The notes under the pieces: generated by a model
What the model was told of the DNA's origin: nothing
Database searches by the model: none
Seen by the model: only the letters and a program-made list of their open reading frames with translations
Source of the DNA: Nanobdellati archaeon
GTDB taxonomy: Archaea; EX4484-52; GLR71
Direction of reading: 5' to 3'
Assembly (NCBI GenBank): GCA_019429005.1
Contig: JAHYJR010000002.1
Location: 1-64,000 of the forward strand
DNA: 64,000 nt
Position numbers and translations under genes: made by a program
Shown here: one piece after another, positions 1 to 64,000 of the stretch
How the letters are laid out: each line of letters opens with the position of its first letter
Position numbering within the stretch: position 1 is the first letter of the stretch

Positions 1-1
1 T

Positions 2-310
2 GACAATTATTCAAGGTTAAACGATTTCATAACTGCCTGGGAAGACTTTGAAAAGTTAAAGAAAGAAAAAAATTACTTAGACTTTTCAGACCTCAATTAT
101 TATACATTAAAATTATTTCGTGAATTTGGTGCAAATAAAGAACAATCTAAATACATATTCATAGACGAATTTCAAGACACAAACAAATTACAATTTGAAC
201 TGATAGAATTTATCGCAGACCAAAACATAACTGTAGTGGGCGACCCAAACCATAACATCTTCAAAAACTTGTTCGCTCAATCGCAGATGAACAAAATCAT
301 TAAGTGTTGA
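2..310 (+). pseudogene. UvrD/PcrA-type SF1 helicase fragment, cut at both ends
   Basis: The frame starting at base 2 is open from the left edge to TGA at 308-310. It encodes the middle of a superfamily 1A DNA helicase. Walker B/motif II reads IDEFQDTN, followed about 20 residues later by motif III VVGDPNHNI. The family normally continues with Q-S-IY-FRGA, but similarity stops just after NIF (about base 263-275), where a fragment of a transposase-like gene begins on the other strand. The 5' part lies outside the window. The 3' motifs IV-VI are missing, so the gene is dead. The helicase assignment rests on established SF1 motifs; disruption by a mobile element is inference. Confidence 0.8.
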
Positions 311-604
311 AACTGACGGAATCGTTTTCAATTTCAATATTTTTTGATCAAATTCTGATAAGGATCTTAATAGTTTTTCATAGCCACAATCATAAAAATA
401 ATAAGCAGTAGCCAACCTTATCATTGCACCAACACAGTGTGTTGGTGTTCGAAGATAATATTTTTTCAGAACATAATCTTCAAGCTCAGTGATATCTAAA
501 TGTGCAAGATACTCAAAGAGCGTACAACCATTTTGTGTCAATTCAGTTAATGTTTGTTTTACATAAACACCAGCTGAATACTCCACTGTTATCGCTTTTC
601 TCAT
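265..604 (-). pseudogene. N-terminal transposase-like fragment
   Basis: A minus-strand frame opens with ATG at 604 and encodes about 111 residues of coherent protein. The segment IPSVSTLNDFVHLRL resembles the linker ahead of the catalytic domain in several DDE transposases. Past about base 265 the frame is only the antisense of the helicase gene, so the catalytic part is absent. A short palindrome ATTCGAAT occurs twice just upstream, at about 612-619 and 646-653. It could belong to an element end, but no convincing terminal inverted repeat was found. The family is not identified. Confidence 0.45.
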
Positions 605-814
605 GAGCCATTCGAATTGGGAGTATATATAGTTAACTGTTGATAATTCGAATTAGGTCTTCGTTAAAAAAGAGATTACTTTAAAAGGGATTTCCTTAAC
701 TGGATAGTCTCAATATCTTTATATCTCAGAGTATATATTTATGACTATATGGTTAATATAAAAAAGATACAAACATTTTAATCAATATATAAAAGTATAA
801 ATCTAATAAAATTC

Positions 815-1288
815 ATGTTTGACAATTTAATTTCTATATTAAACATTCAAAATCCATGGTTAATTATAGGATTACTTGCAATGGCGCCAATAAGCGAATC
901 TAGAGGTGCAATAATATATGGGATTTCAAAAGGTCTTGATCCATTGAGCGTATTTATAATTTCAGTAGCCTTAAACACATTAGTAATGATTCCCATTCTA
1001 TATCTCCTAAGACAAAAACCGATAATGTTGATGATACACAAAGTAATAGGAAAACGAATAACAAATATACTTGAAAAAAATAAAGAAAAATTTGAATTAT
1101 ATGAAGAACTAACACTTTTTGGTTTTGTTGCAATACCAGCAATAGGAACAGGTGCCTGGACCGGCACATTACTTGCAACAGTTTTAGAACTTGATTTAAA
1201 AAAATCATTTTTGGTCATAACAGCAGGTATTATTGCAGCCGCATTGATTGTATTATTAAGCACAAATGGTTTTTTTTATTTTATTTAA
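815..1288 (+). CDS. Small multidrug export family membrane protein (COG2426)
   Basis: A 157-residue membrane protein with about four hydrophobic segments. Two family signatures are visible: ISESRGAIIYGI near residue 27, and IPAIGTGAWTGTLLA near residue 107 followed by a helix ending in LKKSFLVITAGIIAA. These match the Sm_multidrug_ex family (PF06695), a DedA-like set of small polytopic proteins whose transport function is annotated but poorly tested. Length fits the family. It stands alone with AT-rich flanks. Confidence 0.8.
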   Translation: MFDNLISILNIQNPWLIIGLLAMAPISESRGAIIYGISKGLDPLSVFIISVALNTLVMIPILYLLRQKPIMLMIHKVIGKRITNILEKNKEKFELYEELTLFGFVAIPAIGTGAWTGTLLATVLELDLKKSFLVITAGIIAAALIVLLSTNGFFYFI

Positions 1289-1353
1289 TGAAATAATTTG
1301 AATCCCAGTTTAAAAATTAACAAACATTTTATATATTACTTAATTTCAATCGT

Positions 1354-1447
1354 ATTATGAAACTTGTAAGTGCTTGTCTGGCTTATCCTTATAACAATAT
1401 AATACATAAGAACTTATAATTATGAAACTTGTAAGTGCTTGTCTGGC
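1354..1447 (+). repeat. 29-bp direct repeat duplicating the start of the DUF523 gene
   Basis: The 29 bases at 1354-1382 recur exactly at 1419-1447 and include the ATG and first eight codons of the downstream DUF523 gene. The copies are 65 bp apart, so the first is not in frame with the second. Translation from the first ATG (1357) gives MKLVSACLAYPYNNIIHKNL and stops at TAA 1417-1419, two bases before the real ATG at 1422. A TATA-like stretch at 1327-1337 is correctly placed for a leaderless start at 1357, and another AT box at 1391-1403 for 1422. Confidence 0.9.
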
Positions 1448-1829
1448 AGGAATCAATTGTAGATGGAATGGCAAAGCAAAACCGTGTCAAAAAGTTATTG
1501 AATTAGTTCGACAAGGTAAAGCAATTCCAGTCTGTCCTGAACAATTAGGTGGATTAACAACTCCTCGAGAAGCATCAGAACAGAGAGGAGATAAAGTCTT
1601 TACAAAAGAAGGTAAAGATTTAACTCATCCATTTGAAAAAGGTGCAGAAGAAGGATTGAAAATAGCAAAACTTGCAAATTGTAATGAAGCAATTCTAAAG
1701 GCGAACTCGCAGTCATGTGGTTCGAGCAAAGTTTTCGATGGAACTTTCTCAGGTAATTTAGCTGAAGGTGATGGAGTATTTGCAAAACTTCTCAAAAAAA
1801 ATAATATTAAAGTCGTTAGTGAAGAGTAA
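1422..1829 (+). CDS. DUF523 / TudS-type [4Fe-4S] desulfidase family protein
   Basis: 135 residues. Signatures of DUF523 (PF04463) are CLAGINCRWNG at residue 7, PVCPEQLGGL near 37 and ANSQSCGSSK near 93. The conserved cysteines in these motifs bind a [4Fe-4S] cluster in the characterised relative TudS, a thiouracil desulfidase. The fold and cluster are likely; the exact substrate here is unknown. The start is the second of two identical ATG contexts created by a 29-bp duplication, chosen because only this frame runs into the family domain. Confidence 0.85.
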   Translation: MKLVSACLAGINCRWNGKAKPCQKVIELVRQGKAIPVCPEQLGGLTTPREASEQRGDKVFTKEGKDLTHPFEKGAEEGLKIAKLANCNEAILKANSQSCGSSKVFDGTFSGNLAEGDGVFAKLLKKNNIKVVSEE

Positions 1830-1851
1830 TTTAAAACCCAAAATAAACAAC

Positions 1852-2301
1852 TTAAAAACCAAAAATAAAATAAAACGACATCCAGTTATTTGCTAGATGG
1901 CATATCAAGCTCCCTTTTAATTCATATTTATTGTACACCAGTCCAAAAACAAGACCTATAAACATCATATTAAACGCTTTTAATATACCCCAACCAGATA
2001 CCATATGCCAGAATCCAAATAATATGCTAGATACTATAAGTCCAATATTAAGTAAATTTTTTTTCTTAAACCATTCTAGTATTGTTCGGTGGAATATTAA
2101 TTCTTCAAAAATGGGAGCAACTAATCCTACATAAAGAACCTTAACATACCATGTTGATGATAACCACCAGCTTCCATTTCCTAAAGTAAGTTCTAATGTT
2201 TGCGGGAATGCGACAAACATCCATTTCAGAAAATTATAATTTATTAAGTAAAGAAGTATTCCTATAATTAAAGTATATATAAAATAATTAGACTTCTTCA
2301 T
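1852..2301 (-). CDS. CPBP-family intramembrane metalloprotease (CAAX protease-like)
   Basis: 149 residues with about four transmembrane segments. The CPBP/Abi catalytic motifs are present in order: FEELIFHR (EExxxR type), FGFWHM (FxxxH) and a late HLANN motif, all in or near membrane helices. The family includes type II CAAX prenyl endopeptidases and bacteriocin-immunity proteins; the substrate cannot be told here. It converges on the DUF523 gene with a 22-bp gap. It is short for the family but holds all catalytic motifs. Confidence 0.85.
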   Translation of the reverse strand: MKKSNYFIYTLIIGILLYLINYNFLKWMFVAFPQTLELTLGNGSWWLSSTWYVKVLYVGLVAPIFEELIFHRTILEWFKKKNLLNIGLIVSSILFGFWHMVSGWGILKAFNMMFIGLVFGLVYNKYELKGSLICHLANNWMSFYFIFGF

Positions 2302-2470
2302 TATTAGAATTATATAGTGTTTTTTAAATCAATTGCTATCTAATTTAGAGTTAAAATTTAGATAAAAATACTTTTTTTTATGTATGTTGAACCTCAAAAA
2401 TAGTATTTTTGAGGATTGAACTATCAAAATTATTTAAACACATAACGAACATAATTATAAGGTAAGATTT

Positions 2471-3232
2471 ATGAACAAAAAATTATTTTCACAAATTGCA
2501 ATTATAGTAATTGTATTAATTTCAGCTCTATATTTAGTTATAGGAAGTGAAAGTGCAAAAATAACAAATTTTGACGAATGCGAGAATGCTGGTTGGCTTT
2601 TACGCAGTATAACTATTTATGATTATGCCGAATATGTTCCAAATGCAATTGAACAGAAATGCACACTTTGGACTGGTACCTTTTTTGTGAAAGAAACTGT
2701 AGAACCTCCATTTATTCCACCTATAACTAATGAACCAGAACCATTACCCCAAACAACAAAAGCGTATGTTTATGATGAGGACTTTGGATATGGTTTTGAG
2801 TATCCTGAAGGATGGGAATTTTATATAAATCTCGCAGACGGTGTTAATGGTTGTGATTCTGAACTAGGTTACGAAGGTTATACTTGTGTTGATTTTGAAA
2901 ATAAAGATATTAAAAAAGTAATTCTGTTTGAAAGTGGGTCGGCACAAATAGATTTCACAGTACAGTCTGCTACAAATATAGAAACTATCACAAATGAATT
3001 CAAGACAATTGCGGAGATGTCTGGTTTAGAGGTTTTAAGTGAGGTTGGAATCTCAATAAATAATGTATATGGGTATGATACACTAACAGGAACTTCTGGA
3101 TGGAAACTAAGACAGGTAGTCTTTATAGATAACGGGACAGTTTACATTTTCAAATATTCTGGCCAAGAAGAATCGTATGATCTGAATGAAGATATTTTTG
3201 AAAATATGATAAATTCATTTAACGTTCAATAA
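2471..3232 (+). CDS. Membrane-anchored extracellular protein with a PsbP-like domain
   Basis: 253 residues. An N-terminal hydrophobic helix (about residues 7-25) is a signal anchor, so the rest is probably extracellular. Next comes a short cysteine-bearing module starting ITNFDECENAG and ending with C-T-x-x-x-G-T-F-F-V, a pattern common in small exported proteins of DPANN and CPR genomes. A Pro-rich linker (PPFIPPITNEPEPLPQ) follows, then a C-terminal domain with YGFEYPEGWEF, typical of PsbP-like/DUF1795 beta proteins. Function unknown. Confidence 0.6.
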   Translation: MNKKLFSQIAIIVIVLISALYLVIGSESAKITNFDECENAGWLLRSITIYDYAEYVPNAIEQKCTLWTGTFFVKETVEPPFIPPITNEPEPLPQTTKAYVYDEDFGYGFEYPEGWEFYINLADGVNGCDSELGYEGYTCVDFENKDIKKVILFESGSAQIDFTVQSATNIETITNEFKTIAEMSGLEVLSEVGISINNVYGYDTLTGTSGWKLRQVVFIDNGTVYIFKYSGQEESYDLNEDIFENMINSFNVQ

Positions 3233-3241
3233 AAATAAAAT

Positions 3242-3273
3242 ATTATGATTATACTCTTTTGTATAGTCATAAT
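3242..3273 (+). terminator. Long hairpin downstream of the PsbP-like gene
   Basis: A 13-bp stem (3242-3254 with 3261-3273, one G-T pair) and 6-nt loop lie 9 bases after the stop codon. The downstream sequence is AT-rich rather than a clean T run. Confidence 0.55.
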
Positions 3274-3418
3274 GTTTATTGAAAAATATGTAACAATATT
3301 AAAAATCTATTTTTGAAGTCTATTTAAAATGTTTTTATTCTTCTATATTCTTACTTAATAAGTACTAACAATCTGTATATTTATAAATATAATTATCAAA
3401 AATTATATTGTGTTTTAA

Positions 3419-3894
3419 ATAAGTGAAGAAGAACAATTAGAAGGACTAATTGTAGATTTTGATGGAGATACAATAAACATATACGATATGATTAGACCGG
3501 GTCATTGGTTTAGCACTGCATATCAAAATAAGATACTTTAGCTTTAGATAAAACATTTGAATTAAATGGCGAGCTAATTGAACCTGATAGTGAGATTATG
3601 CAAAATTTAAATATTGTAACAGGTTATTGTTCTTTAGGTGAAAGTGAAGTTGAAACCGTTTTAAGGTATTTTGTAGGATTAGCTAAACAAGTTGGTAATT
3701 TTGTAGGCTTTTTAGAAGAAGAAATGTACCAATTAATAAATGATTAAAAATTAAGATTTTTTGATATAAGTGATATTAATAGAGCATTAAGTTATAGAGA
3801 TGGAATGGAACACCGAGAGACATATCTTAAGAAAATTGATGTTGAAGGTGAATCTGTTTTGTTTCCAGCTAATCTAAGGATTTTTTTGATATAA
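3419..3894 (+). pseudogene. Decayed gene of unknown function
   Basis: Three consecutive open pieces have protein-like composition. Piece 1 (3419-3541) has no ATG, GTG or TTG and begins ATA-AGT-GAA; it includes LIVDFDGDTINIYD. Piece 2 (3532-3747) is in another frame, consistent with a one-base deletion, and includes TGYCSLGESEVETVL. After TAA at 3745 piece 3 continues in the same frame to 3894 (INRALSYRDGMEHRETYL). Together they would give about 155 residues. The family is not recognised. One frameshift plus one nonsense codon plus no start argue for a dead gene. Confidence 0.6.
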
Positions 3895-4019
3895 ATATTA
3901 TATATAAAACATCCCAACCCTAACCAAACATTTAAATATGAGGCGGTTTAATTTAGTTATATTGTTAAAATAAGGATTATTTTAAATTTTTATTTTTACT
4001 TTTAAATTGAGTTGATAAT

Positions 4020-4454
4020 ATGACAGTAAAGAAAGGAGATAAGATAAAAGTTGATTATACAGGTACTTTAGAAGACGGTACTGTTTTTGATAGTTCAAAA
4101 ACACATGGTCAACCACTTGAATTTGAAGCAGGTGCAGGTCAAGTTATACCAGGTTTTGATAACGCTGTAATTGGTATGGCTAAAGGTGATGAAAAAGAAG
4201 TAACTTTGGAAGTAGAGGATGCTTATGGCGAATATAATGATAAATTAGTAAAAGATATTCCAAAAGAGCAGCTTCCACAAGATCAAGAAGTTAAGCCTGA
4301 GATGATGCTTATGGTAGGTCTTCCAAATGGACAACAAATACCTGCAAAAATTACAGAAGTCGGCGATAAAACAGTAAAAATTGATTTAAATCATCCTCTT
4401 GCAGGACAAGTTTTAAAATTCAAAATAAAAATGATTGAATTCGCTTCAAAATAA
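4020..4454 (+). CDS. FKBP-type peptidyl-prolyl isomerase, SlyD-like
   Basis: 144 residues. The FKBP core starts GDKIKVDYTGTLEDGTVFDSS and includes GAGQVIPGFDNAVIGM. An insert-in-flap chaperone domain (about residues 70-120) interrupts the flap and the FKBP core resumes with LAGQVLKFKIKMIE. This is the layout of short archaeal SlyD-like FKBPs, which catalyse prolyl cis-trans isomerisation and hold unfolded chains in the cytosol. A metal-binding His-rich tail is absent. The gene ends in a strong hairpin shared with the convergent MATE gene. Confidence 0.93.
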   Translation: MTVKKGDKIKVDYTGTLEDGTVFDSSKTHGQPLEFEAGAGQVIPGFDNAVIGMAKGDEKEVTLEVEDAYGEYNDKLVKDIPKEQLPQDQEVKPEMMLMVGLPNGQQIPAKITEVGDKTVKIDLNHPLAGQVLKFKIKMIEFASK

Positions 4455-4456
4455 TT

Positions 4457-4475
4457 GATTGATTTTTAATCAATC
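4457..4475. terminator. Hairpin between convergent FKBP and MATE genes
   Basis: A perfect 8-bp stem GATTGATT/AATCAATC with a 3-nt loop, followed by a seven-T run on the plus strand. It sits 3 bp after the FKBP stop and 5 bp from the MATE stop. It could act for the FKBP gene as an intrinsic-like terminator. Confidence 0.75.
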
Positions 4476-4480
4476 TTTTT

Positions 4481-5836
4481 TTATTTTTCTTTAATTTTTT
4501 CTATAATTTTTTTCATTATTACATATGCAATTGCACCTGTAATTATAGTGGATACAGTTATTGCTATAAATATACCTTTTAGTCCAAAGATATATGACCC
4601 AAGATAACTAAGTGGGATGTATAATACAAATATCTGAAATAGTATAAGACCTGAAGCAATAATAGGTCTATTTAAAACATTTAACGCTGTTGTAACGTTC
4701 ATTAATATGCCTTGAGCAGCATAGCTTAAAGGTACTATCCCTAAATACAATACAATTATTGATATAATTATTGGGTCGTTACTAAATATTGAAGATATTG
4801 GTTTTGATAAGGCAATTATTGATACAAATAGTGCAATACCCCATATTAACGATAACTTATTTGAATAGTTAAGTGCTTTATTAACTCTTTTGTATTTTTT
4901 AGCAGTCCAATTTTGACCTACAAAAGGCCCGAGTGCTGAAGCTAAGGCAATAAGTGCAGTCATTGCGAAAAATTCAATCCTTGTTGCAACACCAAAGGCA
5001 GCTACGGCTTCAGTACCATATTTTGCAATTAAGCTTAATATTATACCCATAGCAATTGGTTGTAAAATACGTGTAATCGTACTTGGTATACCTATATACA
5101 ATATACCTTTCCAAGATCGTATCAAATCGTTCATTTTGGGTCTTTCGAAAGAGATCATATTTTCACGATAATATAGTACCCATAAGGCCACAAAAAATGT
5201 TACAGCTCTAGCAATAATAGTTGCGATAGCTGCACCTGCAAGTCCCATTTTAGGGAATGGCCCTAAACCAAAAATCAGTATTGGATCAAGTATGAGATTT
5301 ACAGCAACCGCAACAAGCATTATTATACTTGGTGTTTTCATATCACCTGTCGCACGTATTGCATTATTTCCAACCATTGGCACTATAACAAATATTACAC
5401 CAATATACCATATTTCCATGTATTGTTTGATTAAGGGAATAAGCGTGTCTGTTGCTCCAATTAATTTGAATAGTGGTTCAATTGTCATAAAACCAATAAT
5501 TGCTGAAAAAATAACAATAATTAACGAAAGAATAAGACTATCTGTTGTAAGTCTTTGTACTGCCTTGTATTTACCTTTTCCAATAGCTCTTGAAACCATT
5601 GCAGATGTTCCTATACCAAGCCCAAGAGATAGGCTGACAATTACCATTATGACAGGGAATGTAAAACTTAAAGCTGCAAGTTCGTTTATACCAAGCTTTG
5701 CAACAAAGAATGTATCAATAAGGTTAAATGCTACCATCCCAAACATACCAAATATCATTGGTATTGTCATTTTTAGGATTCTTGATTCAACAGGACCATT
5801 AATAAGTTTAGCATTGTTTTCAATTTTCTTTTGATT
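4481..5836 (-). CDS. MATE-family multidrug/Na+ (or H+) antiporter
   Basis: About 451 residues with twelve predicted membrane helices. MATE features include PMIFGMFGMVAFNLIDTFFVAKLG at the first helices, and an internal repeat with a second GxxxxxxRxxxx(F)FGxVGQNWTA-like turn. Members export cationic drugs or metabolites against Na+ or H+. The frame stays open to 5878, but ATG 5836 (MNQKKIEN) is preferred because a CTGAT motif lies 4 nt upstream and the preceding 14 residues are not family-like. Confidence 0.92.
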   Translation of the reverse strand, partial: NQKKIENNAKLINGPVESRILKMTIPMIFGMFGMVAFNLIDTFFVAKLGINELAALSFTFPVIMVIVSLSLGLGIGTSAMVSRAIGKGKYKAVQRLTTDSLILSLIIVIFSAIIGFMTIEPLFKLIGATDTLIPLIKQYMEIWYIGVIFVIVPMVGNNAIRATGDMKTPSIIMLVAVAVNLILDPILIFGLGPFPKMGLAGAAIATIIARAVTFFVALWVLYYRENMISFERPKMNDLIRSWKGILYIGIPSTITRILQPIAMGIILSLIAKYGTEAVAAFGVATRIEFFAMTALIALASALGPFVGQNWTAKKYKRVNKALNYSNKLSLIWGIALFVSIIALSKPISSIFSNDPIIISIIVLYLGIVPLSYAAQGILMNVTTALNVLNRPIIASGLILFQIFVLYIPLSYLGSYIFGLKGIFIAITVSTIITGAIAYVIMKKIIEKIKEK

Positions 5837-6144
5837 CATAAATATCAGTATTTGATTTTTTAGATTAATCAGTATCAACGATAAGATTTAGGTTATAATA
5901 AGATTTGTTTAAAATCTTAAAATAAATTATAAATTTAATTTTTTTTTAAAAAATAGATGTTATAACTATTATCTTGATTATGATTATTAATTAATAAGAT
6001 TTAAATGTTTTTAATTGTTTTGGATCTTTATGTTTTTTTGATTTGAGACTTTTTAGTTTAGCCCCTATTTTTGATTCTTAAAAGAATAGTTTTATTAATA
6101 TATCAAAAGATTAGTTTCCGAAAAGACATTCATCAAAACGCATA
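5837..6144. other. 308-bp AT-rich intergenic region
   Basis: Mostly A/T runs between the MATE start and the broken HIT gene. No ORF, RNA-like GC island or repeat was seen; it probably holds the MATE promoter. Confidence 0.5.
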
Positions 6145-6451
6145 TTAACGACAATAGCCTAATAATAAGTATGCATCTTGATGCCAGTGGACTTTTTTTG
6201 TTTCATCCATGTATATAAGATATACTTTATCTATGTCCAAAGTCTTAAGAAGTGCATTTCGAACCTCACCAACCTTGTCCATAAGAAACTCATAATCATT
6301 TTTTTGTTAATAGGTGTAAATCACTTACATCTTTTTTCCACACAATAACGGTATGACCTTTAGTAATCGGAAAGTTTGCAAGAGGTGCATATAATTTATT
6401 GTCCTCATAAATAATCGCATCTTTGAAAGGTTTAGGGAGTGCAGAATTCAT
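6145..6451 (-). pseudogene. HIT-family (histidine triad) protein, frameshifted
   Basis: ATG at 6449-6451 opens a frame with HIT-family N-terminal features: IYEDNKLYAPLANFPITKGH and then VIVWKKDVSDL. The frame fails at a run of seven T (6299-6305). Restoring one base rejoins it to a C-terminal part, EFLMDKVGEV... then KVHWHQDAYLLLGYC, ending TAA at 6145-6147. The family triad is normally HxHxH; here only H-W-H remains near the end and the restored protein is about 102 residues. Members are nucleotide hydrolases/transferases. It may be decayed, or the frameshift may be a homopolymer error. Confidence 0.7.
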
Positions 6452-6507
6452 AATATATTAAGTATTTTTTAGGTTTATATAGATTGTTTTTTGATATAAT
6501 TGAAACA

Positions 6508-6515
6508 TTTAAAAG
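6508..6515 (+). promoter_or_regulatory. Putative TATA box of tRNA-Leu
   Basis: TTTAAAAG lies about 29-36 bp before the tRNA 5' end in a GC-poor leader, the usual place for an archaeal TATA element of a tRNA gene. Confidence 0.4.
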
Positions 6516-6543
6516 ATTATCTCTTAAATATATAATATCTTAG

Positions 6544-6629
6544 GCGGGGGTAGCCTAGCTTGGTCAATGGCGCAGGGTTGAGGGCCCTGTAGTTTAGTAC
6601 TTACGCGAGTTCAAATCTCGTCCCCCGCA
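6544..6629 (+). tRNA. tRNA-Leu (anticodon GAG)
   Basis: Acceptor arm GCGGGGG (6544-6550) pairs with CCCCCGC (6622-6628), with discriminator A at 6629. The D arm begins TAGCCTAGCTTGG. The anticodon stem CAGGG/CCCTG holds loop TTGAGGG, giving anticodon GAG. A long variable arm (class II, as expected for Leu) precedes the T arm CGAG-TTCAAAT-CTCG. The 3' CCA is not encoded. No intron is seen. It is the only strongly GC-rich short segment in the window. Confidence 0.95.
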
Positions 6630-6683
6630 CTATTTTTCTTATTGCAAAAATACTTTTTTATATTTCTGTAATCAAATTAAATT

Positions 6684-7100
6684 ATGATTAATAATTTGAA
6701 ATCTAATTTAAATAACCTAGCAGACCCAGACCGTGCAAAAAATCTTTTAAGATATTTTAAGACCTGACCAGGTGAGTAAGGTGAAGGGGACATATTTATT
6801 GGTATAACAGTACCAAATTTACGTAAAATCGCAAAAAAGTATAAAGACATATCGCTTGACGAAACAAAACTCTTATTGTCAAGTAAAATCCATGAACACC
6901 GTTTAATCGCTTTATTCATTCTAATCATTAAATATCGGGTTTCAGATGAACCAAATAAAAAAGATATCTTTGATATTTATCTTGATAATATGCAATATAT
7001 AAACAATTGGGATCTGATTGATTCTTCAGCCGGATACATAATCGGCGATTGTTTTAAATTATCAAAAAGTTGTTGTATCGTATTTTTCTTAGGGTTATAA
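6684..7100 (+). pseudogene. AlkD-like DNA alkylation repair enzyme with two nonsense codons, 3' truncated
   Basis: One frame from ATG 6684 carries an AlkD/DNA alkylation repair family sequence (PF08713, HEAT-like DNA glycosylase). It reads ..LRYFKT-stop-PGE-stop-GEGDIFIG, where the family has FKTGPGEYxEGD. TGA (6765-6767) thus replaces Gly and TAA (6777-6779) replaces Tyr. The frame then continues KIHEHRLIALFIL and NNWDLIDSSAGYIIGD, as in AlkD. Similarity ends near 7045, where an unrelated minus-strand fragment begins; the last third is missing. Full-length relatives are about 220-240 residues. Dead gene. Confidence 0.85.
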
Positions 7101-7189
7101 CGCTTAATATATTCTTGCTTAGATGTTTTTAGAATAAATTCATTACCATTAAATTTTATATACGTATTCACAATTAACAATGCGACCAT
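7046..7189 (-). pseudogene. N-terminal fragment of an unidentified gene abutting AlkD
   Basis: ATG at 7189 opens about 47 residues of plausible protein (VNTYIKFNGNEFILKTSKQE). After about 7046 the frame is simply the antisense of the AlkD remnant. The arrangement mirrors the helicase/transposase junction at the left edge: two truncated genes joined tail to tail. The family is not recognised. Confidence 0.35.
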
Positions 7190-7290
7190 TTAAGTATCTT
7201 TTTTTTGAAATTTTCGAAATTGAACCATATAAATAGTATAATTAGACTTGTTTAATAATTTATCTAAAGTAAAACCTAAAACATTTATAT

Positions 7291-8394
7291 CTAACTTTTA
7301 GATACCGAACCATTTGATTTATGATAATGACTTTCTAAGTCCTTATATCCATAAGGTCTTTTTACAGGTTGATTATATCTGAATATTCTTGCAATTGCAA
7401 TTGAATCACCCCTTTTTAATGTTCGAGGAAATCTTTTAAGATATAAATGTGCTGTAATATTTCCCATATATCCGGGATCACCCCATCCAGCGTTTGCAGA
7501 TTGGTTTTCAAAAGTTATCCAGTTTTCTAAACTAAGCTTATTATGACTATATGGAATATTTTGTAGTATTTGCAGTCCAACATTATCTGGTAATTCGATT
7601 CTTGGTTGTAATTGAGCAATAACGGGTTTATTAAGTTCTAATTGTACCGGATTTGTTGTATCTCTTAATATGTAAAGGTCATCTTCAGAATATTTTTGTT
7701 CGGTATCAATTTCTCCGAAACCATCCTTAAATTCAAAGATATGATCGCAGAGATTAAATATAATATATGGTCCAATCATCTCAAAATCCGAATCAGGTAT
7801 GATTTTTTCAGCAATATCTTTAGCTTCGATAGGGTTATTAACAATATAACCATCAGAGGGTTCATATTTTGGATAGAAAAACATTTGTGCAAATTTACTT
7901 TGACCATATAATTTGATTGGATTAGAATTCAAATTTTGTAGGCTAAGATATGGCATACCATTTTCATACTGGATGGAATTGCTTGAAAGTCGTAAACCCA
8001 ACCGCCCTCTACTACTTCGTAAATCAACATCTACAAGATACTTATCTTTATTAAATGAGATATCATCATGTAAAAATACTTCAAAATAAGACTTAGGTGG
8101 TATTATTATAGGAATATCTTTTTCATCTTCATAAATTCTCGCAAAATCTGTGCTTGGTTCAAATTCAAAAGATTGTGGCTGTTTAATGAACGCATCAACA
8201 TTTTGTGCCACTGATTCATCATCATAAACTCGAACTTTACCCATTCGAACATCAAATGTAGCAGGTTGTAACTGGTCGTTCGTATAGTTTGTATTTATTG
8301 TTATGTCACCATCTAAAATAGCTTTTCCAATACCTCTGTCACTTAAGATTTTTGAACTTTGTGCCGATAAAGATAGCTTTATTTTGTCAATCAT
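7291..8394 (-). CDS. Two-domain dCTP deaminase-like protein (DCD/dUTPase fold)
   Basis: About 367 residues, twice the usual Dcd length. The first half has DQLQPATFDVRMG-like and DVDLRSSRGRLGLRLS motifs, the latter the phosphate-binding SSxxRxG segment. The second half repeats the fold and ends with AGWGDPGYMGNITAHLY. This matches long bacterial/archaeal 2'-deoxycytidine 5'-triphosphate deaminases that supply dUTP for dTMP synthesis. By eye, the position that is Glu in E. coli Dcd (I-V-L-E-F) reads His in the C-terminal half (I-T-A-H-L), so activity is uncertain. GTG 8403 is an alternative start; ATG 8394 follows a GTGGAT motif. Confidence 0.8.
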   Translation of the reverse strand: MIDKIKLSLSAQSSKILSDRGIGKAILDGDITINTNYTNDQLQPATFDVRMGKVRVYDDESVAQNVDAFIKQPQSFEFEPSTDFARIYEDEKDIPIIIPPKSYFEVFLHDDISFNKDKYLVDVDLRSSRGRLGLRLSSNSIQYENGMPYLSLQNLNSNPIKLYGQSKFAQMFFYPKYEPSDGYIVNNPIEAKDIAEKIIPDSDFEMIGPYIIFNLCDHIFEFKDGFGEIDTEQKYSEDDLYILRDTTNPVQLELNKPVIAQLQPRIELPDNVGLQILQNIPYSHNKLSLENWITFENQSANAGWGDPGYMGNITAHLYLKRFPRTLKRGDSIAIARIFRYNQPVKRPYGYKDLESHYHKSNGSVSKS

Positions 8395-8464
8395 CAAATC
8401 CACTTTTTATAGATATATTTAAGCATAAAGTAGATTTTATATAGTTTATTATTATAAACCTAAT

Positions 8465-9703
8465 TTACCATCCATATTCTTTACTGATATAAAACGCTTT
8501 AAAGACCGTTTTTATATCTTTAATTTTTATATTTCGTATATGTAAAATACCTTTTATTGCCATTTTGAATTTGAAAAATTTAATCTCTGAAAGCTCTTTA
8601 TTATCAAGCATATTTCCAAGTATTTCAAGAGTATCATTTCCACGTTCTTTAATAATTTTTTTAATTTCAATAACAGAGGGATCCGCAATCGCAAAACCTT
8701 TACCTTTTTTAATCTTATAACCTTTCCATAAATCTTCATATAAAGACATGGTCTTTTCACTAAAATCATCTTTAAGAAGTGCATTTGATATTGCTTCACC
8801 TGCAAATTTTGCACACATTAGAGAATTTCGTATGCCACTATAGAAAACAGGGTTTGTCTGTCCTGCAGCATCACCGACTATAATAACACCATCACCATAG
8901 GTTTTCTCAAGCCATCCATAACCTGGAATTGTACCAGATACAGTTGTATTTTCAATAATTTTTGGATTTGAAAAATTAGACTGTATAAATGTTTCAATAC
9001 GACCTTTAAGATTAGTAACACCCTTTGCTACAATACCAATTTTAGCTGATGTTTTAGATTTAGGAAACACCCAGATATAACCTTCAGGTGCAAGCTCACT
9101 ATCAAAATAAAAATTAAGCTTATCTGTAGCTACACCTCCAACTTCATATTCAAGACCGACAACATAACCATCTTTCCATTGTTTAATAGCCTCTTTACTG
9201 ACAACTTTTGTCAATTCAGCAACTCTTGAACCAGGTCCATCTGCACCTACAACGATTTTTGTATAATATTTACCCTTTTTTGTCTTTACAACCCATAAAT
9301 CACCATCTTTTTCAATATTTTCCATAGGTTCGTTCTTATTAATCTTACAACCTGCTTTTCTTGCAAGAAGTGCAATATATTTATCAAATCGGTCTCTATG
9401 TAATATAAAACCAGGCATTATTATCTGTCCATATTTCCATTTTACATCACGATTAGGATAATATGTTCGTAAACTAACAATTTTATTTTCGATGCATTCC
9501 TCAGGTAATTGGATATTAACGTCTTTAAGTCCCTTTCGGCTAATACCACCACCGCATGCGACAGGAACGCCTATATTTGTACGTTTTTCAAGTATTAATA
9601 CTTTTAAATTATTATTTTCTTCAAGAATTGTCTTTGCAGTCATCGTTCCTGCAGGACCAGCGCCTATTATTATTACGTCGAGGATTTCCTTTTTATTTGC
9701 CAT
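8465..9703 (-). CDS. Geranylgeranyl reductase family FAD protein (archaeal lipid saturation)
   Basis: About 412 residues. The N-terminal dinucleotide-binding motif IIIGAGPAGTMTAK is followed by acidic LILEKR. VVGADGPGSRVAEL and GDGVIIVGDAAGQTNPVFYSGIR are the other FAD contacts of the geranylgeranyl reductase/PHBH-like family. The archaeal enzyme reduces the double bonds of digeranylgeranyl-glycerophospholipids to phytanyl chains at the membrane face. It lies divergently next to two GGGP synthase-family genes, supporting a lipid role. The frame is open to a GTG at 9712; ATG 9703 (MANKKE) is more likely. Confidence 0.88.
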   Translation of the reverse strand: MANKKEILDVIIIGAGPAGTMTAKTILEENNNLKVLILEKRTNIGVPVACGGGISRKGLKDVNIQLPEECIENKIVSLRTYYPNRDVKWKYGQIIMPGFILHRDRFDKYIALLARKAGCKINKNEPMENIEKDGDLWVVKTKKGKYYTKIVVGADGPGSRVAELTKVVSKEAIKQWKDGYVVGLEYEVGGVATDKLNFYFDSELAPEGYIWVFPKSKTSAKIGIVAKGVTNLKGRIETFIQSNFSNPKIIENTTVSGTIPGYGWLEKTYGDGVIIVGDAAGQTNPVFYSGIRNSLMCAKFAGEAISNALLKDDFSEKTMSLYEDLWKGYKIKKGKGFAIADPSVIEIKKIIKERGNDTLEILGNMLDNKELSEIKFFKFKMAIKGILHIRNIKIKDIKTVFKAFYISKEYGW

Positions 9704-9818
9704 ATAGCACACATCATATATTTTTTGGTTAAATTTATAAAGTTTAAATTAAAAATTAATTTAATTAAATAATATCTTTGATTATTATTTTTAAATGTAA
9801 AGATATATAATTATTATT

Positions 9819-10553
9819 GTGGTTTCTATTAAAATTGGAAAAATCGAGACTTATATAAATCAAAGGCTTCATAAAGTCAAAGCATTACATTTTACACTCA
9901 TAGATCCCTCTGAAATGGATTTAGAGACTGCAAAAAATGTAGCAAAATCAGCAAAAGAAGCAGATACAGATGGATTTCTTGTAAGACCTTCTTATGGTAC
10001 AAGCCCACTTCTTATTAAAAATATATTAAAAGCGATAAAATCCGTAGTAGATATTCCTGTTTTATCACTTCCAACAAATGTTGATGGCCTTACAAGTGAA
10101 ATAGATGCACTTTTATTCATAACGCTTCTAAATTCAAATAATACTTATTGGATGATTGGTGCACAAGCACTTGGTGCTCCTGTTCTTAAACAGATGGGTA
10201 TTGAAACAATACCTACGGCTTATATAATTGTAGAACCTGGTTCAACAACATCATGGATGGGTGACGTTAAACCAATACCTCGTGATAATTATAAGCTTGC
10301 AGCAATACATGCTCTTGGTGGTGAGTATTTTGGTATGAGGTTCCTTTATATTGAAACTGGAGAAAAAATAAAGATACCTGTTCCTGCTGAAATGATACAA
10401 ACTATAAGTAAGACATCAAACATAAATATAATTGTGCAGTCTTCTAATGCGACATCAGATTATTTTAAATCGCTTGTAGATGCTGGTGCAAAAATATTGG
10501 TCACACCTTATAGAGAGGACCTTAAAGATGTAATTGAGAAAATACGAATATAA
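9819..10553 (+). CDS. Divergent GGGP synthase-like paralog lacking the phosphate-binding loops
   Basis: 244 residues, starting at GTG 9819, with a TATA-like stretch at about 9788-9797 that suggests a leaderless message. The central barrel matches the next gene closely (GAPVLKQMGIETIPTAY, then VEPGSTTSWMGD and FGMRFLYIETG). The C-terminal phosphate-gripping loops differ: where the neighbour has VAGGVKTP and IHIGTKIE, this protein has VQSSNATS and ILVTPYRE. The early LLGGSIGA segment reads LVRPSYGTS. Catalysis of glycerol-1-phosphate geranylgeranylation is therefore doubtful. It may be a non-catalytic subunit or have a changed substrate (inference). 6 bp separate it from its paralog. Confidence 0.85.
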   Translation: MVSIKIGKIETYINQRLHKVKALHFTLIDPSEMDLETAKNVAKSAKEADTDGFLVRPSYGTSPLLIKNILKAIKSVVDIPVLSLPTNVDGLTSEIDALLFITLLNSNNTYWMIGAQALGAPVLKQMGIETIPTAYIIVEPGSTTSWMGDVKPIPRDNYKLAAIHALGGEYFGMRFLYIETGEKIKIPVPAEMIQTISKTSNINIIVQSSNATSDYFKSLVDAGAKILVTPYREDLKDVIEKIRI

Positions 10554-10574
10554 TATTTATTGATTGTTGATTTT

Positions 10575-11345
10575 ATGATAAAATATAATGTTGAGAAATA
10601 TATAAATGAAATCAAGGAGACTAAGAAAGGTGTCTTTATGGGTGTTATAGACCCAGACCCAATGAAACAAACTCCTGAAAAATCTTTAGATTTAGCAAAA
10701 AAACTTTATGAAGGTGGAGCGGATCTTGTTCTTCTTGGTGGTTCAATTGGTGCACAAGGCGCCGCTCTTGATAAAACTGCAAAATTAATTAAAGAAAATA
10801 TAGATATTCCCGTACATCTTTTTCCAGGAAATACAGGTACTGTAACAAAATATGCAGATTCAATATATTTTATGAGTCTTTTAAATTCATCAAATCCTTA
10901 TTGGGTAATGGGAGCACCTCTTTTAGGAGCACCTGTTATAAAAAGATATGGTCTTGAACCAATACCTACAGCATATCTTGTCTTTGAGCCAGGTCAAACT
11001 GTGGGCTGGGTCGGAGAATCACGATTACTTCCAAGGACAAAACCAGATCTTGCTGTAGTTTATTCAATGGCTGCAGAATTTATGGGTATGCGTTTTGTTA
11101 TACTTGAATCAGGTTCAGGTGCACCCGAACCAGTTCCTTCTGAGATTGTTGCTGCTATTAAAAAATATACAGATTTAAATATAGTTGTTGCAGGTGGTGT
11201 AAAAACACCAAGGCAAGCATTTAAGCTTATCAAAAGCGGTGCGACCGGTATTCACATCGGAACAAAGATAGAAGATGCTAAAGATCCAGAAAAGAAAATC
11301 AAAGAATTTGAAGAAGCTATACATCAGAAAAAATCATATTGGTAA
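10575..11345 (+). CDS. Geranylgeranylglyceryl phosphate synthase
   Basis: About 256 residues of the PcrB/GGGPS TIM-barrel family (PF01884). It retains GVIDPDP, LLGGSIGAQG, IPTAYLVFEPG, VVAGGVKTP and GIHIGTKIED, which bind the glycerol-1-phosphate and Mg-pyrophosphate parts. It makes the first ether bond of archaeal lipids from sn-glycerol-1-phosphate and geranylgeranyl diphosphate. The frame is open to TTG 10560; ATG 10575 (MIKYNVEKYI) fits family starts. It is co-directional with the divergent paralog just upstream, probably one operon. Confidence 0.93.
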   Translation: MIKYNVEKYINEIKETKKGVFMGVIDPDPMKQTPEKSLDLAKKLYEGGADLVLLGGSIGAQGAALDKTAKLIKENIDIPVHLFPGNTGTVTKYADSIYFMSLLNSSNPYWVMGAPLLGAPVIKRYGLEPIPTAYLVFEPGQTVGWVGESRLLPRTKPDLAVVYSMAAEFMGMRFVILESGSGAPEPVPSEIVAAIKKYTDLNIVVAGGVKTPRQAFKLIKSGATGIHIGTKIEDAKDPEKKIKEFEEAIHQKKSYW

Positions 11346-11407
11346 AATATTTTTAACCGTTACTATTTTTTAAATCAAGTGATTATATAGATTATATAAG
11401 TGGTTAT

Positions 11408-12370
11408 ATGAAAATATTTATTACAGGTGGCACTGGTTTTCTAGGTCGTCTTATAATTACTGAACTTCTCAAAAAAAATCATGAAATCACAACATTTACT
11501 ATGGATGTAAATGTAGATATGCCTAAAACCGTTAAGGTGATTAAAGGAGATATTCTTGACAAGACATCACTTCTAAAAGCAATGAAAGGTCACGATGCAG
11601 TATATCATCTTGCTGCAATACTTGATGAAAGTGTAGCTTATGATAAAATGCACAAAGTTAATGTTGATGGAACTCAAAATGTGCTTGAAGCTTGTAAGTT
11701 ATCAAATGTAAAAAAGTTTATTTTTGCAAGTTCTGTAGGTGTTATGGGTGATATAAGAGATTCTCCAGCTGATGAATCTTATCCATATAACCCCATAACA
11801 AATTATGAGAAAACAAAAGCTGATGCTGAAAAATTAGTCCTTAAATATTCTTTAAAGAATGATTTTCAAGTTACAATTTTAAGGCCTTCAATTGTTGTAG
11901 GACCTAATGATAACTGGCGTCAGATTATTAAGGCTGTCAAGAAAGGTTATCCATATTTAGGTTTAGGCAATAATCATTGGCATCTTGTCGATATCACAGA
12001 TACTGTATATGCATTTGTTCTAGCACTTAATGATAAGGGTAAAAATGAGGTTTATATAATAGCATCAGAAGATGCACCGACATATAAGGAGATTTATGAA
12101 ACGCTTTCTCGCATCCTCAATGTAGAACCTCCAAAATATTCAGTACCTGTTTTTGTAGCTAAAACAATTTTTTATATTTATGGGCGTATTTGTAAACTCC
12201 TTAGTAAAACACCATCTCTTACATATAGAGTCTCAAGTGTTGAACGTCTTGTGCGTGAAAGGTATTTTGATATTTCAAAAGCAAAAAAACAGCTTGGTTA
12301 TAAACCTAAATACGATACTGAAAAATCTTTGAAAAAACTTGTAGGTGAATTAGAGAAAATTAAGTCTTAA
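11408..12370 (+). CDS. Extended SDR: NAD(P)-dependent sugar epimerase/dehydratase or dehydrogenase
   Basis: 320 residues. The Rossmann motif FITGGTGFLG opens the protein. VYHLAAI, then FASSVGVMG, and the catalytic YEKTKADAEK (YxxxK) with RPSIVVGP follow, the standard order for extended short-chain dehydrogenases. The C-terminal end ISKAKKQLGYKPKYD also fits. The family acts on nucleotide sugars, steroids and isoprenoids; the specific substrate is not visible. It follows the GGGP synthase pair on the same strand after about 60 bp. Confidence 0.85.
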   Translation: MKIFITGGTGFLGRLIITELLKKNHEITTFTMDVNVDMPKTVKVIKGDILDKTSLLKAMKGHDAVYHLAAILDESVAYDKMHKVNVDGTQNVLEACKLSNVKKFIFASSVGVMGDIRDSPADESYPYNPITNYEKTKADAEKLVLKYSLKNDFQVTILRPSIVVGPNDNWRQIIKAVKKGYPYLGLGNNHWHLVDITDTVYAFVLALNDKGKNEVYIIASEDAPTYKEIYETLSRILNVEPPKYSVPVFVAKTIFYIYGRICKLLSKTPSLTYRVSSVERLVRERYFDISKAKKQLGYKPKYDTEKSLKKLVGELEKIKS

Positions 12371-12430
12371 TGTATTGTATCTATTTTGATGACAAAACCT
12401 TTTTGAAATAAACCTTTTGACAATAATTCA

Positions 12431-12546
12431 TTTATCCAAATGCCTATTATATTTTATCAAACGGTATTATTTTATCCAAAGGTATTATTTTATCCAAAGG
12501 TATTATTTTATCCAAAGGTATTATTTTATCTCAAATCAATATTATT
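12431..12546 (+). repeat. 18-bp tandem repeat before the DUF116 gene
   Basis: About six imperfect head-to-tail copies of TTTATCCAAAGGTATTAT; the middle three are identical. If translated in the downstream frame they give repeated FYPKVL units, but they lie upstream of the likely start at 12572 and so probably occupy the leader or promoter. Confidence 0.9.
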
Positions 12547-12571
12547 TATATCTTCGCTTACAAATAAGGTA

Positions 12572-13255
12572 ATGGTCTATATACCTTACGAGTTCTTAGG
12601 AAAAGTATTTTTCTTTTTAATTATGGGTGTTGGTTCATTTTTAATATTAGGAGTAACATTCACATTTTTGTTTGTATTGTATTTTTATAAGACCAAAAAG
12701 ATAATATTTCCTTCTTTTGTATCAATTGCACTTGATATTTTTTATGCACCTTCGAAATGGCTTTTTGAAATTTTGAAACTAGATTCATCTCTAATTGATA
12801 AGAGTTTTATTGAGGCTTCAAATATTGTGATGCTTGATAAGTTCAAAAGTGCAGGAGTGCCTAGGGCAATTTTTATTCCTCATTGTATGAGAAATACAGA
12901 TTGTAAAGCCTCATTTGTTTTAAAAGAAGGTTATATCTGTACTGCTTGTGGGAAATGTGATATTGCAAAACTTAAAAAAGCAGTTGAAATTAACCATTTC
13001 AAATTATATATAGTTCCAGGTGGTAGTATGGTCAAGGATATATTAACAAAAGCAAGACCTAAAGCCCTTATAGCAGTAGGTTGTAATGTTGAATTGATTT
13101 TAGGTCTTAGACTTGTTATGGGTAAAGTACCAACTCAAGTTGTGCCCCTCCTTAAAGCAGGTTGCTCTAACACAGCTGTAAATATAGATAAAGTTATTGA
13201 AAAAATAAATCTTTGTGGGATTAATTATAAACCCAAGAAAAAACAAATTAAATAA
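12572..13255 (+). CDS. DUF116 membrane-anchored Cys-rich protein
   Basis: About 227 residues from ATG 12572 (MVYIPYEF). The frame is open to 12440, but its extra 44 residues are encoded by the 18-bp repeats and look non-native. Two N-terminal membrane helices (about residues 10-45) are followed by a cytosolic domain with HCMRNTDCKAS, YICTACGKCDI, VVPGGS-like IVPGGSM and VGCNVELILG. This is the DUF116 pattern (PF01976), with cysteines that could bind Fe-S or Zn. The biochemical role is unknown. Confidence 0.8.
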   Translation: MVYIPYEFLGKVFFFLIMGVGSFLILGVTFTFLFVLYFYKTKKIIFPSFVSIALDIFYAPSKWLFEILKLDSSLIDKSFIEASNIVMLDKFKSAGVPRAIFIPHCMRNTDCKASFVLKEGYICTACGKCDIAKLKKAVEINHFKLYIVPGGSMVKDILTKARPKALIAVGCNVELILGLRLVMGKVPTQVVPLLKAGCSNTAVNIDKVIEKINLCGINYKPKKKQIK

Positions 13256-13293
13256 AAATAAATTAAATAAAAAATAATAAATTGTGTTTATCT

Positions 13294-14088
13294 TTAATTT
13301 TTAAGTAATCTAAATAAAATTCTAGATGCAATAGTTGAAGTTATGTGTTCTTCAAGAAGTGGATTCGCTTCAACTATATCTATTCCTACAACATTATACA
13401 ATTTAAGTTTATCAAGTATTTGAACTAATTTTTCAAATGTCCAACCTGATGGTTCAGGATCTGAGACACCTGGTGCAATTGAAGGGTCAAGAACATCCAT
13501 ATCAATACTTAAATAAATAGGTGCATCTTTATCAAGGTCTTCGATATCTGTAATTATTATGTTTTTTGCATTTTTAATCTCTTCATCAGAACCTGTTCTA
13601 ACACCAAGAACACAAGTTTTAACACCAAGTTCACAAATTCGTTTCATTACACTAGAATGAGATAATTTTTCACCTTGGTAATCATTTTTCATGTCATAAT
13701 GTGCATCAAGGCTTATAATTTGAAGATTTTCATATGTTTTTTTCAATGCTTTAACAGCTCCAAGTGTAATTGTGTGCTCACCACCTAAAGTAATTGGTAT
13801 GATATTTTCATTATAGATTAACATATCTTCGATTGTCTGTTCAAACCGCTCGATTGTTGCTTTTGCATTACCATGTACTACAATCAAGTTTCCTGAATCA
13901 TACACAATTTGATCGATTCCGTCTGCTTCAAGTGCAAGGAATTTAGATCGTATACTATTTGGTGCAAGTCTCTGACCTGGTATATTAGTCTCTGTAGAAT
14001 CGAAAGGCACGCCTATAACTGAGAATTTAGCTTTTTTAATATCTTGGAATTCAGACAAAAGATTAAGTCTCTCTGTATGTAGGAACAT
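13294..14088 (-). CDS. Agmatinase-family ureohydrolase
   Basis: 264 residues. The binuclear Mn site of the arginase/agmatinase family is complete: LGGEHT (H105), SLDAHYD (D128, H130, D132) and SIDMDVLDPS (D196, D198). Length and the C-terminal GIDIVEANP fit SpeB-like agmatinases, which release urea from agmatine or related guanidino compounds. aIF5A lies about 1 kb away on the same strand. An agmatinase-like step in deoxyhypusine formation has been reported in haloarchaea, so a role in aIF5A modification is possible (inference). Confidence 0.88.
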   Translation of the reverse strand: MFLHTERLNLLSEFQDIKKAKFSVIGVPFDSTETNIPGQRLAPNSIRSKFLALEADGIDQIVYDSGNLIVVHGNAKATIERFEQTIEDMLIYNENIIPITLGGEHTITLGAVKALKKTYENLQIISLDAHYDMKNDYQGEKLSHSSVMKRICELGVKTCVLGVRTGSDEEIKNAKNIIITDIEDLDKDAPIYLSIDMDVLDPSIAPGVSDPEPSGWTFEKLVQILDKLKLYNVVGIDIVEANPLLEEHITSTIASRILFRLLKN

Positions 14089-14100
14089 ATTAATAATTCT

Positions 14101-14727
14101 TTGTTTAACTTTAAATTATTAGGATTTTTTTCAAAAAAAAGGGTGTATATTATAAAAGATGATTTTTCTTTAAAAGATGAATTGATACGTAAATCAGTCC
14201 ATATAATGTTATCTCTTGTCATTGTTTTTTATTATATTTATGGAAAGGGTGCTGTTTTAGGATTGCTTTTTGTTGCACTCACAGTATCACTTTCAATTGA
14301 ATATTTGCGGATAAAGAAAGGTTTTTATCTGACAAATACATTTCGCGATAGTGAAAAGAATAAGCTGGCCGCACATATATATAGTATAATTGGAACAATT
14401 ATTGCAATTTATCTTTATAGCATGCCTATTGCCTCTGCCGCGATATTAATGGCTGCGTTTGGTGATGCTTCTGCTGCAATAGTTGGGAAAGCTTATGGAA
14501 AAAATCTGATGCCAAAAACAAAATCAAAAACGTTTGAAGGTGTTATCACTGAATTTGTTGTTAATTTATTTATAGGTATTATAATTGTACAGAATATATA
14601 TATTGCATTAATTATGTCTTTTACTGCAACATTTGTTGAGACTTATCTTACAGGTATAAATGATAATGTATCAATACCTGTTATATCTGGATTGTTTGGA
14701 GAAATCGCAATTAATGCTATTGTTTGA
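14101..14727 (+). CDS. Dolichol/phytol kinase-like CTP-dependent membrane kinase (SEC59/DGK1/VTE5 family)
   Basis: Up to 208 residues with about six membrane helices. Family motifs are AAFGDASAAIVGKAYGK near residue 120 and KSKTFEGVITEFVVN near 140, as in CTP-dependent dolichol, phytol and diacylglycerol kinases. In archaea such proteins are thought to phosphorylate isoprenoid alcohols. The longest frame begins at TTG 14101, only 12 bp from the divergent agmatinase ATG. GTG 14143 (residue 15) is an equally plausible start that leaves room for promoters. Confidence 0.75.
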   Translation: MFNFKLLGFFSKKRVYIIKDDFSLKDELIRKSVHIMLSLVIVFYYIYGKGAVLGLLFVALTVSLSIEYLRIKKGFYLTNTFRDSEKNKLAAHIYSIIGTIIAIYLYSMPIASAAILMAAFGDASAAIVGKAYGKNLMPKTKSKTFEGVITEFVVNLFIGIIIVQNIYIALIMSFTATFVETYLTGINDNVSIPVISGLFGEIAINAIV

Positions 14728-14795
14728 GTTAAAAGGTTTAATTAGTCGTATAAACTATATATAATATTTAAATAGTATTGTTTAAAAGTATAATA

Positions 14796-14980
14796 ATGAA
14801 AACAAAACGTGCAATAAAAGAAATAAAAATTCTCGGTATTGTAATAACCTTTGTAGGATTTATTTAAATTTCCATAAGTGAAATTTCTGTATTATTATCA
14901 TCTGATATATTAATTTAATTGGATTATTTCTTTTAATATATGGTTTTATGCATGTATTTAAATTAGAACGATTTTCTTAA
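14796..14980 (+). pseudogene. Remnant of a small two-helix membrane protein
   Basis: ATG 14796 gives MKTKRAIKEIKILGIVITF then VGFI and a TAA. In other frames immediately after, hydrophobic stretches SISEISVLLSSDILI and GLFLLIYGFMHVF with a basic end follow, ending near 14980. This looks like a small membrane protein broken by two frameshifts. The family is unknown. Confidence 0.4.
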
Positions 14981-15069
14981 GAACTATTGCATTTTACTGA
15001 ATTAGAAACATTTAAAATTTAGATTTTATAAAAAATCAATTAAAATAAAATTATTTAAGAAAAAGATAA

Positions 15070-15086
15070 AGGATATTTAATATCCT
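15070..15086 (-). terminator. Hairpin after aIF5A
   Basis: Stem AGGATA/TATCCT with a 5-nt loop, two bases beyond the aIF5A stop, followed on the minus strand by a T-rich run. Confidence 0.6.
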
Positions 15087-15088
15087 AT

Positions 15089-15481
15089 TTATTCATTATC
15101 GCCTTTGAATACTTTTTCATCGCCAACAATCCAGTAACTTGATTCACCACCTTCGATTATTGAACCTTTAAGATCAGCATCAATTATTATATCAAATGTT
15201 TCAAATGACTCAAGATCCATAACATTTGCACTTTCACCTTGTATATGAAGGATTTGACATTTTCTTTTAGCAATCATAGGTGATATAACATTATGACCTG
15301 CGGGTTTCATTATGATTCTTCTTTTGCCATCAAGAACACCAGCACAATCAATTCTACATTTTGCTTCACCATGTTTACCGGGTTTTGATTTTATGTTTTC
15401 TGTAGCTCTGCAGACTATACCATCAACAAGTATATATGTACCTTTTTTTACATTTCTTGCTTCAATAAGTTTTGTATCCAT
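15089..15481 (-). CDS. Translation initiation factor aIF5A
   Basis: 130 residues. The N-terminal SH3-like domain has the hypusination loop SKPGKHGEAK with modifiable lysine K36. The C-terminal OB domain follows from about residue 70. eIF5A/aIF5A binds stalled ribosomes and stimulates peptide-bond formation on difficult sequences. A GTGAT motif lies 5 nt before ATG. It lies just downstream of the primase gene on the same strand. Deoxyhypusine synthase is not in the window. Confidence 0.95.
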   Translation of the reverse strand: MDTKLIEARNVKKGTYILVDGIVCRATENIKSKPGKHGEAKCRIDCAGVLDGKRRIIMKPAGHNVISPMIAKRKCQILHIQGESANVMDLESFETFDIIIDADLKGSIIEGGESSYWIVGDEKVFKGDNE

Positions 15482-15538
15482 AAATAATCACTTTGAAAAT
15501 AGAATTATATTAATTATTTAAGCGGAAGGCTTATATAT

Positions 15539-16924
15539 TTAATTGTGTTTTTCTGTTTTAGGTTTCTTTTTAGCCTTATTCACTTCAGTAATATTTTTTT
15601 CTTTTTTAATAGCATATTGTGCAGGATTTCTGATACGTCTACAGAATCCATCAGGTTCACAGACTGTCATATCCTTATAATAACCATTATTTTCACAATT
15701 TGGAGGAAGAATTATTTTTTCGCGACTTATTGCATAATTAAGCTGTGTAGAAATATAGACATTAGGTAATGCATCTGGATTAAGTTTGTTCCATTTAGCA
15801 AGTTCATATTTTATTGCTTCAAACCCCCAACCACAGCTTCTCATAAAATTAATCAATATAAATACAGATCGTTTCCGACCATCATGAATACCATTAAGTA
15901 TACTTGTTATACAAGGTGGAAAATATTCTTTACTTATTGCTTCAGTTGGATTTTCAAAGATTGTTTTTTTCATACCTGCTTCTTCTTTATCTTTTTTTTC
16001 TTCAATTTGTGAAGACCATTCATTGACAACAGTCACAAGAAGATTCATCTCACCTTCATCGCCTTTATCAAGAAATCCTTTGTCTCCTTTAATTTTAGAC
16101 ATTCTTGCATCATTCATTTTAAAATCCTGTATCTGCGCTTGAGATATAGGTTTACTCGCAAGCCAGGTCTTTTCATTCAAGCTGTAAGGCATCCTGAATA
16201 GATGTCTTGAACCCCAGTTCTGTTCGACATCAACAACTTGGAATGGGTTATAAACCAGGCCACTTTCTTCAGATTTTTCACGTTCCGTTTTCTCTTCGTT
16301 ATCAGTTTCACGTTTTTGTTCAAATCTTTTATCTAGTTTCAAAAATTCTTTAGTAAGTCGATTCTTTGTAAATTCTCTTAAATATGACGCAATCTTTCTT
16401 GGTAAATCAGGATATAGTTTTCGTGTAGGTACCATATCAACACTATCTGGAAGCATTCTGTATGTCATACCAAGGTGGAAACCACGGCTTCCACTGAATT
16501 TTATTGAGATATTATTGACATCAAAATCATTTTTAAGTGCATCAACAAGGATTATAGCTGTTTTTTTTGCATATTCCATACCATATTTAGAATCCATATC
16601 AAGTATAAAATCCCAACCAATTCTAAGTTTATCCATATCGGATGGTTTCATTGAATTTGAAAGACTAAGCGGATTTTTCCAGAGTTCTACAGATGAATGA
16701 AAACTTGTTGCGCCGTTTTTAGCAAAATAACTTATATCTCCAGGAAATTGTATTATATTAGGTCTTTTTCCGTGATATGTAGCATTAAAAATAGGTGATA
16801 TTTCTCTGTGTTCTGATACTGCAAAAAGACTATTTGTTATATCCTCACGCATATAGTATTCTTTTGCATCCTCAATTCTTTGACTAAGTGTTTTCTCTGT
16901 TTCTTGACTTTTTTTAAGTCTCAT
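15539..16924 (-). CDS. Fused DNA primase: PriS catalytic domain plus PriL Fe-S domain
   Basis: 461 residues. The N-terminal PriS part has the metal-binding DxD in FILDMDSKYG (about 108-114), FSGSRGFHLGM and, after a charged linker, HLFRMPYSLNEKTW, matching primase motifs I-III. The C-terminal part (about 340-435) has P-P-C-I, NFMRSCGWG, PPNCENNGYY and TVCEPDGFC, the cysteines of the PriL Fe-S domain. One-chain primases of this kind are established for Nanoarchaeum and other DPANN archaea. The protein makes RNA/DNA primers for replication. A Lys-rich tail ends it. Confidence 0.88.
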   Translation of the reverse strand: MRLKKSQETEKTLSQRIEDAKEYYMREDITNSLFAVSEHREISPIFNATYHGKRPNIIQFPGDISYFAKNGATSFHSSVELWKNPLSLSNSMKPSDMDKLRIGWDFILDMDSKYGMEYAKKTAIILVDALKNDFDVNNISIKFSGSRGFHLGMTYRMLPDSVDMVPTRKLYPDLPRKIASYLREFTKNRLTKEFLKLDKRFEQKRETDNEEKTEREKSEESGLVYNPFQVVDVEQNWGSRHLFRMPYSLNEKTWLASKPISQAQIQDFKMNDARMSKIKGDKGFLDKGDEGEMNLLVTVVNEWSSQIEEKKDKEEAGMKKTIFENPTEAISKEYFPPCITSILNGIHDGRKRSVFILINFMRSCGWGFEAIKYELAKWNKLNPDALPNVYISTQLNYAISREKIILPPNCENNGYYKDMTVCEPDGFCRRIRNPAQYAIKKEKNITEVNKAKKKPKTEKHN

Positions 16925-17022
16925 AAATCTAATTGTGAGATTATTTTTATTAACTTTGATACATAATAATATTTAATATATACTAGATTGTTAATTTTAA
17001 CGATTAATTATTGTGTGGTACT

Positions 17023-19002
17023 ATGAAAAAGATTATTTTAGACATTAATGTAAGTAAAAGTATGTCATCTGTAACTGAAGAAGATAAAGAGAATATTATA
17101 GGTGTCATTGATTATGGTATTAATCAACATAATCGTAATTTAACTTATACTGTAGATGCATTTGATAGCAAGAACACTTTTATTTTTGGTATAGGACCTC
17201 TTGCAGGAAGCATAATACCAGGGACTGCAAGATTAGTCTTTATCGCAAAATCACCTTTAACAGAAACATTATTTTTAAGCACAATTGGTGGTGCAGGATT
17301 ACCACTTTATCATACAGGTATTGATTTTGTAAAAATTGAAGGAAAATCCAAAGAACCAAAAATACTTGTAATAAGAAATATGGGTTTGGGTATTGAAGTA
17401 AATTTTGAATCAATTGAATCTGATACTTTAATGGATTTGTATAAGAAAAACAACAATGGGGGTATATACAATCTTCAGAATTATGTGATGGCTACCTATA
17501 AAGACCGATTTAAGACAGATACAGGTTATACTGATTTTAGGATACTTGCTGTCGGACCTTCAGCACTCACTACAAATATGGGTGCAATCTGTTCAACCGT
17601 TGTAAAAAATGGTGAATTTGTAGAAGGTGTAGATGGTTGGGCTGGACGAGGTGGTTTTGGTTCTCTTTTAGCACAAGGACATAACATTGTTGCAGTAATT
17701 TATGGTGGCGTCTCAGATTCAAAAGTATTTCCAAAAGTAGATTTAAAAAATAGAAAAGCTGTTGATTTGCTTTTTGAGAAAGAATTTTCAAAAAGTATGG
17801 CATTGATGGCAACAGAAGTGACAGAAAAATACCGTTTTGTAAAGAAAGATAACACAGGTGGAACTTTCGGAGTTAATATGTCTAGTCTTGATACTTGGTT
17901 ACCTATGTTTAATTGGTCTTCAGTCTATATGGATCGAAAAAAAAGACAGTATATGTATGACACATTTGTAAAAGATAATTATTTAGCACAATTCAATGAT
18001 GAGATTATAAAGACACGTTCATGGAAAACGTGTGGTGAGCCATGTCCTGCACTTTGTAAAAAAGTGTATAAGGATAAGAAAAAAGATTATGAAGCATATG
18101 AGGCCTTCGGACCAAATTGCGGTATTTTTGATCAAAGACATGCTGAAATGATTGGAGGCACAATCGAAAGTATGGGTTTTGATGCAATCGGTTTTGGTAA
18201 TATCGCATCATTTGTTCTTGAATGTATGGATAAGGGTCTTTTGAACAAAAATGATATCTTAGTTGATGTTAAGGCTAATTTCAATCCTGACACATTCACA
18301 CTTGATGACTCAAAAAATCATGCGATTATAGGGTCAAAACTTGCAATCGATATTGCATATCAAAATACAGATTTTTCAAAAGTGTTCAATAAGGGTATAA
18401 GAAAAGCAGTCTTATCACTTTCAGATAAGTTTAAAGATCGTCAAAAAGATAATCTTAAATTTAATGATTTAGCGAATTATATACCATTCGGTGACGTTGG
18501 TTATATCGCACCTGTACAATATTGGGTACCTGGATTCTATATACCGCTTCCAATACAAGGTAAATTCTTCACATATTATGGTATGGATTTCCATTCACCA
18601 GAAGAACTTGGTAAAATCGCTGCAGATAGATCTATAAAAGAGCTTTACTCAGAAAATACAGGTGTATGCAGATTCCATCGTGGTTGGTCTGAAAAGATGA
18701 CTGAAATCCTCATAAATAAGACATATGGTTTGAATATTAATTATTATACTCATTGCCAAGGACTTCTTCAAGGTATGCTTGATTATGATAAAAAAGCAGG
18801 TGTTATACCACGATTTTGGGAGACTGGGAGAGTCAAAGATATAATAATGCAGTATATTATTGAAGTAATATCTATATTTGGTAAGGATAAAAAATCAGGA
18901 TATTGGCTTGAAGAATTTAAGAAAGATAAGGAAAAAGCGTCAAGAGAATATTGGCTTAAGCTTGTTGAAGGTGTAAACACACTTCTTGATTGGAAAAAGT
19001 GA
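17023..19002 (+). CDS. gor: Tungsten-containing aldehyde ferredoxin oxidoreductase family, GAPOR-like
   Basis: About 659 residues. The N-terminal half has the pterin-binding pattern (FIFGIGPLAGSIIPGT, then LSTIGGAG and WAGRGGFGSLLA). A cysteine cluster, TCGEPCPALCKK at about 335-346, plus a later Cys supplies the [4Fe-4S] ligands. Opening features such as VIDYGINQHN and the CGEPC spacing fit glyceraldehyde-3-phosphate ferredoxin oxidoreductase better than AOR or FOR. GAPOR oxidises GAP to 3-phosphoglycerate in one irreversible step. ATG 17023 is chosen because GTGGT lies 3 nt upstream. Subfamily assignment is by eye. Confidence 0.78.
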   Translation: MKKIILDINVSKSMSSVTEEDKENIIGVIDYGINQHNRNLTYTVDAFDSKNTFIFGIGPLAGSIIPGTARLVFIAKSPLTETLFLSTIGGAGLPLYHTGIDFVKIEGKSKEPKILVIRNMGLGIEVNFESIESDTLMDLYKKNNNGGIYNLQNYVMATYKDRFKTDTGYTDFRILAVGPSALTTNMGAICSTVVKNGEFVEGVDGWAGRGGFGSLLAQGHNIVAVIYGGVSDSKVFPKVDLKNRKAVDLLFEKEFSKSMALMATEVTEKYRFVKKDNTGGTFGVNMSSLDTWLPMFNWSSVYMDRKKRQYMYDTFVKDNYLAQFNDEIIKTRSWKTCGEPCPALCKKVYKDKKKDYEAYEAFGPNCGIFDQRHAEMIGGTIESMGFDAIGFGNIASFVLECMDKGLLNKNDILVDVKANFNPDTFTLDDSKNHAIIGSKLAIDIAYQNTDFSKVFNKGIRKAVLSLSDKFKDRQKDNLKFNDLANYIPFGDVGYIAPVQYWVPGFYIPLPIQGKFFTYYGMDFHSPEELGKIAADRSIKELYSENTGVCRFHRGWSEKMTEILINKTYGLNINYYTHCQGLLQGMLDYDKKAGVIPRFWETGRVKDIIMQYIIEVISIFGKDKKSGYWLEEFKKDKEKASREYWLKLVEGVNTLLDWKK

Positions 19003-19007
19003 ATTAG

Positions 19008-19748
19008 TTAAGCTAAACTTTTCTTTATAATAAAAGAACCTAATGCAAAAACCATAATAATATATACAATACCTGATTTTACAGGTATTCTTTTCTTTTC
19101 CCAGTTTAGGAAAAAGTAATTTTCATCAGTTATTTTTGCAATATTGTCTTTATAGATACAGTTATTACATTGAACATTATATAGTTCATATCCAAATGTA
19201 ATATTTCCAAAATTGAGATTTTGATACTTTAAGTAATCATAATTTTCTGTTTTGAATTCCATGTTGATTGGTGTATTATAATTATACTGAAGACCCCATA
19301 ATCCAATATTCCACATATTAGGAACTAAAAGTGTAGTATATAATATATAGATAGTTTCATTAGTAAACGGCAACATATCAAATTTAATAGTGTATCTTGA
19401 ATTCCCATACAAGTCAGATTTGGTTATGATATCTATTTTATTTCCAGCTAAGTAAGCTTCAATAAAGTCTGGCTTAACCTGAAAATTGATATTTACTTTG
19501 CTTTCAATTGTGTAATTATTATTATTTTTAACAATAATGTTGTATTTTGAAATTTCACTATTGTCTTCATCAATAAGCACTTCGAATGTTGTGATTGTTT
19601 TAATATTTGTATTAGATCCATCATATCCACTTGATATACTCAAATCAAGTTCTTCAACAGGAACAGGTGCACCATATACTTGTGCTGATAATGTAGAGAT
19701 TAATAATAAAACCATCATCATTATTATAGAGATATATTGACTTTTCAT
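19008..19748 (-). CDS. Exported protein with C-terminal membrane anchor, unknown
   Basis: 246 residues. A signal peptide (MKSQYISIIMMMVLLLISTLSAQVYG) and a C-terminal hydrophobic helix followed by IKKSLA bracket a beta-rich extracellular domain with a C-x-x-C pair (CNNC, about residue 195). The ATG overlaps the TAA of the upstream SpoIIM-like gene by one base, so the two form an operon. The pairing suggests an envelope role. No family recognised. Confidence 0.7.
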   Translation of the reverse strand: MKSQYISIIMMMVLLLISTLSAQVYGAPVPVEELDLSISSGYDGSNTNIKTITTFEVLIDEDNSEISKYNIIVKNNNNYTIESKVNINFQVKPDFIEAYLAGNKIDIITKSDLYGNSRYTIKFDMLPFTNETIYILYTTLLVPNMWNIGLWGLQYNYNTPINMEFKTENYDYLKYQNLNFGNITFGYELYNVQCNNCIYKDNIAKITDENYFFLNWEKKRIPVKSGIVYIIMVFALGSFIIKKSLA

Positions 19749-20386
19749 TACATCACCAGTAGCACATATTGCAGTATTATATTTATTATGACAAGTATCA
19801 TAAGAAGTATCAATTTATCGTATAGTGTTTTATTGACTTCGATTTTTTTATCTTTGATAAATTTAAGTATCATAAAACCAATTTCAAGACCTATTGATGC
19901 CGCAAGTGTTATTGCTGCAGTATATAAGATAAAAAGTAATATTGTTTTTATCGCAATAAATGTGCTTGCGAATTCAAGCACTTCCGGTATTGATGCACCT
20001 GCACTCATACCGACAAGGAATGTAAATATCGCAGTGGGTATTGCAATAAGCACACCCATTGAAGATACAAGTACTGCTGACACTATATTATTCCGTATTA
20101 CATACAAGAAATCTATAGGTGAATTAGGGATAATCTCACGATTCATATCTGAAAATTCACCTCCACCAACATTTTGTGAATAATAAGGATATGTTTCTTG
20201 ATGTATTGGGTATATGACACCTATTGAACCAAATATAGGGCTTTTTGTAAAATCCAGAAACCGCATAGTATAGCCTAGAAAAAATGATAATAATAATATC
20301 ATGAGTGCAATTTTCACAAATTTATCTTGACTTATAGCTTTAAAATCGATTAATTTGCGTTTTTTAGACTCTTTCTTTTGAGGCAT
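19748..20386 (-). CDS. SpoIIM/DUF95-like membrane protein
   Basis: 212 residues with a basic N-terminus and five or so helices. The segment FLYVIRNNIVSAVLVSSMGV (Asn-Asn before a helix) and FLVGMSAGASIPEV match archaeal stage II sporulation M-like proteins (PF01944). These occur widely in non-sporulating cells; they are membrane proteins of uncertain function. It is transcribed with the overlapping exported-protein gene. Confidence 0.65.
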   Translation of the reverse strand: MPQKKESKKRKLIDFKAISQDKFVKIALMILLLSFFLGYTMRFLDFTKSPIFGSIGVIYPIHQETYPYYSQNVGGGEFSDMNREIIPNSPIDFLYVIRNNIVSAVLVSSMGVLIAIPTAIFTFLVGMSAGASIPEVLEFASTFIAIKTILLFILYTAAITLAASIGLEIGFMILKFIKDKKIEVNKTLYDKLILLMILVIINIILQYVLLVM

Positions 20387-20426
20387 ATTAGTAATTTATC
20401 TATGTTTGTATAAATAGATTTGGTAT

Positions 20427-21112
20427 TTATTTCATTAAATTGTTTAAAATATACCTTACAGTTGCATCTACAAGTACATCTATTGTATTGACTTTTGGCA
20501 TATCTTCTTTATCAAGCATGACAGCAAATTCGGTGAATCCAAGTATAACTGTCTGTATACCCATTTTTAAGTATTTATCACAAATCTTTTTAACAGTCAA
20601 AATCGGTTCATTTGGATTAAGGCCTTTATTGAAATTAAAAATTGCATCAGATAACTCAGTAATCTCAATATCATCAGGATTAGATGTTTTTACATTATCA
20701 AAATCATATAATCCAGACCGGATTGTATTTTGGGTTCCGATAAGTAATGTTGAACTGATATTATCATTTTTAAGTTTATTTTTAAGCATCAACCTAAGAC
20801 CCAGTATGGGTGTATTGATATTTTTCTGGAGCATGTCATAATACAAATGAATTGTATTGCATACTATCACGATAATATCAACACCAAATTTATCTAACTG
20901 TTTAAGACCTTCAATATAGGATTATAAATCTTTCAAAGGTATATTCTCATGTATCAATTCGGGCACAGGTATACTATTTATAATTACTTGAGGAAAATTA
21001 GTATTATTTTTAATTATTCCTGTTTTTTGTAATTTACCTATTAATTTATTGTAGAATTCGCCTGTAGCTTCAGGTCCAATACCACCTAAAACGCCAATTT
21101 TAACATTGCCAG
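20427..21112 (-). pseudogene. Aspartate/glutamate racemase family protein, broken
   Basis: The C-terminal part (ATG 20870) has the second-Cys motif IVCNTIHLYYD and FTEFAVML. Upstream, in the same frame, the N-terminal part reads VKIGVLGGIGPEATGEFYNKL as in the family, but TAA at 20922-20924 interrupts it between KDL and SYIEGLK. There is no in-frame start; inserting one G would make ATG-GTT-AAA (MVKIGVLGG). So one nonsense mutation and one single-base deletion separate it from a normal gene of about 230 residues. Confidence 0.85.
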
Positions 21113-21272
21113 GGAGACAAACAAGTATATATAGGACTATCTAAAAGAAAATATTTTTCATTGCGAAAAACAATCACATTCTGGTTTCATAAATAGTATT
21201 TGATTGATTTATTTTTTAAATGTTTGGTTAATATTTTTAAAAATTAAGTAAAAAATGTCTAAGAAAAAGTTA

Positions 21273-21288
21273 TGAGGTAAAAACCTCA
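21273..21288 (-). terminator. Hairpin after the 94-residue acidic protein gene
   Basis: Stem TGAGGT/ACCTCA with a 4-nt loop, 12 bp past the stop codon and followed on the minus strand by a short T run. Confidence 0.55.
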
Positions 21289-21299
21289 AAACAAAAGAA

Positions 21300-21584
21300 T
21301 CAGTCATCAATTTTGATTTTACTGTTTTCTTCTATTGCTTTATCTATATCATTGAAACCTTCTTGTATCTCAATATCTTTTATTTCATCGTTATCATTCT
21401 GATCTTGTGCTGCTTTTGCCTCTTGAGCCTCTTTATTTATATCAACACCTTCATCTCTAAGACCCCTTATATGCATCTCAACTAAGGAGTTTACAATATT
21501 TAGAAGTCGTGAAAGCTCATTTCTTTCTTTTACAAGACAGTCAAGTGCACCTTTATGAAATCCGATTTTTTCATTTTGTTCCAT
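21300..21584 (-). CDS. Small acidic helical protein, unknown
   Basis: 94 residues. The N-terminal half is helical with heptad-like leucines (LVKERNELSRLLNIVNSLVEM). The rest is strongly acidic and Gln/Ala-rich. A GGTGAT motif lies 3 nt before the ATG and a hairpin follows the stop, so it is very likely expressed. No family recognised; an adaptor or chaperone-like role is only a guess. Confidence 0.65.
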   Translation of the reverse strand: MEQNEKIGFHKGALDCLVKERNELSRLLNIVNSLVEMHIRGLRDEGVDINKEAQEAKAAQDQNDNDEIKDIEIQEGFNDIDKAIEENSKIKIDD

Positions 21585-21710
21585 TTAATCACCTTTGATT
21601 TACAATAATTATATTTAATTATAATCTTATTTTATTTATCTAAGTATATATAGATTAAGTTTAAAATAAACATTTAATTAATTAATTAATTATTACAAAT
21701 AAATGACAAA

Positions 21711-21722
21711 TTTAAATATATA
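21711..21722 (+). promoter_or_regulatory. TATA box for a leaderless message
   Basis: TTTAAATATATA is centred 24 bp before the ATG at 21740, the spacing expected when transcription starts at or next to the start codon. No GTGAT motif is present. Confidence 0.5.
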
Positions 21723-21739
21723 TTCACAAAAATATTGCT

Positions 21740-22264
21740 ATGATTGAGAATTATAAACCAATTGATGTTTTAAGAACACCCTTTTTAGTCAAAGTTTTAA
21801 ATTATCTAGGTAAAGATTTTTTAGAAGTTAAACAAAATTTTAGAAATGCTAATTTTGTCAGTCAAGATGGAATGTCTTCAATTTCTGTTGAACAACCCTA
21901 TTTAAAAGCTATAACAGTTTCTCAAAAAGATCTTAATGTAGGTAGTCTTAATCAGATACTTCTTGACGCAGGTGTTTTAATACAATCAGGTTCTAACATA
22001 AAAAAAACAATTCAAGCATTTATGAAAGTAGAACTATTAAAAACATATGATCCAAAAAAAGATAAAACATATGATTATGTAAATTACGGAGATTGGAATA
22101 TTTCAAATGCAAAAATAGATCAATGGGATGGGGATTGGATATACTTTAACAGTATTAAACGAGATAATGCTAAATTACCAGACAATTTAAAAAACGTAGT
22201 TGATGCTCAAGAAATTTTAAATGATTTGAAAAAATACATTTTATATGAAAATCAAATTGAATAA
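21740..22264 (+). CDS. Hypothetical protein
   Basis: 174 residues, soluble, without signal or membrane segments. Recognisable only by composition: an N-terminal alpha/beta part (PFLVKVLNYLGKDFLEVKQNF) and a Trp/Tyr/Asp-rich later part (YVNYGDWNISNAKIDQWDG). It has a clear leaderless promoter. Its stop is 17 bp from the convergent U32 gene, with a small AATGTT/AACATT inverted repeat between them at 22265-22282. Function unknown. Confidence 0.65.
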   Translation: MIENYKPIDVLRTPFLVKVLNYLGKDFLEVKQNFRNANFVSQDGMSSISVEQPYLKAITVSQKDLNVGSLNQILLDAGVLIQSGSNIKKTIQAFMKVELLKTYDPKKDKTYDYVNYGDWNISNAKIDQWDGDWIYFNSIKRDNAKLPDNLKNVVDAQEILNDLKKYILYENQIE

Positions 22265-22281
22265 AATGTTAAAAAAAACAT

Positions 22282-23517
22282 TCAACACCTTCTTTTTTTA
22301 ATCATATCTTCAGTTCGTTTTGTGATTTTATAGACAGCATCATTATCACGAACAGCATTATCCATCTTCATACCTATAAGCATTCCTTTTGACGCAGTCT
22401 TAATCTCATTCTCATTTTGCATCAAGGATTTAACATTTTGCATAAGGTAGGTTGTCTTACCTTCAACAAGGATATTATCACCGTTTTCAATATTTCCTGT
22501 TTCAATTTTGATTATACAGGCTTTAGGTTTCCTATAATACTTGATAACTTTTCCAATATATGTCCTTATCTCTTCAGACATATTATCACTATTTTCATAA
22601 TTAAATCCCGAACTTGTAGGCGTCCCAAAATAAAAACCTTCTGAAAAACTTCTATTATATACTTTCTTAAGCTGTTTTAACCAGTTTTCAACCTTTGTTT
22701 CAGTAAATGTTCCAGACATTGCTGAATCTATAGCTTCACGATAGCATTTTGATACAACATTGATATACCTTGAATCTCGAAGACGACCTTCAATCTTAAA
22801 CGAATCAATTCCAGCGTCAATTAGTTCAGGAATATGTTTTATCATACACATATCTTTTGCACTTAATAGATATTTTCCATCACAAACAACTTCATTATTT
22901 TCATTGTCTGTTAATGTCCATGATTTTCTACATGGTTGTATGCACGCACCACAGTTTGCAGATTCATCATAAAGGTATGATGATAAATAGCATCTACCTG
23001 AAATAGATACACACATAGCCCCATGAACAAATGTTTCAATCTCAACATCTGTATTATTCTTAATATCTTTTATCTCTAAAAGAGATAGTTCTCGTGCAAG
23101 AATAAGCCTTTCTGCACCGATATCATGATAAAATTTTGCAGATTCAGTATTTGATATGTTTGCCTGCGTTGAGATATGAAATGGGATCTTTAATTCAGCA
23201 GCTTTCCTTATAATTGCAGGATCCCAAACTATAACTGCATCAATTTTTGATTTTTTAGCACATTTTAGTATTTTTTCAACATTGATAAGATCCTTATCAT
23301 GCACAACTGAATTTACTGTAAGATACGCCTTCAAGTTTCTTTTATGTATTTCAGATACAGTTTCACAAAGATTTTCTAAAATAATCTCTTTTGTTCGAAA
23401 TCGCATGTTAAGTTTATCTAATGAGAAATATACAGCATCTGCATAGTCTTTGCATGCTTCAAGTCCTGATATGTTTCTTATTGGTATTAGAAGTTCAGGC
23501 TTTTTTTGTTCTTTCAT
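22282..23517 (-). CDS. Peptidase U32 family protein (RNA hydroxylation family)
   Basis: 411 residues. The N-terminal half is a TIM-barrel-like region (AVYFSLDKLNMRFR, HISTQANISN, ETFVHGAMCVSISGRCYLS). It is followed by the U32 signature region with cysteines in NCGACIQPCRK and the conserved FKIEGRLRDSRYI. Bacterial relatives (RlhA, TrhP) act in 23S rRNA or tRNA hydroxylation using prephenate, so an RNA-modification role is more likely than proteolysis. A C-terminal beta domain (about 325-400) completes it. Confidence 0.85.
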   Translation of the reverse strand: MKEQKKPELLIPIRNISGLEACKDYADAVYFSLDKLNMRFRTKEIILENLCETVSEIHKRNLKAYLTVNSVVHDKDLINVEKILKCAKKSKIDAVIVWDPAIIRKAAELKIPFHISTQANISNTESAKFYHDIGAERLILARELSLLEIKDIKNNTDVEIETFVHGAMCVSISGRCYLSSYLYDESANCGACIQPCRKSWTLTDNENNEVVCDGKYLLSAKDMCMIKHIPELIDAGIDSFKIEGRLRDSRYINVVSKCYREAIDSAMSGTFTETKVENWLKQLKKVYNRSFSEGFYFGTPTSSGFNYENSDNMSEEIRTYIGKVIKYYRKPKACIIKIETGNIENGDNILVEGKTTYLMQNVKSLMQNENEIKTASKGMLIGMKMDNAVRDNDAVYKITKRTEDMIKKRRC

Positions 23518-23649
23518 AATTCTATATTAAACATATCTTTTTTAAAAGCTTTTTATTAGATTTTTTAAAATTCAATAAGATAATCTTTTGATTTTATGTT
23601 AAAAAATGATTTAAATATATAACAAATCAATTAAATAATAGTGATTGTT

Positions 23650-23853
23650 ATGGATTATTTATTAAATATGAATTATGATGAAATCGATTTTACTGCTAAA
23701 GTAGTCTTATGTGGAATATCAGCTATAATTCCTTTAACAATAGGTTCGGTTTTTAATAAACTTAATATCTATTCTGATAATGTTTTGCCTTCTGAAGAAA
23801 AAGAAGTTAGTTCGGTTTTTAATAAACTTAGTATCTATTCAGAAAACAATTAA
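23650..23853 (+). CDS. Small membrane protein with a duplicated C-terminal motif
   Basis: 67 residues from ATG 23650 (GTG 23641 is an alternative). One hydrophobic helix (VVLCGISAIIPLTIGS) is followed by two copies of SVFNKLxIYSxN. The DNA of the copies (23745-23779 and 23811-23845) is nearly identical, so the second is a recent duplication. A TATA-like element at 23609-23621 precedes it. Function unknown. Confidence 0.5.
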   Translation: MDYLLNMNYDEIDFTAKVVLCGISAIIPLTIGSVFNKLNIYSDNVLPSEEKEVSSVFNKLSIYSENN

Positions 23854-23924
23854 CAATCAGAGTTTGAAAGAGAAAAATATTTTGAAAAATTAGATTAAAT
23901 ATTATTTTATAAAAAAATAATTAT

Positions 23925-24683
23925 TTAAAAATAATGTCCAATAAATCCTTTAAATCTGGTTATTAAATCTCTATTGACAGGTTCTTCATTTAGCATTATA
24001 CGTGCTATATTTTTAATAGAATTTGTAGGTTCAGAATACGGTTTATGTTTTACAATAGGTATTCCAAACGCAATAGATTCACGAACTTTTGAATATTCTT
24101 GTATATTACCTATTATTGGTAACTCAAGGAATTTTTCAATATCTTCATTTTTAAGTTCATATTTTTCGTTACGTTTACGGTTTATTACAACACCAATTAC
24201 TTCTTTTCCGTTATCTATAACAAATTTTTTAACAAGTGTAGCATTTGTAACTGCCGGAAGTTCGGGATTTGTTATAATTATTGATTTGTCTGATGCTTGT
24301 ATTGCGGCCCTAACTTCATCATCAGCACCAGCTGCTGCATCTATTAGTATATAATCATAATTTCCAAGCAAATTAAAAATAACAAATTTAAGTTGTGACA
24401 AATCAGTATTTAGACTTGTTAAAGATGCTGGTATAATACTAAATCCGGATGCATTTTTGTATATAGCTTGTGTTATTATAGCATTACCATCAAATACATC
24501 ATTAAGTGATATTGGAACAACTATTGGTACTCCAAGATGTAACCCTAAATTAGCTCCCGTAACATTTCCATCAATGACAAGAACATTTTGTTTCATATCA
24601 GTTAAACTTATAGCAAGATTACTGACAAGTGTGGTCTTACCAACGCCACCTTTACCTGATACGATTGAAATGATTTCTGTCAT
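23925..24683 (-). CDS. MinD/ParA-like P-loop ATPase
   Basis: 252 residues. The deviant Walker A SGKGGVGKTTLVSNLA, switch I-like NVLVIDGNVTGANLGLHLG, and Walker B DYILIDAAAGADDEV identify a MinD-type ATPase. VINRKRNEKYEL is the base-specificity region. The usual C-terminal amphipathic membrane-targeting helix may be the RFKGFIGHYF end. Archaea use several MinD paralogs for positioning cell structures. Its neighbour is a sugar nucleotidyltransferase. Confidence 0.88.
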   Translation of the reverse strand: MTEIISIVSGKGGVGKTTLVSNLAISLTDMKQNVLVIDGNVTGANLGLHLGVPIVVPISLNDVFDGNAIITQAIYKNASGFSIIPASLTSLNTDLSQLKFVIFNLLGNYDYILIDAAAGADDEVRAAIQASDKSIIITNPELPAVTNATLVKKFVIDNGKEVIGVVINRKRNEKYELKNEDIEKFLELPIIGNIQEYSKVRESIAFGIPIVKHKPYSEPTNSIKNIARIMLNEEPVNRDLITRFKGFIGHYF

Positions 24684-24723
24684 AGAATTAATTAATGTTT
24701 GATTTTTATATATCTTTTAAGAT

Positions 24724-25410
24724 TTATTTTTTATTTGCCTTGTCATAATCTTCAATACGGCCTATATCAAGCCAATAATCATTGAAAGGATATCCATAAA
24801 AGCCTTTATTTGCTTCAAGAATTTTGGGTATTATATGATCTGTAAGGTTAAGCGGCCCTTCAAATGTATCTGGAAAAAAATCAAATATTTCTGGTTCAAG
24901 ACAAAATATCATAGTTCCTCCAAGGTACTTAAATCGTGGTTTTTCTAAAAATTTTTCAACTTTTCCAGTATTATCAAGATTATAGACACCCCATTCAACA
25001 GGCTGTTCAAATTCAAAAAGAGCTACTGTACCCACACCTTTTTTTTCATTATGATACTCAATAAATTTATTAAGGTCTAGGTTTGTTATGTTGTCACCAC
25101 CCATCAAAATAAATGTTTCGTTAAGGGTGTCCTTTATTTTTGAAAGACAGCCAGCAGTCCCAAGGGGAGTATCTTCTGTTATATATTTTATATTTACTCC
25201 AAGGTCACTACCATCATCAAAATAATTTTTGATTTGGTATCCAAGATAACCTAAAGATATAGTTATATCTGTAATATCATATTTTTTTAAGTACAATATT
25301 ATATGCTCAAGAATAGGCCTCTCATTTATAGGAAGAAGTGGTTTTGGTATAGCATAAGTTAAAGGTCTAAGTCTTTTACCTTTACCACCTGCAAGAATTA
25401 CAGCTTTCAT
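24724..25410 (-). CDS. Sugar-1-phosphate nucleotidyltransferase
   Basis: About 228 residues. ILAGGKGKRLRPLT and PKPLLPINERPILEHII form the NTP-binding signature. FILMGGDNITNLD supplies the metal site; the product-side YWLDIGRIEDYDKA motif ends it. These enzymes activate glucose-1-phosphate or mannose-1-phosphate to NDP-sugars for glycan synthesis; the nucleotide cannot be read from sequence. There is no C-terminal hexapeptide repeat, so it is the short form. ATG 25410 is preceded by GTTGAT at 4 nt. Confidence 0.9.
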   Translation of the reverse strand: MKAVILAGGKGKRLRPLTYAIPKPLLPINERPILEHIILYLKKYDITDITISLGYLGYQIKNYFDDGSDLGVNIKYITEDTPLGTAGCLSKIKDTLNETFILMGGDNITNLDLNKFIEYHNEKKGVGTVALFEFEQPVEWGVYNLDNTGKVEKFLEKPRFKYLGGTMIFCLEPEIFDFFPDTFEGPLNLTDHIIPKILEANKGFYGYPFNDYWLDIGRIEDYDKANKK

Positions 25411-25561
25411 ATTTATCAACTATATTAACTATTTATTAGTTTTGATATTTATATTTATGGATATGTTTTTTATAAAAATTAATTGATATAATCTATTAAT
25501 TGTTAAACTGTTATCTATTTTTTAAAAACATATATAAAGCTTTTTTTTAATAGTTGATGTT

Positions 25562-27232
25562 ATGAGTTCTGAATTAAGTCTACTTCAAAGCAATATTGCT
25601 GTTAAAAAAATTATTGAACCTCAATTTGATATTTCTTCTGAAGAACATATTGAACCTCAATTTGATATTTCTTCTGAAGAACGTCTTAAAATGATTCTAA
25701 ATAATTATGATAATTTTTTAGGTGAAAATATAGATTTTATCAGAGCTTTAATTGATGAAACAACAATGTTTTTAGATTCAGATAATCAAAGTATCTTACC
25801 TTATGCTGTAAATTTATATGATTATTTTCAAACGTATATAGATAATCTTTTTGAATCTGATGATAATATTTTTAGTGATCGTAAAAATAGTATCGGAATA
25901 AAATCTTTTTTATATTTCAATGCTGGAGTTATTGCAAAAAAACTATTTGAGCACACCCAAGATCTTTCTTGGGCTGAAAAAGGCTATATAGATAGTTTAA
26001 CATCTGGTAATTTAAGTTTAAGTCTTAATCCTAAACATACATCTCGTGCTTTTAGTTATGCTGGGTCATTTTCAAAATTGTTGTATGAAGGGACAGAAGA
26101 TATTAAGTGTTTAGAGGAATGGTACAATAATGATCTAAAATCGGGTGATTTATGTTTTGAAATTGAGCCGATATATGCATATAATTCTTATGTTGGTGCT
26201 AGTTTAGCTGCAAAAATTTTATATGAAAAAACAGATGATATTGATTGGCTTAAAGCGAGGTATAATCTTAATGAAAAATCTGGAGATTTATGTTTTAATG
26301 TTGATCCTAAACTAGCATATTATGCTTATGGTTTTGCTGGTAAAACTGCAGAACTTTTATATGAAAAAACGGGTTATATTAAATATCTTGAAGCATGGTA
26401 TGAAAATAATGTGAAATCTAGTTATTTAAGTTCAGATTGTGATCCAGAATACGCATATCACGCTTATAGTTATGTTGCTGAGTCTACAAAATTATTGTAT
26501 GATGAAACAAATAATCTTGATTGGCTTATAATATCTTTTAATAATAATATTAAATCTAATGATTTAAGTCTCGAACTTAATAAAGAACATGCATATAACT
26601 CTATACGTTATGCTGTAACTAGTGCAAAAACAATATTTGACAAAACAAATAATCTTGATTGGGCTAAATTGTTATATGAGACTCAGCTTAAATCTGCAAA
26701 GTTAAGTTTAGATATCAATCTTGAAAACGCATTTCATATATATAATTCTGCAGCTGATACTGCAAAGATTTTATTTGAAGAGACAGAAGATATAAACTGG
26801 TTAAAAGCACGATTTGATAATATTATTACATCTTCTAAATTACGTAGTGATATAAATAAGATTGAAGCTATTAAAGCGTTTAGTTATGTTGCAAACCAGT
26901 CTAAAATGCTATTTGAAGAAACAGGTGATCTTTATTGGGCAAAAAGTTGGTATGATAATGATCTATCTTCTGCAGAATTAAATAGTGATATTGATGTAAA
27001 AAAGGCTTCATATTCTAGAGGTTACGTTGCTGATGCTGCAAAAGTTTTGTATGAAATAACAAAGGATAAAAAATGGGCTGAAGAAGGTATAATTAATTAT
27101 GATATTTTTATAAATTATATTGAATTAGATCCTTATAGTTCCTATAATTTAATTCGAAAAATGAACGGGCGAAAAGAGTATTTAAAAAGTAAATTAAACT
27201 TAATTGAATCAAATATTATTATTAAAATATAA
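25562..27232 (+). CDS. Protein of nine 46-residue helical repeats, unknown
   Basis: 556 residues, no signal or membrane segment. From about residue 130 it consists of nine copies of a 46-residue unit with the pattern A-Y-x(3)-YA-x(2)-AK-LLYE-x-T-x-DI-x-WLKA-x-Y-x-N-x-LKS-x-DLS-x-(D/N)-x-(N/D)-P. Each unit looks like two or three helices, so a right-handed alpha-solenoid is expected. The unit is longer than TPR (34) or Sel1 (36-38). Near the N-terminus a 12-residue block (IEPQFDISSEEH) is tandemly duplicated by an exact 36-bp repeat. Likely a protein-binding scaffold (inference). Confidence 0.75.
   Translation: MSSELSLLQSNIAVKKIIEPQFDISSEEHIEPQFDISSEERLKMILNNYDNFLGENIDFIRALIDETTMFLDSDNQSILPYAVNLYDYFQTYIDNLFESDDNIFSDRKNSIGIKSFLYFNAGVIAKKLFEHTQDLSWAEKGYIDSLTSGNLSLSLNPKHTSRAFSYAGSFSKLLYEGTEDIKCLEEWYNNDLKSGDLCFEIEPIYAYNSYVGASLAAKILYEKTDDIDWLKARYNLNEKSGDLCFNVDPKLAYYAYGFAGKTAELLYEKTGYIKYLEAWYENNVKSSYLSSDCDPEYAYHAYSYVAESTKLLYDETNNLDWLIISFNNNIKSNDLSLELNKEHAYNSIRYAVTSAKTIFDKTNNLDWAKLLYETQLKSAKLSLDINLENAFHIYNSAADTAKILFEETEDINWLKARFDNIITSSKLRSDINKIEAIKAFSYVANQSKMLFEETGDLYWAKSWYDNDLSSAELNSDIDVKKASYSRGYVADAAKVLYEITKDKKWAEEGIINYDIFINYIELDPYSSYNLIRKMNGRKEYLKSKLNLIESNIIIKI
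25613..25684 (+). repeat. 36-bp tandem duplication inside the repeat-protein gene
   Basis: Two adjacent copies (25613-25648 and 25649-25684) differ only near the last codon. The length is a multiple of three, so the frame is kept. Confidence 0.9.
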
Positions 27233-27240
27233 TTAAATTT

Positions 27241-27378
27241 ATTCTTCTTTTAAAAATATTCTTCTTTTAAAAATATTCTTCTTTTAAAAATATTCTTCTT
27301 TTAAAAATATTCTTCTTTTAAAAAGATTCTTCTTTTAAAAATATTCTTCTTTTAAAAATATTATTCTTTTAAAATTAT
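27241..27378 (+). repeat. 17-bp tandem repeat array
   Basis: About eight copies of ATTCTTCTTTTAAAAAT fill the gap between the repeat-protein gene and the glycosyltransferase; one copy has a G substitution and the last is degenerate. Each unit contains TTTTAAAA, so the array carries a TATA-like box every 17 bp. There are no spacers. Confidence 0.95.
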
Positions 27379-27395
27379 TAATCTAATATACATCT

Positions 27396-28547
27396 ATGTT
27401 TGAAACAAATCTCAAGATTGCAATAATTGGTTGGGGATTTCCACCCAAGATTGAAGGTGGTCTTGATATACATGTATATGAAACGGCTATTAGATTTGCT
27501 AAATTAGGGTATGTAATACATCTTTTTTTACCTGATTTTAATTGTCCTAAATATAAAAATCAAAAATTACCACAAAATCTTGTAATACATCCAATAATGA
27601 TAAATCCAAAAATTACAGATATAAATATTCTGATAAAAACAGTTGAACAATATAATCTAAAAATTATTTCTGAACTTAAAAATTTAGATTTTGATATGAT
27701 ACATACCCATGATTGGTTTGGTGTAGATTCGGGTGTTTGGGTCAAAAACAATCTAAAAAAACCATGGATTACAACATTTCATTCTCTTGAATATATGCGC
27801 TCCACCATACAAGATGATTCAAGTCTAATTTCACTTTTCGAGAAAAAAGCTATAGCGACTAGTGATGTTTTAATAACTGTAAGTAATTTTATGGTGTCTG
27901 AGATAAAAACATTTTACAATATTAAAAAACAAATGTTTGTAGTATATAATTCAGGTAGTATAAATCAAGATGATTACAAAAAAACATTTGAGAAAAAAGA
28001 TACAAATACAAAAAATATATTATATATTGGGCGTCTTGCATCACAGAAAGGTATAGAATACTTTTTAACAGCAATAAAAGAAGTTATAAAAACAGAAAAA
28101 TGTGTAAAGTGTATCATTGTAGGTAGTGGTTATATGTCTGAAAGCCTTAAGAAACATGCAAAAAATTTAGGTATTGAAAATAATGTATTTTTTGAAGGTT
28201 TTGTTAAATCCGAAACACTTTCAGATTATTATCAAAATGCAGACATTTTCATATCACCTTCAATCTATGAACCTTTTGGTATAACTATTGTTGATGCAAT
28301 GCGTATTGGTATACCTGTTATTGCTACAGATAAAACAGGTGCTGTTGAATCTTTAATTAATGGTAAAGATTATATTAAAGTAAAAACTAGAAGTTCTGAT
28401 GAAATTTCAAGTGCAATAACCCGACTTTTATCTGATGATATCTTAAGAAAATCAATTGGTTCTAATGGTAAAAAAGCAGTTGAAATGTATAGTTGGGACA
28501 AATGTGCTAAAGAATTGTCTGATATATATCATTCAACAAATTATTGA
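27396..28547 (+). CDS. GT4-type (GT-B) glycosyltransferase
   Basis: 383 residues. The N-terminal domain has IIGWGFPPKIEGGLDIHVYE. The C-terminal domain has ILYIGRLASQKGIEYFL and SPSIYEPFGITIVDAMRIG, the EX7E region of retaining GT4 enzymes, with HTHDWFG in between. The N-terminal GGL-x-x-H-V-Y and DWFG are shared with archaeal glycogen synthase-like GT4/GT5 proteins, so glucan or surface-glycan synthesis is plausible. The start codon follows the 17-bp repeat array by 17 bp. Confidence 0.88.
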   Translation: MFETNLKIAIIGWGFPPKIEGGLDIHVYETAIRFAKLGYVIHLFLPDFNCPKYKNQKLPQNLVIHPIMINPKITDINILIKTVEQYNLKIISELKNLDFDMIHTHDWFGVDSGVWVKNNLKKPWITTFHSLEYMRSTIQDDSSLISLFEKKAIATSDVLITVSNFMVSEIKTFYNIKKQMFVVYNSGSINQDDYKKTFEKKDTNTKNILYIGRLASQKGIEYFLTAIKEVIKTEKCVKCIIVGSGYMSESLKKHAKNLGIENNVFFEGFVKSETLSDYYQNADIFISPSIYEPFGITIVDAMRIGIPVIATDKTGAVESLINGKDYIKVKTRSSDEISSAITRLLSDDILRKSIGSNGKKAVEMYSWDKCAKELSDIYHSTNY

Positions 28548-28560
28548 ATAAAAATTAAGA

Positions 28561-28758
28561 TTATCCCTTCCAATTTAAACTTTGTATGATTCGTTTTGCA
28601 TCAATCTCATCTTTTGCATGCCATACTTGCCTTTTTCTTAGAACTAAAGAAATCGTGTGTGTCTTTCCGCAATTTGTGCATTTTGATGTTTTTGATCCAA
28701 CAATATAACCTTTAGCTCTCCTGCATTTGTCACATATGAAGACATTAACTTTGACCAT
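28561..28758 (-). CDS. Small zinc-ribbon protein (DUF1922-like)
   Basis: 65 residues. Two CxxC knuckles (CDKC and CTNC) form a zinc ribbon. The C-terminal helix has VWHAKDEIDAKRIIQSL, as in the archaeal DUF1922 family of small zinc-ribbon proteins of unknown role. It converges on the glycosyltransferase gene with a 13-bp gap. Confidence 0.7.
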   Translation of the reverse strand: MVKVNVFICDKCRRAKGYIVGSKTSKCTNCGKTHTISLVLRKRQVWHAKDEIDAKRIIQSLNWKG

Positions 28759-28849
28759 GAGATTATTTGTAGTGTTTAGAATAAATATATTAAATATAGT
28801 AATGATAAGACAATTAGACTTAAATCTAGTTTATTAAAAAATAAAAAAA

Positions 28850-28874
28850 GGAAAGATGCTTAATTGCATCTTCC
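28850..28874 (-). terminator. Hairpin spanning the PEP synthase stop codon
   Basis: GGAAGATGC pairs with GCATCTTTCC (one bulged base); the TAA stop lies in the loop. A run of seven T follows on the minus strand. Confidence 0.7.
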
Positions 28875-31304
28875 AAGTGCTTGTTCTTTCTCAAATATCT
28901 TGATTCTTGTCTTAATGATTGTATCAGGGTTAAGTGATATGGAATCAATACCTTCCTCAACAAGGAATTCAGCAAAGTCTGGGAAATCACTAGGTGCCTG
29001 TCCACAGATACCAATCTTCTTGCCTCTTTCCTTTGCAGTTTTTATAACAGAACGTATAAGTCTTTTAACAGCCTCATTCCTTTCATCATATATATGTGCT
29101 ACAAGGTTAGAATCTCTGTCAAGACCAAGCGTAAGCTGTGTTAAGTCATTTGAACCGATTGAAAATCCATCAAAGATATCACAGAACTGATCTGCCAATA
29201 TAACATTAGCTGGAATCTCACACATAACATAGAGTTCAAGACCTTTATCCCCTTTAACAACACCGTTTTCAGCTAAGATTTCAATAACTTTATTTCCTTC
29301 TTCAACAGTCCTACAGAACGGAACCATGATTTTCACATTCACAAGTCCAAATTCATTTCTAACTTTCTTTATAGCTTCTGCTTCTAATAAAAATGCTTCT
29401 TTGTATTTGTCATCATAGTATCTTGAAGCACCTCGCCATCCAATCATAGGATTGTCTTCAACAGGTTCGAAAAGTTTACCGCCTATTAAATTAGCATATT
29501 CATTGCTTTTGAAATCAGAAAGTCTAACAATTGCAGGCTTTGGATAGAATGCAGCAGCAATCATACCGATACCTTGAGCGAGTTTATCAATATAGAATTG
29601 CCTCTTATCTGCATAACCAACAGTAATCTCATCAATTTGTTTTATCACTTCAGCATTTTTAGGATCCTTTTTGATTTCATTGTATTTGATTAATGCAAGT
29701 GGATGTATCTTAATATGTGAATTTATAATAAATTCTTCTCTTGCAAGACCAACACCATCATTAGGTACCATTGATTGTTCAAATGCCTGTTCTGGTGTCC
29801 CAATATTTGTCATAATCAATGTTTTTGTCCTTGGCACACTTTCTAGATTAACCTCTTCAACATCAAATTTGAGTTTTCCATCATAAACGATACCGCTTGA
29901 ACCTGAAGCACATGAAACTGTAAGCACTTTTCCACTTTTAATCTTTTCAGTTGCATCTCCACAACCTACAACGCAAGGTATTCCAAGTTCTCTTGATATT
30001 ATAGCTGCATGACATGTTCTACCACCACGATTTGTTACAATTGCAGATGCAATCTTCATTATAGGTTCCCAATCAGGATCAGTCATATCTGTTACAAGAA
30101 CCTCACCTTTCTTGAATTTACCAATATCATGGACATCTTTTATGACGTTTGCAATTCCAGAACCAATTTTTGCACCTATACTTTCACCTTCAGTTATAAC
30201 TGCAGATGTTTCTTTCAATACATAAGTCTGTAAGATATTATGGTTTTTCTGTGAATGTACAGTTTCAGGTCTTGCCTGAACAATGAATAAATCACCAGTT
30301 TCACCGTCTTTTGCCCATTCCATATCCATTGGTTTAAAATGACCTGCTTTTTCAGAATAATGATCTTCAATAGTACAAGCCCATTTTGCAAGAGTCAATA
30401 TTTCATCTTCACTAATTGCAAATTGTCTCTGATCTTCAAGAGTTACAGGAATATTTTTTGTAGGATGTGCACTATCTTTTGTATAAACCATTTTTATCAT
30501 TTTAGAACCTATACTTTTCTTGATTATAGGTTTTTTGCCTTCTTTTAATGTTGGTTTAAATACATAATACTCATCAGGATTTACTGCACCTTGTACAACA
30601 TTTTCACCAAGACCATATGCAGCTGTTATAAATACAACATTTTCAAAACCACTTTCAGTATCAATTGAGAACATTACACCAGATGTAGCTTTATCACTTC
30701 GTACCATTTTCTGTACGCCAATTGAAAGACCAATTGAGAAATGATCAAAATCTTTATCAACTCGGTATGAAATTGCTCTGTTTGTGAAAAGTGATGCAAA
30801 ACATTTTTTACATGCAATTATAAGTTCTTCAGGACCTCTTATATTCAAAAAAGTTTCTTGTTGTCCAGCAAAACTAGCATCAGGAAGATCTTCAGCTGTT
30901 GCAGAACTTCTTACAGCGACATCAGTTTCATCTGTACCATAATGTTTGCAAAGACTAGTATAGGATTCAATTATTTCTTTCTTAAGATCTTCTGGAATCT
31001 CAGCCTTTAGAATTGTATCTCTGACTTTTTTACCACGAACCATAAGGTTTTCCATATCAGTTGTATTAAGATCAGATAAAATTTCTTTTATTTTATCTTT
31101 AATTCCTGCTTTTTCTAATATGTAATGATATGCTTTAGCAGTTATAGCAAACCCGTTAGGTATTTTTACACCTTTATCAGTAAGATTTCTATACATCTCA
31201 CCAAGAGAAGCATTCTTCCCACCTACAAATGGTACATCTTCGATACCAAGTTGGTCAAACCATAATATTAACTTATCATTTTTGTCGTCTGTAATTTTTA
31301 TCAA
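28860..31304 (-). CDS. ppsA: Phosphoenolpyruvate synthase
   Basis: 814 residues. The N-terminal ATP-grasp part has VPFVGGKNASLGEM and VRSSATAEDLPDASFAGQQET. The swivelling phosphohistidine domain has GGRTCHAAIISRELGIP (His about 430). The C-terminal PEP-binding barrel has GSNDLTQLTLGLDRDS and the catalytic cysteine in IGICGQAPSD. All are intact. It interconverts pyruvate + ATP with PEP + AMP + Pi and can run glycolytically in some archaea. The start is TTG 31304; no in-frame ATG is suitable. Confidence 0.95.
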   Translation of the reverse strand: MIKITDDKNDKLILWFDQLGIEDVPFVGGKNASLGEMYRNLTDKGVKIPNGFAITAKAYHYILEKAGIKDKIKEILSDLNTTDMENLMVRGKKVRDTILKAEIPEDLKKEIIESYTSLCKHYGTDETDVAVRSSATAEDLPDASFAGQQETFLNIRGPEELIIACKKCFASLFTNRAISYRVDKDFDHFSIGLSIGVQKMVRSDKATSGVMFSIDTESGFENVVFITAAYGLGENVVQGAVNPDEYYVFKPTLKEGKKPIIKKSIGSKMIKMVYTKDSAHPTKNIPVTLEDQRQFAISEDEILTLAKWACTIEDHYSEKAGHFKPMDMEWAKDGETGDLFIVQARPETVHSQKNHNILQTYVLKETSAVITEGESIGAKIGSGIANVIKDVHDIGKFKKGEVLVTDMTDPDWEPIMKIASAIVTNRGGRTCHAAIISRELGIPCVVGCGDATEKIKSGKVLTVSCASGSSGIVYDGKLKFDVEEVNLESVPRTKTLIMTNIGTPEQAFEQSMVPNDGVGLAREEFIINSHIKIHPLALIKYNEIKKDPKNAEVIKQIDEITVGYADKRQFYIDKLAQGIGMIAAAFYPKPAIVRLSDFKSNEYANLIGGKLFEPVEDNPMIGWRGASRYYDDKYKEAFLLEAEAIKKVRNEFGLVNVKIMVPFCRTVEEGNKVIEILAENGVVKGDKGLELYVMCEIPANVILADQFCDIFDGFSIGSNDLTQLTLGLDRDSNLVAHIYDERNEAVKRLIRSVIKTAKERGKKIGICGQAPSDFPDFAEFLVEEGIDSISLNPDTIIKTRIKIFEKEQALGRCN

Positions 31305-31504
31305 CCTTAAAGAATATATTTTAACAGAGCTTATTATCTGTTATTATTAATTGAATATGGTCCATATAAATAGTTTTATTGTAACTGTTTTTATTCAACA
31401 GTGATGATTTTAAGAATATTTTAATTAATCTATATTAAGATATGTTAGATATGAAACTAATTAAAAAATAAGAATAAATAATTATAAAATCAAAGAATAA
31501 AATA

Positions 31505-34036
31505 TCAATAATCAGGTTCACCCTTATACCGTTCTCTTTTAGCTCTTAAGATATCAAGAAGTAATTTTCTTTCACTTCTTGCTGTAATGTACTTAATCAT
31601 GTTGATATCATCTTTTTTAACAATAAGGGAATCAATACCAAATTGAACAAATTTCTCAATCATATTATGATTTTTAAGTATTGAGCCATAAATTGAAACT
31701 TTTATTCCTGCATTTTTGTATTCTTTGATTGTTTGGTGGATAAGTCTTAGAACTGACTTATGTTCACTATTGAAATGCTTATTGACTGCAATGTTATCTC
31801 TATCAACTGCGAGCATATGTTCTGAAAGTGCATCAGCATCAATTGCAGCAAATGACACACCGCATGCTGCCATATCGTTTGCGAGAAATGCACTTGAAGG
31901 TATTTCTATATTTATACCAATATTTAATTTATCACTTTCAATTCCAAGATTTGTAATCATGTTTCGAACAGTTTGAACTTCAGTTGTATCATGAATAAAT
32001 GGAAGGAGTATTTGTATGTTATTATAACCTCTATTTATTACTCGCTCAATTGCTTTTATTTCAGCATAAAACATTTTAGGATCATCAATTGCACGTCTTG
32101 TTCCAGACCATCCTGTTATTGGATTTGTTTCGTTTTTTTCGGTTTCACTCCCTGGTATTTGTTTCAAAATATTGCTTTTAATACCAAATAATCTGTACAC
32201 TACAGGGTTTGGATACGCTTTTTCAGCTAAAGCTAATAAATGATCTTCAAGATATTTAATTAGATTATCTTCCATACCTTCATCAATAATTTTGTATGGT
32301 ATTTTTCCTAATTTAAGAACAATAACTTCAGAAGGAATTATACCTATACCATCGCAGTTATCTGGAATTTGATTCAAATCATCATAAGATTCCATAAAAA
32401 GCATTACTTTGGTTGCAGTCATAACATCATTATTATTTGTAGTTTGTGCTTGAGCCATATTATCAATTTTTTGTTCATCTTTTTGTTCTATTGATTGTTG
32501 TCTGTCTAGTTGTTGTATTTGTGCAGATATTGGTGTATATTGATTTTGTTGTGGCGAATAATTAGATTGTTCATTTTGTGAATTTTGATGTACATTTTGT
32601 TGAGTTTGTAATGGTGTTTCAGTATATGACATATTTGTCATAGGTTGTGTGTTTTGGTGTTGATTAGTATTTTCCATAGTATTTGGTAATTCTGTAACAG
32701 TTCCATCTAATGTGTTTATTATTACCATTTTATCTTCTTCTAATTCCGTTTTAGATTCTTTTTTGATTAAAAGTGGTATTGAACATTCTCTACAAAGTGT
32801 TGACATATGCCCAGTTATACTACCTTGTTCTATAATTATACCACTCAATCTATTTATCACATATATTATTGACTTATTTAAATTTGCTAGTGATATTATA
32901 TCGCCCGCATTTATTTTAGAATAATCTGAAATACCATGTATAATTTTTATATTACCTTGTCCATAACCTAGTGATATACCAATACCATTAAGTAAAATAT
33001 TTCCATTTTGAATGTTTTGTTGTGATATCGTTTTAGTATGTGATTTTATGGGTGAAGATTGAACAATATAAAGTCTATCTCTTTTAATAGCCCATTCAAT
33101 ACTTTGAGGAGGACCTTGTATCTTTTCAATTTTTAATGCAATTTTAAATATAAATTTAACTTCTTCTTCACTAAGGCTTTCTTTAAATCGTTTATCAAGC
33201 TCAAGATTCTCTTTAATTATGTCACCGCTTATTGCATGTTTTATAAATCGCCATTCTTTTTGATTAATTTTTTTACCCTTTAAATTTGAATTATCTTTTT
33301 CGAGAATATAGACATCAGGGGTAATCTCATCAGTAGTTACAATACCTGGACCGAAACAACTTTCAATCATAATTTCATTTTGATTATCTGTTATTGTATT
33401 TATTGTAGTGACTGTACCGGATTTATCCGCATCAATCATAACTTGTATTATTACTGCGATATTTATTTCATTATTTTTACTGTATTTATTAAAAGCAAAT
33501 ATAGCTTCAGGTGTAAATGCAGATATCCAACATTGTTTAATTTTATCTATAATACCTTGCAGACCATTGACATATAATGATGAAGTCATAAAACCGTTAA
33601 AAGATATTTTTGAATCTTTTTGATGATATATACTAGGACGTATACACACAGATACATCGTTATTTGATGCATTAAGCATATTAAGCTGTTGATTACTTAC
33701 GCCTTGAAGCCCTTTACCATTTCCAAGAGTTTCATATGCAATTTTAATTTCATCTTTCATTTCTTTAGAGATTTTTCCAGATAAAATCAAATCTCTTATT
33801 TCTTTTGTTTTTGAAAATAATATTTCATGATTATTTACATCAATCTCATTAGCATTCATAACAACTTCATAAATATTATTATCTGCAAGAAATGCTTCAA
33901 AAGCCTTATTTGTTAGTACAAATCCTTCTGGAACCGATATGTTTGATTTTATAAGTCTTGTAAGAGTTAAAGCTTTCATTCCAACAAGATGAATGTTTTC
34001 ATTATTGATATCTTCAAGCCTTATCGTATATGTCAT
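31505..34036 (-). CDS. Degenerate PEP-synthase-like paralog with Q/N-rich linker
   Basis: About 843 residues in the PpsA domain order. The mobile His motif survives in altered form (TGHMSTLCRECSIPLL, about 410) and the ATP-grasp end reads QSIEWAIKRDRLYIVQ. The ATP-grasp VRSSATAEDLPDASFAGQ region is replaced (CIRPSIYHQKDSKISFNG). The PEP-site GSNDLTQ reads AIDADALSEH and the catalytic Cys motif GICGQ reads SIYGS. Between the His domain and barrel lies a low-complexity Q/N/T/S-rich stretch (about 450-545). PEP synthesis is very unlikely; a regulatory or binding role is inferred. TTG 34045 is an alternative start. Confidence 0.85.
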   Translation of the reverse strand: MTYTIRLEDINNENIHLVGMKALTLTRLIKSNISVPEGFVLTNKAFEAFLADNNIYEVVMNANEIDVNNHEILFSKTKEIRDLILSGKISKEMKDEIKIAYETLGNGKGLQGVSNQQLNMLNASNNDVSVCIRPSIYHQKDSKISFNGFMTSSLYVNGLQGIIDKIKQCWISAFTPEAIFAFNKYSKNNEINIAVIIQVMIDADKSGTVTTINTITDNQNEIMIESCFGPGIVTTDEITPDVYILEKDNSNLKGKKINQKEWRFIKHAISGDIIKENLELDKRFKESLSEEEVKFIFKIALKIEKIQGPPQSIEWAIKRDRLYIVQSSPIKSHTKTISQQNIQNGNILLNGIGISLGYGQGNIKIIHGISDYSKINAGDIISLANLNKSIIYVINRLSGIIIEQGSITGHMSTLCRECSIPLLIKKESKTELEEDKMVIINTLDGTVTELPNTMENTNQHQNTQPMTNMSYTETPLQTQQNVHQNSQNEQSNYSPQQNQYTPISAQIQQLDRQQSIEQKDEQKIDNMAQAQTTNNNDVMTATKVMLFMESYDDLNQIPDNCDGIGIIPSEVIVLKLGKIPYKIIDEGMEDNLIKYLEDHLLALAEKAYPNPVVYRLFGIKSNILKQIPGSETEKNETNPITGWSGTRRAIDDPKMFYAEIKAIERVINRGYNNIQILLPFIHDTTEVQTVRNMITNLGIESDKLNIGINIEIPSSAFLANDMAACGVSFAAIDADALSEHMLAVDRDNIAVNKHFNSEHKSVLRLIHQTIKEYKNAGIKVSIYGSILKNHNMIEKFVQFGIDSLIVKKDDINMIKYITARSERKLLLDILRAKRERYKGEPDY

Positions 34037-34225
34037 ATTAACCAAAGAAATATTATGTTTTACTTATTAAAAAACTATTTGTTATTTATCTATTATTTAT
34101 AGATTAGATGATTTTTGAACCTTTTAATATATATATATATATATTAAATTATTTTGATTAAAAATTGATTAATAAATATTATAAAATACTTCAAAAAAAA
34201 AGAAAAAAAGTAAGAATTTGAAAGA

Positions 34226-34840
34226 TTACTCTTTTACATTCTCTTCAACTGTAGCGTCAACAACTGTTGTAGTTTCAACAACCTTTTCTTTAATTGGTGT
34301 ATCAACTACTTTTTTGTTAAGTGGTGTAACAACAAGCTTAGTACTATATGGTATTTTCATACTAGCTCTTTTACAAGCTTCTTTTACAATATTTGAATAT
34401 TTCTTAAAAGATCTTACTGAAAATATTGCTTGTTTTTGTTTAACTCTTGCAGCACGACCAGCTGGTTTACCAAATGGTTTTCTCATACCATCATAAAACC
34501 TATCTGCTTGCGCAACAGCAGCTTGTGCATGAGCTCTTAAAATATTATGTGGGTGAACTCTTATTTTTAAACGAAAATCTTGTGTTGTAATATTTTTTCT
34601 TAAATAACCATTTGCAGAAACACGACATGCTTCAAGAGCATTATGTCGTATTTGCATATCTCTATCAGGATATACTAAAAATTCGATATCATACTCATCA
34701 TTTAATTTACCCGTATCAAACTTGTTGATTTTTGATCCTGGAATACCTTTAATATAATTTTTTTTATGCACTCTTTTTGCAGTTCTTGTATAAGGTCTCC
34801 CTTTATAATCTCTATCTACACTTGCAGGTCTTAATCCCAT
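34226..34840 (-). CDS. rpl10e: Ribosomal protein L10e (uL16)
   Basis: 204 residues. MGLRPASVDRDYKGRPYTR opens the protein, as in archaeal/eukaryotic L10e. IRVHPHNILRAHAQAAVAQADR and KPFGKPAGRAARV are family core segments near the P-site loop. It has an extended Lys/Val/Thr-rich tail (about 175-204) not found in typical members of about 170 residues. A GGTGT motif precedes ATG by 4 nt. Confidence 0.96.
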   Translation of the reverse strand: MGLRPASVDRDYKGRPYTRTAKRVHKKNYIKGIPGSKINKFDTGKLNDEYDIEFLVYPDRDMQIRHNALEACRVSANGYLRKNITTQDFRLKIRVHPHNILRAHAQAAVAQADRFYDGMRKPFGKPAGRAARVKQKQAIFSVRSFKKYSNIVKEACKRASMKIPYSTKLVVTPLNKKVVDTPIKEKVVETTTVVDATVEENVKE

Positions 34841-34931
34841 TTAAACACCATTTAATTATTTTTTTATTGTTTTTTAATATTATTGATTATCCTTTTAACA
34901 TTACCTTATACATTTTTAGATGAAAAGCTTT

Positions 34932-35228
34932 TTAAATCTTCTTTAGTCTTTCCTTTACTTTTTCAATAGAAAATTTAGACATTTTGCCAATACTTTCTTT
35001 TGTTTTCTCATCAAGAAAACCTTCAATTATCAAATATTCTTGAAGTACTTTTATAATAGGTTCTTTAGATATCTTTGCCGCCATCAAAATCATTGCAGCG
35101 GGTATTTTTGTCATAAGTTCGTCTTCAAGCGCATTTATGGATGAACTCATGTTTGAATTTGCAAGGAATACTCTTTTTCGCCTAGTATTATCTATCTGTT
35201 TTTCTTTATTATTTATATCGTTTACCAT
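34932..35228 (-). CDS. Small helical protein, unknown
   Basis: 98 residues, basic at both ends, with a central hydrophobic helix (KIPAAMILMAAKISKEP) too polar for a clear membrane span. It is upstream of rpl10e on the same strand (about 90-bp gap) and may share its transcript. No family recognised. Confidence 0.5.
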   Translation of the reverse strand: MVNDINNKEKQIDNTRRKRVFLANSNMSSSINALEDELMTKIPAAMILMAAKISKEPIIKVLQEYLIIEGFLDEKTKESIGKMSKFSIEKVKERLKKI

Positions 35229-35438
35229 TGTTGTTACCCAGAATATATAAAATAATAATATTTGTTATTAAATTATGAGGTTTAGACTATTTATATGTTT
35301 CTAAAAATGTGACATTTTTATATATGTTATATAAGTATGGTTATACGGGCGAGTGATAAAAATGATAACAATTATAAAGTTTTAACTTAAATAAATATTA
35401 TCTGATTATAATTAATGATAATGTTTTTAAGGATATAT

Positions 35439-36962
35439 ATGGGAATTGAAGTTAGAAAAGATACAATTGCACAAGATCAATATCTTGATGTTTTTAATTA
35501 TTTGAGTAATAAAACAATTCTTGAGAAATTTGGTTTTAATTCAGTATCATTTATGGATGTTATGCAATTAAATGATCCTTTAAGTGGTATTACTAATTCT
35601 GAAATAATGTCTTGTGATGCCGAATATTTTAAAATAACATCAGATATATTTTTAAATAAAAGCGAAAAAGCTCTTGGAAATGATATTTTAAAAACATTAT
35701 ATGACATAATTCCAGAAGGTATTAATTATGTTTGTAATACAGATTTAAAGAGAGTTCGTATTGCTCAAGCACACATCGGTGAATTCATTTATGATTTAAC
35801 ATTAAGTGCAAATTATAATTATTATGAAAATCCAAATATTAAACCCAATTTAGCGAAAAAAAGTCCTACAATTGAAATATCTTTACAAGGTTCAAAAGAA
35901 ATTTCTATTGAAAATTTAAAAACATCTTTATCAGATATGCTTTATTTAATTGAATCTGTATTAAATCAAAGTTATCAATTAACAGATAATAAAACAGATT
36001 TAGTATTAAGACCAACATTTGATTTTTTTACTGAAAAAGATCTTGATGATACGATGGATTCTGATGATTATATTGATACTAATAATATTATTAAAAAAGA
36101 GCCTAATACAGAGAATCTTCAAAATGAAGACAAATCACCTTTTGGAACTTTAAGTTTTGATGATATTGGTGGTAATGAAGATTTAATTGATTCTATGAAA
36201 GATATTCTTTATCTTTTAGGTAATAAACAATTAAATGATCTTGTTCCAAAAGGCGTCTTATTACACGGCCCGCCTGGAACTGGAAAAACGATGGTTGCAA
36301 AAGCAATGTTAAATGCAGCGTATGATAGGGCAATAATTACAAAAAGTATAAAGACTTCTGATTTTAAAGATATGTGGTATGGTAATACTGAAAAAAAATT
36401 GAAAAAAATATTAGATGATCTTCAAAAAAATCAACCATCTATACTTTTTGTAGATGAAGGTGATAGTATATTTCAATCAAGAATTGATGACACACATTCA
36501 GTAGATAAAGCAATTGTAAATGCACTTTTATCTTATATGGATGGTTCTGATGATAATGCAGGTACTACTATTATAACCACAACAAATCTTAATCCATACA
36601 ATCCCTTATCGTTTGATCCTGCATTTATACGTAGTGGACGATTTAGCACTGAATATATATTTAAGATGGATCCTCCAAATACAGAAGGCCGTAAAAAAAT
36701 CATAGATAAATACATGATACATGAAAAATATTTAGAACGATTAAGTTTTGATATCGATGCAGATTTTATTGCAAAAAAAACAGAAGGTTTTAATGGTTCT
36801 GATATCAGCGAGGTTTTTAATTCATCATTAAGACAAAATTTAAGAAAATCAAGACTTTCAAATAAAGAAGCAATTGATTTGATAACAGAAGAAGATCTTA
36901 TTGCCGCAATAGGTCGAATCAATAAAAAAGCAGTATCTGAAGAAGTTAGCGGTTATATCTAA
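35439..36962 (+). CDS. AAA ATPase with a novel N-terminal domain
   Basis: About 507 residues from ATG 35439 (MGIEVRKD); ATG 35415 is an alternative. The C-terminal 270 residues are one classic AAA module: LSFDDIGGNED, Walker A HGPPGTGKTMVAKA, Walker B ILFVDEGDS (DE intact), sensor 1 TTTNLNP, arginine-finger region RSGRFS and helical lid GFNGSDISEVF. It resembles the CDC48/proteasomal clade. The first about 225 residues, ending in an acidic linker, match nothing I recognise and may select substrates. It stands alone. Confidence 0.85.
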   Translation: MGIEVRKDTIAQDQYLDVFNYLSNKTILEKFGFNSVSFMDVMQLNDPLSGITNSEIMSCDAEYFKITSDIFLNKSEKALGNDILKTLYDIIPEGINYVCNTDLKRVRIAQAHIGEFIYDLTLSANYNYYENPNIKPNLAKKSPTIEISLQGSKEISIENLKTSLSDMLYLIESVLNQSYQLTDNKTDLVLRPTFDFFTEKDLDDTMDSDDYIDTNNIIKKEPNTENLQNEDKSPFGTLSFDDIGGNEDLIDSMKDILYLLGNKQLNDLVPKGVLLHGPPGTGKTMVAKAMLNAAYDRAIITKSIKTSDFKDMWYGNTEKKLKKILDDLQKNQPSILFVDEGDSIFQSRIDDTHSVDKAIVNALLSYMDGSDDNAGTTIITTTNLNPYNPLSFDPAFIRSGRFSTEYIFKMDPPNTEGRKKIIDKYMIHEKYLERLSFDIDADFIAKKTEGFNGSDISEVFNSSLRQNLRKSRLSNKEAIDLITEEDLIAAIGRINKKAVSEEVSGYI

Positions 36963-36975
36963 AATTTTTAATACG

Positions 36976-37027
36976 GTTAGATATTATAATATATTATATT
37001 TGAGTTAGATATTATAATATATTATAT
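36976..37027. repeat. Tandem 28-bp-spaced AT-rich duplication
   Basis: Two identical 24-bp copies beginning GTTAGATATTATAATATATT (36976-36999, 37004-37027) in the gap between the convergent AAA ATPase and dCMP deaminase genes. Confidence 0.85.
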
Positions 37028-37085
37028 AAAAAGATTATATATTATATATAAACAATTATGAAATTAAACTCTTTAAAAATAATAT

Positions 37086-37568
37086 TTATTTTTTTTTGCC
37101 GTCAAGATATATTACTTCAACACCCGCATCTTTAAAGAATTCGGATGATATATCATTATCAGCATATCCTTGCTTATAAAATACACTTTTTATACCTGCG
37201 TTGATTATCATTTTAGTACACAGAATACAAGGTGAATGCGTACAATATAATGTGGCACCATCTGTACTAACACCATGTGATGCGGCTTGTATAATTGCAT
37301 TCTGTTCTGCATGAACGGCTCTACATGTTTCATGCATAGTTCCTGATGGAATCTTCTTCTGTATTCTTATGCAACCTATATCTGTGCAATGTTTAAGTCC
37401 TTTTGGAGCACCATTGTATCCTGTTGAAATTATATGATTGTTTTTTACAATGACTGCACCAACAGTTTGTCTTAAACAGGTTGTTCTTTTAGCAACAACT
37501 GATGCTATTTCCATATAATAGTCATCCTTTGTAGGTCGCTTTTGTTTAGTTGTAGTACTTTCAACCAT
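37086..37568 (-). CDS. dCMP deaminase (cytidine/deoxycytidylate deaminase family)
   Basis: About 160 residues. The zinc site is complete: CRAVHAEQNAI (HAE) and THSPCILCTKM (PCxxC). TVGAVIVKNNHIISTGYNGAP is the substrate-side segment typical of dCMP deaminases. Together with the Dcd-like protein elsewhere in the window it would feed dUMP for thymidylate synthesis. ATG 37568 (MVEST) is chosen; GTG 37583 and ATG 37577 are alternatives. Confidence 0.92.
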   Translation of the reverse strand: MVESTTTKQKRPTKDDYYMEIASVVAKRTTCLRQTVGAVIVKNNHIISTGYNGAPKGLKHCTDIGCIRIQKKIPSGTMHETCRAVHAEQNAIIQAASHGVSTDGATLYCTHSPCILCTKMIINAGIKSVFYKQGYADNDISSEFFKDAGVEVIYLDGKKK

Positions 37569-37617
37569 TTTAATCATACACACACATTTAGATAAATTTA
37601 AATTTTAAAAAAGAAAA

Positions 37618-37640
37618 ATCTAGATTTTAATCATCTAGAT
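37618..37640 (-). terminator. Hairpin at the end of the DUF1512 gene
   Basis: Two ATCTAGAT arms with a 7-nt loop lie over the stop codon at 37627-37629. TTTTTCTTTTTT follows on the minus strand. Confidence 0.65.
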
Positions 37641-39096
37641 CTTTTCCTTTATGCTTCTTCTTTTCCTCTGCATACTTATCCCAATCACCTTTCAAAAGCT
37701 TAGGAAGATTTAGTATAGCTTTCTTATTATTATCTACGCCAACAGTATTTCCAACACCTATAAGAAGTATCTTTTTATGTTTAGATTCTTCAATTAGCTT
37801 TTCAACTTCAATCCTTGTAGGTTCAAGAGCTTTATAGATTTTTTCATTCATTGGTATTGATGCTTCACTTATTCCTTGCTTGATGATAAGACCGTCTACT
37901 TCCATATTATATTTAGTCAATACAGCTTCAATCTTGAATTTATGAACACCGAAAGGACTCATTGCAATACCTACACCAGATGCGACACTTCCTGTTATCT
38001 CGCCTTCAAGTTTCTGTGATGCATCAACTGTTATGATATATTTGATCTTTTCTTTCTTAACAAGCTTTTCGACAGCACTGCTGTAATTACCAAGTCTAGA
38101 ACCTGGTCCTTTTGATTTCATTACAAATACTGTTTTTTTTACAATAGTCTCTTTACTTACGATTATATCTTCTGCAAGTTCTTCACCATTCTTTGTTTTA
38201 AATGATGCTGCAACAAGAGGACCAATTGAATCACCTATAGGAACACCATCAACAAATGCTTTTGTTGCCTTAACATTTGCTTTTGCCATCTTCATAATCA
38301 TAGGTATTTGCATCTGTAATATCATTGCAAACTGAAGATTATGCATCTTTTTAGTAAGGATAATCATATGCCTTACAATTTTAAACAACTGAACTGTTGA
38401 CATTGCACCTTTAAGACCCATATTGAAATTAGCCTTATCTTCTTTTGCAGCATTAGGTGCAATCTCATTTACAAATTTATTTATTCTTCGCTCAGAGTTG
38501 TTTATAATAACATCAACTTTATCGATGATACCATATGGATCTGTATCAACAGGAGTAGACACAAAGAAATCCATAAAGCCTTTCAATTTATCTTTGACTT
38601 CTTTAGTTGGTTTCTTATTCATCTTCTTTAATACTATAGCTTCAGATTTTTTTGCATATTCTTCTAATTTTTTAAGTTCTGTCTCAAGCTGGTATGTCAT
38701 CTGCCAGATATATATTTTAGGATAAAACATGAAAAATACTATGAAAAACAAAAAGGATAACATAGAATTATTAGATTTTGCTTTTGTAGTTCCAATTTGA
38801 CATGAAATTTTTCCATCAGAATCTTGTATTGAAACACATATTTGAGGATTCTTTAAAGCGGAACCAACTTCATAATAACAATCTTGCACCATATCAGCAC
38901 CAAGCTCGGCACAAATACTTGCATCATTACTATTTATTGCAACAACAGTCACACAAGATTTCTCTTCATATGCAGTAAGACTGCTACAAGATGAAACATC
39001 TTTATTGTTTGATAACATATGTTCCGGTATCGTTAAACATCCACTTGTAAAAACAAGTAAGATAAGTAGAAATATTGACAGATTTTTCATATTCAT
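37627..39096 (-). CDS. DUF1512-like membrane protein with N-terminal Cys-rich exported domain
   Basis: 489 residues. The start is a lipoprotein-like signal (FLLILLVFTSGCLTIP). A cysteine-rich outside module of repeating D-A-S-I-C/Q-D-C-Y pattern follows (about 36-105), then one membrane helix (SMLSFLFFIVFFMFYPK). The cytosolic remainder matches the archaeal DUF1512 pattern: FFVSTPVDTDPYGIIDKVD, GVPIGDSIGPLVAASF and VDASQKLEGE. DUF1512 proteins are membrane-associated and of unknown function. The fused Cys-rich ectodomain suggests an outside-in link (inference). Confidence 0.7.
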   Translation of the reverse strand: MNMKNLSIFLLILLVFTSGCLTIPEHMLSNNKDVSSCSSLTAYEEKSCVTVVAINSNDASICAELGADMVQDCYYEVGSALKNPQICVSIQDSDGKISCQIGTTKAKSNNSMLSFLFFIVFFMFYPKIYIWQMTYQLETELKKLEEYAKKSEAIVLKKMNKKPTKEVKDKLKGFMDFFVSTPVDTDPYGIIDKVDVIINNSERRINKFVNEIAPNAAKEDKANFNMGLKGAMSTVQLFKIVRHMIILTKKMHNLQFAMILQMQIPMIMKMAKANVKATKAFVDGVPIGDSIGPLVAASFKTKNGEELAEDIIVSKETIVKKTVFVMKSKGPGSRLGNYSSAVEKLVKKEKIKYIITVDASQKLEGEITGSVASGVGIAMSPFGVHKFKIEAVLTKYNMEVDGLIIKQGISEASIPMNEKIYKALEPTRIEVEKLIEESKHKKILLIGVGNTVGVDNNKKAILNLPKLLKGDWDKYAEEKKKHKGKDLDD

Positions 39097-39320
39097 TAAA
39101 ATTACACCTTAGGTTTATAGATGAAGTACTAATAATTTTTACTAGTAGATTTATATATATATATATTTAGTTTAGACACAAAAAAACGAAAAAATGAATG
39201 TTATATTAACAAAAGATCTTTAACAAAATTTGAAAAGTAATATGAATATTAAATGATTATAAAATAATTTTAAATTATATTTTTATTAAATTATATTTTT
39301 TAAAAAAAGAAAAAAAGTTA

Positions 39321-39338
39321 AGAGACTTAAATGTCTCT
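39321..39338 (-). terminator. Hairpin at the end of the histone-fold gene
   Basis: AGAGAC/GTCTCT stem with a 6-nt loop that contains the TAA stop (39327-39329). A long T-rich run follows on the minus strand. Confidence 0.75.
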
Positions 39339-39494
39339 TGACTTTATTGTTTTTCGACCATTTGCTTTTGCTCTTTCAACTGCTTTCTTAACAATCTCTT
39401 CAACAACAGCAGAAAGTGAATCATCTGCGTCAGCGGAAAAACTCATATCCTGGGCTTTTGCCAATTCTCTAACTTTGCTTTTTACAATCAACAT
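39327..39494 (-). CDS. Small histone-fold DNA-binding protein
   Basis: 55 residues. The sequence has the archaeal small histone-fold pattern: VKSKVRELAK, then a long amphipathic middle helix (SLSAVVEEIVKKAVERAKAN), then GRKTIKSRDI, where R-K-T precedes the last short helix as in histones. This compact form resembles the archaeal histone-like proteins related to DUF1931 rather than HMf (about 67 residues). GTGAT lies 5 nt before the ATG and a hairpin ends the gene. It probably binds DNA; whether it compacts or regulates is unknown. Confidence 0.82.
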   Translation of the reverse strand: MLIVKSKVRELAKAQDMSFSADADDSLSAVVEEIVKKAVERAKANGRKTIKSRDI

Positions 39495-39686
39495 AGTTTA
39501 TCACGTTTTTTATATTTGCTTTTAAATGTGTATTTTCATTTGTTTTAAAGCTTTTTTTAATTTGTAATATACAGTTAAATACTTTTTGGTGAATCCACTA
39601 AGTGATAGTATACAGTTTAACGTTGTTTTTATATGTTTTAAGGCATTTTCATTTAATATTTATTTTTCATTAAATATTATAATACC

Positions 39687-39696
39687 TTTATATATT
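39687..39696 (+). promoter_or_regulatory. TATA box of mntP
   Basis: TTTATATATT lies 20-29 bp before the ATG at 39716, implying a leaderless or nearly leaderless message. No yybP-ykoY (Mn2+) riboswitch core was seen. Confidence 0.45.
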
Positions 39697-39715
39697 ACAA
39701 AAGTAATTAATATTA

Positions 39716-40264
39716 ATGGATATCCTAACATCAATTCTTGTAGGAATCGGTCTTTCAATGGATTGTTTAGGTATATCTGTATGTATAAGTAGTATTAACA
39801 AAATAACACTTAAAGATTATATAAGAATCCCTTTATATTTCAGCATATCTCATTTCATTATGATTTTCGCAGGTTTATATTCAGGCAATTATTTTCATAA
39901 ATATATCGTTGTTGTTGATCATTGGATTGCATTTTTTCTTTTATTTTCAATTGGAGTAAAAATCATATATGATTCTCTAAAGAAAGACGATATAATTCCA
40001 GATATGACATCACATATTAAACTAATTATGTTTTCTTTTGCAACAAGTCTTGATGCAATGGCTGTGGGTTTTGCATTTAGTCTAATAAATGGATCTTTGA
40101 TGGTACCTGCTATAATTATAAGCATTATTGTTATGATTATAACTTTAATTGGCCTCAGACTAGGAAAAAATATCGGTAATCTTGAAGTAAATTATGCCGG
40201 GATTTTTGGAGGTCTAATTCTTATTGTAATAAGCCTTAAAATCTTACTAACACACCTGTTTTGA
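39716..40264 (+). CDS. mntP: Manganese efflux pump MntP
   Basis: 182 residues, six membrane helices. The two internal repeats each carry the family signature: IGLSMDCLGISV near residue 10 and FATSLDAMAVGFAF near 105. The conserved Asp in each helps carry Mn2+ across the membrane. The C-terminal NYAGIFGGLILI helix is also typical. It stands alone with its own TATA box. Confidence 0.88.
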   Translation: MDILTSILVGIGLSMDCLGISVCISSINKITLKDYIRIPLYFSISHFIMIFAGLYSGNYFHKYIVVVDHWIAFFLLFSIGVKIIYDSLKKDDIIPDMTSHIKLIMFSFATSLDAMAVGFAFSLINGSLMVPAIIISIIVMIITLIGLRLGKNIGNLEVNYAGIFGGLILIVISLKILLTHLF

Positions 40265-40346
40265 ATACAAGTAAATTATAAGATATTTTATTTTAGACAA
40301 CTCCTATTACAAAAATATTTAAATTCAGATAAATCAAATTATCTTT

Positions 40347-41014
40347 ATGCAAGAAATCGATTTGAATCAAATTTGTGAAAAATACTCCCCATCAGAAAAA
40401 AAGGTATTCTTTTGCTTAAAGACACAGATACATTGATTTTTTGTCCAGGCATCAGAACATGCGGATTTGCAGAAATAAAAATGGCTCTTAAAAATAAGAA
40501 ATGTCAAATAATTGCAACCACAATAGACACAAAAGGATTCAAAGAAACAAAAAAAATAATTGAGAAAACAGAATTATCAAATAGGATACATATAAAAATT
40601 GAAGATGTTACTAAACCGCTGCCTTATAATAATAAATACTTTGACTATATATATGCTAGATTAATTCTCCATTATTTAACAAAACAAGAACTTGATAAGA
40701 CACTTAAGGAATTTTACAGAGTGTTGAAACCTGAAGGAATACTTTTTATAGTTGTAAGAAAGAAAGACTGTGAAGTTAATAAACATAATTTTGAATATGA
40801 TAGTAATACTAAAATGACCACATATAAGTTCATAAATTCAGATAAAAAATCCACACCAATACAAATTTCAAGATATTTTCACACAAAAAATTCCATTTCT
40901 GATCATCTAAAAACTGCAGGTTTCAATATAGAATAAATTAGAAAATATAAAGAACAATTATTTAGTGATTATTTGAGAACTATACCTTCTCAAAAAAAAT
41001 CATCAATAATTTAA
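40347..41014 (+). pseudogene. SAM-dependent methyltransferase, frameshifted and with a late stop
   Basis: ATG 40347 encodes MQEIDLNQICEKYSPSEKK and then leaves frame at a seven-A run (40396-40402). One extra base would join it to the second frame, LLLKDTDTLIFCPGIRTCGF. The class I methyltransferase body follows, with YFDYIYARLILHYL and FYRVLKPEGILFIVV. TAA at 40934-40936 then splits the C-terminus; the same frame continues RKYKEQLFSDYLRTIPSQKKS to 41012-41014. Two independent lesions point to a pseudogene, although the core (40412-40936) could still be translated from TTG. Confidence 0.75.
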
Positions 41015-41055
41015 TTGCTGGCTAAAAAATAATCCGATAAACAACAAAACAAAAA

Positions 41056-43485
41056 TCACATATCAAATCCAAGTTTGATATCATAACCATTGCATTCTAT
41101 ATCACAATCATCTTTAAACTCAAGAGTTTCAGCTTTAACTGTATTTTGTATATCTTCAGATACAGTATCAATCAAATCTTTTAGTTCATCACTACAAGAG
41201 ATTCTTATCTTTTTTATAGGCTGATTCATAGACACATTTTGTATTGACTTGTATTTTCTTACAGCCCCAATTATGGAACAAGCTATATCACCAGATTTTT
41301 CAGATGTTTTATCAATAAGATCTTTTTCAATTTCAGGCCAAGCAGTTATATGCACACTTTCAGATTTTTCGTTTTCTTTGAAAAATATCTGATAAATCTC
41401 TTCAGAAATATAGGGTGTAATTGGTGCAATCAATTTAACACACGCAAGAAGAACTTTGTAAAGTGTATAATGTGCTGATTCTTTTGAACCTTTAGGATAT
41501 TTATCAGGATTATATAATCTATCTTTTGCAATCTCAAGATAGTTATCACATAAATCTTGCCAGAAAAAGTTCTCAAACGCTCTTTTTGACTTTGAATATT
41601 GATATTCATCAAAAGCTTCAGTACACGTCTTAATTGTATCTGTCATCTTTGAAAGTATCCATTTATCAATAGTATTGGTTACCTTAATTTTTTTAGGTTT
41701 ATAATCTTCAAGATGTATAAATGCAAACTTAGACGCATTCCACATCTTTGTTACAAACTTGAGACCTGTTTTGATATCTTTCTCTTGATAAGACATATCA
41801 TCTCCAAGCTTAGATTCAGATGCCCAGAAACGTAACGCATCAGCAGGATACTTTTGAAGGACTGTAGATGGTTCAATTACATTTCCTTTTGATTTTGACA
41901 TTTTTTTTCCGTGTGAATCTAGTGCAAATCCACTTATCATAGTATTTTTCCAAGGTATGTTATTTTCATGGAACATACTTTTTACAACAGTATTGAATAG
42001 CCATAATGTTATTATATCATGTGCTTGAGTTCGCAGGTCCATAGGGAATAATTTTTTCATAGCATCTTTATCATCAATAAGACCTATTGCAATCTGTGGT
42101 GTAAGTGTTGAAGTTGCCCATGTGTTCATCACATCACGATCAGGTTCAAAATCGGAGCTACCACATTTACATTTGTTTTTAGGTTTATCTGTTAAGGGAT
42201 CAACAGGTAATTGACTTTCATCTGCTACGTTTATTTCTCCACATTTTTTACAGTACCATACGGGGAAGGGTATACCAAAACTTCTTTGCATAGATATACA
42301 CCAATCCCATTGAAGACCATTAATCCAATTATCATATCTTGTTCGCATATATTCTGGATACCAATTTATCTTTTTTCCAGCATCAATAAATTCTTTTTTA
42401 AGATCAAGATATTTGATAAACCATTGGCTTGTCTTTAATATTTCAATTTCAGTATCACATCTTTCATGTACATTAACACTATGTGTTATCTTTTTAGAAC
42501 TTTTGAGTATTCCCGCTTTCTCAAGGTCTTCAATTATAATTTTTCTAGCTTCTTTTATTTGCATACCTTCATATTTTCCAGCAATTTTAGTCATTTTTCC
42601 ATCTTTAGTTATTGCAACCCTAAGTGGAAGTTTATGAGCCTTAAACCATTCAATATCAGTCTGGTCACCAAAAGTACAGCACATAACAAGACCTGTACCT
42701 TTTTCAGGATCAACACGTTCATCAAGTAAAACAGTCACATCATGTCCAAATATAGGTACTTTAGCTGTGGTGCCTTCAAGTTTTTTATATCGTTTATCAT
42801 CAGGATGTGCAAAAAGTGCAACGCAAGCAGGAAGTAATTCAGGTCGTGTTGTGCTTATTATAGCATCTTTACCATCTTTAAGGGTAAATGCAAGATCATT
42901 AAAACTACTATCAAGTTCCTTATCTTGAAGCTCAATCTGTGCAATTGCAGTCTGACATGTAGGACACCATATATAAGGTGCTTCCATTCGATATTCTCGT
43001 CCCATTTTATAAAGATCAATAAAAGATTTCTGTGATATTTTTTGCGAATGTAAATCTATTGTAGAATAAGAAAGTGACCAATCTGCAGATATACCTATAT
43101 TTTTCCAACCTTGTATAAAAGCATCACGAAGTTCATTGATTGTTGAATGACAAAGTTTTACAAAATCACCTCTTTCCATTTTAGAGGATTTTACATTTTT
43201 CATTTTTTCAACAAGTTTTGCTGTAGGAAGTCCATTATCATCTGTTCCAAAAGGGAAAAATACACTAAAACCTCTCATTCTTTTGTATCTTGCGATAAAA
43301 TCCATTTGTGAAAAAGAGAATGCATGACCCATATGCATATTTCCAGACATTGTAGGTGGTGGAGAATCAATTGAATATATCTTTTTTGAATTTATATCAA
43401 ATTTATATATCTCTTTTTTATTCCATTTATCATTGATTCTATTTTCAGCATCTTGCCATTCATATTTATTAGGAATTTCTCGCAT
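41056..43485 (-). CDS. valS: Valyl-tRNA synthetase
   Basis: About 809 residues, the compact archaeal form. PPPTMSGNMHMGHAF holds the HIGH motif and GKKMSKSKGN the KMSKS motif (about 525). The CP1 editing domain has STTRPELLPACVALFAHP. Zn-knuckle cysteines occur in WCPTC and in CKKCGEIN with CKCGSSD. NYLEIAKDRLY is in the anticodon-binding domain. GTGAT lies 4 nt before ATG 43485; the GTG at 43494 that extends the frame is that motif. Flanked by AT-rich spacers; no operon partner. Confidence 0.96.
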   Translation of the reverse strand: MREIPNKYEWQDAENRINDKWNKKEIYKFDINSKKIYSIDSPPPTMSGNMHMGHAFSFSQMDFIARYKRMRGFSVFFPFGTDDNGLPTAKLVEKMKNVKSSKMERGDFVKLCHSTINELRDAFIQGWKNIGISADWSLSYSTIDLHSQKISQKSFIDLYKMGREYRMEAPYIWCPTCQTAIAQIELQDKELDSSFNDLAFTLKDGKDAIISTTRPELLPACVALFAHPDDKRYKKLEGTTAKVPIFGHDVTVLLDERVDPEKGTGLVMCCTFGDQTDIEWFKAHKLPLRVAITKDGKMTKIAGKYEGMQIKEARKIIIEDLEKAGILKSSKKITHSVNVHERCDTEIEILKTSQWFIKYLDLKKEFIDAGKKINWYPEYMRTRYDNWINGLQWDWCISMQRSFGIPFPVWYCKKCGEINVADESQLPVDPLTDKPKNKCKCGSSDFEPDRDVMNTWATSTLTPQIAIGLIDDKDAMKKLFPMDLRTQAHDIITLWLFNTVVKSMFHENNIPWKNTMISGFALDSHGKKMSKSKGNVIEPSTVLQKYPADALRFWASESKLGDDMSYQEKDIKTGLKFVTKMWNASKFAFIHLEDYKPKKIKVTNTIDKWILSKMTDTIKTCTEAFDEYQYSKSKRAFENFFWQDLCDNYLEIAKDRLYNPDKYPKGSKESAHYTLYKVLLACVKLIAPITPYISEEIYQIFFKENEKSESVHITAWPEIEKDLIDKTSEKSGDIACSIIGAVRKYKSIQNVSMNQPIKKIRISCSDELKDLIDTVSEDIQNTVKAETLEFKDDCDIECNGYDIKLGFDM

Positions 43486-43600
43486 AAATATCACGTTTTA
43501 TAATTTTTAGATATTTAATCATATAAATCTACTTATTTTTTTGTGTTTTATAGAAAGATATTTAAACGCTTGGTTTAAATAACTATTATGTAGTGATATC

Positions 43601-44620
43601 ATGACATATTTATATCCTAGTTATGGAGAATCCCTTGATTTTCCAACAGATTTTGATGATAGATTAGATATTGTCTTATCAATTATAAATACAGAATCAA
43701 AATCTGCAATTCATGGATTTTGTTTAGATAATATTCCCAAAACAAAAGCTGAAATAAGAAATATTGCAAAAGATTATATGACAAACACTTCATCACTTCC
43801 AGACCCATCAACATTTGGAGAATATTGTAATTTTTTCTTTGAAAAAGGATCAGTTTCTAAAAGTAATATTTATTCAAAACCTAAAAAACAACCTAAGAAT
43901 AAATTTAAATTATCTGAAGAAGGTTATAAATATATCAAACCATTATCACAATTTTCACTTAAATATGCCGTTGATAATAATCTTAGTATGCAAGATATTT
44001 TTGGACAGACAAGTTCTAAAGGCTCTGGAAGCAGTCCATTTTATACTGGAATAATATTGCTTGAACTTAATCAAAAGGATAATATAAGTATTCATGACAT
44101 AAAAAATAATGTTAAAGTATATACAATTAATATAAGTAAACATCTTAAACGTCTTGAAAATTGTGGTTTTGTTGACTATGAATCTGTTTTTTCAGAAACA
44201 TCAAATTGGTCTGAACAAGATATTAAAGCAAAATATATACCTTGCGAAATACAATCAAATGTAATATTAACAGATAAAGGTCGCCAATTTATTGAAGAGT
44301 ATCTTAAACCAGTATATCAATTCATAAGTGATTCGGATTACGATATTGTTAATGATACAATTAAGGACATAGACCCTTATGCATATATTTCAAAAGGTTT
44401 CGAATTATATAAAAAGGCATCACCAAGATCTAAAGCTGAATCTTGTGAAACAATCCAAAATAAAATTCTTGAAATTTTAAAAAATGGCGAAGTTAGAAAA
44501 AAGGATATCGATTCAATTCTAGAAAAAAAAGACACATCAAAATATCTTAAACCCTTATTTGAGAATGGTATTCTCAACAAACGAAAATCAGGACTTGCTG
44601 TATTTTATTCTATTTTATAA
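43601..44620 (+). CDS. Multi-wHTH transcriptional regulator-like protein
   Basis: 339 residues, soluble. At least two winged-helix segments are visible. One runs from ISIHDIKNNVKVYTINISKHLKRLENCGF to VILTDKGRQFIEEYL (about 165-240). A second is at the C-terminus (CETIQNKILEILKNGEVRKKDID to YLKPLFENGIL, about 285-335). The N-terminal about 75 residues may hold another. A GTGAT motif sits 3 nt before ATG, with an ATTTAAAC element 40 bp upstream. Target unknown. Confidence 0.65.
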   Translation: MTYLYPSYGESLDFPTDFDDRLDIVLSIINTESKSAIHGFCLDNIPKTKAEIRNIAKDYMTNTSSLPDPSTFGEYCNFFFEKGSVSKSNIYSKPKKQPKNKFKLSEEGYKYIKPLSQFSLKYAVDNNLSMQDIFGQTSSKGSGSSPFYTGIILLELNQKDNISIHDIKNNVKVYTINISKHLKRLENCGFVDYESVFSETSNWSEQDIKAKYIPCEIQSNVILTDKGRQFIEEYLKPVYQFISDSDYDIVNDTIKDIDPYAYISKGFELYKKASPRSKAESCETIQNKILEILKNGEVRKKDIDSILEKKDTSKYLKPLFENGILNKRKSGLAVFYSIL

Positions 44621-44658
44621 AATTAAAATACAATTTTAAAATAAAAATAACAAAAAAT

Positions 44659-45801
44659 CTAAAACAAAATAAATGCTAAAGACACGATACCTGCGACAGA
44701 AAAACCAAAAAATATCTTTAGTATTGCATCTGATACAAGAAGGGTACATGCTAAAAATATAACTTTCCCTAGATTCATTGAAAATTCTTTAAATACTATA
44801 AATTCATCAGGATTTTTCTTATTTGCTTCATCAAAACTTACAGCAACAAAAGGAAGATCAATTAATACAATAATCAGACCACCTAAAAAGCTTAATATAA
44901 AATAATCAATTGTACCTTTTGAGAAAATTCTGACAAACCATAATATACCGAAAAGTAAACCGCCATAACGTATAAGTTTAAATTTATCCATGTTATCCGA
45001 TTTTTTACCAATATAAAATGTAAATGCAATTATTCCAAGACTTGTTATAGTATGAGATAACCCCATTCCAATTGTGCTTCCTTGAAGTCCCCAATATATG
45101 AAAATTGGCCAAAATAAATAACTAACTAGCGATTTGATACCATGAAACATAAAATATATTAAATATTTAAAATTATTTTTAAATTTCAACATTTTTTTAA
45201 ATGAAAAATTAACATGAGTTTTTGTATCTTTTGTGAAAAATAAAGGTATAATTGATATACAAACAAATACTGTTGTTGTTATAAAAAGTATATTAAAACC
45301 AAAAACAAGTGCGATTAGACCTCCAATTGTAGGACCTGCAAGCGATGCAATTTGTGGTATGGAAAACAGTTTACTTGTTTGTGTTCCTCTATGTAATTTA
45401 TTACTATGTTTAGCAAATATTGAATTTATTGAATTCCAATATAATGATGCACTACCTCCACCAATTAATGCAAGTAAATATATTGATATTGAATATGTTT
45501 CTATAAAATTTAAACCAAGTAAAAATGTAATAAGGAATGGCACTCTTAACATAATTATATGTTTAAAACCAATCTTGTTTGCAAGTGTTGCAGCAAATGG
45601 TGATACAAAACCAAGAGTACCTTCAAAAACAATAAAGAACATAATAACTTCATTAAAAGAATAACCTAGTTTAAGAAGATATATCGGTATAAATACAGAT
45701 ACGAGAGATAATGCAAAGCTTTGTATTGATAAGTTCATGTATACCTCCGAAAGCTCATTCTTAAGTATATGAATCTTATGAAAATGATAATGTCTATGCA
45801 T
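44659..45801 (-). CDS. MFS transporter
   Basis: 380 residues with about eleven or twelve helices. The His-rich start (MHRHYHFHKIHILKNELSEVY) leads to SIQSFALSLVSVFIPIYLLKLGYS, a pattern I associate with one MFS family in DPANN genomes. FAATLANKIGFKHIIMLR is the loop 2-3 region. Substrate unknown. Length is a little short for MFS (usually about 400), with the last helix ending at the C-terminus. Confidence 0.82.
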   Translation of the reverse strand: MHRHYHFHKIHILKNELSEVYMNLSIQSFALSLVSVFIPIYLLKLGYSFNEVIMFFIVFEGTLGFVSPFAATLANKIGFKHIIMLRVPFLITFLLGLNFIETYSISIYLLALIGGGSASLYWNSINSIFAKHSNKLHRGTQTSKLFSIPQIASLAGPTIGGLIALVFGFNILFITTTVFVCISIIPLFFTKDTKTHVNFSFKKMLKFKNNFKYLIYFMFHGIKSLVSYLFWPIFIYWGLQGSTIGMGLSHTITSLGIIAFTFYIGKKSDNMDKFKLIRYGGLLFGILWFVRIFSKGTIDYFILSFLGGLIIVLIDLPFVAVSFDEANKKNPDEFIVFKEFSMNLGKVIFLACTLLVSDAILKIFFGFSVAGIVSLAFILF

Positions 45802-45894
45802 ATTATCAGTATATTTAATCTAGTTTATATATTTTCGTGATGTTCCCTATTTAAAACGATAATTTTATAACCCTTAAAATATATTAAATATTAT

Positions 45895-46422
45895 ATAAAA
45901 CAAAGAGCGTTAATACTAGTAGATTTTGAAAATGAATGGATTAATAAAAATTCAGATTATTTTGTTGGAGATATTTCAAAAGTTATTGAAAAGACAAATA
46001 AGCTTATTGATTTTTGTAGAAAAAACAATTATAAAATAATATTCATTGCACATATTGAAAAAGATTCAAATAATGTATTTGCAGAAAATTCTGAAAACAT
46101 AAAAATTATTAACGAAATCAAAAGACACGATACCGATGTATTAATTAAAAAATATAAAATTATTCCATTTTTTAAGACGTCTCTTGAAGAAGAACTTCAA
46201 AGTATTAATGAAATTATTGTTTGTGGGATCTTAACAAATTTATGTGTTAGAAGTCTTATTCAAGATGCATATGATAGAGATTTTGAAATAAAAGTAATTA
46301 AAGATTGTTGTGTCGCTTTTGATGACAAAACACAAGAATTTACATTTAAAGATTTAAAGGATACAAGAGAAGAAATCGAATTCATAGATTTGAATGATTA
46401 TATTGAATTCAATTTAAATTAG
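45895..46422 (+). CDS. Isochorismatase-like hydrolase with no canonical start codon
   Basis: An uninterrupted 175-codon frame with the isochorismatase/cysteine-hydrolase fold. It begins near ALILVDFENEW (catalytic Asp), continues with LIKKYKIIPFFKTSL (Lys) and reaches IIVCGILTNLCVRSL with the cis-peptide and nucleophile Cys. No ATG, GTG or TTG exists between the upstream stop (45868) and the conserved start region. The position expected to be ATG is ATA (45895-45897). Either AUA is used, perhaps on a leaderless message with TATA near 45863-45870, or the start was lost recently. Confidence 0.75.
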   Translation: MKQRALILVDFENEWINKNSDYFVGDISKVIEKTNKLIDFCRKNNYKIIFIAHIEKDSNNVFAENSENIKIINEIKRHDTDVLIKKYKIIPFFKTSLEEELQSINEIIVCGILTNLCVRSLIQDAYDRDFEIKVIKDCCVAFDDKTQEFTFKDLKDTREEIEFIDLNDYIEFNLN

Positions 46423-46515
46423 TTATTTTAACAATGTATTATCAGTCAAATAATATGATTTTTTTAAAATAATTAAAATAGAAAACTATTTATTACACCT
46501 AGGTCAATTTAGATT

Positions 46516-46845
46516 ATGCACCGTCTGAATATATATCCAAAAGAGCTTAATAAAAAGTCGAAGATTATAATTACATCTTTAATTATATTTTGTATATTAT
46601 TAATTATAGTCTCTTTATATACATCAGGTAACATAAAAACGTTATTTTGTGAAAACGAAAAAGTACTTATAATAAATAGTAATGGCGGAACATTCGGCAC
46701 ACTTCTTGGAGAAGACAAAAATCATGTATTTCCAAATGGTGCTGTCGGCGGTTATAATATAATTTCACAGACTGGAGAAAACACATGGGTCATTTCAAGT
46801 ACAGTAGATGGTTTTGCTCGTAAAGAAACAAGATGTATAAACTGA
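46516..46845 (+). CDS. Small membrane-anchored protein, unknown
   Basis: 109 residues. One N-terminal membrane helix (IIITSLIIFCILLIIVSLY) precedes an outside domain of about 70 residues with two Cys and Gly-rich turns (LIINSNGGTFGTLLG). An exact 17-bp tandem duplication covers the last codons and stop region (46830-46863). No family recognised. Confidence 0.55.
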   Translation: MHRLNIYPKELNKKSKIIITSLIIFCILLIIVSLYTSGNIKTLFCENEKVLIINSNGGTFGTLLGEDKNHVFPNGAVGGYNIISQTGENTWVISSTVDGFARKETRCIN

Positions 46846-46863
46846 TAAGATGTATAAACTGAT
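46830..46863 (+). repeat. 17-bp tandem duplication at a stop codon
   Basis: Two exact head-to-tail copies of AAGATGTATAAACTGAT; the first contains the TGA that ends the small membrane protein gene. Confidence 0.9.
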
Positions 46864-46967
46864 TTGAGTATATATATTTTTGTTTTTAGTATTTCTCATT
46901 TTCTAATATATTTTTTCTAATATATTATAAATCTTATTTTTTTATAAATCAATCTTTTTTTAAAATT

Positions 46968-47153
46968 TTATTTCATTTTTCGTGACACATAAAATATAAT
47001 CACAGTTATAACAAAATAAATCAGCATATAATACAATATAGTACTTGTGCATAACTGATCTTGTAGCTTTAAAAGGGTTAATATATAAGTTAAAGAAACT
47101 GCAAAAAGTATATATCCTATAACCTGTTTTTGTTTAATTTTTTTTATTATCAT
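46968..47153 (-). CDS. Two-helix small membrane protein
   Basis: 61 residues: basic start (MIIKKIKQKQ), two membrane helices and a basic end (SRKMK). It lies 14 bp downstream of the Cys-rich 47,167-47,430 gene on the same strand, likely cotranscribed. Function unknown. Confidence 0.55.
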   Translation of the reverse strand: MIIKKIKQKQVIGYILFAVSLTYILTLLKLQDQLCTSTILYYMLIYFVITVIIFYVSRKMK

Positions 47154-47166
47154 AAATAATCAGTTT

Positions 47167-47430
47167 CTAACAATATTTTCCTTTAATCTCTTCAAGCTTA
47201 ACATACCATTCATTAACATCAAGTCGTTTCACATCAGGACCATGCAATAATTCACCAGTTATAAGTTTGTTAAGAAGATATGGTGTTGCACATTTATCAC
47301 AATCCGTATGACCTGCAAATTCACAGTAACTTTGTTGTTTCCATAGATTTATGCAAAATTCAAGTTCAGAAACAAGTGTAGCTTTTGAAATATTTTCTTT
47401 ATCATTTGAAACAGAGTCATAATTTTCCAT
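47167..47430 (-). CDS. Small Cys-rich protein, unknown
   Basis: 87 residues from ATG 47430, which follows GTGAT by 4 nt. Five cysteines, including SYCEFAGHTDCDKC and a final Cys, suggest a metal or Fe-S site. ATPYLLNKLITGELLHG and WYVKLEEIKGKYC are distinctive. I do not recognise the family. It could be transcribed after the rhomboid gene (about 50-bp gap). Confidence 0.6.
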   Translation of the reverse strand: MENYDSVSNDKENISKATLVSELEFCINLWKQQSYCEFAGHTDCDKCATPYLLNKLITGELLHGPDVKRLDVNEWYVKLEEIKGKYC

Positions 47431-47480
47431 AATAATCACAGAATATCATTAATCTTAAATATTAATAACCTTATTGATTT

Positions 47481-48158
47481 TTAAAAAAAACATCGCATAA
47501 ATTCTTTTTCCCAATCATCAAGATCATCATCTCCAATTTCATTTGAGACTTCTCGCTTTGCACGCGTTGTTTCTTTGTATTCTTTACGCCAATGATATGC
47601 AAAAAGACCACCTACAAAAAATCCGGTAAGATGTGCTACATGTCCAATATTGCTTGGCGTGAAAAGCCCAACAACATCAAAAACAATCCATAACCCCGCA
47701 AAAAAAGCCATAGGCAATGGAACACCACCCCAATATATCATCATCTTAGGCCTTAAAACACCAAGAATACCGATAACACCCATAATTGCACCAGATGCTC
47801 CAAGCGACATAGAATTAGGATAAGCGTAAATACTTGCTATAGCGGAAGTTATACCTGCTATAAAATAAAGATGTAAAAATTTTCGTGAATCTATAACACG
47901 TTCAAGTATAAAACCAAACCATGCAAGTGCAAACATGTTATATACAAGATGTTCAATATCTGCATGCAAAAACATTGATGTGATAAGAGTCCATGGTGCA
48001 GATAATACATTTTCGGGATTTAAAGCAAATATTGGTACTATCCAAGGCGCAACAGTTTCAATAAAAAAAATAATAAAATTAATAGCAACTAAAATCAATG
48101 AATAATAACCATGATATTCTTGTGTTTTCTTTTTAGTTGACATAGAAATATATTGCAT
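47481..48158 (-). CDS. Rhomboid-family intramembrane serine protease
   Basis: 225 residues, six helices. LGASGAIMGVIG contains the catalytic Ser (GxSG) and GHVAHLTGFFVGG the catalytic His; FLHADIEHLVYNMFAL carries the oxyanion-side His and Asn. Rhomboids cleave membrane helices of other proteins. The C-terminal basic/acidic tail is cytosolic. ATG 48143 is an alternative start. Confidence 0.92.
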   Translation of the reverse strand: MQYISMSTKKKTQEYHGYYSLILVAINFIIFFIETVAPWIVPIFALNPENVLSAPWTLITSMFLHADIEHLVYNMFALAWFGFILERVIDSRKFLHLYFIAGITSAIASIYAYPNSMSLGASGAIMGVIGILGVLRPKMMIYWGGVPLPMAFFAGLWIVFDVVGLFTPSNIGHVAHLTGFFVGGLFAYHWRKEYKETTRAKREVSNEIGDDDLDDWEKEFMRCFF

Positions 48159-48185
48159 CTATTATTTTTATGTTTGTTTGTGTTT

Positions 48186-48968
48186 TTAAAGACCTTTCAT
48201 TATCTCGCGAATATCTGTTATTATAGTTGATGGTTTCTCATCACCAACAGCATTTTCTATTTTTTCCATATTTGCATTATCATGAACAAGAACGCCCGTA
48301 AATAACCCACTTATATTTCCAAGTTTTATATCTGTACTTATATTGCTTCCAATAAGTATTGTATCTTCAGGAAATAAAAAAATATCATTTAATATACGCT
48401 CTTTCATATACCCTGAAGGTGAACCGAGTAATTGAATATTCTTACCAGTAAAGGTTTTAACGGCTGTAGAAAATGGTAATGCACCCGGATAAATCTCATC
48501 ACCGACAGACCATCTACTATCAAGACCTGTTGTATAAAGTTTTGCTCCAGCGTCAACAAGATCGTATATTTTTTTAAGTTTCCAATAAGTAAAATTTCTA
48601 TCAGTCCCAATAAGAACATGTTTTGCATCATCTTTTATTGAAATACCATATTTGTTAAGTTCTTTTATTAAACCAGATTCACCGACAACATAAACTTCAT
48701 CAATATTATTTTCTTCAAAATATTTTGCACATACATACCCTGTACTGATAATTTCTTTTTCACCTGTTTTTATGCCTAATTTTGTTAATCTCTGTGCAAT
48801 CTGTTCACGAGTACTTATAGAATTACTAGTAATATAATATATTTTTTTGCCACGATTTTTTAATGTAGAAATAACCCTATTTACATGAGGGTAAAGCTCA
48901 TTCCATTTCCATATAGTGTCATCTAAACTAAATATAAATGTTTTTATATTTGAATAATTAGTAATCAT
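48186..48968 (-). CDS. HAD-superfamily protein (NagD/PGP-like) lacking the catalytic Asp
   Basis: 260 residues with the NagD-type layout: motif I, then YYITSNSISTREQI (motif II), the cap region with TDRNFTYWKL, and ILIGSNISTDIKLGN (motif IV). Motif I reads FSLDDT where the family has DxDG/DT, so the nucleophilic Asp is Ser. Motif IV reads GSN where the family has GDR/GDN, losing a Mg ligand. The fold should be intact but phosphatase activity is unlikely. A binding or regulatory role is inferred. Confidence 0.8.
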   Translation of the reverse strand: MITNYSNIKTFIFSLDDTIWKWNELYPHVNRVISTLKNRGKKIYYITSNSISTREQIAQRLTKLGIKTGEKEIISTGYVCAKYFEENNIDEVYVVGESGLIKELNKYGISIKDDAKHVLIGTDRNFTYWKLKKIYDLVDAGAKLYTTGLDSRWSVGDEIYPGALPFSTAVKTFTGKNIQLLGSPSGYMKERILNDIFLFPEDTILIGSNISTDIKLGNISGLFTGVLVHDNANMEKIENAVGDEKPSTIITDIREIMKGL

Positions 48969-49099
48969 GATTATCTTTTTGTTTAAGAAATAATTTAAAA
49001 GTATTGTTACTGTTTAAAAACATTATATTAAATTCAATTTGATTTAAAAAAAAATATACACAAAAATTAATTTTTATAGTTTTTTAAAATAAGTCTGAA

Positions 49100-49843
49100 T
49101 TAAGGCCCTAAAACAGTTTTTATTTTATCTAAAAAAGCAACGTTAATCTTAAGTTTATGATTCACAGCATCATCATAAGTTGTTTGGATAATATCAAGAA
49201 GTTCATCTCGTGCTTCATTTAATACAAATTTATTATCCTGAATTAAATCTGCAGATTTCAGTGCTTTTATATATAAACCATTATTATAATAAAATAAAAT
49301 TTCAGTAACAAAATTATTATCTCTCAGTATCTCATGGTCTCTAAGAATCTGTGTTCGATAAAAACCATATTTCAAATGTGTTAAAGCTGTTTCCAAATCA
49401 AGATTTTTTGATTCTTTATAATACCTATAATAATCTCTAGTTAATTTTGTTAAATGTTTTATTCGATCATTAAAAAAAGGTGCAATTTCTTTCTTTTTCC
49501 TGAATAATTTTTTTTTAGACACATATTTATAATTTAAACCTGGAAATATGAATCTAATTACGTTTATAATACTATTTGTTCCAATTTCACAATTTATATA
49601 AGGCGCATAATCTGAATTCATGAAATAAACATCATCATTAACTTTTGAAATGATTTCAGTATTGACCAACTTATTTAATATAGCTATATTTTTTTCTTCA
49701 ACAATAAAATTGAATTCACAAAAATCTTTGAACATGTCATACATTTGAATTACATTAAAACTTTTACCTGGTTTAATATCAGTCAAATTCATGACATAGA
49801 TTGCTACATCTTTCTTAATTTCATAGTCGTTATCCAAAATCAC
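49100..49843 (-). CDS. Hypothetical protein
   Basis: 247 residues, soluble, helical, rich in Asn/Lys/Tyr. A wHTH-like N-terminal half is possible (KSFNVIQMYDMFKDFCEFNF then IAILNKLVNTEIISKV, a pattern seen in DNA-binding winged helices). A basic patch (SKKKLFRKKKE) follows. The start is GTG 49843 or TTG 49837 near a GGTGTGAT motif. Family not recognised. Confidence 0.55.
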   Translation of the reverse strand: MILDNDYEIKKDVAIYVMNLTDIKPGKSFNVIQMYDMFKDFCEFNFIVEEKNIAILNKLVNTEIISKVNDDVYFMNSDYAPYINCEIGTNSIINVIRFIFPGLNYKYVSKKKLFRKKKEIAPFFNDRIKHLTKLTRDYYRYYKESKNLDLETALTHLKYGFYRTQILRDHEILRDNNFVTEILFYYNNGLYIKALKSADLIQDNKFVLNEARDELLDIIQTTYDDAVNHKLKINVAFLDKIKTVLGP

Positions 49844-49997
49844 ACCATTTTAGTTTATTTAACATTATAATTTAGATTTCAATGTTTTTATTTGTTTTAA
49901 TTGTGATAAAATGTCAAAATAGCTATATAATATGATATTTATAGTTTTATTAACAAAAATAATAACACAATATATAATCAGATTAAATGTGGCATTT

Positions 49998-50365
49998 ATG
50001 AAAGAAGTCATAAAATTGAAAAACCTTACAAAGGTTTACAATGTTCCAAGAAAAGGATTAAAAAGCACTTTATAAAAATGGAAAATGGAAAAATTCAAAA
50101 CATAAAGAAAAAATATATTGATTCTAAATTAATTGAAGTTGAATATAGGGATTGTAAAGATGAAACACTTTATGATAAAGTCTTATAAGATGTTGAAGTT
50201 ATAACGAAAAATAATACACTTTTGATTTTAAAAGTCAAAGAGAAAAACGTTTCAGATGTAATTGGCAATATTTTCAAATCTCTGAAAGTGATTGATATCA
50301 AAATACAAGAACCCAAATTAGAAAATGTTGTAAAAAAGATTTACAAAAAGAAAAAGAATTCATAA
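49998..50365 (+). pseudogene. ABC transporter ATPase remnant, core deleted
   Basis: ATG 49998 begins MKEVIKLKNLTKVYNVPRKG, a normal ABC ATPase start, but stops at 50073. The next part, in a second frame from about 50069, is the C-terminal accessory domain (IKMENGKIQNIKKK, then VIDIKIQEPKLENVVKKIY), interrupted by TAA at 50186-50188. The Walker A, signature and Walker B regions are all missing, so most of the gene has been deleted. Confidence 0.75.
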
Positions 50366-50376
50366 GGTAACTATTT

Positions 50377-50742
50377 ATGGGTTATGTGTCTAAGCATCTA
50401 AAAATATTCTAGAGAATTTGTGTGCTTAGTTTTAAAACAGTAATTGAATATCGTGCTAATTTTTTTACTAGTTTAGTAGGTCAAATAACACACCTCTTAA
50501 TCAAACTTCTATTCTGGAGTATTATATTTTTGAATATTCCCTCATTTGCATGATTGCAATTAAAAGATATACTAATTTTATTCATCTTTTTTGAAATTTC
50601 AGAAATGATATTTAATTTTCTTCATGGTTTTTGTAATTTGCCTAATAAAATTGTGAAAGGTGGATTATCGCACTATTTATTTTATCACGCTTTATCTGGA
50701 AACTTGGAGCAAAACGGTTTGAGTCACAAGGCGGTTAAATAA
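50377..50742 (+). pseudogene. ABC-2 type permease remnant
   Basis: ATG 50377 follows the ATPase remnant by 11 bp in operon order. The frame encodes permease-like sequence (VIEYRANFFTSLVGQ, LLFWSIIFLNIPSF, FEISEMIFNFLHGF) but has TAG at 50410-50412 and TGA at 50551-50553. It ends early at 50742 with unrelated residues, about half the usual 260. Both halves of the exporter are therefore lost. Confidence 0.75.
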
Positions 50743-50806
50743 TCCATGACTTAATTCATAACCCAAATACAATAACAATATAAACAAATAAAACCAATCT
50801 TAATCT

Positions 50807-51631
50807 ATGCGAGAACCTATAGCAGGAGGTTTTTATCCTGAAAATAAAGTATTTCTTGAAATTATGTTAGATAAATTTATGTTAAAAAAGAATACAAAAA
50901 AATCAAATGTTATAGGTGCAGTTGTACCTCATGCAGGATATCTATATTCTGGAAATACTGCAGCAGAAGTGTATAACAATCTAAAGAAAAAGTATGATTC
51001 TGTTATAATTATAGGTCCAGACCATACAGGACTTGCAAAAAGTGTCTCTTTAAGTGATGAAGATTGGAACACACCGCTAGGTTCTATACAAATTGACATG
51101 GATCTTTCAAATAAAATTATCAAAAATTTAGATATTGCATCATTTGATAACACAGCTCATATGTATGAACATTCTATTGAAGTTCAACTTCCAATGCTTC
51201 TTAGAGTTCTTGGTAATTTCAAATTTATACCAATTATAATACCTTCAACAATATCAGACATGGACACTCTTGAAAAGATTGGACTAGCATTACGAAAATC
51301 AATTGGTGATTTAGATGTTCTTGTAATTGCAAGTTCTGATTTTACTCATTTTGGTCGAGGTTATGGTTTTGTACCAGTTAAAACAGACGAAATAAAATGG
51401 ATACATAATATGGATAAGACCTTGATAGATGACATAATAAACCTTAATCCAATAAAACTAATTGAACATGCAGAATTAACTACAGCCTGTGGTATAGAAC
51501 CTATATGTGTTATGTTATCTTGTATCAAAAAACAATCAAAAAAAGGAAAATGTCTTAAATATACTACTAGTTTTGAAGTTTCAGGTATAAAAAATGCGAT
51601 TGTTGGATATTCTGGAATCATTTTTGAATAA
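50807..51631 (+). CDS. MEMO family protein (AmmeMemoRadiSam system B-like)
   Basis: 274 residues. MREPIAGGFYPEN is the family start. VPHAGYLYSGNTAAEVY, IIGPDHTG, EHSIEVQLPMLL and ASSDFTHFGRGYGF supply the His and Asp residues of the MEMO1 site, related to extradiol dioxygenases. In prokaryotes MEMO often occurs with AMMECR1 and a radical SAM enzyme; neither is in this window. The biochemical role is unsettled. Confidence 0.92.
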   Translation: MREPIAGGFYPENKVFLEIMLDKFMLKKNTKKSNVIGAVVPHAGYLYSGNTAAEVYNNLKKKYDSVIIIGPDHTGLAKSVSLSDEDWNTPLGSIQIDMDLSNKIIKNLDIASFDNTAHMYEHSIEVQLPMLLRVLGNFKFIPIIIPSTISDMDTLEKIGLALRKSIGDLDVLVIASSDFTHFGRGYGFVPVKTDEIKWIHNMDKTLIDDIINLNPIKLIEHAELTTACGIEPICVMLSCIKKQSKKGKCLKYTTSFEVSGIKNAIVGYSGIIFE

Positions 51632-51728
51632 AAATTAACCCATTTAAACACTCTTATTCTAAGAAAGTTATTTAAACTTTTTTAATATAATATTTAATAC
51701 TTACTAATTGTAAAAAAGATGATATGTT

Positions 51729-52217
51729 ATGGATACAAAACAAATAAGTTTTTTAGACAAGTTATATACTTCAGTTACAGAAGAATTAGGTTTTATTTCA
51801 GAAAACCATGCTAAATACATTAAGGGTTCATCTCAATTAGATACAATTAATCCTATTGAATTAAAAACACTTGATCTCTCATATGATTTTTTTAAAGAAC
51901 ACGCAGCACAGTATGGTATGACAGAACAGGTCGTATCTGAATATCTTAGAAATAACGGCTATATAAAATTAAACATAATTGATATTGCAACAGAACAATT
52001 AAGTTCATATGGTTTTGCAAATAAAACTGCTATAAAAGAAATTGTTAATTCGGTCTTAAGAATGTCAGATCAAGAAATAACCTATTTAATAAAATATGGT
52101 GCTGATGATAATCCTATAATTAAAAATCTTGTAGATTCTGCACGAATTGATGCTGTAGCACCAAGAGATGCTGAAGAGTCAGGAGCAACGTTTGATGTAA
52201 GAGAAAGATTATATTAG
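51729..52217 (+). CDS. Hypothetical helical protein, first of a pair
   Basis: 162 residues, soluble, mostly helical (ISFLDKLYTSVTEELGFISENHAKYI). An ATPRDAEESGATFDVRERLY-like flexible C-terminus ends it. It is followed after 17 bp by another small helical gene, so the two form an operon. No family recognised; no motif suggests catalysis. Confidence 0.65.
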   Translation: MDTKQISFLDKLYTSVTEELGFISENHAKYIKGSSQLDTINPIELKTLDLSYDFFKEHAAQYGMTEQVVSEYLRNNGYIKLNIIDIATEQLSSYGFANKTAIKEIVNSVLRMSDQEITYLIKYGADDNPIIKNLVDSARIDAVAPRDAEESGATFDVRERLY

Positions 52218-52234
52218 AATTACAAGATGGTTTT

Positions 52235-52603
52235 ATGTCAAAATTAGGATTAAATACAATAAAAGATAGAGAACTTCAAATATATATGGACGCTTTTGAT
52301 AAAATTCAAGAATATCCTATAACTGATAATACAATTAAAAAATTACCGAACTTATTCCATAATAAAGGTATTCAATATATACATGCGTTAACTTATATTG
52401 CAGAACAATTAGTTACAGATGAAGGTATTTTTGTAGGAGATCAACATGTTGAAAAAATAATAAACTATCTTGAACATACACATTCTACACAAATCACAAA
52501 TCAAAAAATACTTGATGATATTACAAAACAAATCTTAAAAGAAACATATAATCAAGATAATATTATTGATAATAATTCTTTTGAAGAGTTTATATATCCA
52601 TAA
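52235..52603 (+). CDS. Hypothetical helical protein, second of a pair
   Basis: 122 residues, soluble and helical (LQIYMDAFDKIQEYPITDN, IQYIHALTYIAEQLVTDEG). ATG 52235 follows the preceding stop by 17 bp in the same direction, with GGTTTT rather than a clear GTGAT motif before it. Acidic C-terminus. Probably works with its neighbour. No family recognised. Confidence 0.6.
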   Translation: MSKLGLNTIKDRELQIYMDAFDKIQEYPITDNTIKKLPNLFHNKGIQYIHALTYIAEQLVTDEGIFVGDQHVEKIINYLEHTHSTQITNQKILDDITKQILKETYNQDNIIDNNSFEEFIYP

Positions 52604-52764
52604 TATAGATTTTTTCGTTTTTTATGTGAATTAATCTATACAACAGTTTTATATATGAATGAGTCACAATTATATACATATAAATAAACAAATAAATACA
52701 AATCATTTCTATAATTATCAAAACATACTAATTATTTTAATTTTGTAAATTGTAAATATAAAAC

Positions 52765-52777
52765 GGTGATATAAATT
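52765..52777 (+). promoter_or_regulatory. GGTGAT ribosome-binding site followed by AUU start of RNase J
   Basis: GGTGAT (52765-52770) matches the motif seen before many genes here, and 4 nt later comes ATT (52775-52777), directly after an in-frame TAA. The conserved RNase J N-terminus begins at this ATT, not at the ATG 45 bp downstream. Confidence 0.7.
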
Positions 52778-54097
52778 AGATTTTATGCGATAGGCGGATA
52801 TAATGAAGTCGGAAAAAATATGAGTGCTCTTGAAGTCGAAAATGAAGTAGTCATATTCGATATGGGTGTCCATATGGAAAAGTTAATTGAGCTTAATTCT
52901 GAAAAGCTCGATTATACACAGTTAAGTACTGAAAAACTTAAAGCACTTGGTGTTTTACCAAATGATACCATATTAAATGGTAAGAATGTTATTGCAATTG
53001 TAATTTCACACGGTCATCTAGATCATGTAAATGCTATACCAAAACTAGCTGAAAAATATAATTGTCCTATAATTGGAACACCATACACAATAAAGATTAT
53101 TGAAAACATTCTTAGAGATCATGGAAAAAAGAAACTTTTAGACAATCTTGTAGCTATAGAATATGGTGATTTGGCAGAAATCTCAAAAAAAATTCAAATT
53201 GAACTTGTCAGAACAACACACAGCATACCAGAACCATCTTTAATTGTAGTACACACAAAAGAAGGTATTGCAACAATTGCATATGATTATAAGCTTGATA
53301 ACACCCCTGTTTTTGGAGAAAAACCGGATTACAAAAGAATCAAAGAAATAGGAAAAGAAGGTGTAAAACTCCACCTCTCTGAATGTGTCCACGTTGCAGA
53401 TGAAACTAGAACACCATCTGAAGAAATTGCAAAACATCTTATGAAAGATTCAATTGACCGTGCATATGAAGGCAACACATCCGTTTTTGTAACAACGTTT
53501 GCATCTCATATTGCAAGATTAACTGGTATTATTGAAGCAAATCAAAATCGTAGAAAAATCGTATTTCTTGGAAGGTCCCTTGATAATTACACAAGACCTG
53601 CTAAAGAATTAAACCTTATTGATTTATCTGATATTACAATTGAAGGACGACCTAAAGGTGTAACTAAAGTTTTAAGTGATGTTGAAAAAAATCCGACACA
53701 ATATCTTGTAGTATGTACAGGTAATCAAGGTGAACCTAATTCGGTTTTATCAAGAATATCAAATAAACAATACACTTTCAATTTCAGAAAAGAAGATCAA
53801 GTAATTTTCTCTTCAACTGTAATACCAAGTCCACTCAATAGAGCTAGTAGATATACACTTGAACGTAATCTTAAATCTCAAGGCGTGAGAATCATTAAAG
53901 ATGTACATGTCTCAGGTCATGCTATGCGTGAAGATCATAGAGACCTTATACGAATGCTTAACCCAACACATATTATACCATGCCACGGTGAAACAGAACG
54001 TCTTGCAAACTTTGCAAGTCTTGCTGAAGAAGAAGGTTATGTTTTAGGTAGTACTGTGCATATATTAACAAACGGACGATATATTGATCTGAAATAA
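52775..54097 (+). CDS. Archaeal RNase J (metallo-beta-lactamase/beta-CASP ribonuclease)
   Basis: About 440 residues from the proposed AUU start. The N-terminal strand reads RFYAIGGYNEVGKNMSALEV, conserved in the family; starting at ATG 52820 would delete it. SHGHLDHVNAI is motif 2 (HxHxDH); HSIPEPSLIV, YDYKLDNTP, beta-CASP motifs (FATHIA-like FASHIARL) and VSGHAMREDHRDL with IIPCHGET complete the active site. The enzyme is a 5'-3' exonuclease (with endonuclease activity in some members) in RNA decay. A stop-overlapping hairpin follows. Confidence 0.92.
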   Translation: MRFYAIGGYNEVGKNMSALEVENEVVIFDMGVHMEKLIELNSEKLDYTQLSTEKLKALGVLPNDTILNGKNVIAIVISHGHLDHVNAIPKLAEKYNCPIIGTPYTIKIIENILRDHGKKKLLDNLVAIEYGDLAEISKKIQIELVRTTHSIPEPSLIVVHTKEGIATIAYDYKLDNTPVFGEKPDYKRIKEIGKEGVKLHLSECVHVADETRTPSEEIAKHLMKDSIDRAYEGNTSVFVTTFASHIARLTGIIEANQNRRKIVFLGRSLDNYTRPAKELNLIDLSDITIEGRPKGVTKVLSDVEKNPTQYLVVCTGNQGEPNSVLSRISNKQYTFNFRKEDQVIFSSTVIPSPLNRASRYTLERNLKSQGVRIIKDVHVSGHAMREDHRDLIRMLNPTHIIPCHGETERLANFASLAEEEGYVLGSTVHILTNGRYIDLK

Positions 54098-54111
54098 TTA
54101 ATTTATTTCAG
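54089..54111 (+). terminator. Hairpin spanning the RNase J stop codon
   Basis: A perfect 9-bp stem CTGAAATAA/TTATTTCAG with a 5-nt loop overlaps the stop codon and is followed by several T runs. Confidence 0.8.
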
Positions 54112-54168
54112 AACTTTTTCATTTTTTTTCTTTTTAACCTTTTTATAGAATAATAACCAAATAAATAT

Positions 54169-54498
54169 ATGTTTGGTATACCAATTGAATCTTTTTTAAT
54201 TGCAATAGTTCTAATTATTTCAGCTATACCTCTATATTTTTCAATCAAATTATTAGGTGGACAAGCATCGTTTCTAAAAGTTATTCTAGTGAATCTTGCT
54301 GCGGGTTTAATACTATCAGTCTTTGAATTGATTTTAGGTGTCGGTGGTATTTTAGGATTTGTAATATTAATTTTTATATATAAAGAAATGTTTGATATGA
54401 CTTACATTGGTGCATTCCTAGCTTGGTTATTACAATTTATAATTGCATTAATACTAATTTTAATTTTTATTGTAATTGGAATTAGTGTAATTATATAG
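54169..54498 (+). CDS. Small polytopic membrane protein
   Basis: 109 residues, about four helices covering nearly the whole chain, with short loops. A central GGQASFLKV and FIYKEMFDMTY loop break the hydrophobic runs. It resembles small archaeal membrane proteins of unknown function. GltX follows after 34 bp on the same strand. Confidence 0.6.
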   Translation: MFGIPIESFLIAIVLIISAIPLYFSIKLLGGQASFLKVILVNLAAGLILSVFELILGVGGILGFVILIFIYKEMFDMTYIGAFLAWLLQFIIALILILIFIVIGISVII

Positions 54499-54532
54499 AT
54501 ACTTTTTAATACTTGTTTTTAGAAATAATATT

Positions 54533-56206
54533 ATGTCTAAATCGATCGAACAATTCATAAAAGAACAAGCATTGCTTAATGCAATTGAATATTCTGGAAA
54601 AGCGAACCCTAAAGCACTAATAAGTCGTGTAATCGGAGAATATCAAGAATACAAATCAAAAATGAAAGAACTTATACCTCTAATTGAAAAAATTGTATCT
54701 GAAATCAATTCAATGTCTTCTAATGAACAAGCAAATGAAATCGAAAAATTAGGTGTTAAACTTAAAAAAAAACCAATAAAAAAAGACCTTTCAGATTTAC
54801 CTGATGCAATAGATGGTAAAGTTATAATGAGATTTGCTCCAAATCCAAATGGTTCATTATCGTTAGGACATGCAAGACAATTGATACTTAATTGGCTTTA
54901 TTCTAAAAGATATAATGGTAAATTTGTATTACGTCTTGATGATACTGATGCAAAAATAAAAACACCAATAAAAGAAGCATATAAATGGATTGAAGATGAT
55001 GCTAAATGGCTTGGCATAATACCTGATGTTATTGTTAAAGCTTCAGATAGATTTGATATCTATTATGATTATGCAAAAAAATTAATTGAAATGGATAAAG
55101 CGTATGTCTGTACTTGTGAAGCTGAAGAATTCAGAAAATTAAAAGCATCAGCTATAGCCTGTAAGTGTCGTGTTTTATCTTCAAAAGAGAATCTTAACCG
55201 TTGGAACAATATGTTTACAACCTATAAAGAAGGTGATGCTGTACTTAGAATTAAAACAGACATAAAACATAAAAATCCAGCATTAAGAGATTGGCCTGCA
55301 TTTAGGATAATAGATAACCCAAAACACCCCTACCTTAATGTAAAAGTATGGCCACTTTATGATTTCGCATCATCTATTGATGATCATCTTTTAGGTATTA
55401 CACACATCATCCGTGGTATTGATTTTGTTGTAACTGAACAAAAACAAGGGTACTTATATAAATATTTTAATTGGATATATCCAAAAAATCTAGTTACAGG
55501 AAAATTATTGGTTTCAGGTGTTAAAAGTACAACAGAATCACGAAGATTAATAGCTGAAGGTGTATTTACTGGTTGGAATGACCTTAGACTTGGCAATTTA
55601 AAATCACTTCAAAGACGAGGATTTTGTCCTCAAGCAATTATAGATTTTATAAAAGCTATTGGAACAACTAAAGGCGATGTTAATATCTCGCTTGAAAACC
55701 TTTATGCTGTAAACAAAAAATACATTGATCCTGTCTCTGATAGATACTTTTTTGTTGCAAATCCAATCAAAATGGAAATTAAAGGTATAGATAAATATAC
55801 AGCTGAACTTGTCAAGCATCCTGATAATAACTCACGTGGCACTCGTAAGATTAAAATGAATGGTCCTGTTTTAGTATCAACTGATGACATTGAACTGTTT
55901 AAAAGCGGAAAAAAGATTAGACTAAAAGGACTTTTCAACATAATAATCAAATCAGTATCAAAAGATCTAATTATTGCGGAATTTGTTTCACAAGAAATAG
56001 ACAAAACAATACCGATAATACATTGGGTGCCTAATAAAGATAATATTGAAGCAGAAGTTATTATGCCTGATATGATATCAATCAAAGGAAATCTTGAGAA
56101 TAATTGTAAAAATCTAAAAACTGGCACAATGATTCAACTTGAAAGATTTGGTTTTGCTAATCTTGAAAATAAAAAACCGTTTAGGTTCATATATACGCAT
56201 AAATGA
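54533..56206 (+). CDS. gltX: Glutamyl-tRNA synthetase, archaeal type
   Basis: 557 residues with the N-terminal extension typical of archaeal/eukaryotic GluRS. MRFAPNPNGSLSLGHARQ holds the HIGH motif; LRLDDTDA follows. WPLYDFASSIDDHLLGITH is an archaeal-type active-site element, and the KMSKS loop is VSGVKSTTESRR. The C-terminal domain is the beta-barrel of GlnRS/archaeal GluRS. Archaeal enzymes of this type also charge tRNA-Gln with Glu; Gln-tRNA amidotransferase is not in the window. The last codons overlap the next gene by 4 nt if that begins at 56203. Confidence 0.94.
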   Translation: MSKSIEQFIKEQALLNAIEYSGKANPKALISRVIGEYQEYKSKMKELIPLIEKIVSEINSMSSNEQANEIEKLGVKLKKKPIKKDLSDLPDAIDGKVIMRFAPNPNGSLSLGHARQLILNWLYSKRYNGKFVLRLDDTDAKIKTPIKEAYKWIEDDAKWLGIIPDVIVKASDRFDIYYDYAKKLIEMDKAYVCTCEAEEFRKLKASAIACKCRVLSSKENLNRWNNMFTTYKEGDAVLRIKTDIKHKNPALRDWPAFRIIDNPKHPYLNVKVWPLYDFASSIDDHLLGITHIIRGIDFVVTEQKQGYLYKYFNWIYPKNLVTGKLLVSGVKSTTESRRLIAEGVFTGWNDLRLGNLKSLQRRGFCPQAIIDFIKAIGTTKGDVNISLENLYAVNKKYIDPVSDRYFFVANPIKMEIKGIDKYTAELVKHPDNNSRGTRKIKMNGPVLVSTDDIELFKSGKKIRLKGLFNIIIKSVSKDLIIAEFVSQEIDKTIPIIHWVPNKDNIEAEVIMPDMISIKGNLENNCKNLKTGTMIQLERFGFANLENKKPFRFIYTHK

Positions 56207-56211
56207 TTTTA

Positions 56212-56652
56212 ATGAAACAGATATTATTTTTGGCTCTACTATTATTTGTATCTTTTATAAATATTGATACAGCCTTTGCTGCATCTGCATCATTTGATGA
56301 GTATTACTTCAATCCATCTACTGATGAATGCATCAATCATTGGCGAGGTAATGATTATACAAAATTTCCTATACCAGATAATTTCTACTTCTCAGGATAT
56401 AATGACCCAAATTGCACACAACTAGAATTCAATCTTAAAGAATATAATACATGTATATCTCTTAACGGCGAGTATATATTGAAATATAACTTTTATTACA
56501 AATGTTTCATATATGAAACAAAAACAATTGATATTGAAACAGACAAATTAAAAAAGAATATTGGTTCTTATCTACTTAAAGGCGTATCATTTTTATTTTT
56601 TATCCTTATTGTAAGCATATTTATTGACAGAGTTAATAAACATTTTATATGA
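56212..56652 (+). CDS. Exported Cys-containing protein with C-terminal anchor
   Basis: About 146 residues. A signal peptide (MKQILFLALLLFVSFINIDTAFA) and a C-terminal membrane helix (YLLKGVSFLFFILIVSIFI) bracket an outside domain with six cysteines in pairs (ECINHW, NCTQ, TCISL, KCFIYE), probably disulphide bonded. ATG 56203 overlaps the gltX stop; ATG 56212 starts the signal peptide directly. Function unknown. Confidence 0.6.
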   Translation: MKQILFLALLLFVSFINIDTAFAASASFDEYYFNPSTDECINHWRGNDYTKFPIPDNFYFSGYNDPNCTQLEFNLKEYNTCISLNGEYILKYNFYYKCFIYETKTIDIETDKLKKNIGSYLLKGVSFLFFILIVSIFIDRVNKHFI

Positions 56653-56664
56653 GCTGGGGGTTAA

Positions 56665-57130
56665 TCAATCAACCAAAAACCCAAACAATAATTGCCCATA
56701 ACTATACTTTGATTTTGGATTTATATCCTCAAGATAACCCACTTTCTTAAAACCTCTTTTTTTATAGAATTCAATAGCTTTATTACCATCATAATCTCCA
56801 GTTCCTACATGAATCATTGATATTTTTCATTTACACAATAATTAATAAGATGTTCTATCAACAAAGTTCCAAACCCTTGACCTTGATATTCAGATCTAAT
56901 TGCTAATTCTTCAATTATTACAGAACCTTGAAATGGTGTATCAAAAAGATGTTTCTCAAAATACAAATGCACTATATATTCAGTCTTATTTTCAAAAAAA
57001 AAATATTTTTTTGCTTAACACACATCTCAAAAAAATCATTATGCTTTGAAAATACTATTTTTGGAAATACGTCTTTAAAAGTTTTAATGTAATCAATTTT
57101 ATCAATTTTCTTAAAAAAACGTATTTTCAT
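56665..57130 (-). pseudogene. GNAT acetyltransferase with two frameshifts
   Basis: ATG 57130 starts MKIRFFKKIDKIDYIKTF. The frame fails near a run of ten A (56994-57003); the next frame reads VIIEELAIRSEYQGQGFGTLLIEHL, the acetyl-CoA-binding Q-G-x-G-x-G/L motif of GNATs. A second loss, again fixed by one extra A (near 56817), leads to GTGDYDGNKAIEFYKKRGF, the family's C-terminal signature, ending TGA 56665-56667. Repairing both gives about 155 residues. Confidence 0.8.
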
Positions 57131-57230
57131 ACTAATTATTAAATTAAATATTATAAATAAATCAAAATAATCTATCTAAATAATAATAAAACCAATAAAA
57201 CTATAAAAATTTACTATTAAACATACACAT

Positions 57231-57707
57231 ATGGGTCAATTAGGTCAATTTATTATGGATAAATCGGGAATAAGAACATTTGAAGTTTCAGACAAATCTT
57301 TACAGAAACATCTTTTAGAAGCAAAAACAAATTCAAACGCCTTTAGAGTATATCGTATAATTAAAGATAATGATTCTGATTATAAAATAGTGAAAGATCT
57401 TTGTAATCCTGTTGAATTTAAATACAAAATTGAAGAATTTGATGGTTACCCTGTAGAATTTCTCACATATGAACCTAGACCAATGAAACATCCAAGGATA
57501 CGAACATTTAAGGATACTTATCTTGAACTTGATATTATTGACAAAATTATTATACCTTCAAAAAGGATAATTGGACGCTCTTTTGGTCAAGATGCAATTC
57601 AACCTTTCTATTATATAGGTACTGAAGAAACTTTCATTTATGAACTGGATTATGAGGTTGAATATCTCATATATAGATATGATATAATTAAAAGACACAT
57701 TTCATAA
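57231..57707 (+). CDS. Hypothetical protein
   Basis: 158 residues, soluble. The N-terminal 12 residues (MGQLGQFIMDKS) and repeated aromatic/charged strands (VEYLIYRYDIIK, TFIYELDYEVEYLIY) suggest a beta-rich fold. PRPMKHPRIRTFKDTYLELD is the most distinctive stretch. No family recognised; it stands alone between a broken GNAT and an ASCH gene. Confidence 0.55.
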   Translation: MGQLGQFIMDKSGIRTFEVSDKSLQKHLLEAKTNSNAFRVYRIIKDNDSDYKIVKDLCNPVEFKYKIEEFDGYPVEFLTYEPRPMKHPRIRTFKDTYLELDIIDKIIIPSKRIIGRSFGQDAIQPFYYIGTEETFIYELDYEVEYLIYRYDIIKRHIS

Positions 57708-57753
57708 ATAATTTTTTTTTTAATAATAATACATATTATAAAAATAAGACAAA

Positions 57754-58140
57754 TTACACTTTAACATTAAAAAAACCAAGCTGACCTTTCTGATCTATCG
57801 GTTTATCAAATACCTGCACATTCTTAAGGACAAAACCATATATAGGTGTTTTAACAAAATGTTCAGAAAGATGTCTATATTTATCGTCCAAAAAAGAATC
57901 CGCAGAAGCATACATAATTACATCTTTTAATACTGCAGAGCCTAAAATCGCACCAATCTTAAACGTTTTAATATCAAGATTAAACTGTTTAGCATATTGC
58001 TTATCAATTGTTTTTGATGCATGGATTAAGAACCGTCCTCGAAATTTTGTGTTCCATGTCCGCAATTCAATCGTTTTTTTACAAGATAATATCAGTTCAA
58101 CCCATGGTTGTCGTATAGAAAGTGCTTTCATTTGAATCAT
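57754..58140 (-). CDS. ASCH-domain protein
   Basis: 128 residues. The ASCH signature is clear: MKALSIRQPWVELILSCKKTIELRTW then RGRFLIHASK, followed by GAILGSAVLKDV and the closing YGFVLKNVQVF and GQLGFF. ASCH domains are PUA-like beta barrels thought to bind RNA or nucleotides; some are N4-acetylcytidine amidohydrolases. Start is ATG 58140 or the ATG at 58131 (MKAL). Confidence 0.88.
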   Translation of the reverse strand: MIQMKALSIRQPWVELILSCKKTIELRTWNTKFRGRFLIHASKTIDKQYAKQFNLDIKTFKIGAILGSAVLKDVIMYASADSFLDDKYRHLSEHFVKTPIYGFVLKNVQVFDKPIDQKGQLGFFNVKV

Positions 58141-58193
58141 ATATATTTTGTTTAAAGGATTTATTAATTAAAGAATATAATAAAATAAAAAAA

Positions 58194-58599
58194 TTAAATA
58201 CAATATTCCAAAAAAACACATTTTTTATCTGTTCCAATCTCTTTAAAGCCCATTGATTTCCATACTGTTAAAGCAATAATATTATTAGAATATACATTTG
58301 TTTTAATTATCTTAACATTATTTGTGTTGAACCAATTAAGAACCATATTAAATAAGACTTTAACTATACCTTTATTTCGATATTCCAAAATGATAAAAGT
58401 ACTCGATAAGATTCCAACATCATTTTTAATATAAGATTCACAAAAACCAACTGGTTTATTATCTTCATAAGCGATAAGATAAAGTGTATTATTATCAGAT
58501 ATTGCTTTTTTAATATTTTGTTTATATTTTTTTATTGTTTCATCATTTTTATCAAAAAGTTAGATCTTGACGAATAAAATACATATTGTTTCCAACCAT
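58194..58599 (-). pseudogene. RimI-like GNAT acetyltransferase with a disrupted N-terminus
   Basis: The frame ending at 58194 encodes KPVGFCESYIK, EYRNKGIVKVLFNMVLNWF (CoA loop, weak Q/R-x-x-G-x-G/A) and VYSNNIIALTVWKSMGFKEIG, the GNAT C-terminus. It is open upstream only to TAA next to LFDKND. Across that point, ATG 58599 starts MVGNNMYFIRQDLTF in another frame, so a frameshift at a TTTTT run is likely. The internal ATG at 58388 would give only the last half. Probably dead, second GNAT pseudogene in 2 kb. Confidence 0.65.
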
Positions 58600-58794
58600 A
58601 AAATTTTAAAGGTATTTAAACATAACGTAATAAGCATAATATTGTTTAAAATTAATATATAATTAATTAAAAACACATATTATTTTGTTATTTATAAATA
58701 GTAACTTTTATATAGTTATCTATATCAAATATTAAAACGATTATTAATTAAATAATAAACATATCAAATTAAAACGATTAAAAAGGTACTTTAA

Positions 58795-59097
58795 ATGGAA
58801 AATAAAAATATATACGATATTCAGGAAGACGTATTTATACCGTTTTTTGATTATCTAGATCAATTACAAGATATACAAATAATTCAAAATGATTATATAA
58901 CATGGAGTAATCTTAGAGAATCATTATATCAAGCACATTTAAACAAAAAATGGGATTTAGACCTAAAAAAGAAAGATGATATTTTAAAACAAAGAGATAT
59001 TAAATCATGTCGAGACATGTTTACATATTTTAATAATATTGATAAACCAGCAACATATAGCGAAATGTTCGATCATCTTGATAATCTTTTAAATTAA
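58795..59097 (+). CDS. Small helical protein, unknown
   Basis: 100 residues, soluble, helical and Asp/Lys/Gln-rich (VFIPFFDYLDQLQDIQIIQND). No metal or catalytic motif. The 5' region is AT-rich with ATTTAAA-like boxes. It precedes the coiled-coil gene by about 170 bp on the same strand. No family recognised. Confidence 0.55.
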   Translation: MENKNIYDIQEDVFIPFFDYLDQLQDIQIIQNDYITWSNLRESLYQAHLNKKWDLDLKKKDDILKQRDIKSCRDMFTYFNNIDKPATYSEMFDHLDNLLN

Positions 59098-59269
59098 TTA
59101 ATCAAATAAAAATAATATAATATTATATTTATCGTATTTATAATTATTTTTTAAAATTTCTAAATATAAATCTTCTTAACAAGACTTTTATTTATATTAT
59201 CATAATTTTAGTTATATCAATAATTAGAACATATATACAGTTCAAAAATATAACAGGATAATGGATAAT

Positions 59270-60580
59270 ATGAAACGTTTTTTTGAAAAACTCTTTGGTA
59301 AAAGAGAACCTATTGAAAAAGAATCACATAAACAAGTTAAAGTTAATCTTAATTTAAATAATATCCTAAAATTTATTGAAGATGAAACCTCTGAATTTTC
59401 AAATAAAATTAATGATTCAATAAAGACATCTTTTGATCAAATTAAGACTCTTTTAGATGAATTAGAAATCAATTTAGATATTCTAGAAAAAGCTAAATCT
59501 GAAAAAGATGTTGATGATCGGCCAAAAATGTTTGCGTTAGACCATAGAATTGCTTTTATAAAAAGAGTACAGAGTTTTAAAAATACAATTAAACTTCCCG
59601 AAAGTGAAAATACTCAAAAAGTTTTTGAATTTAATAATCTCCTAATTGATGAATTAAACAATCTAATCAAAGACACAGCAAAAAACATATATTTTACAAA
59701 AATCTTGTTTTCAGAAGAAATTTCGGGTGTAGCGAGTACTTTGAAAAAAATAAGTGGTTCTATAGACCAATCCAAAAAATATTTAGATGAAAACCGAGAT
59801 AAAATTAAATTAATTATAGATATTAAAAAAAACATAACAGATATGGATAATCAAATTAATATTAAGCAAACTGAAAATGATAATTTAAAACAACACAAAT
59901 TAAATCTTATTAAACTAGAAGATGAAGAAAAAAAGATACATCATGATTTAACACAATTAGATAAAAGCGGAGAATTGACTGATTTAAAGCAAAAACAAGC
60001 AAAATTAGACACTCTCAAAAAGGATATTGATGAATCAAAAACATATATCTTACAAATGTTTTCCCCTATTATGAAAGCTTTGAAGAAATTTGAAAGATAC
60101 ACCACAGGACTCACAAAAGATGAAATACAAATCTTAGATACCTATATTGAACATCCATCTGAGGGTCTGCTTATTGATACACATTTAAAAACACTTGATA
60201 AGATTCTTGAAAATATTGAAAGTTTAATTAATACAGATCAAATTCAATTAAAAGACAAACTAAAAGAAAAAGCGATTACACAAATTGAAAAATTTAAAAA
60301 ACATTCTGAACTGGAATATTTTAAAACCAAATCTAAAACAACACAAGAAACGATTAAAACTCTTGAAAATGAAATAAAAACAAATAAAACAAGTCATAAA
60401 ATTGAATCAATAAGAACAAAATTCCAAGATATAAAAAACAAAATCAAAGACGAAAAACAAGATATAGATAAACTTGAAGAGTATTTAAAAACACTTAATA
60501 ATGACATTTCTGAGAAGATAAAAGAGTTAGAATCAGACCTTAAAGACATTTCAGATAAAACTGTAACAATTAAATTTTAA
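59270..60580 (+). CDS. Long coiled-coil protein, unknown
   Basis: About 436 residues from ATG 59270 (ATG 59261 is equivalent). The short start MKRFFEKLFGKREP could be an amphipathic membrane-association helix. From about residue 170 to the end it is mostly heptad coiled coil (IDIKKNITDMDNQINIKQTE, LEEYLKTLNNDISEKIKELE). There is a hinge-like non-coil region near 250-300. The charge pattern is Lys/Glu/Asp-rich. It resembles archaeal filament-like or SMC-arm-like coils without any ATPase. Function unknown. Confidence 0.7.
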   Translation: MKRFFEKLFGKREPIEKESHKQVKVNLNLNNILKFIEDETSEFSNKINDSIKTSFDQIKTLLDELEINLDILEKAKSEKDVDDRPKMFALDHRIAFIKRVQSFKNTIKLPESENTQKVFEFNNLLIDELNNLIKDTAKNIYFTKILFSEEISGVASTLKKISGSIDQSKKYLDENRDKIKLIIDIKKNITDMDNQINIKQTENDNLKQHKLNLIKLEDEEKKIHHDLTQLDKSGELTDLKQKQAKLDTLKKDIDESKTYILQMFSPIMKALKKFERYTTGLTKDEIQILDTYIEHPSEGLLIDTHLKTLDKILENIESLINTDQIQLKDKLKEKAITQIEKFKKHSELEYFKTKSKTTQETIKTLENEIKTNKTSHKIESIRTKFQDIKNKIKDEKQDIDKLEEYLKTLNNDISEKIKELESDLKDISDKTVTIKF

Positions 60581-60583
60581 AAA

Positions 60584-61231
60584 TTATATAGAATTTATTA
60601 ACTCATTCTCTATTGATTTAACATACGATATAAATACATTTGTAAATGGTCCAGAAGAAACCTGTCCTTTAGATTCTCGTTTAACAAGGCCATAATTAGA
60701 TAAATCATTCAAATGGACATTAACAGACATTTTTGTAAGACCTGTCTCACCCATTATATCTTTAACATTTGTTGACAATATAGTTATAATATAATTATAA
60801 TTAATATCCTTTGTACCTATACGAATTAAGTCCAAGGCAAACTGATTAAGATTACTATCATATACGTCATAACAAAAAGGATTCAAATATTTATCGAGAC
60901 TTTTGTTTTTTATCTCAGATTTTAAAGAGTCGAAAGAGGCCATAAATACATCTGTAAATGGTCCAGAAGAAACCGGTCCTTTAGATTCTCGTTTAACAAG
61001 GCCATAATTACCCAAATCATTCAAACGAATATTAACAGGCATTTTTGTAAGACCTGTAATATTCATTATATTATCAATTTTAGTTGGTAAGTTAGTTATA
61101 ATAGAATAATTAATTTCTTTTGTACCCATACGAATTAAATCTAAGGTTAACTCATTAAAAGCAGCACATAATACTTCAGATTCATCATACACATAATTAA
61201 ACTTTTGAGAATTACAATCATCTATAAACAT
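60584..61231 (-). CDS. Tandemly duplicated wHTH-like regulator
   Basis: 215 residues built from two copies (about 104 each) of one unit: L-x-LIR-x-GTK-(E/D)-INY, then IMxxTGLTKM-x-VN-x-x-LNDL-x-NYGLVKRESKG-x-VSSGPFT-x-VF. The unit is a winged helix in which GLTKM-VNVHLNDL would be the recognition helix. DNA of the two copies is nearly identical over about 65 bp (60632-60697 and 60944-61010), so the duplication is recent or maintained by conversion. Its stop is 3 bp from the convergent coiled-coil gene. Confidence 0.75.
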   Translation of the reverse strand: MFIDDCNSQKFNYVYDESEVLCAAFNELTLDLIRMGTKEINYSIITNLPTKIDNIMNITGLTKMPVNIRLNDLGNYGLVKRESKGPVSSGPFTDVFMASFDSLKSEIKNKSLDKYLNPFCYDVYDSNLNQFALDLIRIGTKDINYNYIITILSTNVKDIMGETGLTKMSVNVHLNDLSNYGLVKRESKGQVSSGPFTNVFISYVKSIENELINSI

Positions 61232-61295
61232 GTTTTTTATACACCCATTACTAATGATTTTAAAAAAATTTAAAAAATATAGATTAAGTAAAAAC

Positions 61296-62240
61296 TCACT
61301 TCATCAAAGACAACATATGAATTCTTTTAACCATATTCGGATGAGTACTCATCAGTTCCATAAACTTATCAGATTGTGTTATTGAGACTTTCCTATTTCT
61401 TATAGCTCTAAGTTCTCGCTCATCAATATCACCACTTCCATCAGTATCAACTAATTTTAACTCCGTAAGTTCTCGTGATGCACGAGACGGATCATTTGCA
61501 AAAAATGCTTTCATACCCTCAACATGCTTAAGTTCTGCCTTTGAAACTCTTGCACTACCATAAACAAGTTTAAATAAAGCTGATGCAAGTGCAGTTGGCT
61601 TATTACCGAGTTCAACACTACCTAAATCTGCATAATATTCACGTACTCTTGATGCATATAATACTATTAAATTAGTAAGTAAATAGATACCAAATGCAGC
61701 AATACCTATTGCAATAGTATTACCTCTATCCCTATCACCAGAAAACATAAAATTCCATGCTAAATACCACGCAATCATAGGTACTACGCTTATAAGTGTT
61801 ATAACAAGAACATCTCTATTCTTTATATGACTGATTTCATGCCCAATCACAGCCCTAAGCTCGTCCTCACTCAAAAGCTCAAGTATACCGTTTGTAACGC
61901 AAACTCTACTATCTGTCATCCAACGTCCAAATGCAAACGCATTAGGGATATTCATATTTGAAATACCTACTTTTGGTTTAGGAATACCTGCTTTTTTAGA
62001 TAATTCTTCAACCATTTTATGAAGCTCAGGATTTTCTGTTTTTGATACATATTTGATTTTCATAGACCATTCGACAATTTTAGGGCCAATCATATACTGT
62101 ACAAACATCATTACAGTTGCAAGAACTGCATAAAAAACAAAATTACCTATACCTAAATAAGCACCAGCAAGAGTCATAAGCGTATATAATATTGCAAAAA
62201 GAACAGTCATTACGCCATACATTTTAAGTTGAAGCCACAT
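61296..62240 (-). CDS. htpX: Protease HtpX homolog (M48 metalloprotease)
   Basis: 314 residues. AVIGHEISHIKNRDVL holds the HExxH zinc site (about residue 134) and YASRVREYYADLGSVEL the third ligand (ExxxD region). Two N-terminal and two central helices place the catalytic part on the cytosolic membrane face. HtpX degrades damaged membrane proteins. ATG 62240 follows GTGAT by 4 nt. The D-G-S-G-D-I-D-E stretch near the C-terminus resembles an EF-hand-like loop, an unusual addition for HtpX. Confidence 0.93.
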   Translation of the reverse strand: MWLQLKMYGVMTVLFAILYTLMTLAGAYLGIGNFVFYAVLATVMMFVQYMIGPKIVEWSMKIKYVSKTENPELHKMVEELSKKAGIPKPKVGISNMNIPNAFAFGRWMTDSRVCVTNGILELLSEDELRAVIGHEISHIKNRDVLVITLISVVPMIAWYLAWNFMFSGDRDRGNTIAIGIAAFGIYLLTNLIVLYASRVREYYADLGSVELGNKPTALASALFKLVYGSARVSKAELKHVEGMKAFFANDPSRASRELTELKLVDTDGSGDIDERELRAIRNRKVSITQSDKFMELMSTHPNMVKRIHMLSLMK

Positions 62241-62340
62241 AATAATCACTAAATATTATATGAAAACATTAATTTAAAAGGTTTTCTAAAGGAAATATTT
62301 TATACAAGGATTCAAGTAATCCATTAATCCCATAAAAACA

Positions 62341-64000
62341 TCAATCAAAATACGCATTCAGAACATACTGCTCAACCATACGGTGCGTATTGAAGAAAGA
62401 CGCATTAAAAGCAATAGCATGTTTCATTATATTCCGCCATTCTTTAGAATCATTATAATATTTAAAAATTATATTTTCTAATTTCTTATACATATCATCA
62501 GAATCTTCATGATTTGTATTTTCTTTTGGATTTCTGCACCCAATAGACCATCCTGTAACATTTTCAACATGACCTTCAAGCCACCAACCATCAAGAACAC
62601 TTAAGCTAGGTACACCATTATGGCATGCTTTCATTCCAGACGTGCCTGATGCTTCAAGAGGACGAAGAGGTGTATTTAACCATAAATCTCCACCAGCAAC
62701 TAGTATCTTTGCAGTCTCCATATTATAATTTTCAATATAAACAACTTTTATTGAATCTTTAAGATCTGTTACTTTTAAAAATATGTTCTTTATTATATCC
62801 TTTCCTGGCTGATCATTAGGATGCGCTTTTCCAGCATAAATTATTTGAAATGCACCAACATTTTTAGAAATATCAATCAATTTTTTAATATCTGTAAAAA
62901 GAAGATCTGCCCGTTTATATGTTGCACTCCTACGAGCAAAAACAATTGTAAATACATCAGGATCCATACCAACATTAGTCTTTTGATTTACAAAATCAAT
63001 AAGATCTTTTTTGGCATTTTCATGTGTTTCCCAAATCTTCTGTTTAGGTATATTTAATGCATATCGTAATGTAAATGGATCCTTTTGCCAACCAGGTATA
63101 AATCGATCATAAAGTTCTTTAAAATGTTTAGATGTCCATGTTGCTGAATGTACACCATTTGTTATTGAATCAATCATATAACCAGGAAACATTTGTCTTG
63201 AAATTTCTCCATGCTTTTTTGCAACACCATTTATATGTTTACTATAATCAAGTGCAAGATAAGTCAAATTAAGTGCACCGTCATGAAATAAAGGTTTCAT
63301 TTCATCAAAAGGTATAATTTCCCCAACTACAGATCTAACAAGATCTTCTGAAAACGTATCATGTCCAGCAGGCACAGGTGTATGTGTTGTAAAAACACAT
63401 TTATTCCTCACAGCTTCTCGTAATTTATTTCCAGTATGTTTAACTCTTTTTTTCCTAAGCAATTCAAGTATAAGAAGACTTGAATGACCCTCATTCATAT
63501 GATATTTTTTAATATTTGAATATCCTAATTTATCAAGAATACGAATACCGCCAATACCAAGTATAATCTCTTGACAAAGTCGATATTTATGATCGCCACC
63601 ATAAAGATAATCTGTGATATGCCTATCATTCTCAGCATTTTCTTCTAAATCAGTATCAAGAAAAATTACAGGCACTTGAAATTTATTCACACCTGTTACT
63701 TTGTATTTCCATGCTGTTACAGCAACTTCTCTTCCTTCAATAGTAACATAAATCTTTTTATTAAGTTTATTAAGCTGTTTTTCAGGTTCCCAAATCACGG
63801 GTTCTTCAGTTTGTATGCCCTGTTCATTGAGTTTTTGTAAAAAATAGCCTTTACGATACAATAATGTAATTGCGACAAGAGGTACATTCAAATCAGCACA
63901 ACTTTTTATGCTATCTCCTGCAAGTATACCAAGACCGCCACTATATGTCGGTATTTTTTCATCTAAACCGATTTCCATACTAAAATATGCAATTTTTCGT
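62341..64000 (-). CDS. Alpha-glucan (glycogen/maltodextrin) phosphorylase, 5' end outside the window
   Basis: At least 552 residues; the frame continues past ATG 63978 as KIAYFSMEIG to the right edge, so the start is missing. PTYSGGLGILAGD and HMNEGHSSLL are the substrate-side motifs. RPLEASGTSGMKACHNG carries the PLP lysine (about 446 from 63978) and VLDGWW follows. This short form (about 540-560 residues after the start) matches archaeal maltodextrin phosphorylases that release glucose-1-phosphate. Confidence 0.9.
   Translation of the reverse strand, partial: RKIAYFSMEIGLDEKIPTYSGGLGILAGDSIKSCADLNVPLVAITLLYRKGYFLQKLNEQGIQTEEPVIWEPEKQLNKLNKKIYVTIEGREVAVTAWKYKVTGVNKFQVPVIFLDTDLEENAENDRHITDYLYGGDHKYRLCQEIILGIGGIRILDKLGYSNIKKYHMNEGHSSLLILELLRKKRVKHTGNKLREAVRNKCVFTTHTPVPAGHDTFSEDLVRSVVGEIIPFDEMKPLFHDGALNLTYLALDYSKHINGVAKKHGEISRQMFPGYMIDSITNGVHSATWTSKHFKELYDRFIPGWQKDPFTLRYALNIPKQKIWETHENAKKDLIDFVNQKTNVGMDPDVFTIVFARRSATYKRADLLFTDIKKLIDISKNVGAFQIIYAGKAHPNDQPGKDIIKNIFLKVTDLKDSIKVVYIENYNMETAKILVAGGDLWLNTPLRPLEASGTSGMKACHNGVPSLSVLDGWWLEGHVENVTGWSIGCRNPKENTNHEDSDDMYKKLENIIFKYYNDSKEWRNIMKHAIAFNASFFNTHRMVEQYVLNAYFD

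Follow-up and report, generated by a model that had tools for sequence, protein, structure and literature searches.

The window analyzed here, a stretch of 64,000 nucleotides, carries a frame for ribonuclease J (RNase J) whose conserved N-terminus is encoded upstream of its earliest ATG, which raises the question of which codon starts its translation. An initial annotation had proposed an ATT that directly follows an in-frame TAA and lies 4 nt past a GGTGAT motif. Direct reading confirms this layout: GGTGAT is followed by ATAA, which contains the in-frame stop TAA, and then by ATT (Table 1).

The RNase J frame and its candidate starts

After ATT 52775, the frame reads AGA TTT TAT GCG ATA GGC GGA TAT AAT GAA GTC GGA AAA AAT before reaching ATG 52820, and it continues uninterrupted to the stop codon TAA 54095–54097. 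No ATG, GTG or TTG occurs in this frame between the TAA at 52772–52774 and 52820. The N-terminus encoded by the frame opening at ATT 52775 is IRFYAIGGYNEVGKNM, and the protein predicted from the ATT start would begin (M)RFYAIGGYNEVGK. Two nearby codons were rejected as starts, namely ATG 52785, which lies in another frame and terminates after two codons (ATG CGA TAG), and ATA 52790, from which the Shine–Dalgarno (SD) motif is 19 nt away.

Table 1 Coordinates of the RNase J start region and of a second frame lacking a canonical start before its domain
Feature	Positions	Strand	Description
GGTGAT Shine–Dalgarno	52765–52770	+	4 nt before ATT; perfectly complementary to the 16S 3′ tail of this genome
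In-frame TAA	52772–52774	+	Shuts the RNase J frame upstream of ATT
ATT, proposed RNase J initiation codon	52775–52777	+	Column is ATG in 29/29 relatives
RNase J CDS	52775–54097	+	440 codons plus stop; TIGR00649, 423 bits; MBL, beta-CASP and RMMBL domains; 5haa
ATG, earliest in RNase J frame	52820–52822	+	Rejected start; costs GGYNEVGKN; product 391.8 bits
Isochorismatase-family frame (PF00857, E 8e-32)	45871–46422	+	Intact; no ATG/GTG/TTG before domain

The assignment of the product to RNase J is consistent across models. The domain models PF00753 (MBL), PF22505 (beta-CASP) and PF07521 (RMMBL) all score over their own cut-offs and in order, and the nearest solved structure is the archaeal mpy-RNase J 5haa (E 2e-115). 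On the basis of this family membership and homology, the protein is predicted to have exo- and endoribonuclease activity. It is the single RNase J of the assembly; the one other match is a distant 632-aa frame, which we take to be aCPSF1.

These family models also bear on the choice between the two in-frame candidates. If the original start had been lost, translation could proceed from ATG 52820 and yield a protein minus its first 15 residues, perhaps inactive. This codon is in frame, and some accessory genes of the genome are decayed, but the shortened product would lack the conserved GGYNEVGKN strand, and its TIGR00649 score would therefore fall from 423 to 391.8 bits, below the curated whole-protein cut-off of 400 bits for this NCBIfam RNase J model. 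Moreover, ATG 52820 is not preceded by a good SD, the remaining 425 codons are intact, and the assembly has no other RNase J. We consider a start at 52820 very unlikely; the claim of the initial annotation that the family N-terminus lies upstream of the first ATG is borne out.

The placement of GGTGAT is the second line of evidence for the ATT start. The hexamer is perfectly complementary to the 16S rRNA 3′ tail of the same assembly (..GGATCACCTCCT; 3′ end, ..GCGGCTGGATCACCTCCT), and the aEF1A mRNA of Pyrococcus abyssi, which serves as a model for archaeal initiation, has the same geometry, GGUGAU-N4-AUG (PMC6237735). Because GGTGAT occurs 37 times in the window over both strands (128 kb of strand; 2.9e-4 per position), its position before ATT is hardly a matter of chance, and the chance of encountering it 3–6 nt before a chosen codon is ~0.001. 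The initial annotation had further described the same motif before ATG in several genes. Exact GGTGAT directly precedes an ATG start in two genes of the window (19757 −, which it had named htpX, and 21593 −); this part of the claim stands, whereas the others carry the shorter GTGAT or TGAT instead of the full hexamer.

Elsewhere in the window, an AlkD-like DNA alkylation repair gene (window 6680–7100 +) is decayed, with two close in-frame stops (KT*PGE*GEGD) and a lost C-terminus. A frame at window 188–652 − is 88% identical to that of G004, another member of the same family, and has no N-terminal start codon in either genome; an identical 20-nt stretch including a TAA precedes it in both, and conserved coding sequence extends upstream of its first ATG. 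Genes at the contig start (window 1–2000) are 80–94% identical to G004, compared with roughly 40–70% elsewhere, which may reflect recent transfer or a matter of binning.

RNase J start codons in relatives

We compared the start column with 29 relatives, which come from the same family and from its broader order of DPANN-type archaea (the match list names Aenigmatarchaeota and Nanohaloarchaea metagenome assemblies). In all 29, the ortholog starts with ATG in the precise column occupied by ATT. Over this stretch the closest relative, G020, reads GGTGATTAA ATG AGA TTT TAT where the present genome reads GGTGATATAA ATT AGA TTT TAT. Across codons 2–16, the region from ATT to 52820, the differences summed over relatives comprise 130 synonymous and 80 non-synonymous changes, so this region looks like translated sequence. 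RNase J shows these sequence marks of an AUU start: a homologous start column, SD spacing and the lack of any usable canonical start.

The AUU itself is private to the present genome, being kept in none of the 29 relatives, and this bears on the suggestion of the initial annotation that initiation fidelity might limit RNase J much as it does infC. Such a regulatory AUU, by which synthesis would be kept low or autoregulated, draws on precedent: work cited in PMC9845219 describes AUU starts as weak and as serving infC autocontrol, and in archaea aIF1 destabilizes complexes on non-AUG codons (PMC6237735). Because no relative keeps the AUU, nothing appears to conserve the weak start. The RNase J leader also showed no structure when its folding was compared with that of shuffled sequence, being weaker than the shuffles (z +1.55), and RNase J is not known to take part in choosing start codons. 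We regard infC-like regulation as highly improbable here; a change that lowers output or is close to neutral would be a simpler account.

Putative AUH starts elsewhere in the genome and family

The uniformity of ATG among relatives can also be read as a sign that the T at 52777 is wrong or unusual, either a sequence artifact or a minor strain variant, and that most living cells carry ATG. The assembly is a draft of 15 contigs and the only genome of its genus in the comparison, and viral contigs contained no independent copy of the RNase J locus. Against this reading stands the occurrence of similar starts at other genes. We screened 454 kb of the present genome (~42%) and 723 kb of G004 for genes whose conserved N-terminus offers no usable ATG, GTG or TTG, and recorded AUH codons (AUA, AUC or AUU; H = A, C or U) in the start position.

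In the present genome, neither rpoF (AGGTGAT-N4-ATT) nor aRF1 (AGGTG-N5-ATT) has a usable ATG, GTG or TTG. An MBL-fold hydrolase has AGGTGA-N5-ATA, with ATG in the same column in G005 and G020, and an AstE-like gene has GTGAT-N4-ATC and runs for 90 codons without a canonical start. The sole GTG in rpoF and in the MBL hydrolase falls inside the SD. The rpoF start column gives the clearest series, being ATT in the present genome and in G006, ATC in G002 (where GTG codons also lie in and beside the SD) and ATG in G003, G004, G005 and G008. The reverse case was also found, a G004 gene with AGGTGAT-N4-ATT where the present genome has ATG. The search of relatives for non-ATG starts returned ATG throughout for RNase J and AUH starts in other genes, as in rpoF.

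Whenever a different codon stood in place of the ATG of a relative, with no alternative start available, that codon was AUU, AUC or AUA and never ACG, AAG, AGG or CTG. Since error or decay would also yield the latter codons, the AUH-only pattern counts in favor of genuine starts. An EamA-like gene in L059 (broken frame) and a radical SAM gene in L058 (no clean ATG column) were excluded from the count. Two control genomes, G033 and G032, which belong to a sister family and have a higher GC (0.45), yielded no convincing AUH start apart from the aRF1 leader. A count of SD-anchored codons by itself gave a weak enrichment of ATH, since SD-like words often arise by chance; the case for AUH starts therefore rests on the homolog columns. 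From these columns, AUH codons seem to serve occasionally as starts in this archaeal family.

This recurrence makes a lone sequencing error at RNase J less likely. In the present genome and its relatives, AUH replaces ATG in several genes, always with an SD, and errors at such a rate would have disrupted the majority of long frames, yet these are intact. An artifact or minor variant at 52777 is accordingly unlikely in our judgment.

Two possible causes of lax start selection were examined and rejected. A loss of aIF1 is contradicted by the presence of SUI1 in the present genome and in 31/34 genomes of the order, and an odd initiator tRNA is contradicted by a CAU tRNA of normal type, whose anticodon stem has the archaeal GGG/CCC.

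Further frames share the lack of a canonical start. The isochorismatase-family frame of the window (Table 1) has ATA 45895 or ATT 45883 as candidate starts, neither with a clear SD. In G004, a methionyl-tRNA-synthetase-like gene (L073, minus strand, offset 1410) has AGGTG before ATT ATA and an N-terminus without a usable ATG, GTG or TTG, and another gene (L087, minus strand, offset 11602) has AGGTGAT-N4-ATA at its apparent N-terminus (IKVKIIKDAVHGDIE..), with nearby GTGs only in the SD and two codons past the ATA.

The aRF1 leader

A separate pattern was observed upstream of aRF1. An AGGTG-like motif followed by 4 to 7 nt and ATT-TAA or ATT-TAG is conserved in 16 genomes from four families of the order (L104–L109, L111–L113, L115, L117, L120–L122, L126 and L127). 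In all 16, the aRF1 frame is +1 relative to the ATT-stop, with seven different distances to the conserved RGR motif. ATG is absent from the aRF1 N-terminus in 11/16 genomes, and the ATT-stop frame mostly has no canonical start either. In the present genome, the ATT is in frame with aRF1 (L044:10957–12187 +) instead of forming ATT-stop. The arrangement suggests that the release factor regulates its own synthesis through a +1 frameshift where a stop codon comes directly after an AUU start. It presumably parallels the frameshift site of E. coli prfB, here positioned at or close to the start codon.

Discussion

Our analysis indicates that this gene is probably a typical archaeal RNase J, present in one copy, with a start that has changed from AUG to AUU in this lineage. 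As the initial annotation had proposed, ATT 52775 is well supported as the predicted initiation codon, because of the ATG column in 29/29 relatives, the SD geometry, the family score and the recurrence of AUH starts; the draft state of the genome, the same 29/29 relatives with ATG and the decayed accessory genes nearby are the points against it.

In the mechanism that we propose, the strong SD GGUGAU would anchor the 30S subunit and place AUU in the P site, where the normal initiator tRNA (anticodon CAU) would pair with the first two bases, AU, leaving the third mismatched. Translation in the cell would then start at AUU with methionine as residue 1. The change from AUG to AUU would be survivable because the family tolerates AUU, AUC and AUA as occasional starts. 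Given that aIF1 destabilizes complexes on non-AUG codons (PMC6237735), RNase J output is plausibly lower than it would be from AUG.

RNase J may be one case of a broader habit, to which we give an even chance. In this scenario, the family would be lenient about the third start-codon base, with AUU, AUC and AUA as regular minor starts in roughly 1% of genes (a frequency estimated from a handful of genes), a rate close to that of GUG and UUG, and with exchanges for AUG at a given column between close relatives; in the order, aRF1 seems fixed on AUU, mostly followed by a stop. Gene callers generally accept only ATG, GTG and TTG, so RNase J, rpoF and aRF1-type genes would be annotated short or missed across the lineage. 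Were AUH initiation routine in this group, start discrimination by aIF1, aIF1A and aIF2 would differ between archaeal lineages, and the rpoF column offers a natural AUG/AUU/AUC swap series for testing such discrimination.

Setting the gene beside known systems places its peculiarity in the start codon. It aligns over its full length with archaeal RNase J (mpy-RNase J, PDB 5haa/5ws2; TIGR00649), with the same MBL, beta-CASP and RMMBL domains and the common N-terminal GGYNE(V/M)G(K/R)NM; the sole difference is AUU in place of AUG. It shares with bacterial infC an AUU start behind a Shine–Dalgarno motif. The infC product, however, is a fidelity factor (IF3) that controls its own AUU start, whereas the product here belongs to a ribonuclease family that is not known to act on initiation. 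An infC-type regulated start would be expected to stay AUU among relatives, but all 29 relatives here have ATG, which weakens the notion that RNase J autoregulates through its AUU. Among close prokaryote genomes in 36 groups, 1 of 61,358 AUG starts changed to AUU versus 476 changes to GUG or UUG, counts that are based on annotation, which disfavors AUU-type starts (Belinky et al. 2017, PMC5622118). The same study found that non-AUG starts tend toward stronger SD motifs. As in those switches, AUG has been swapped here for another codon in the same column; unlike in them, AUH looks, on small counts, about as common as GUG and UUG among the SD-led genes of this family.
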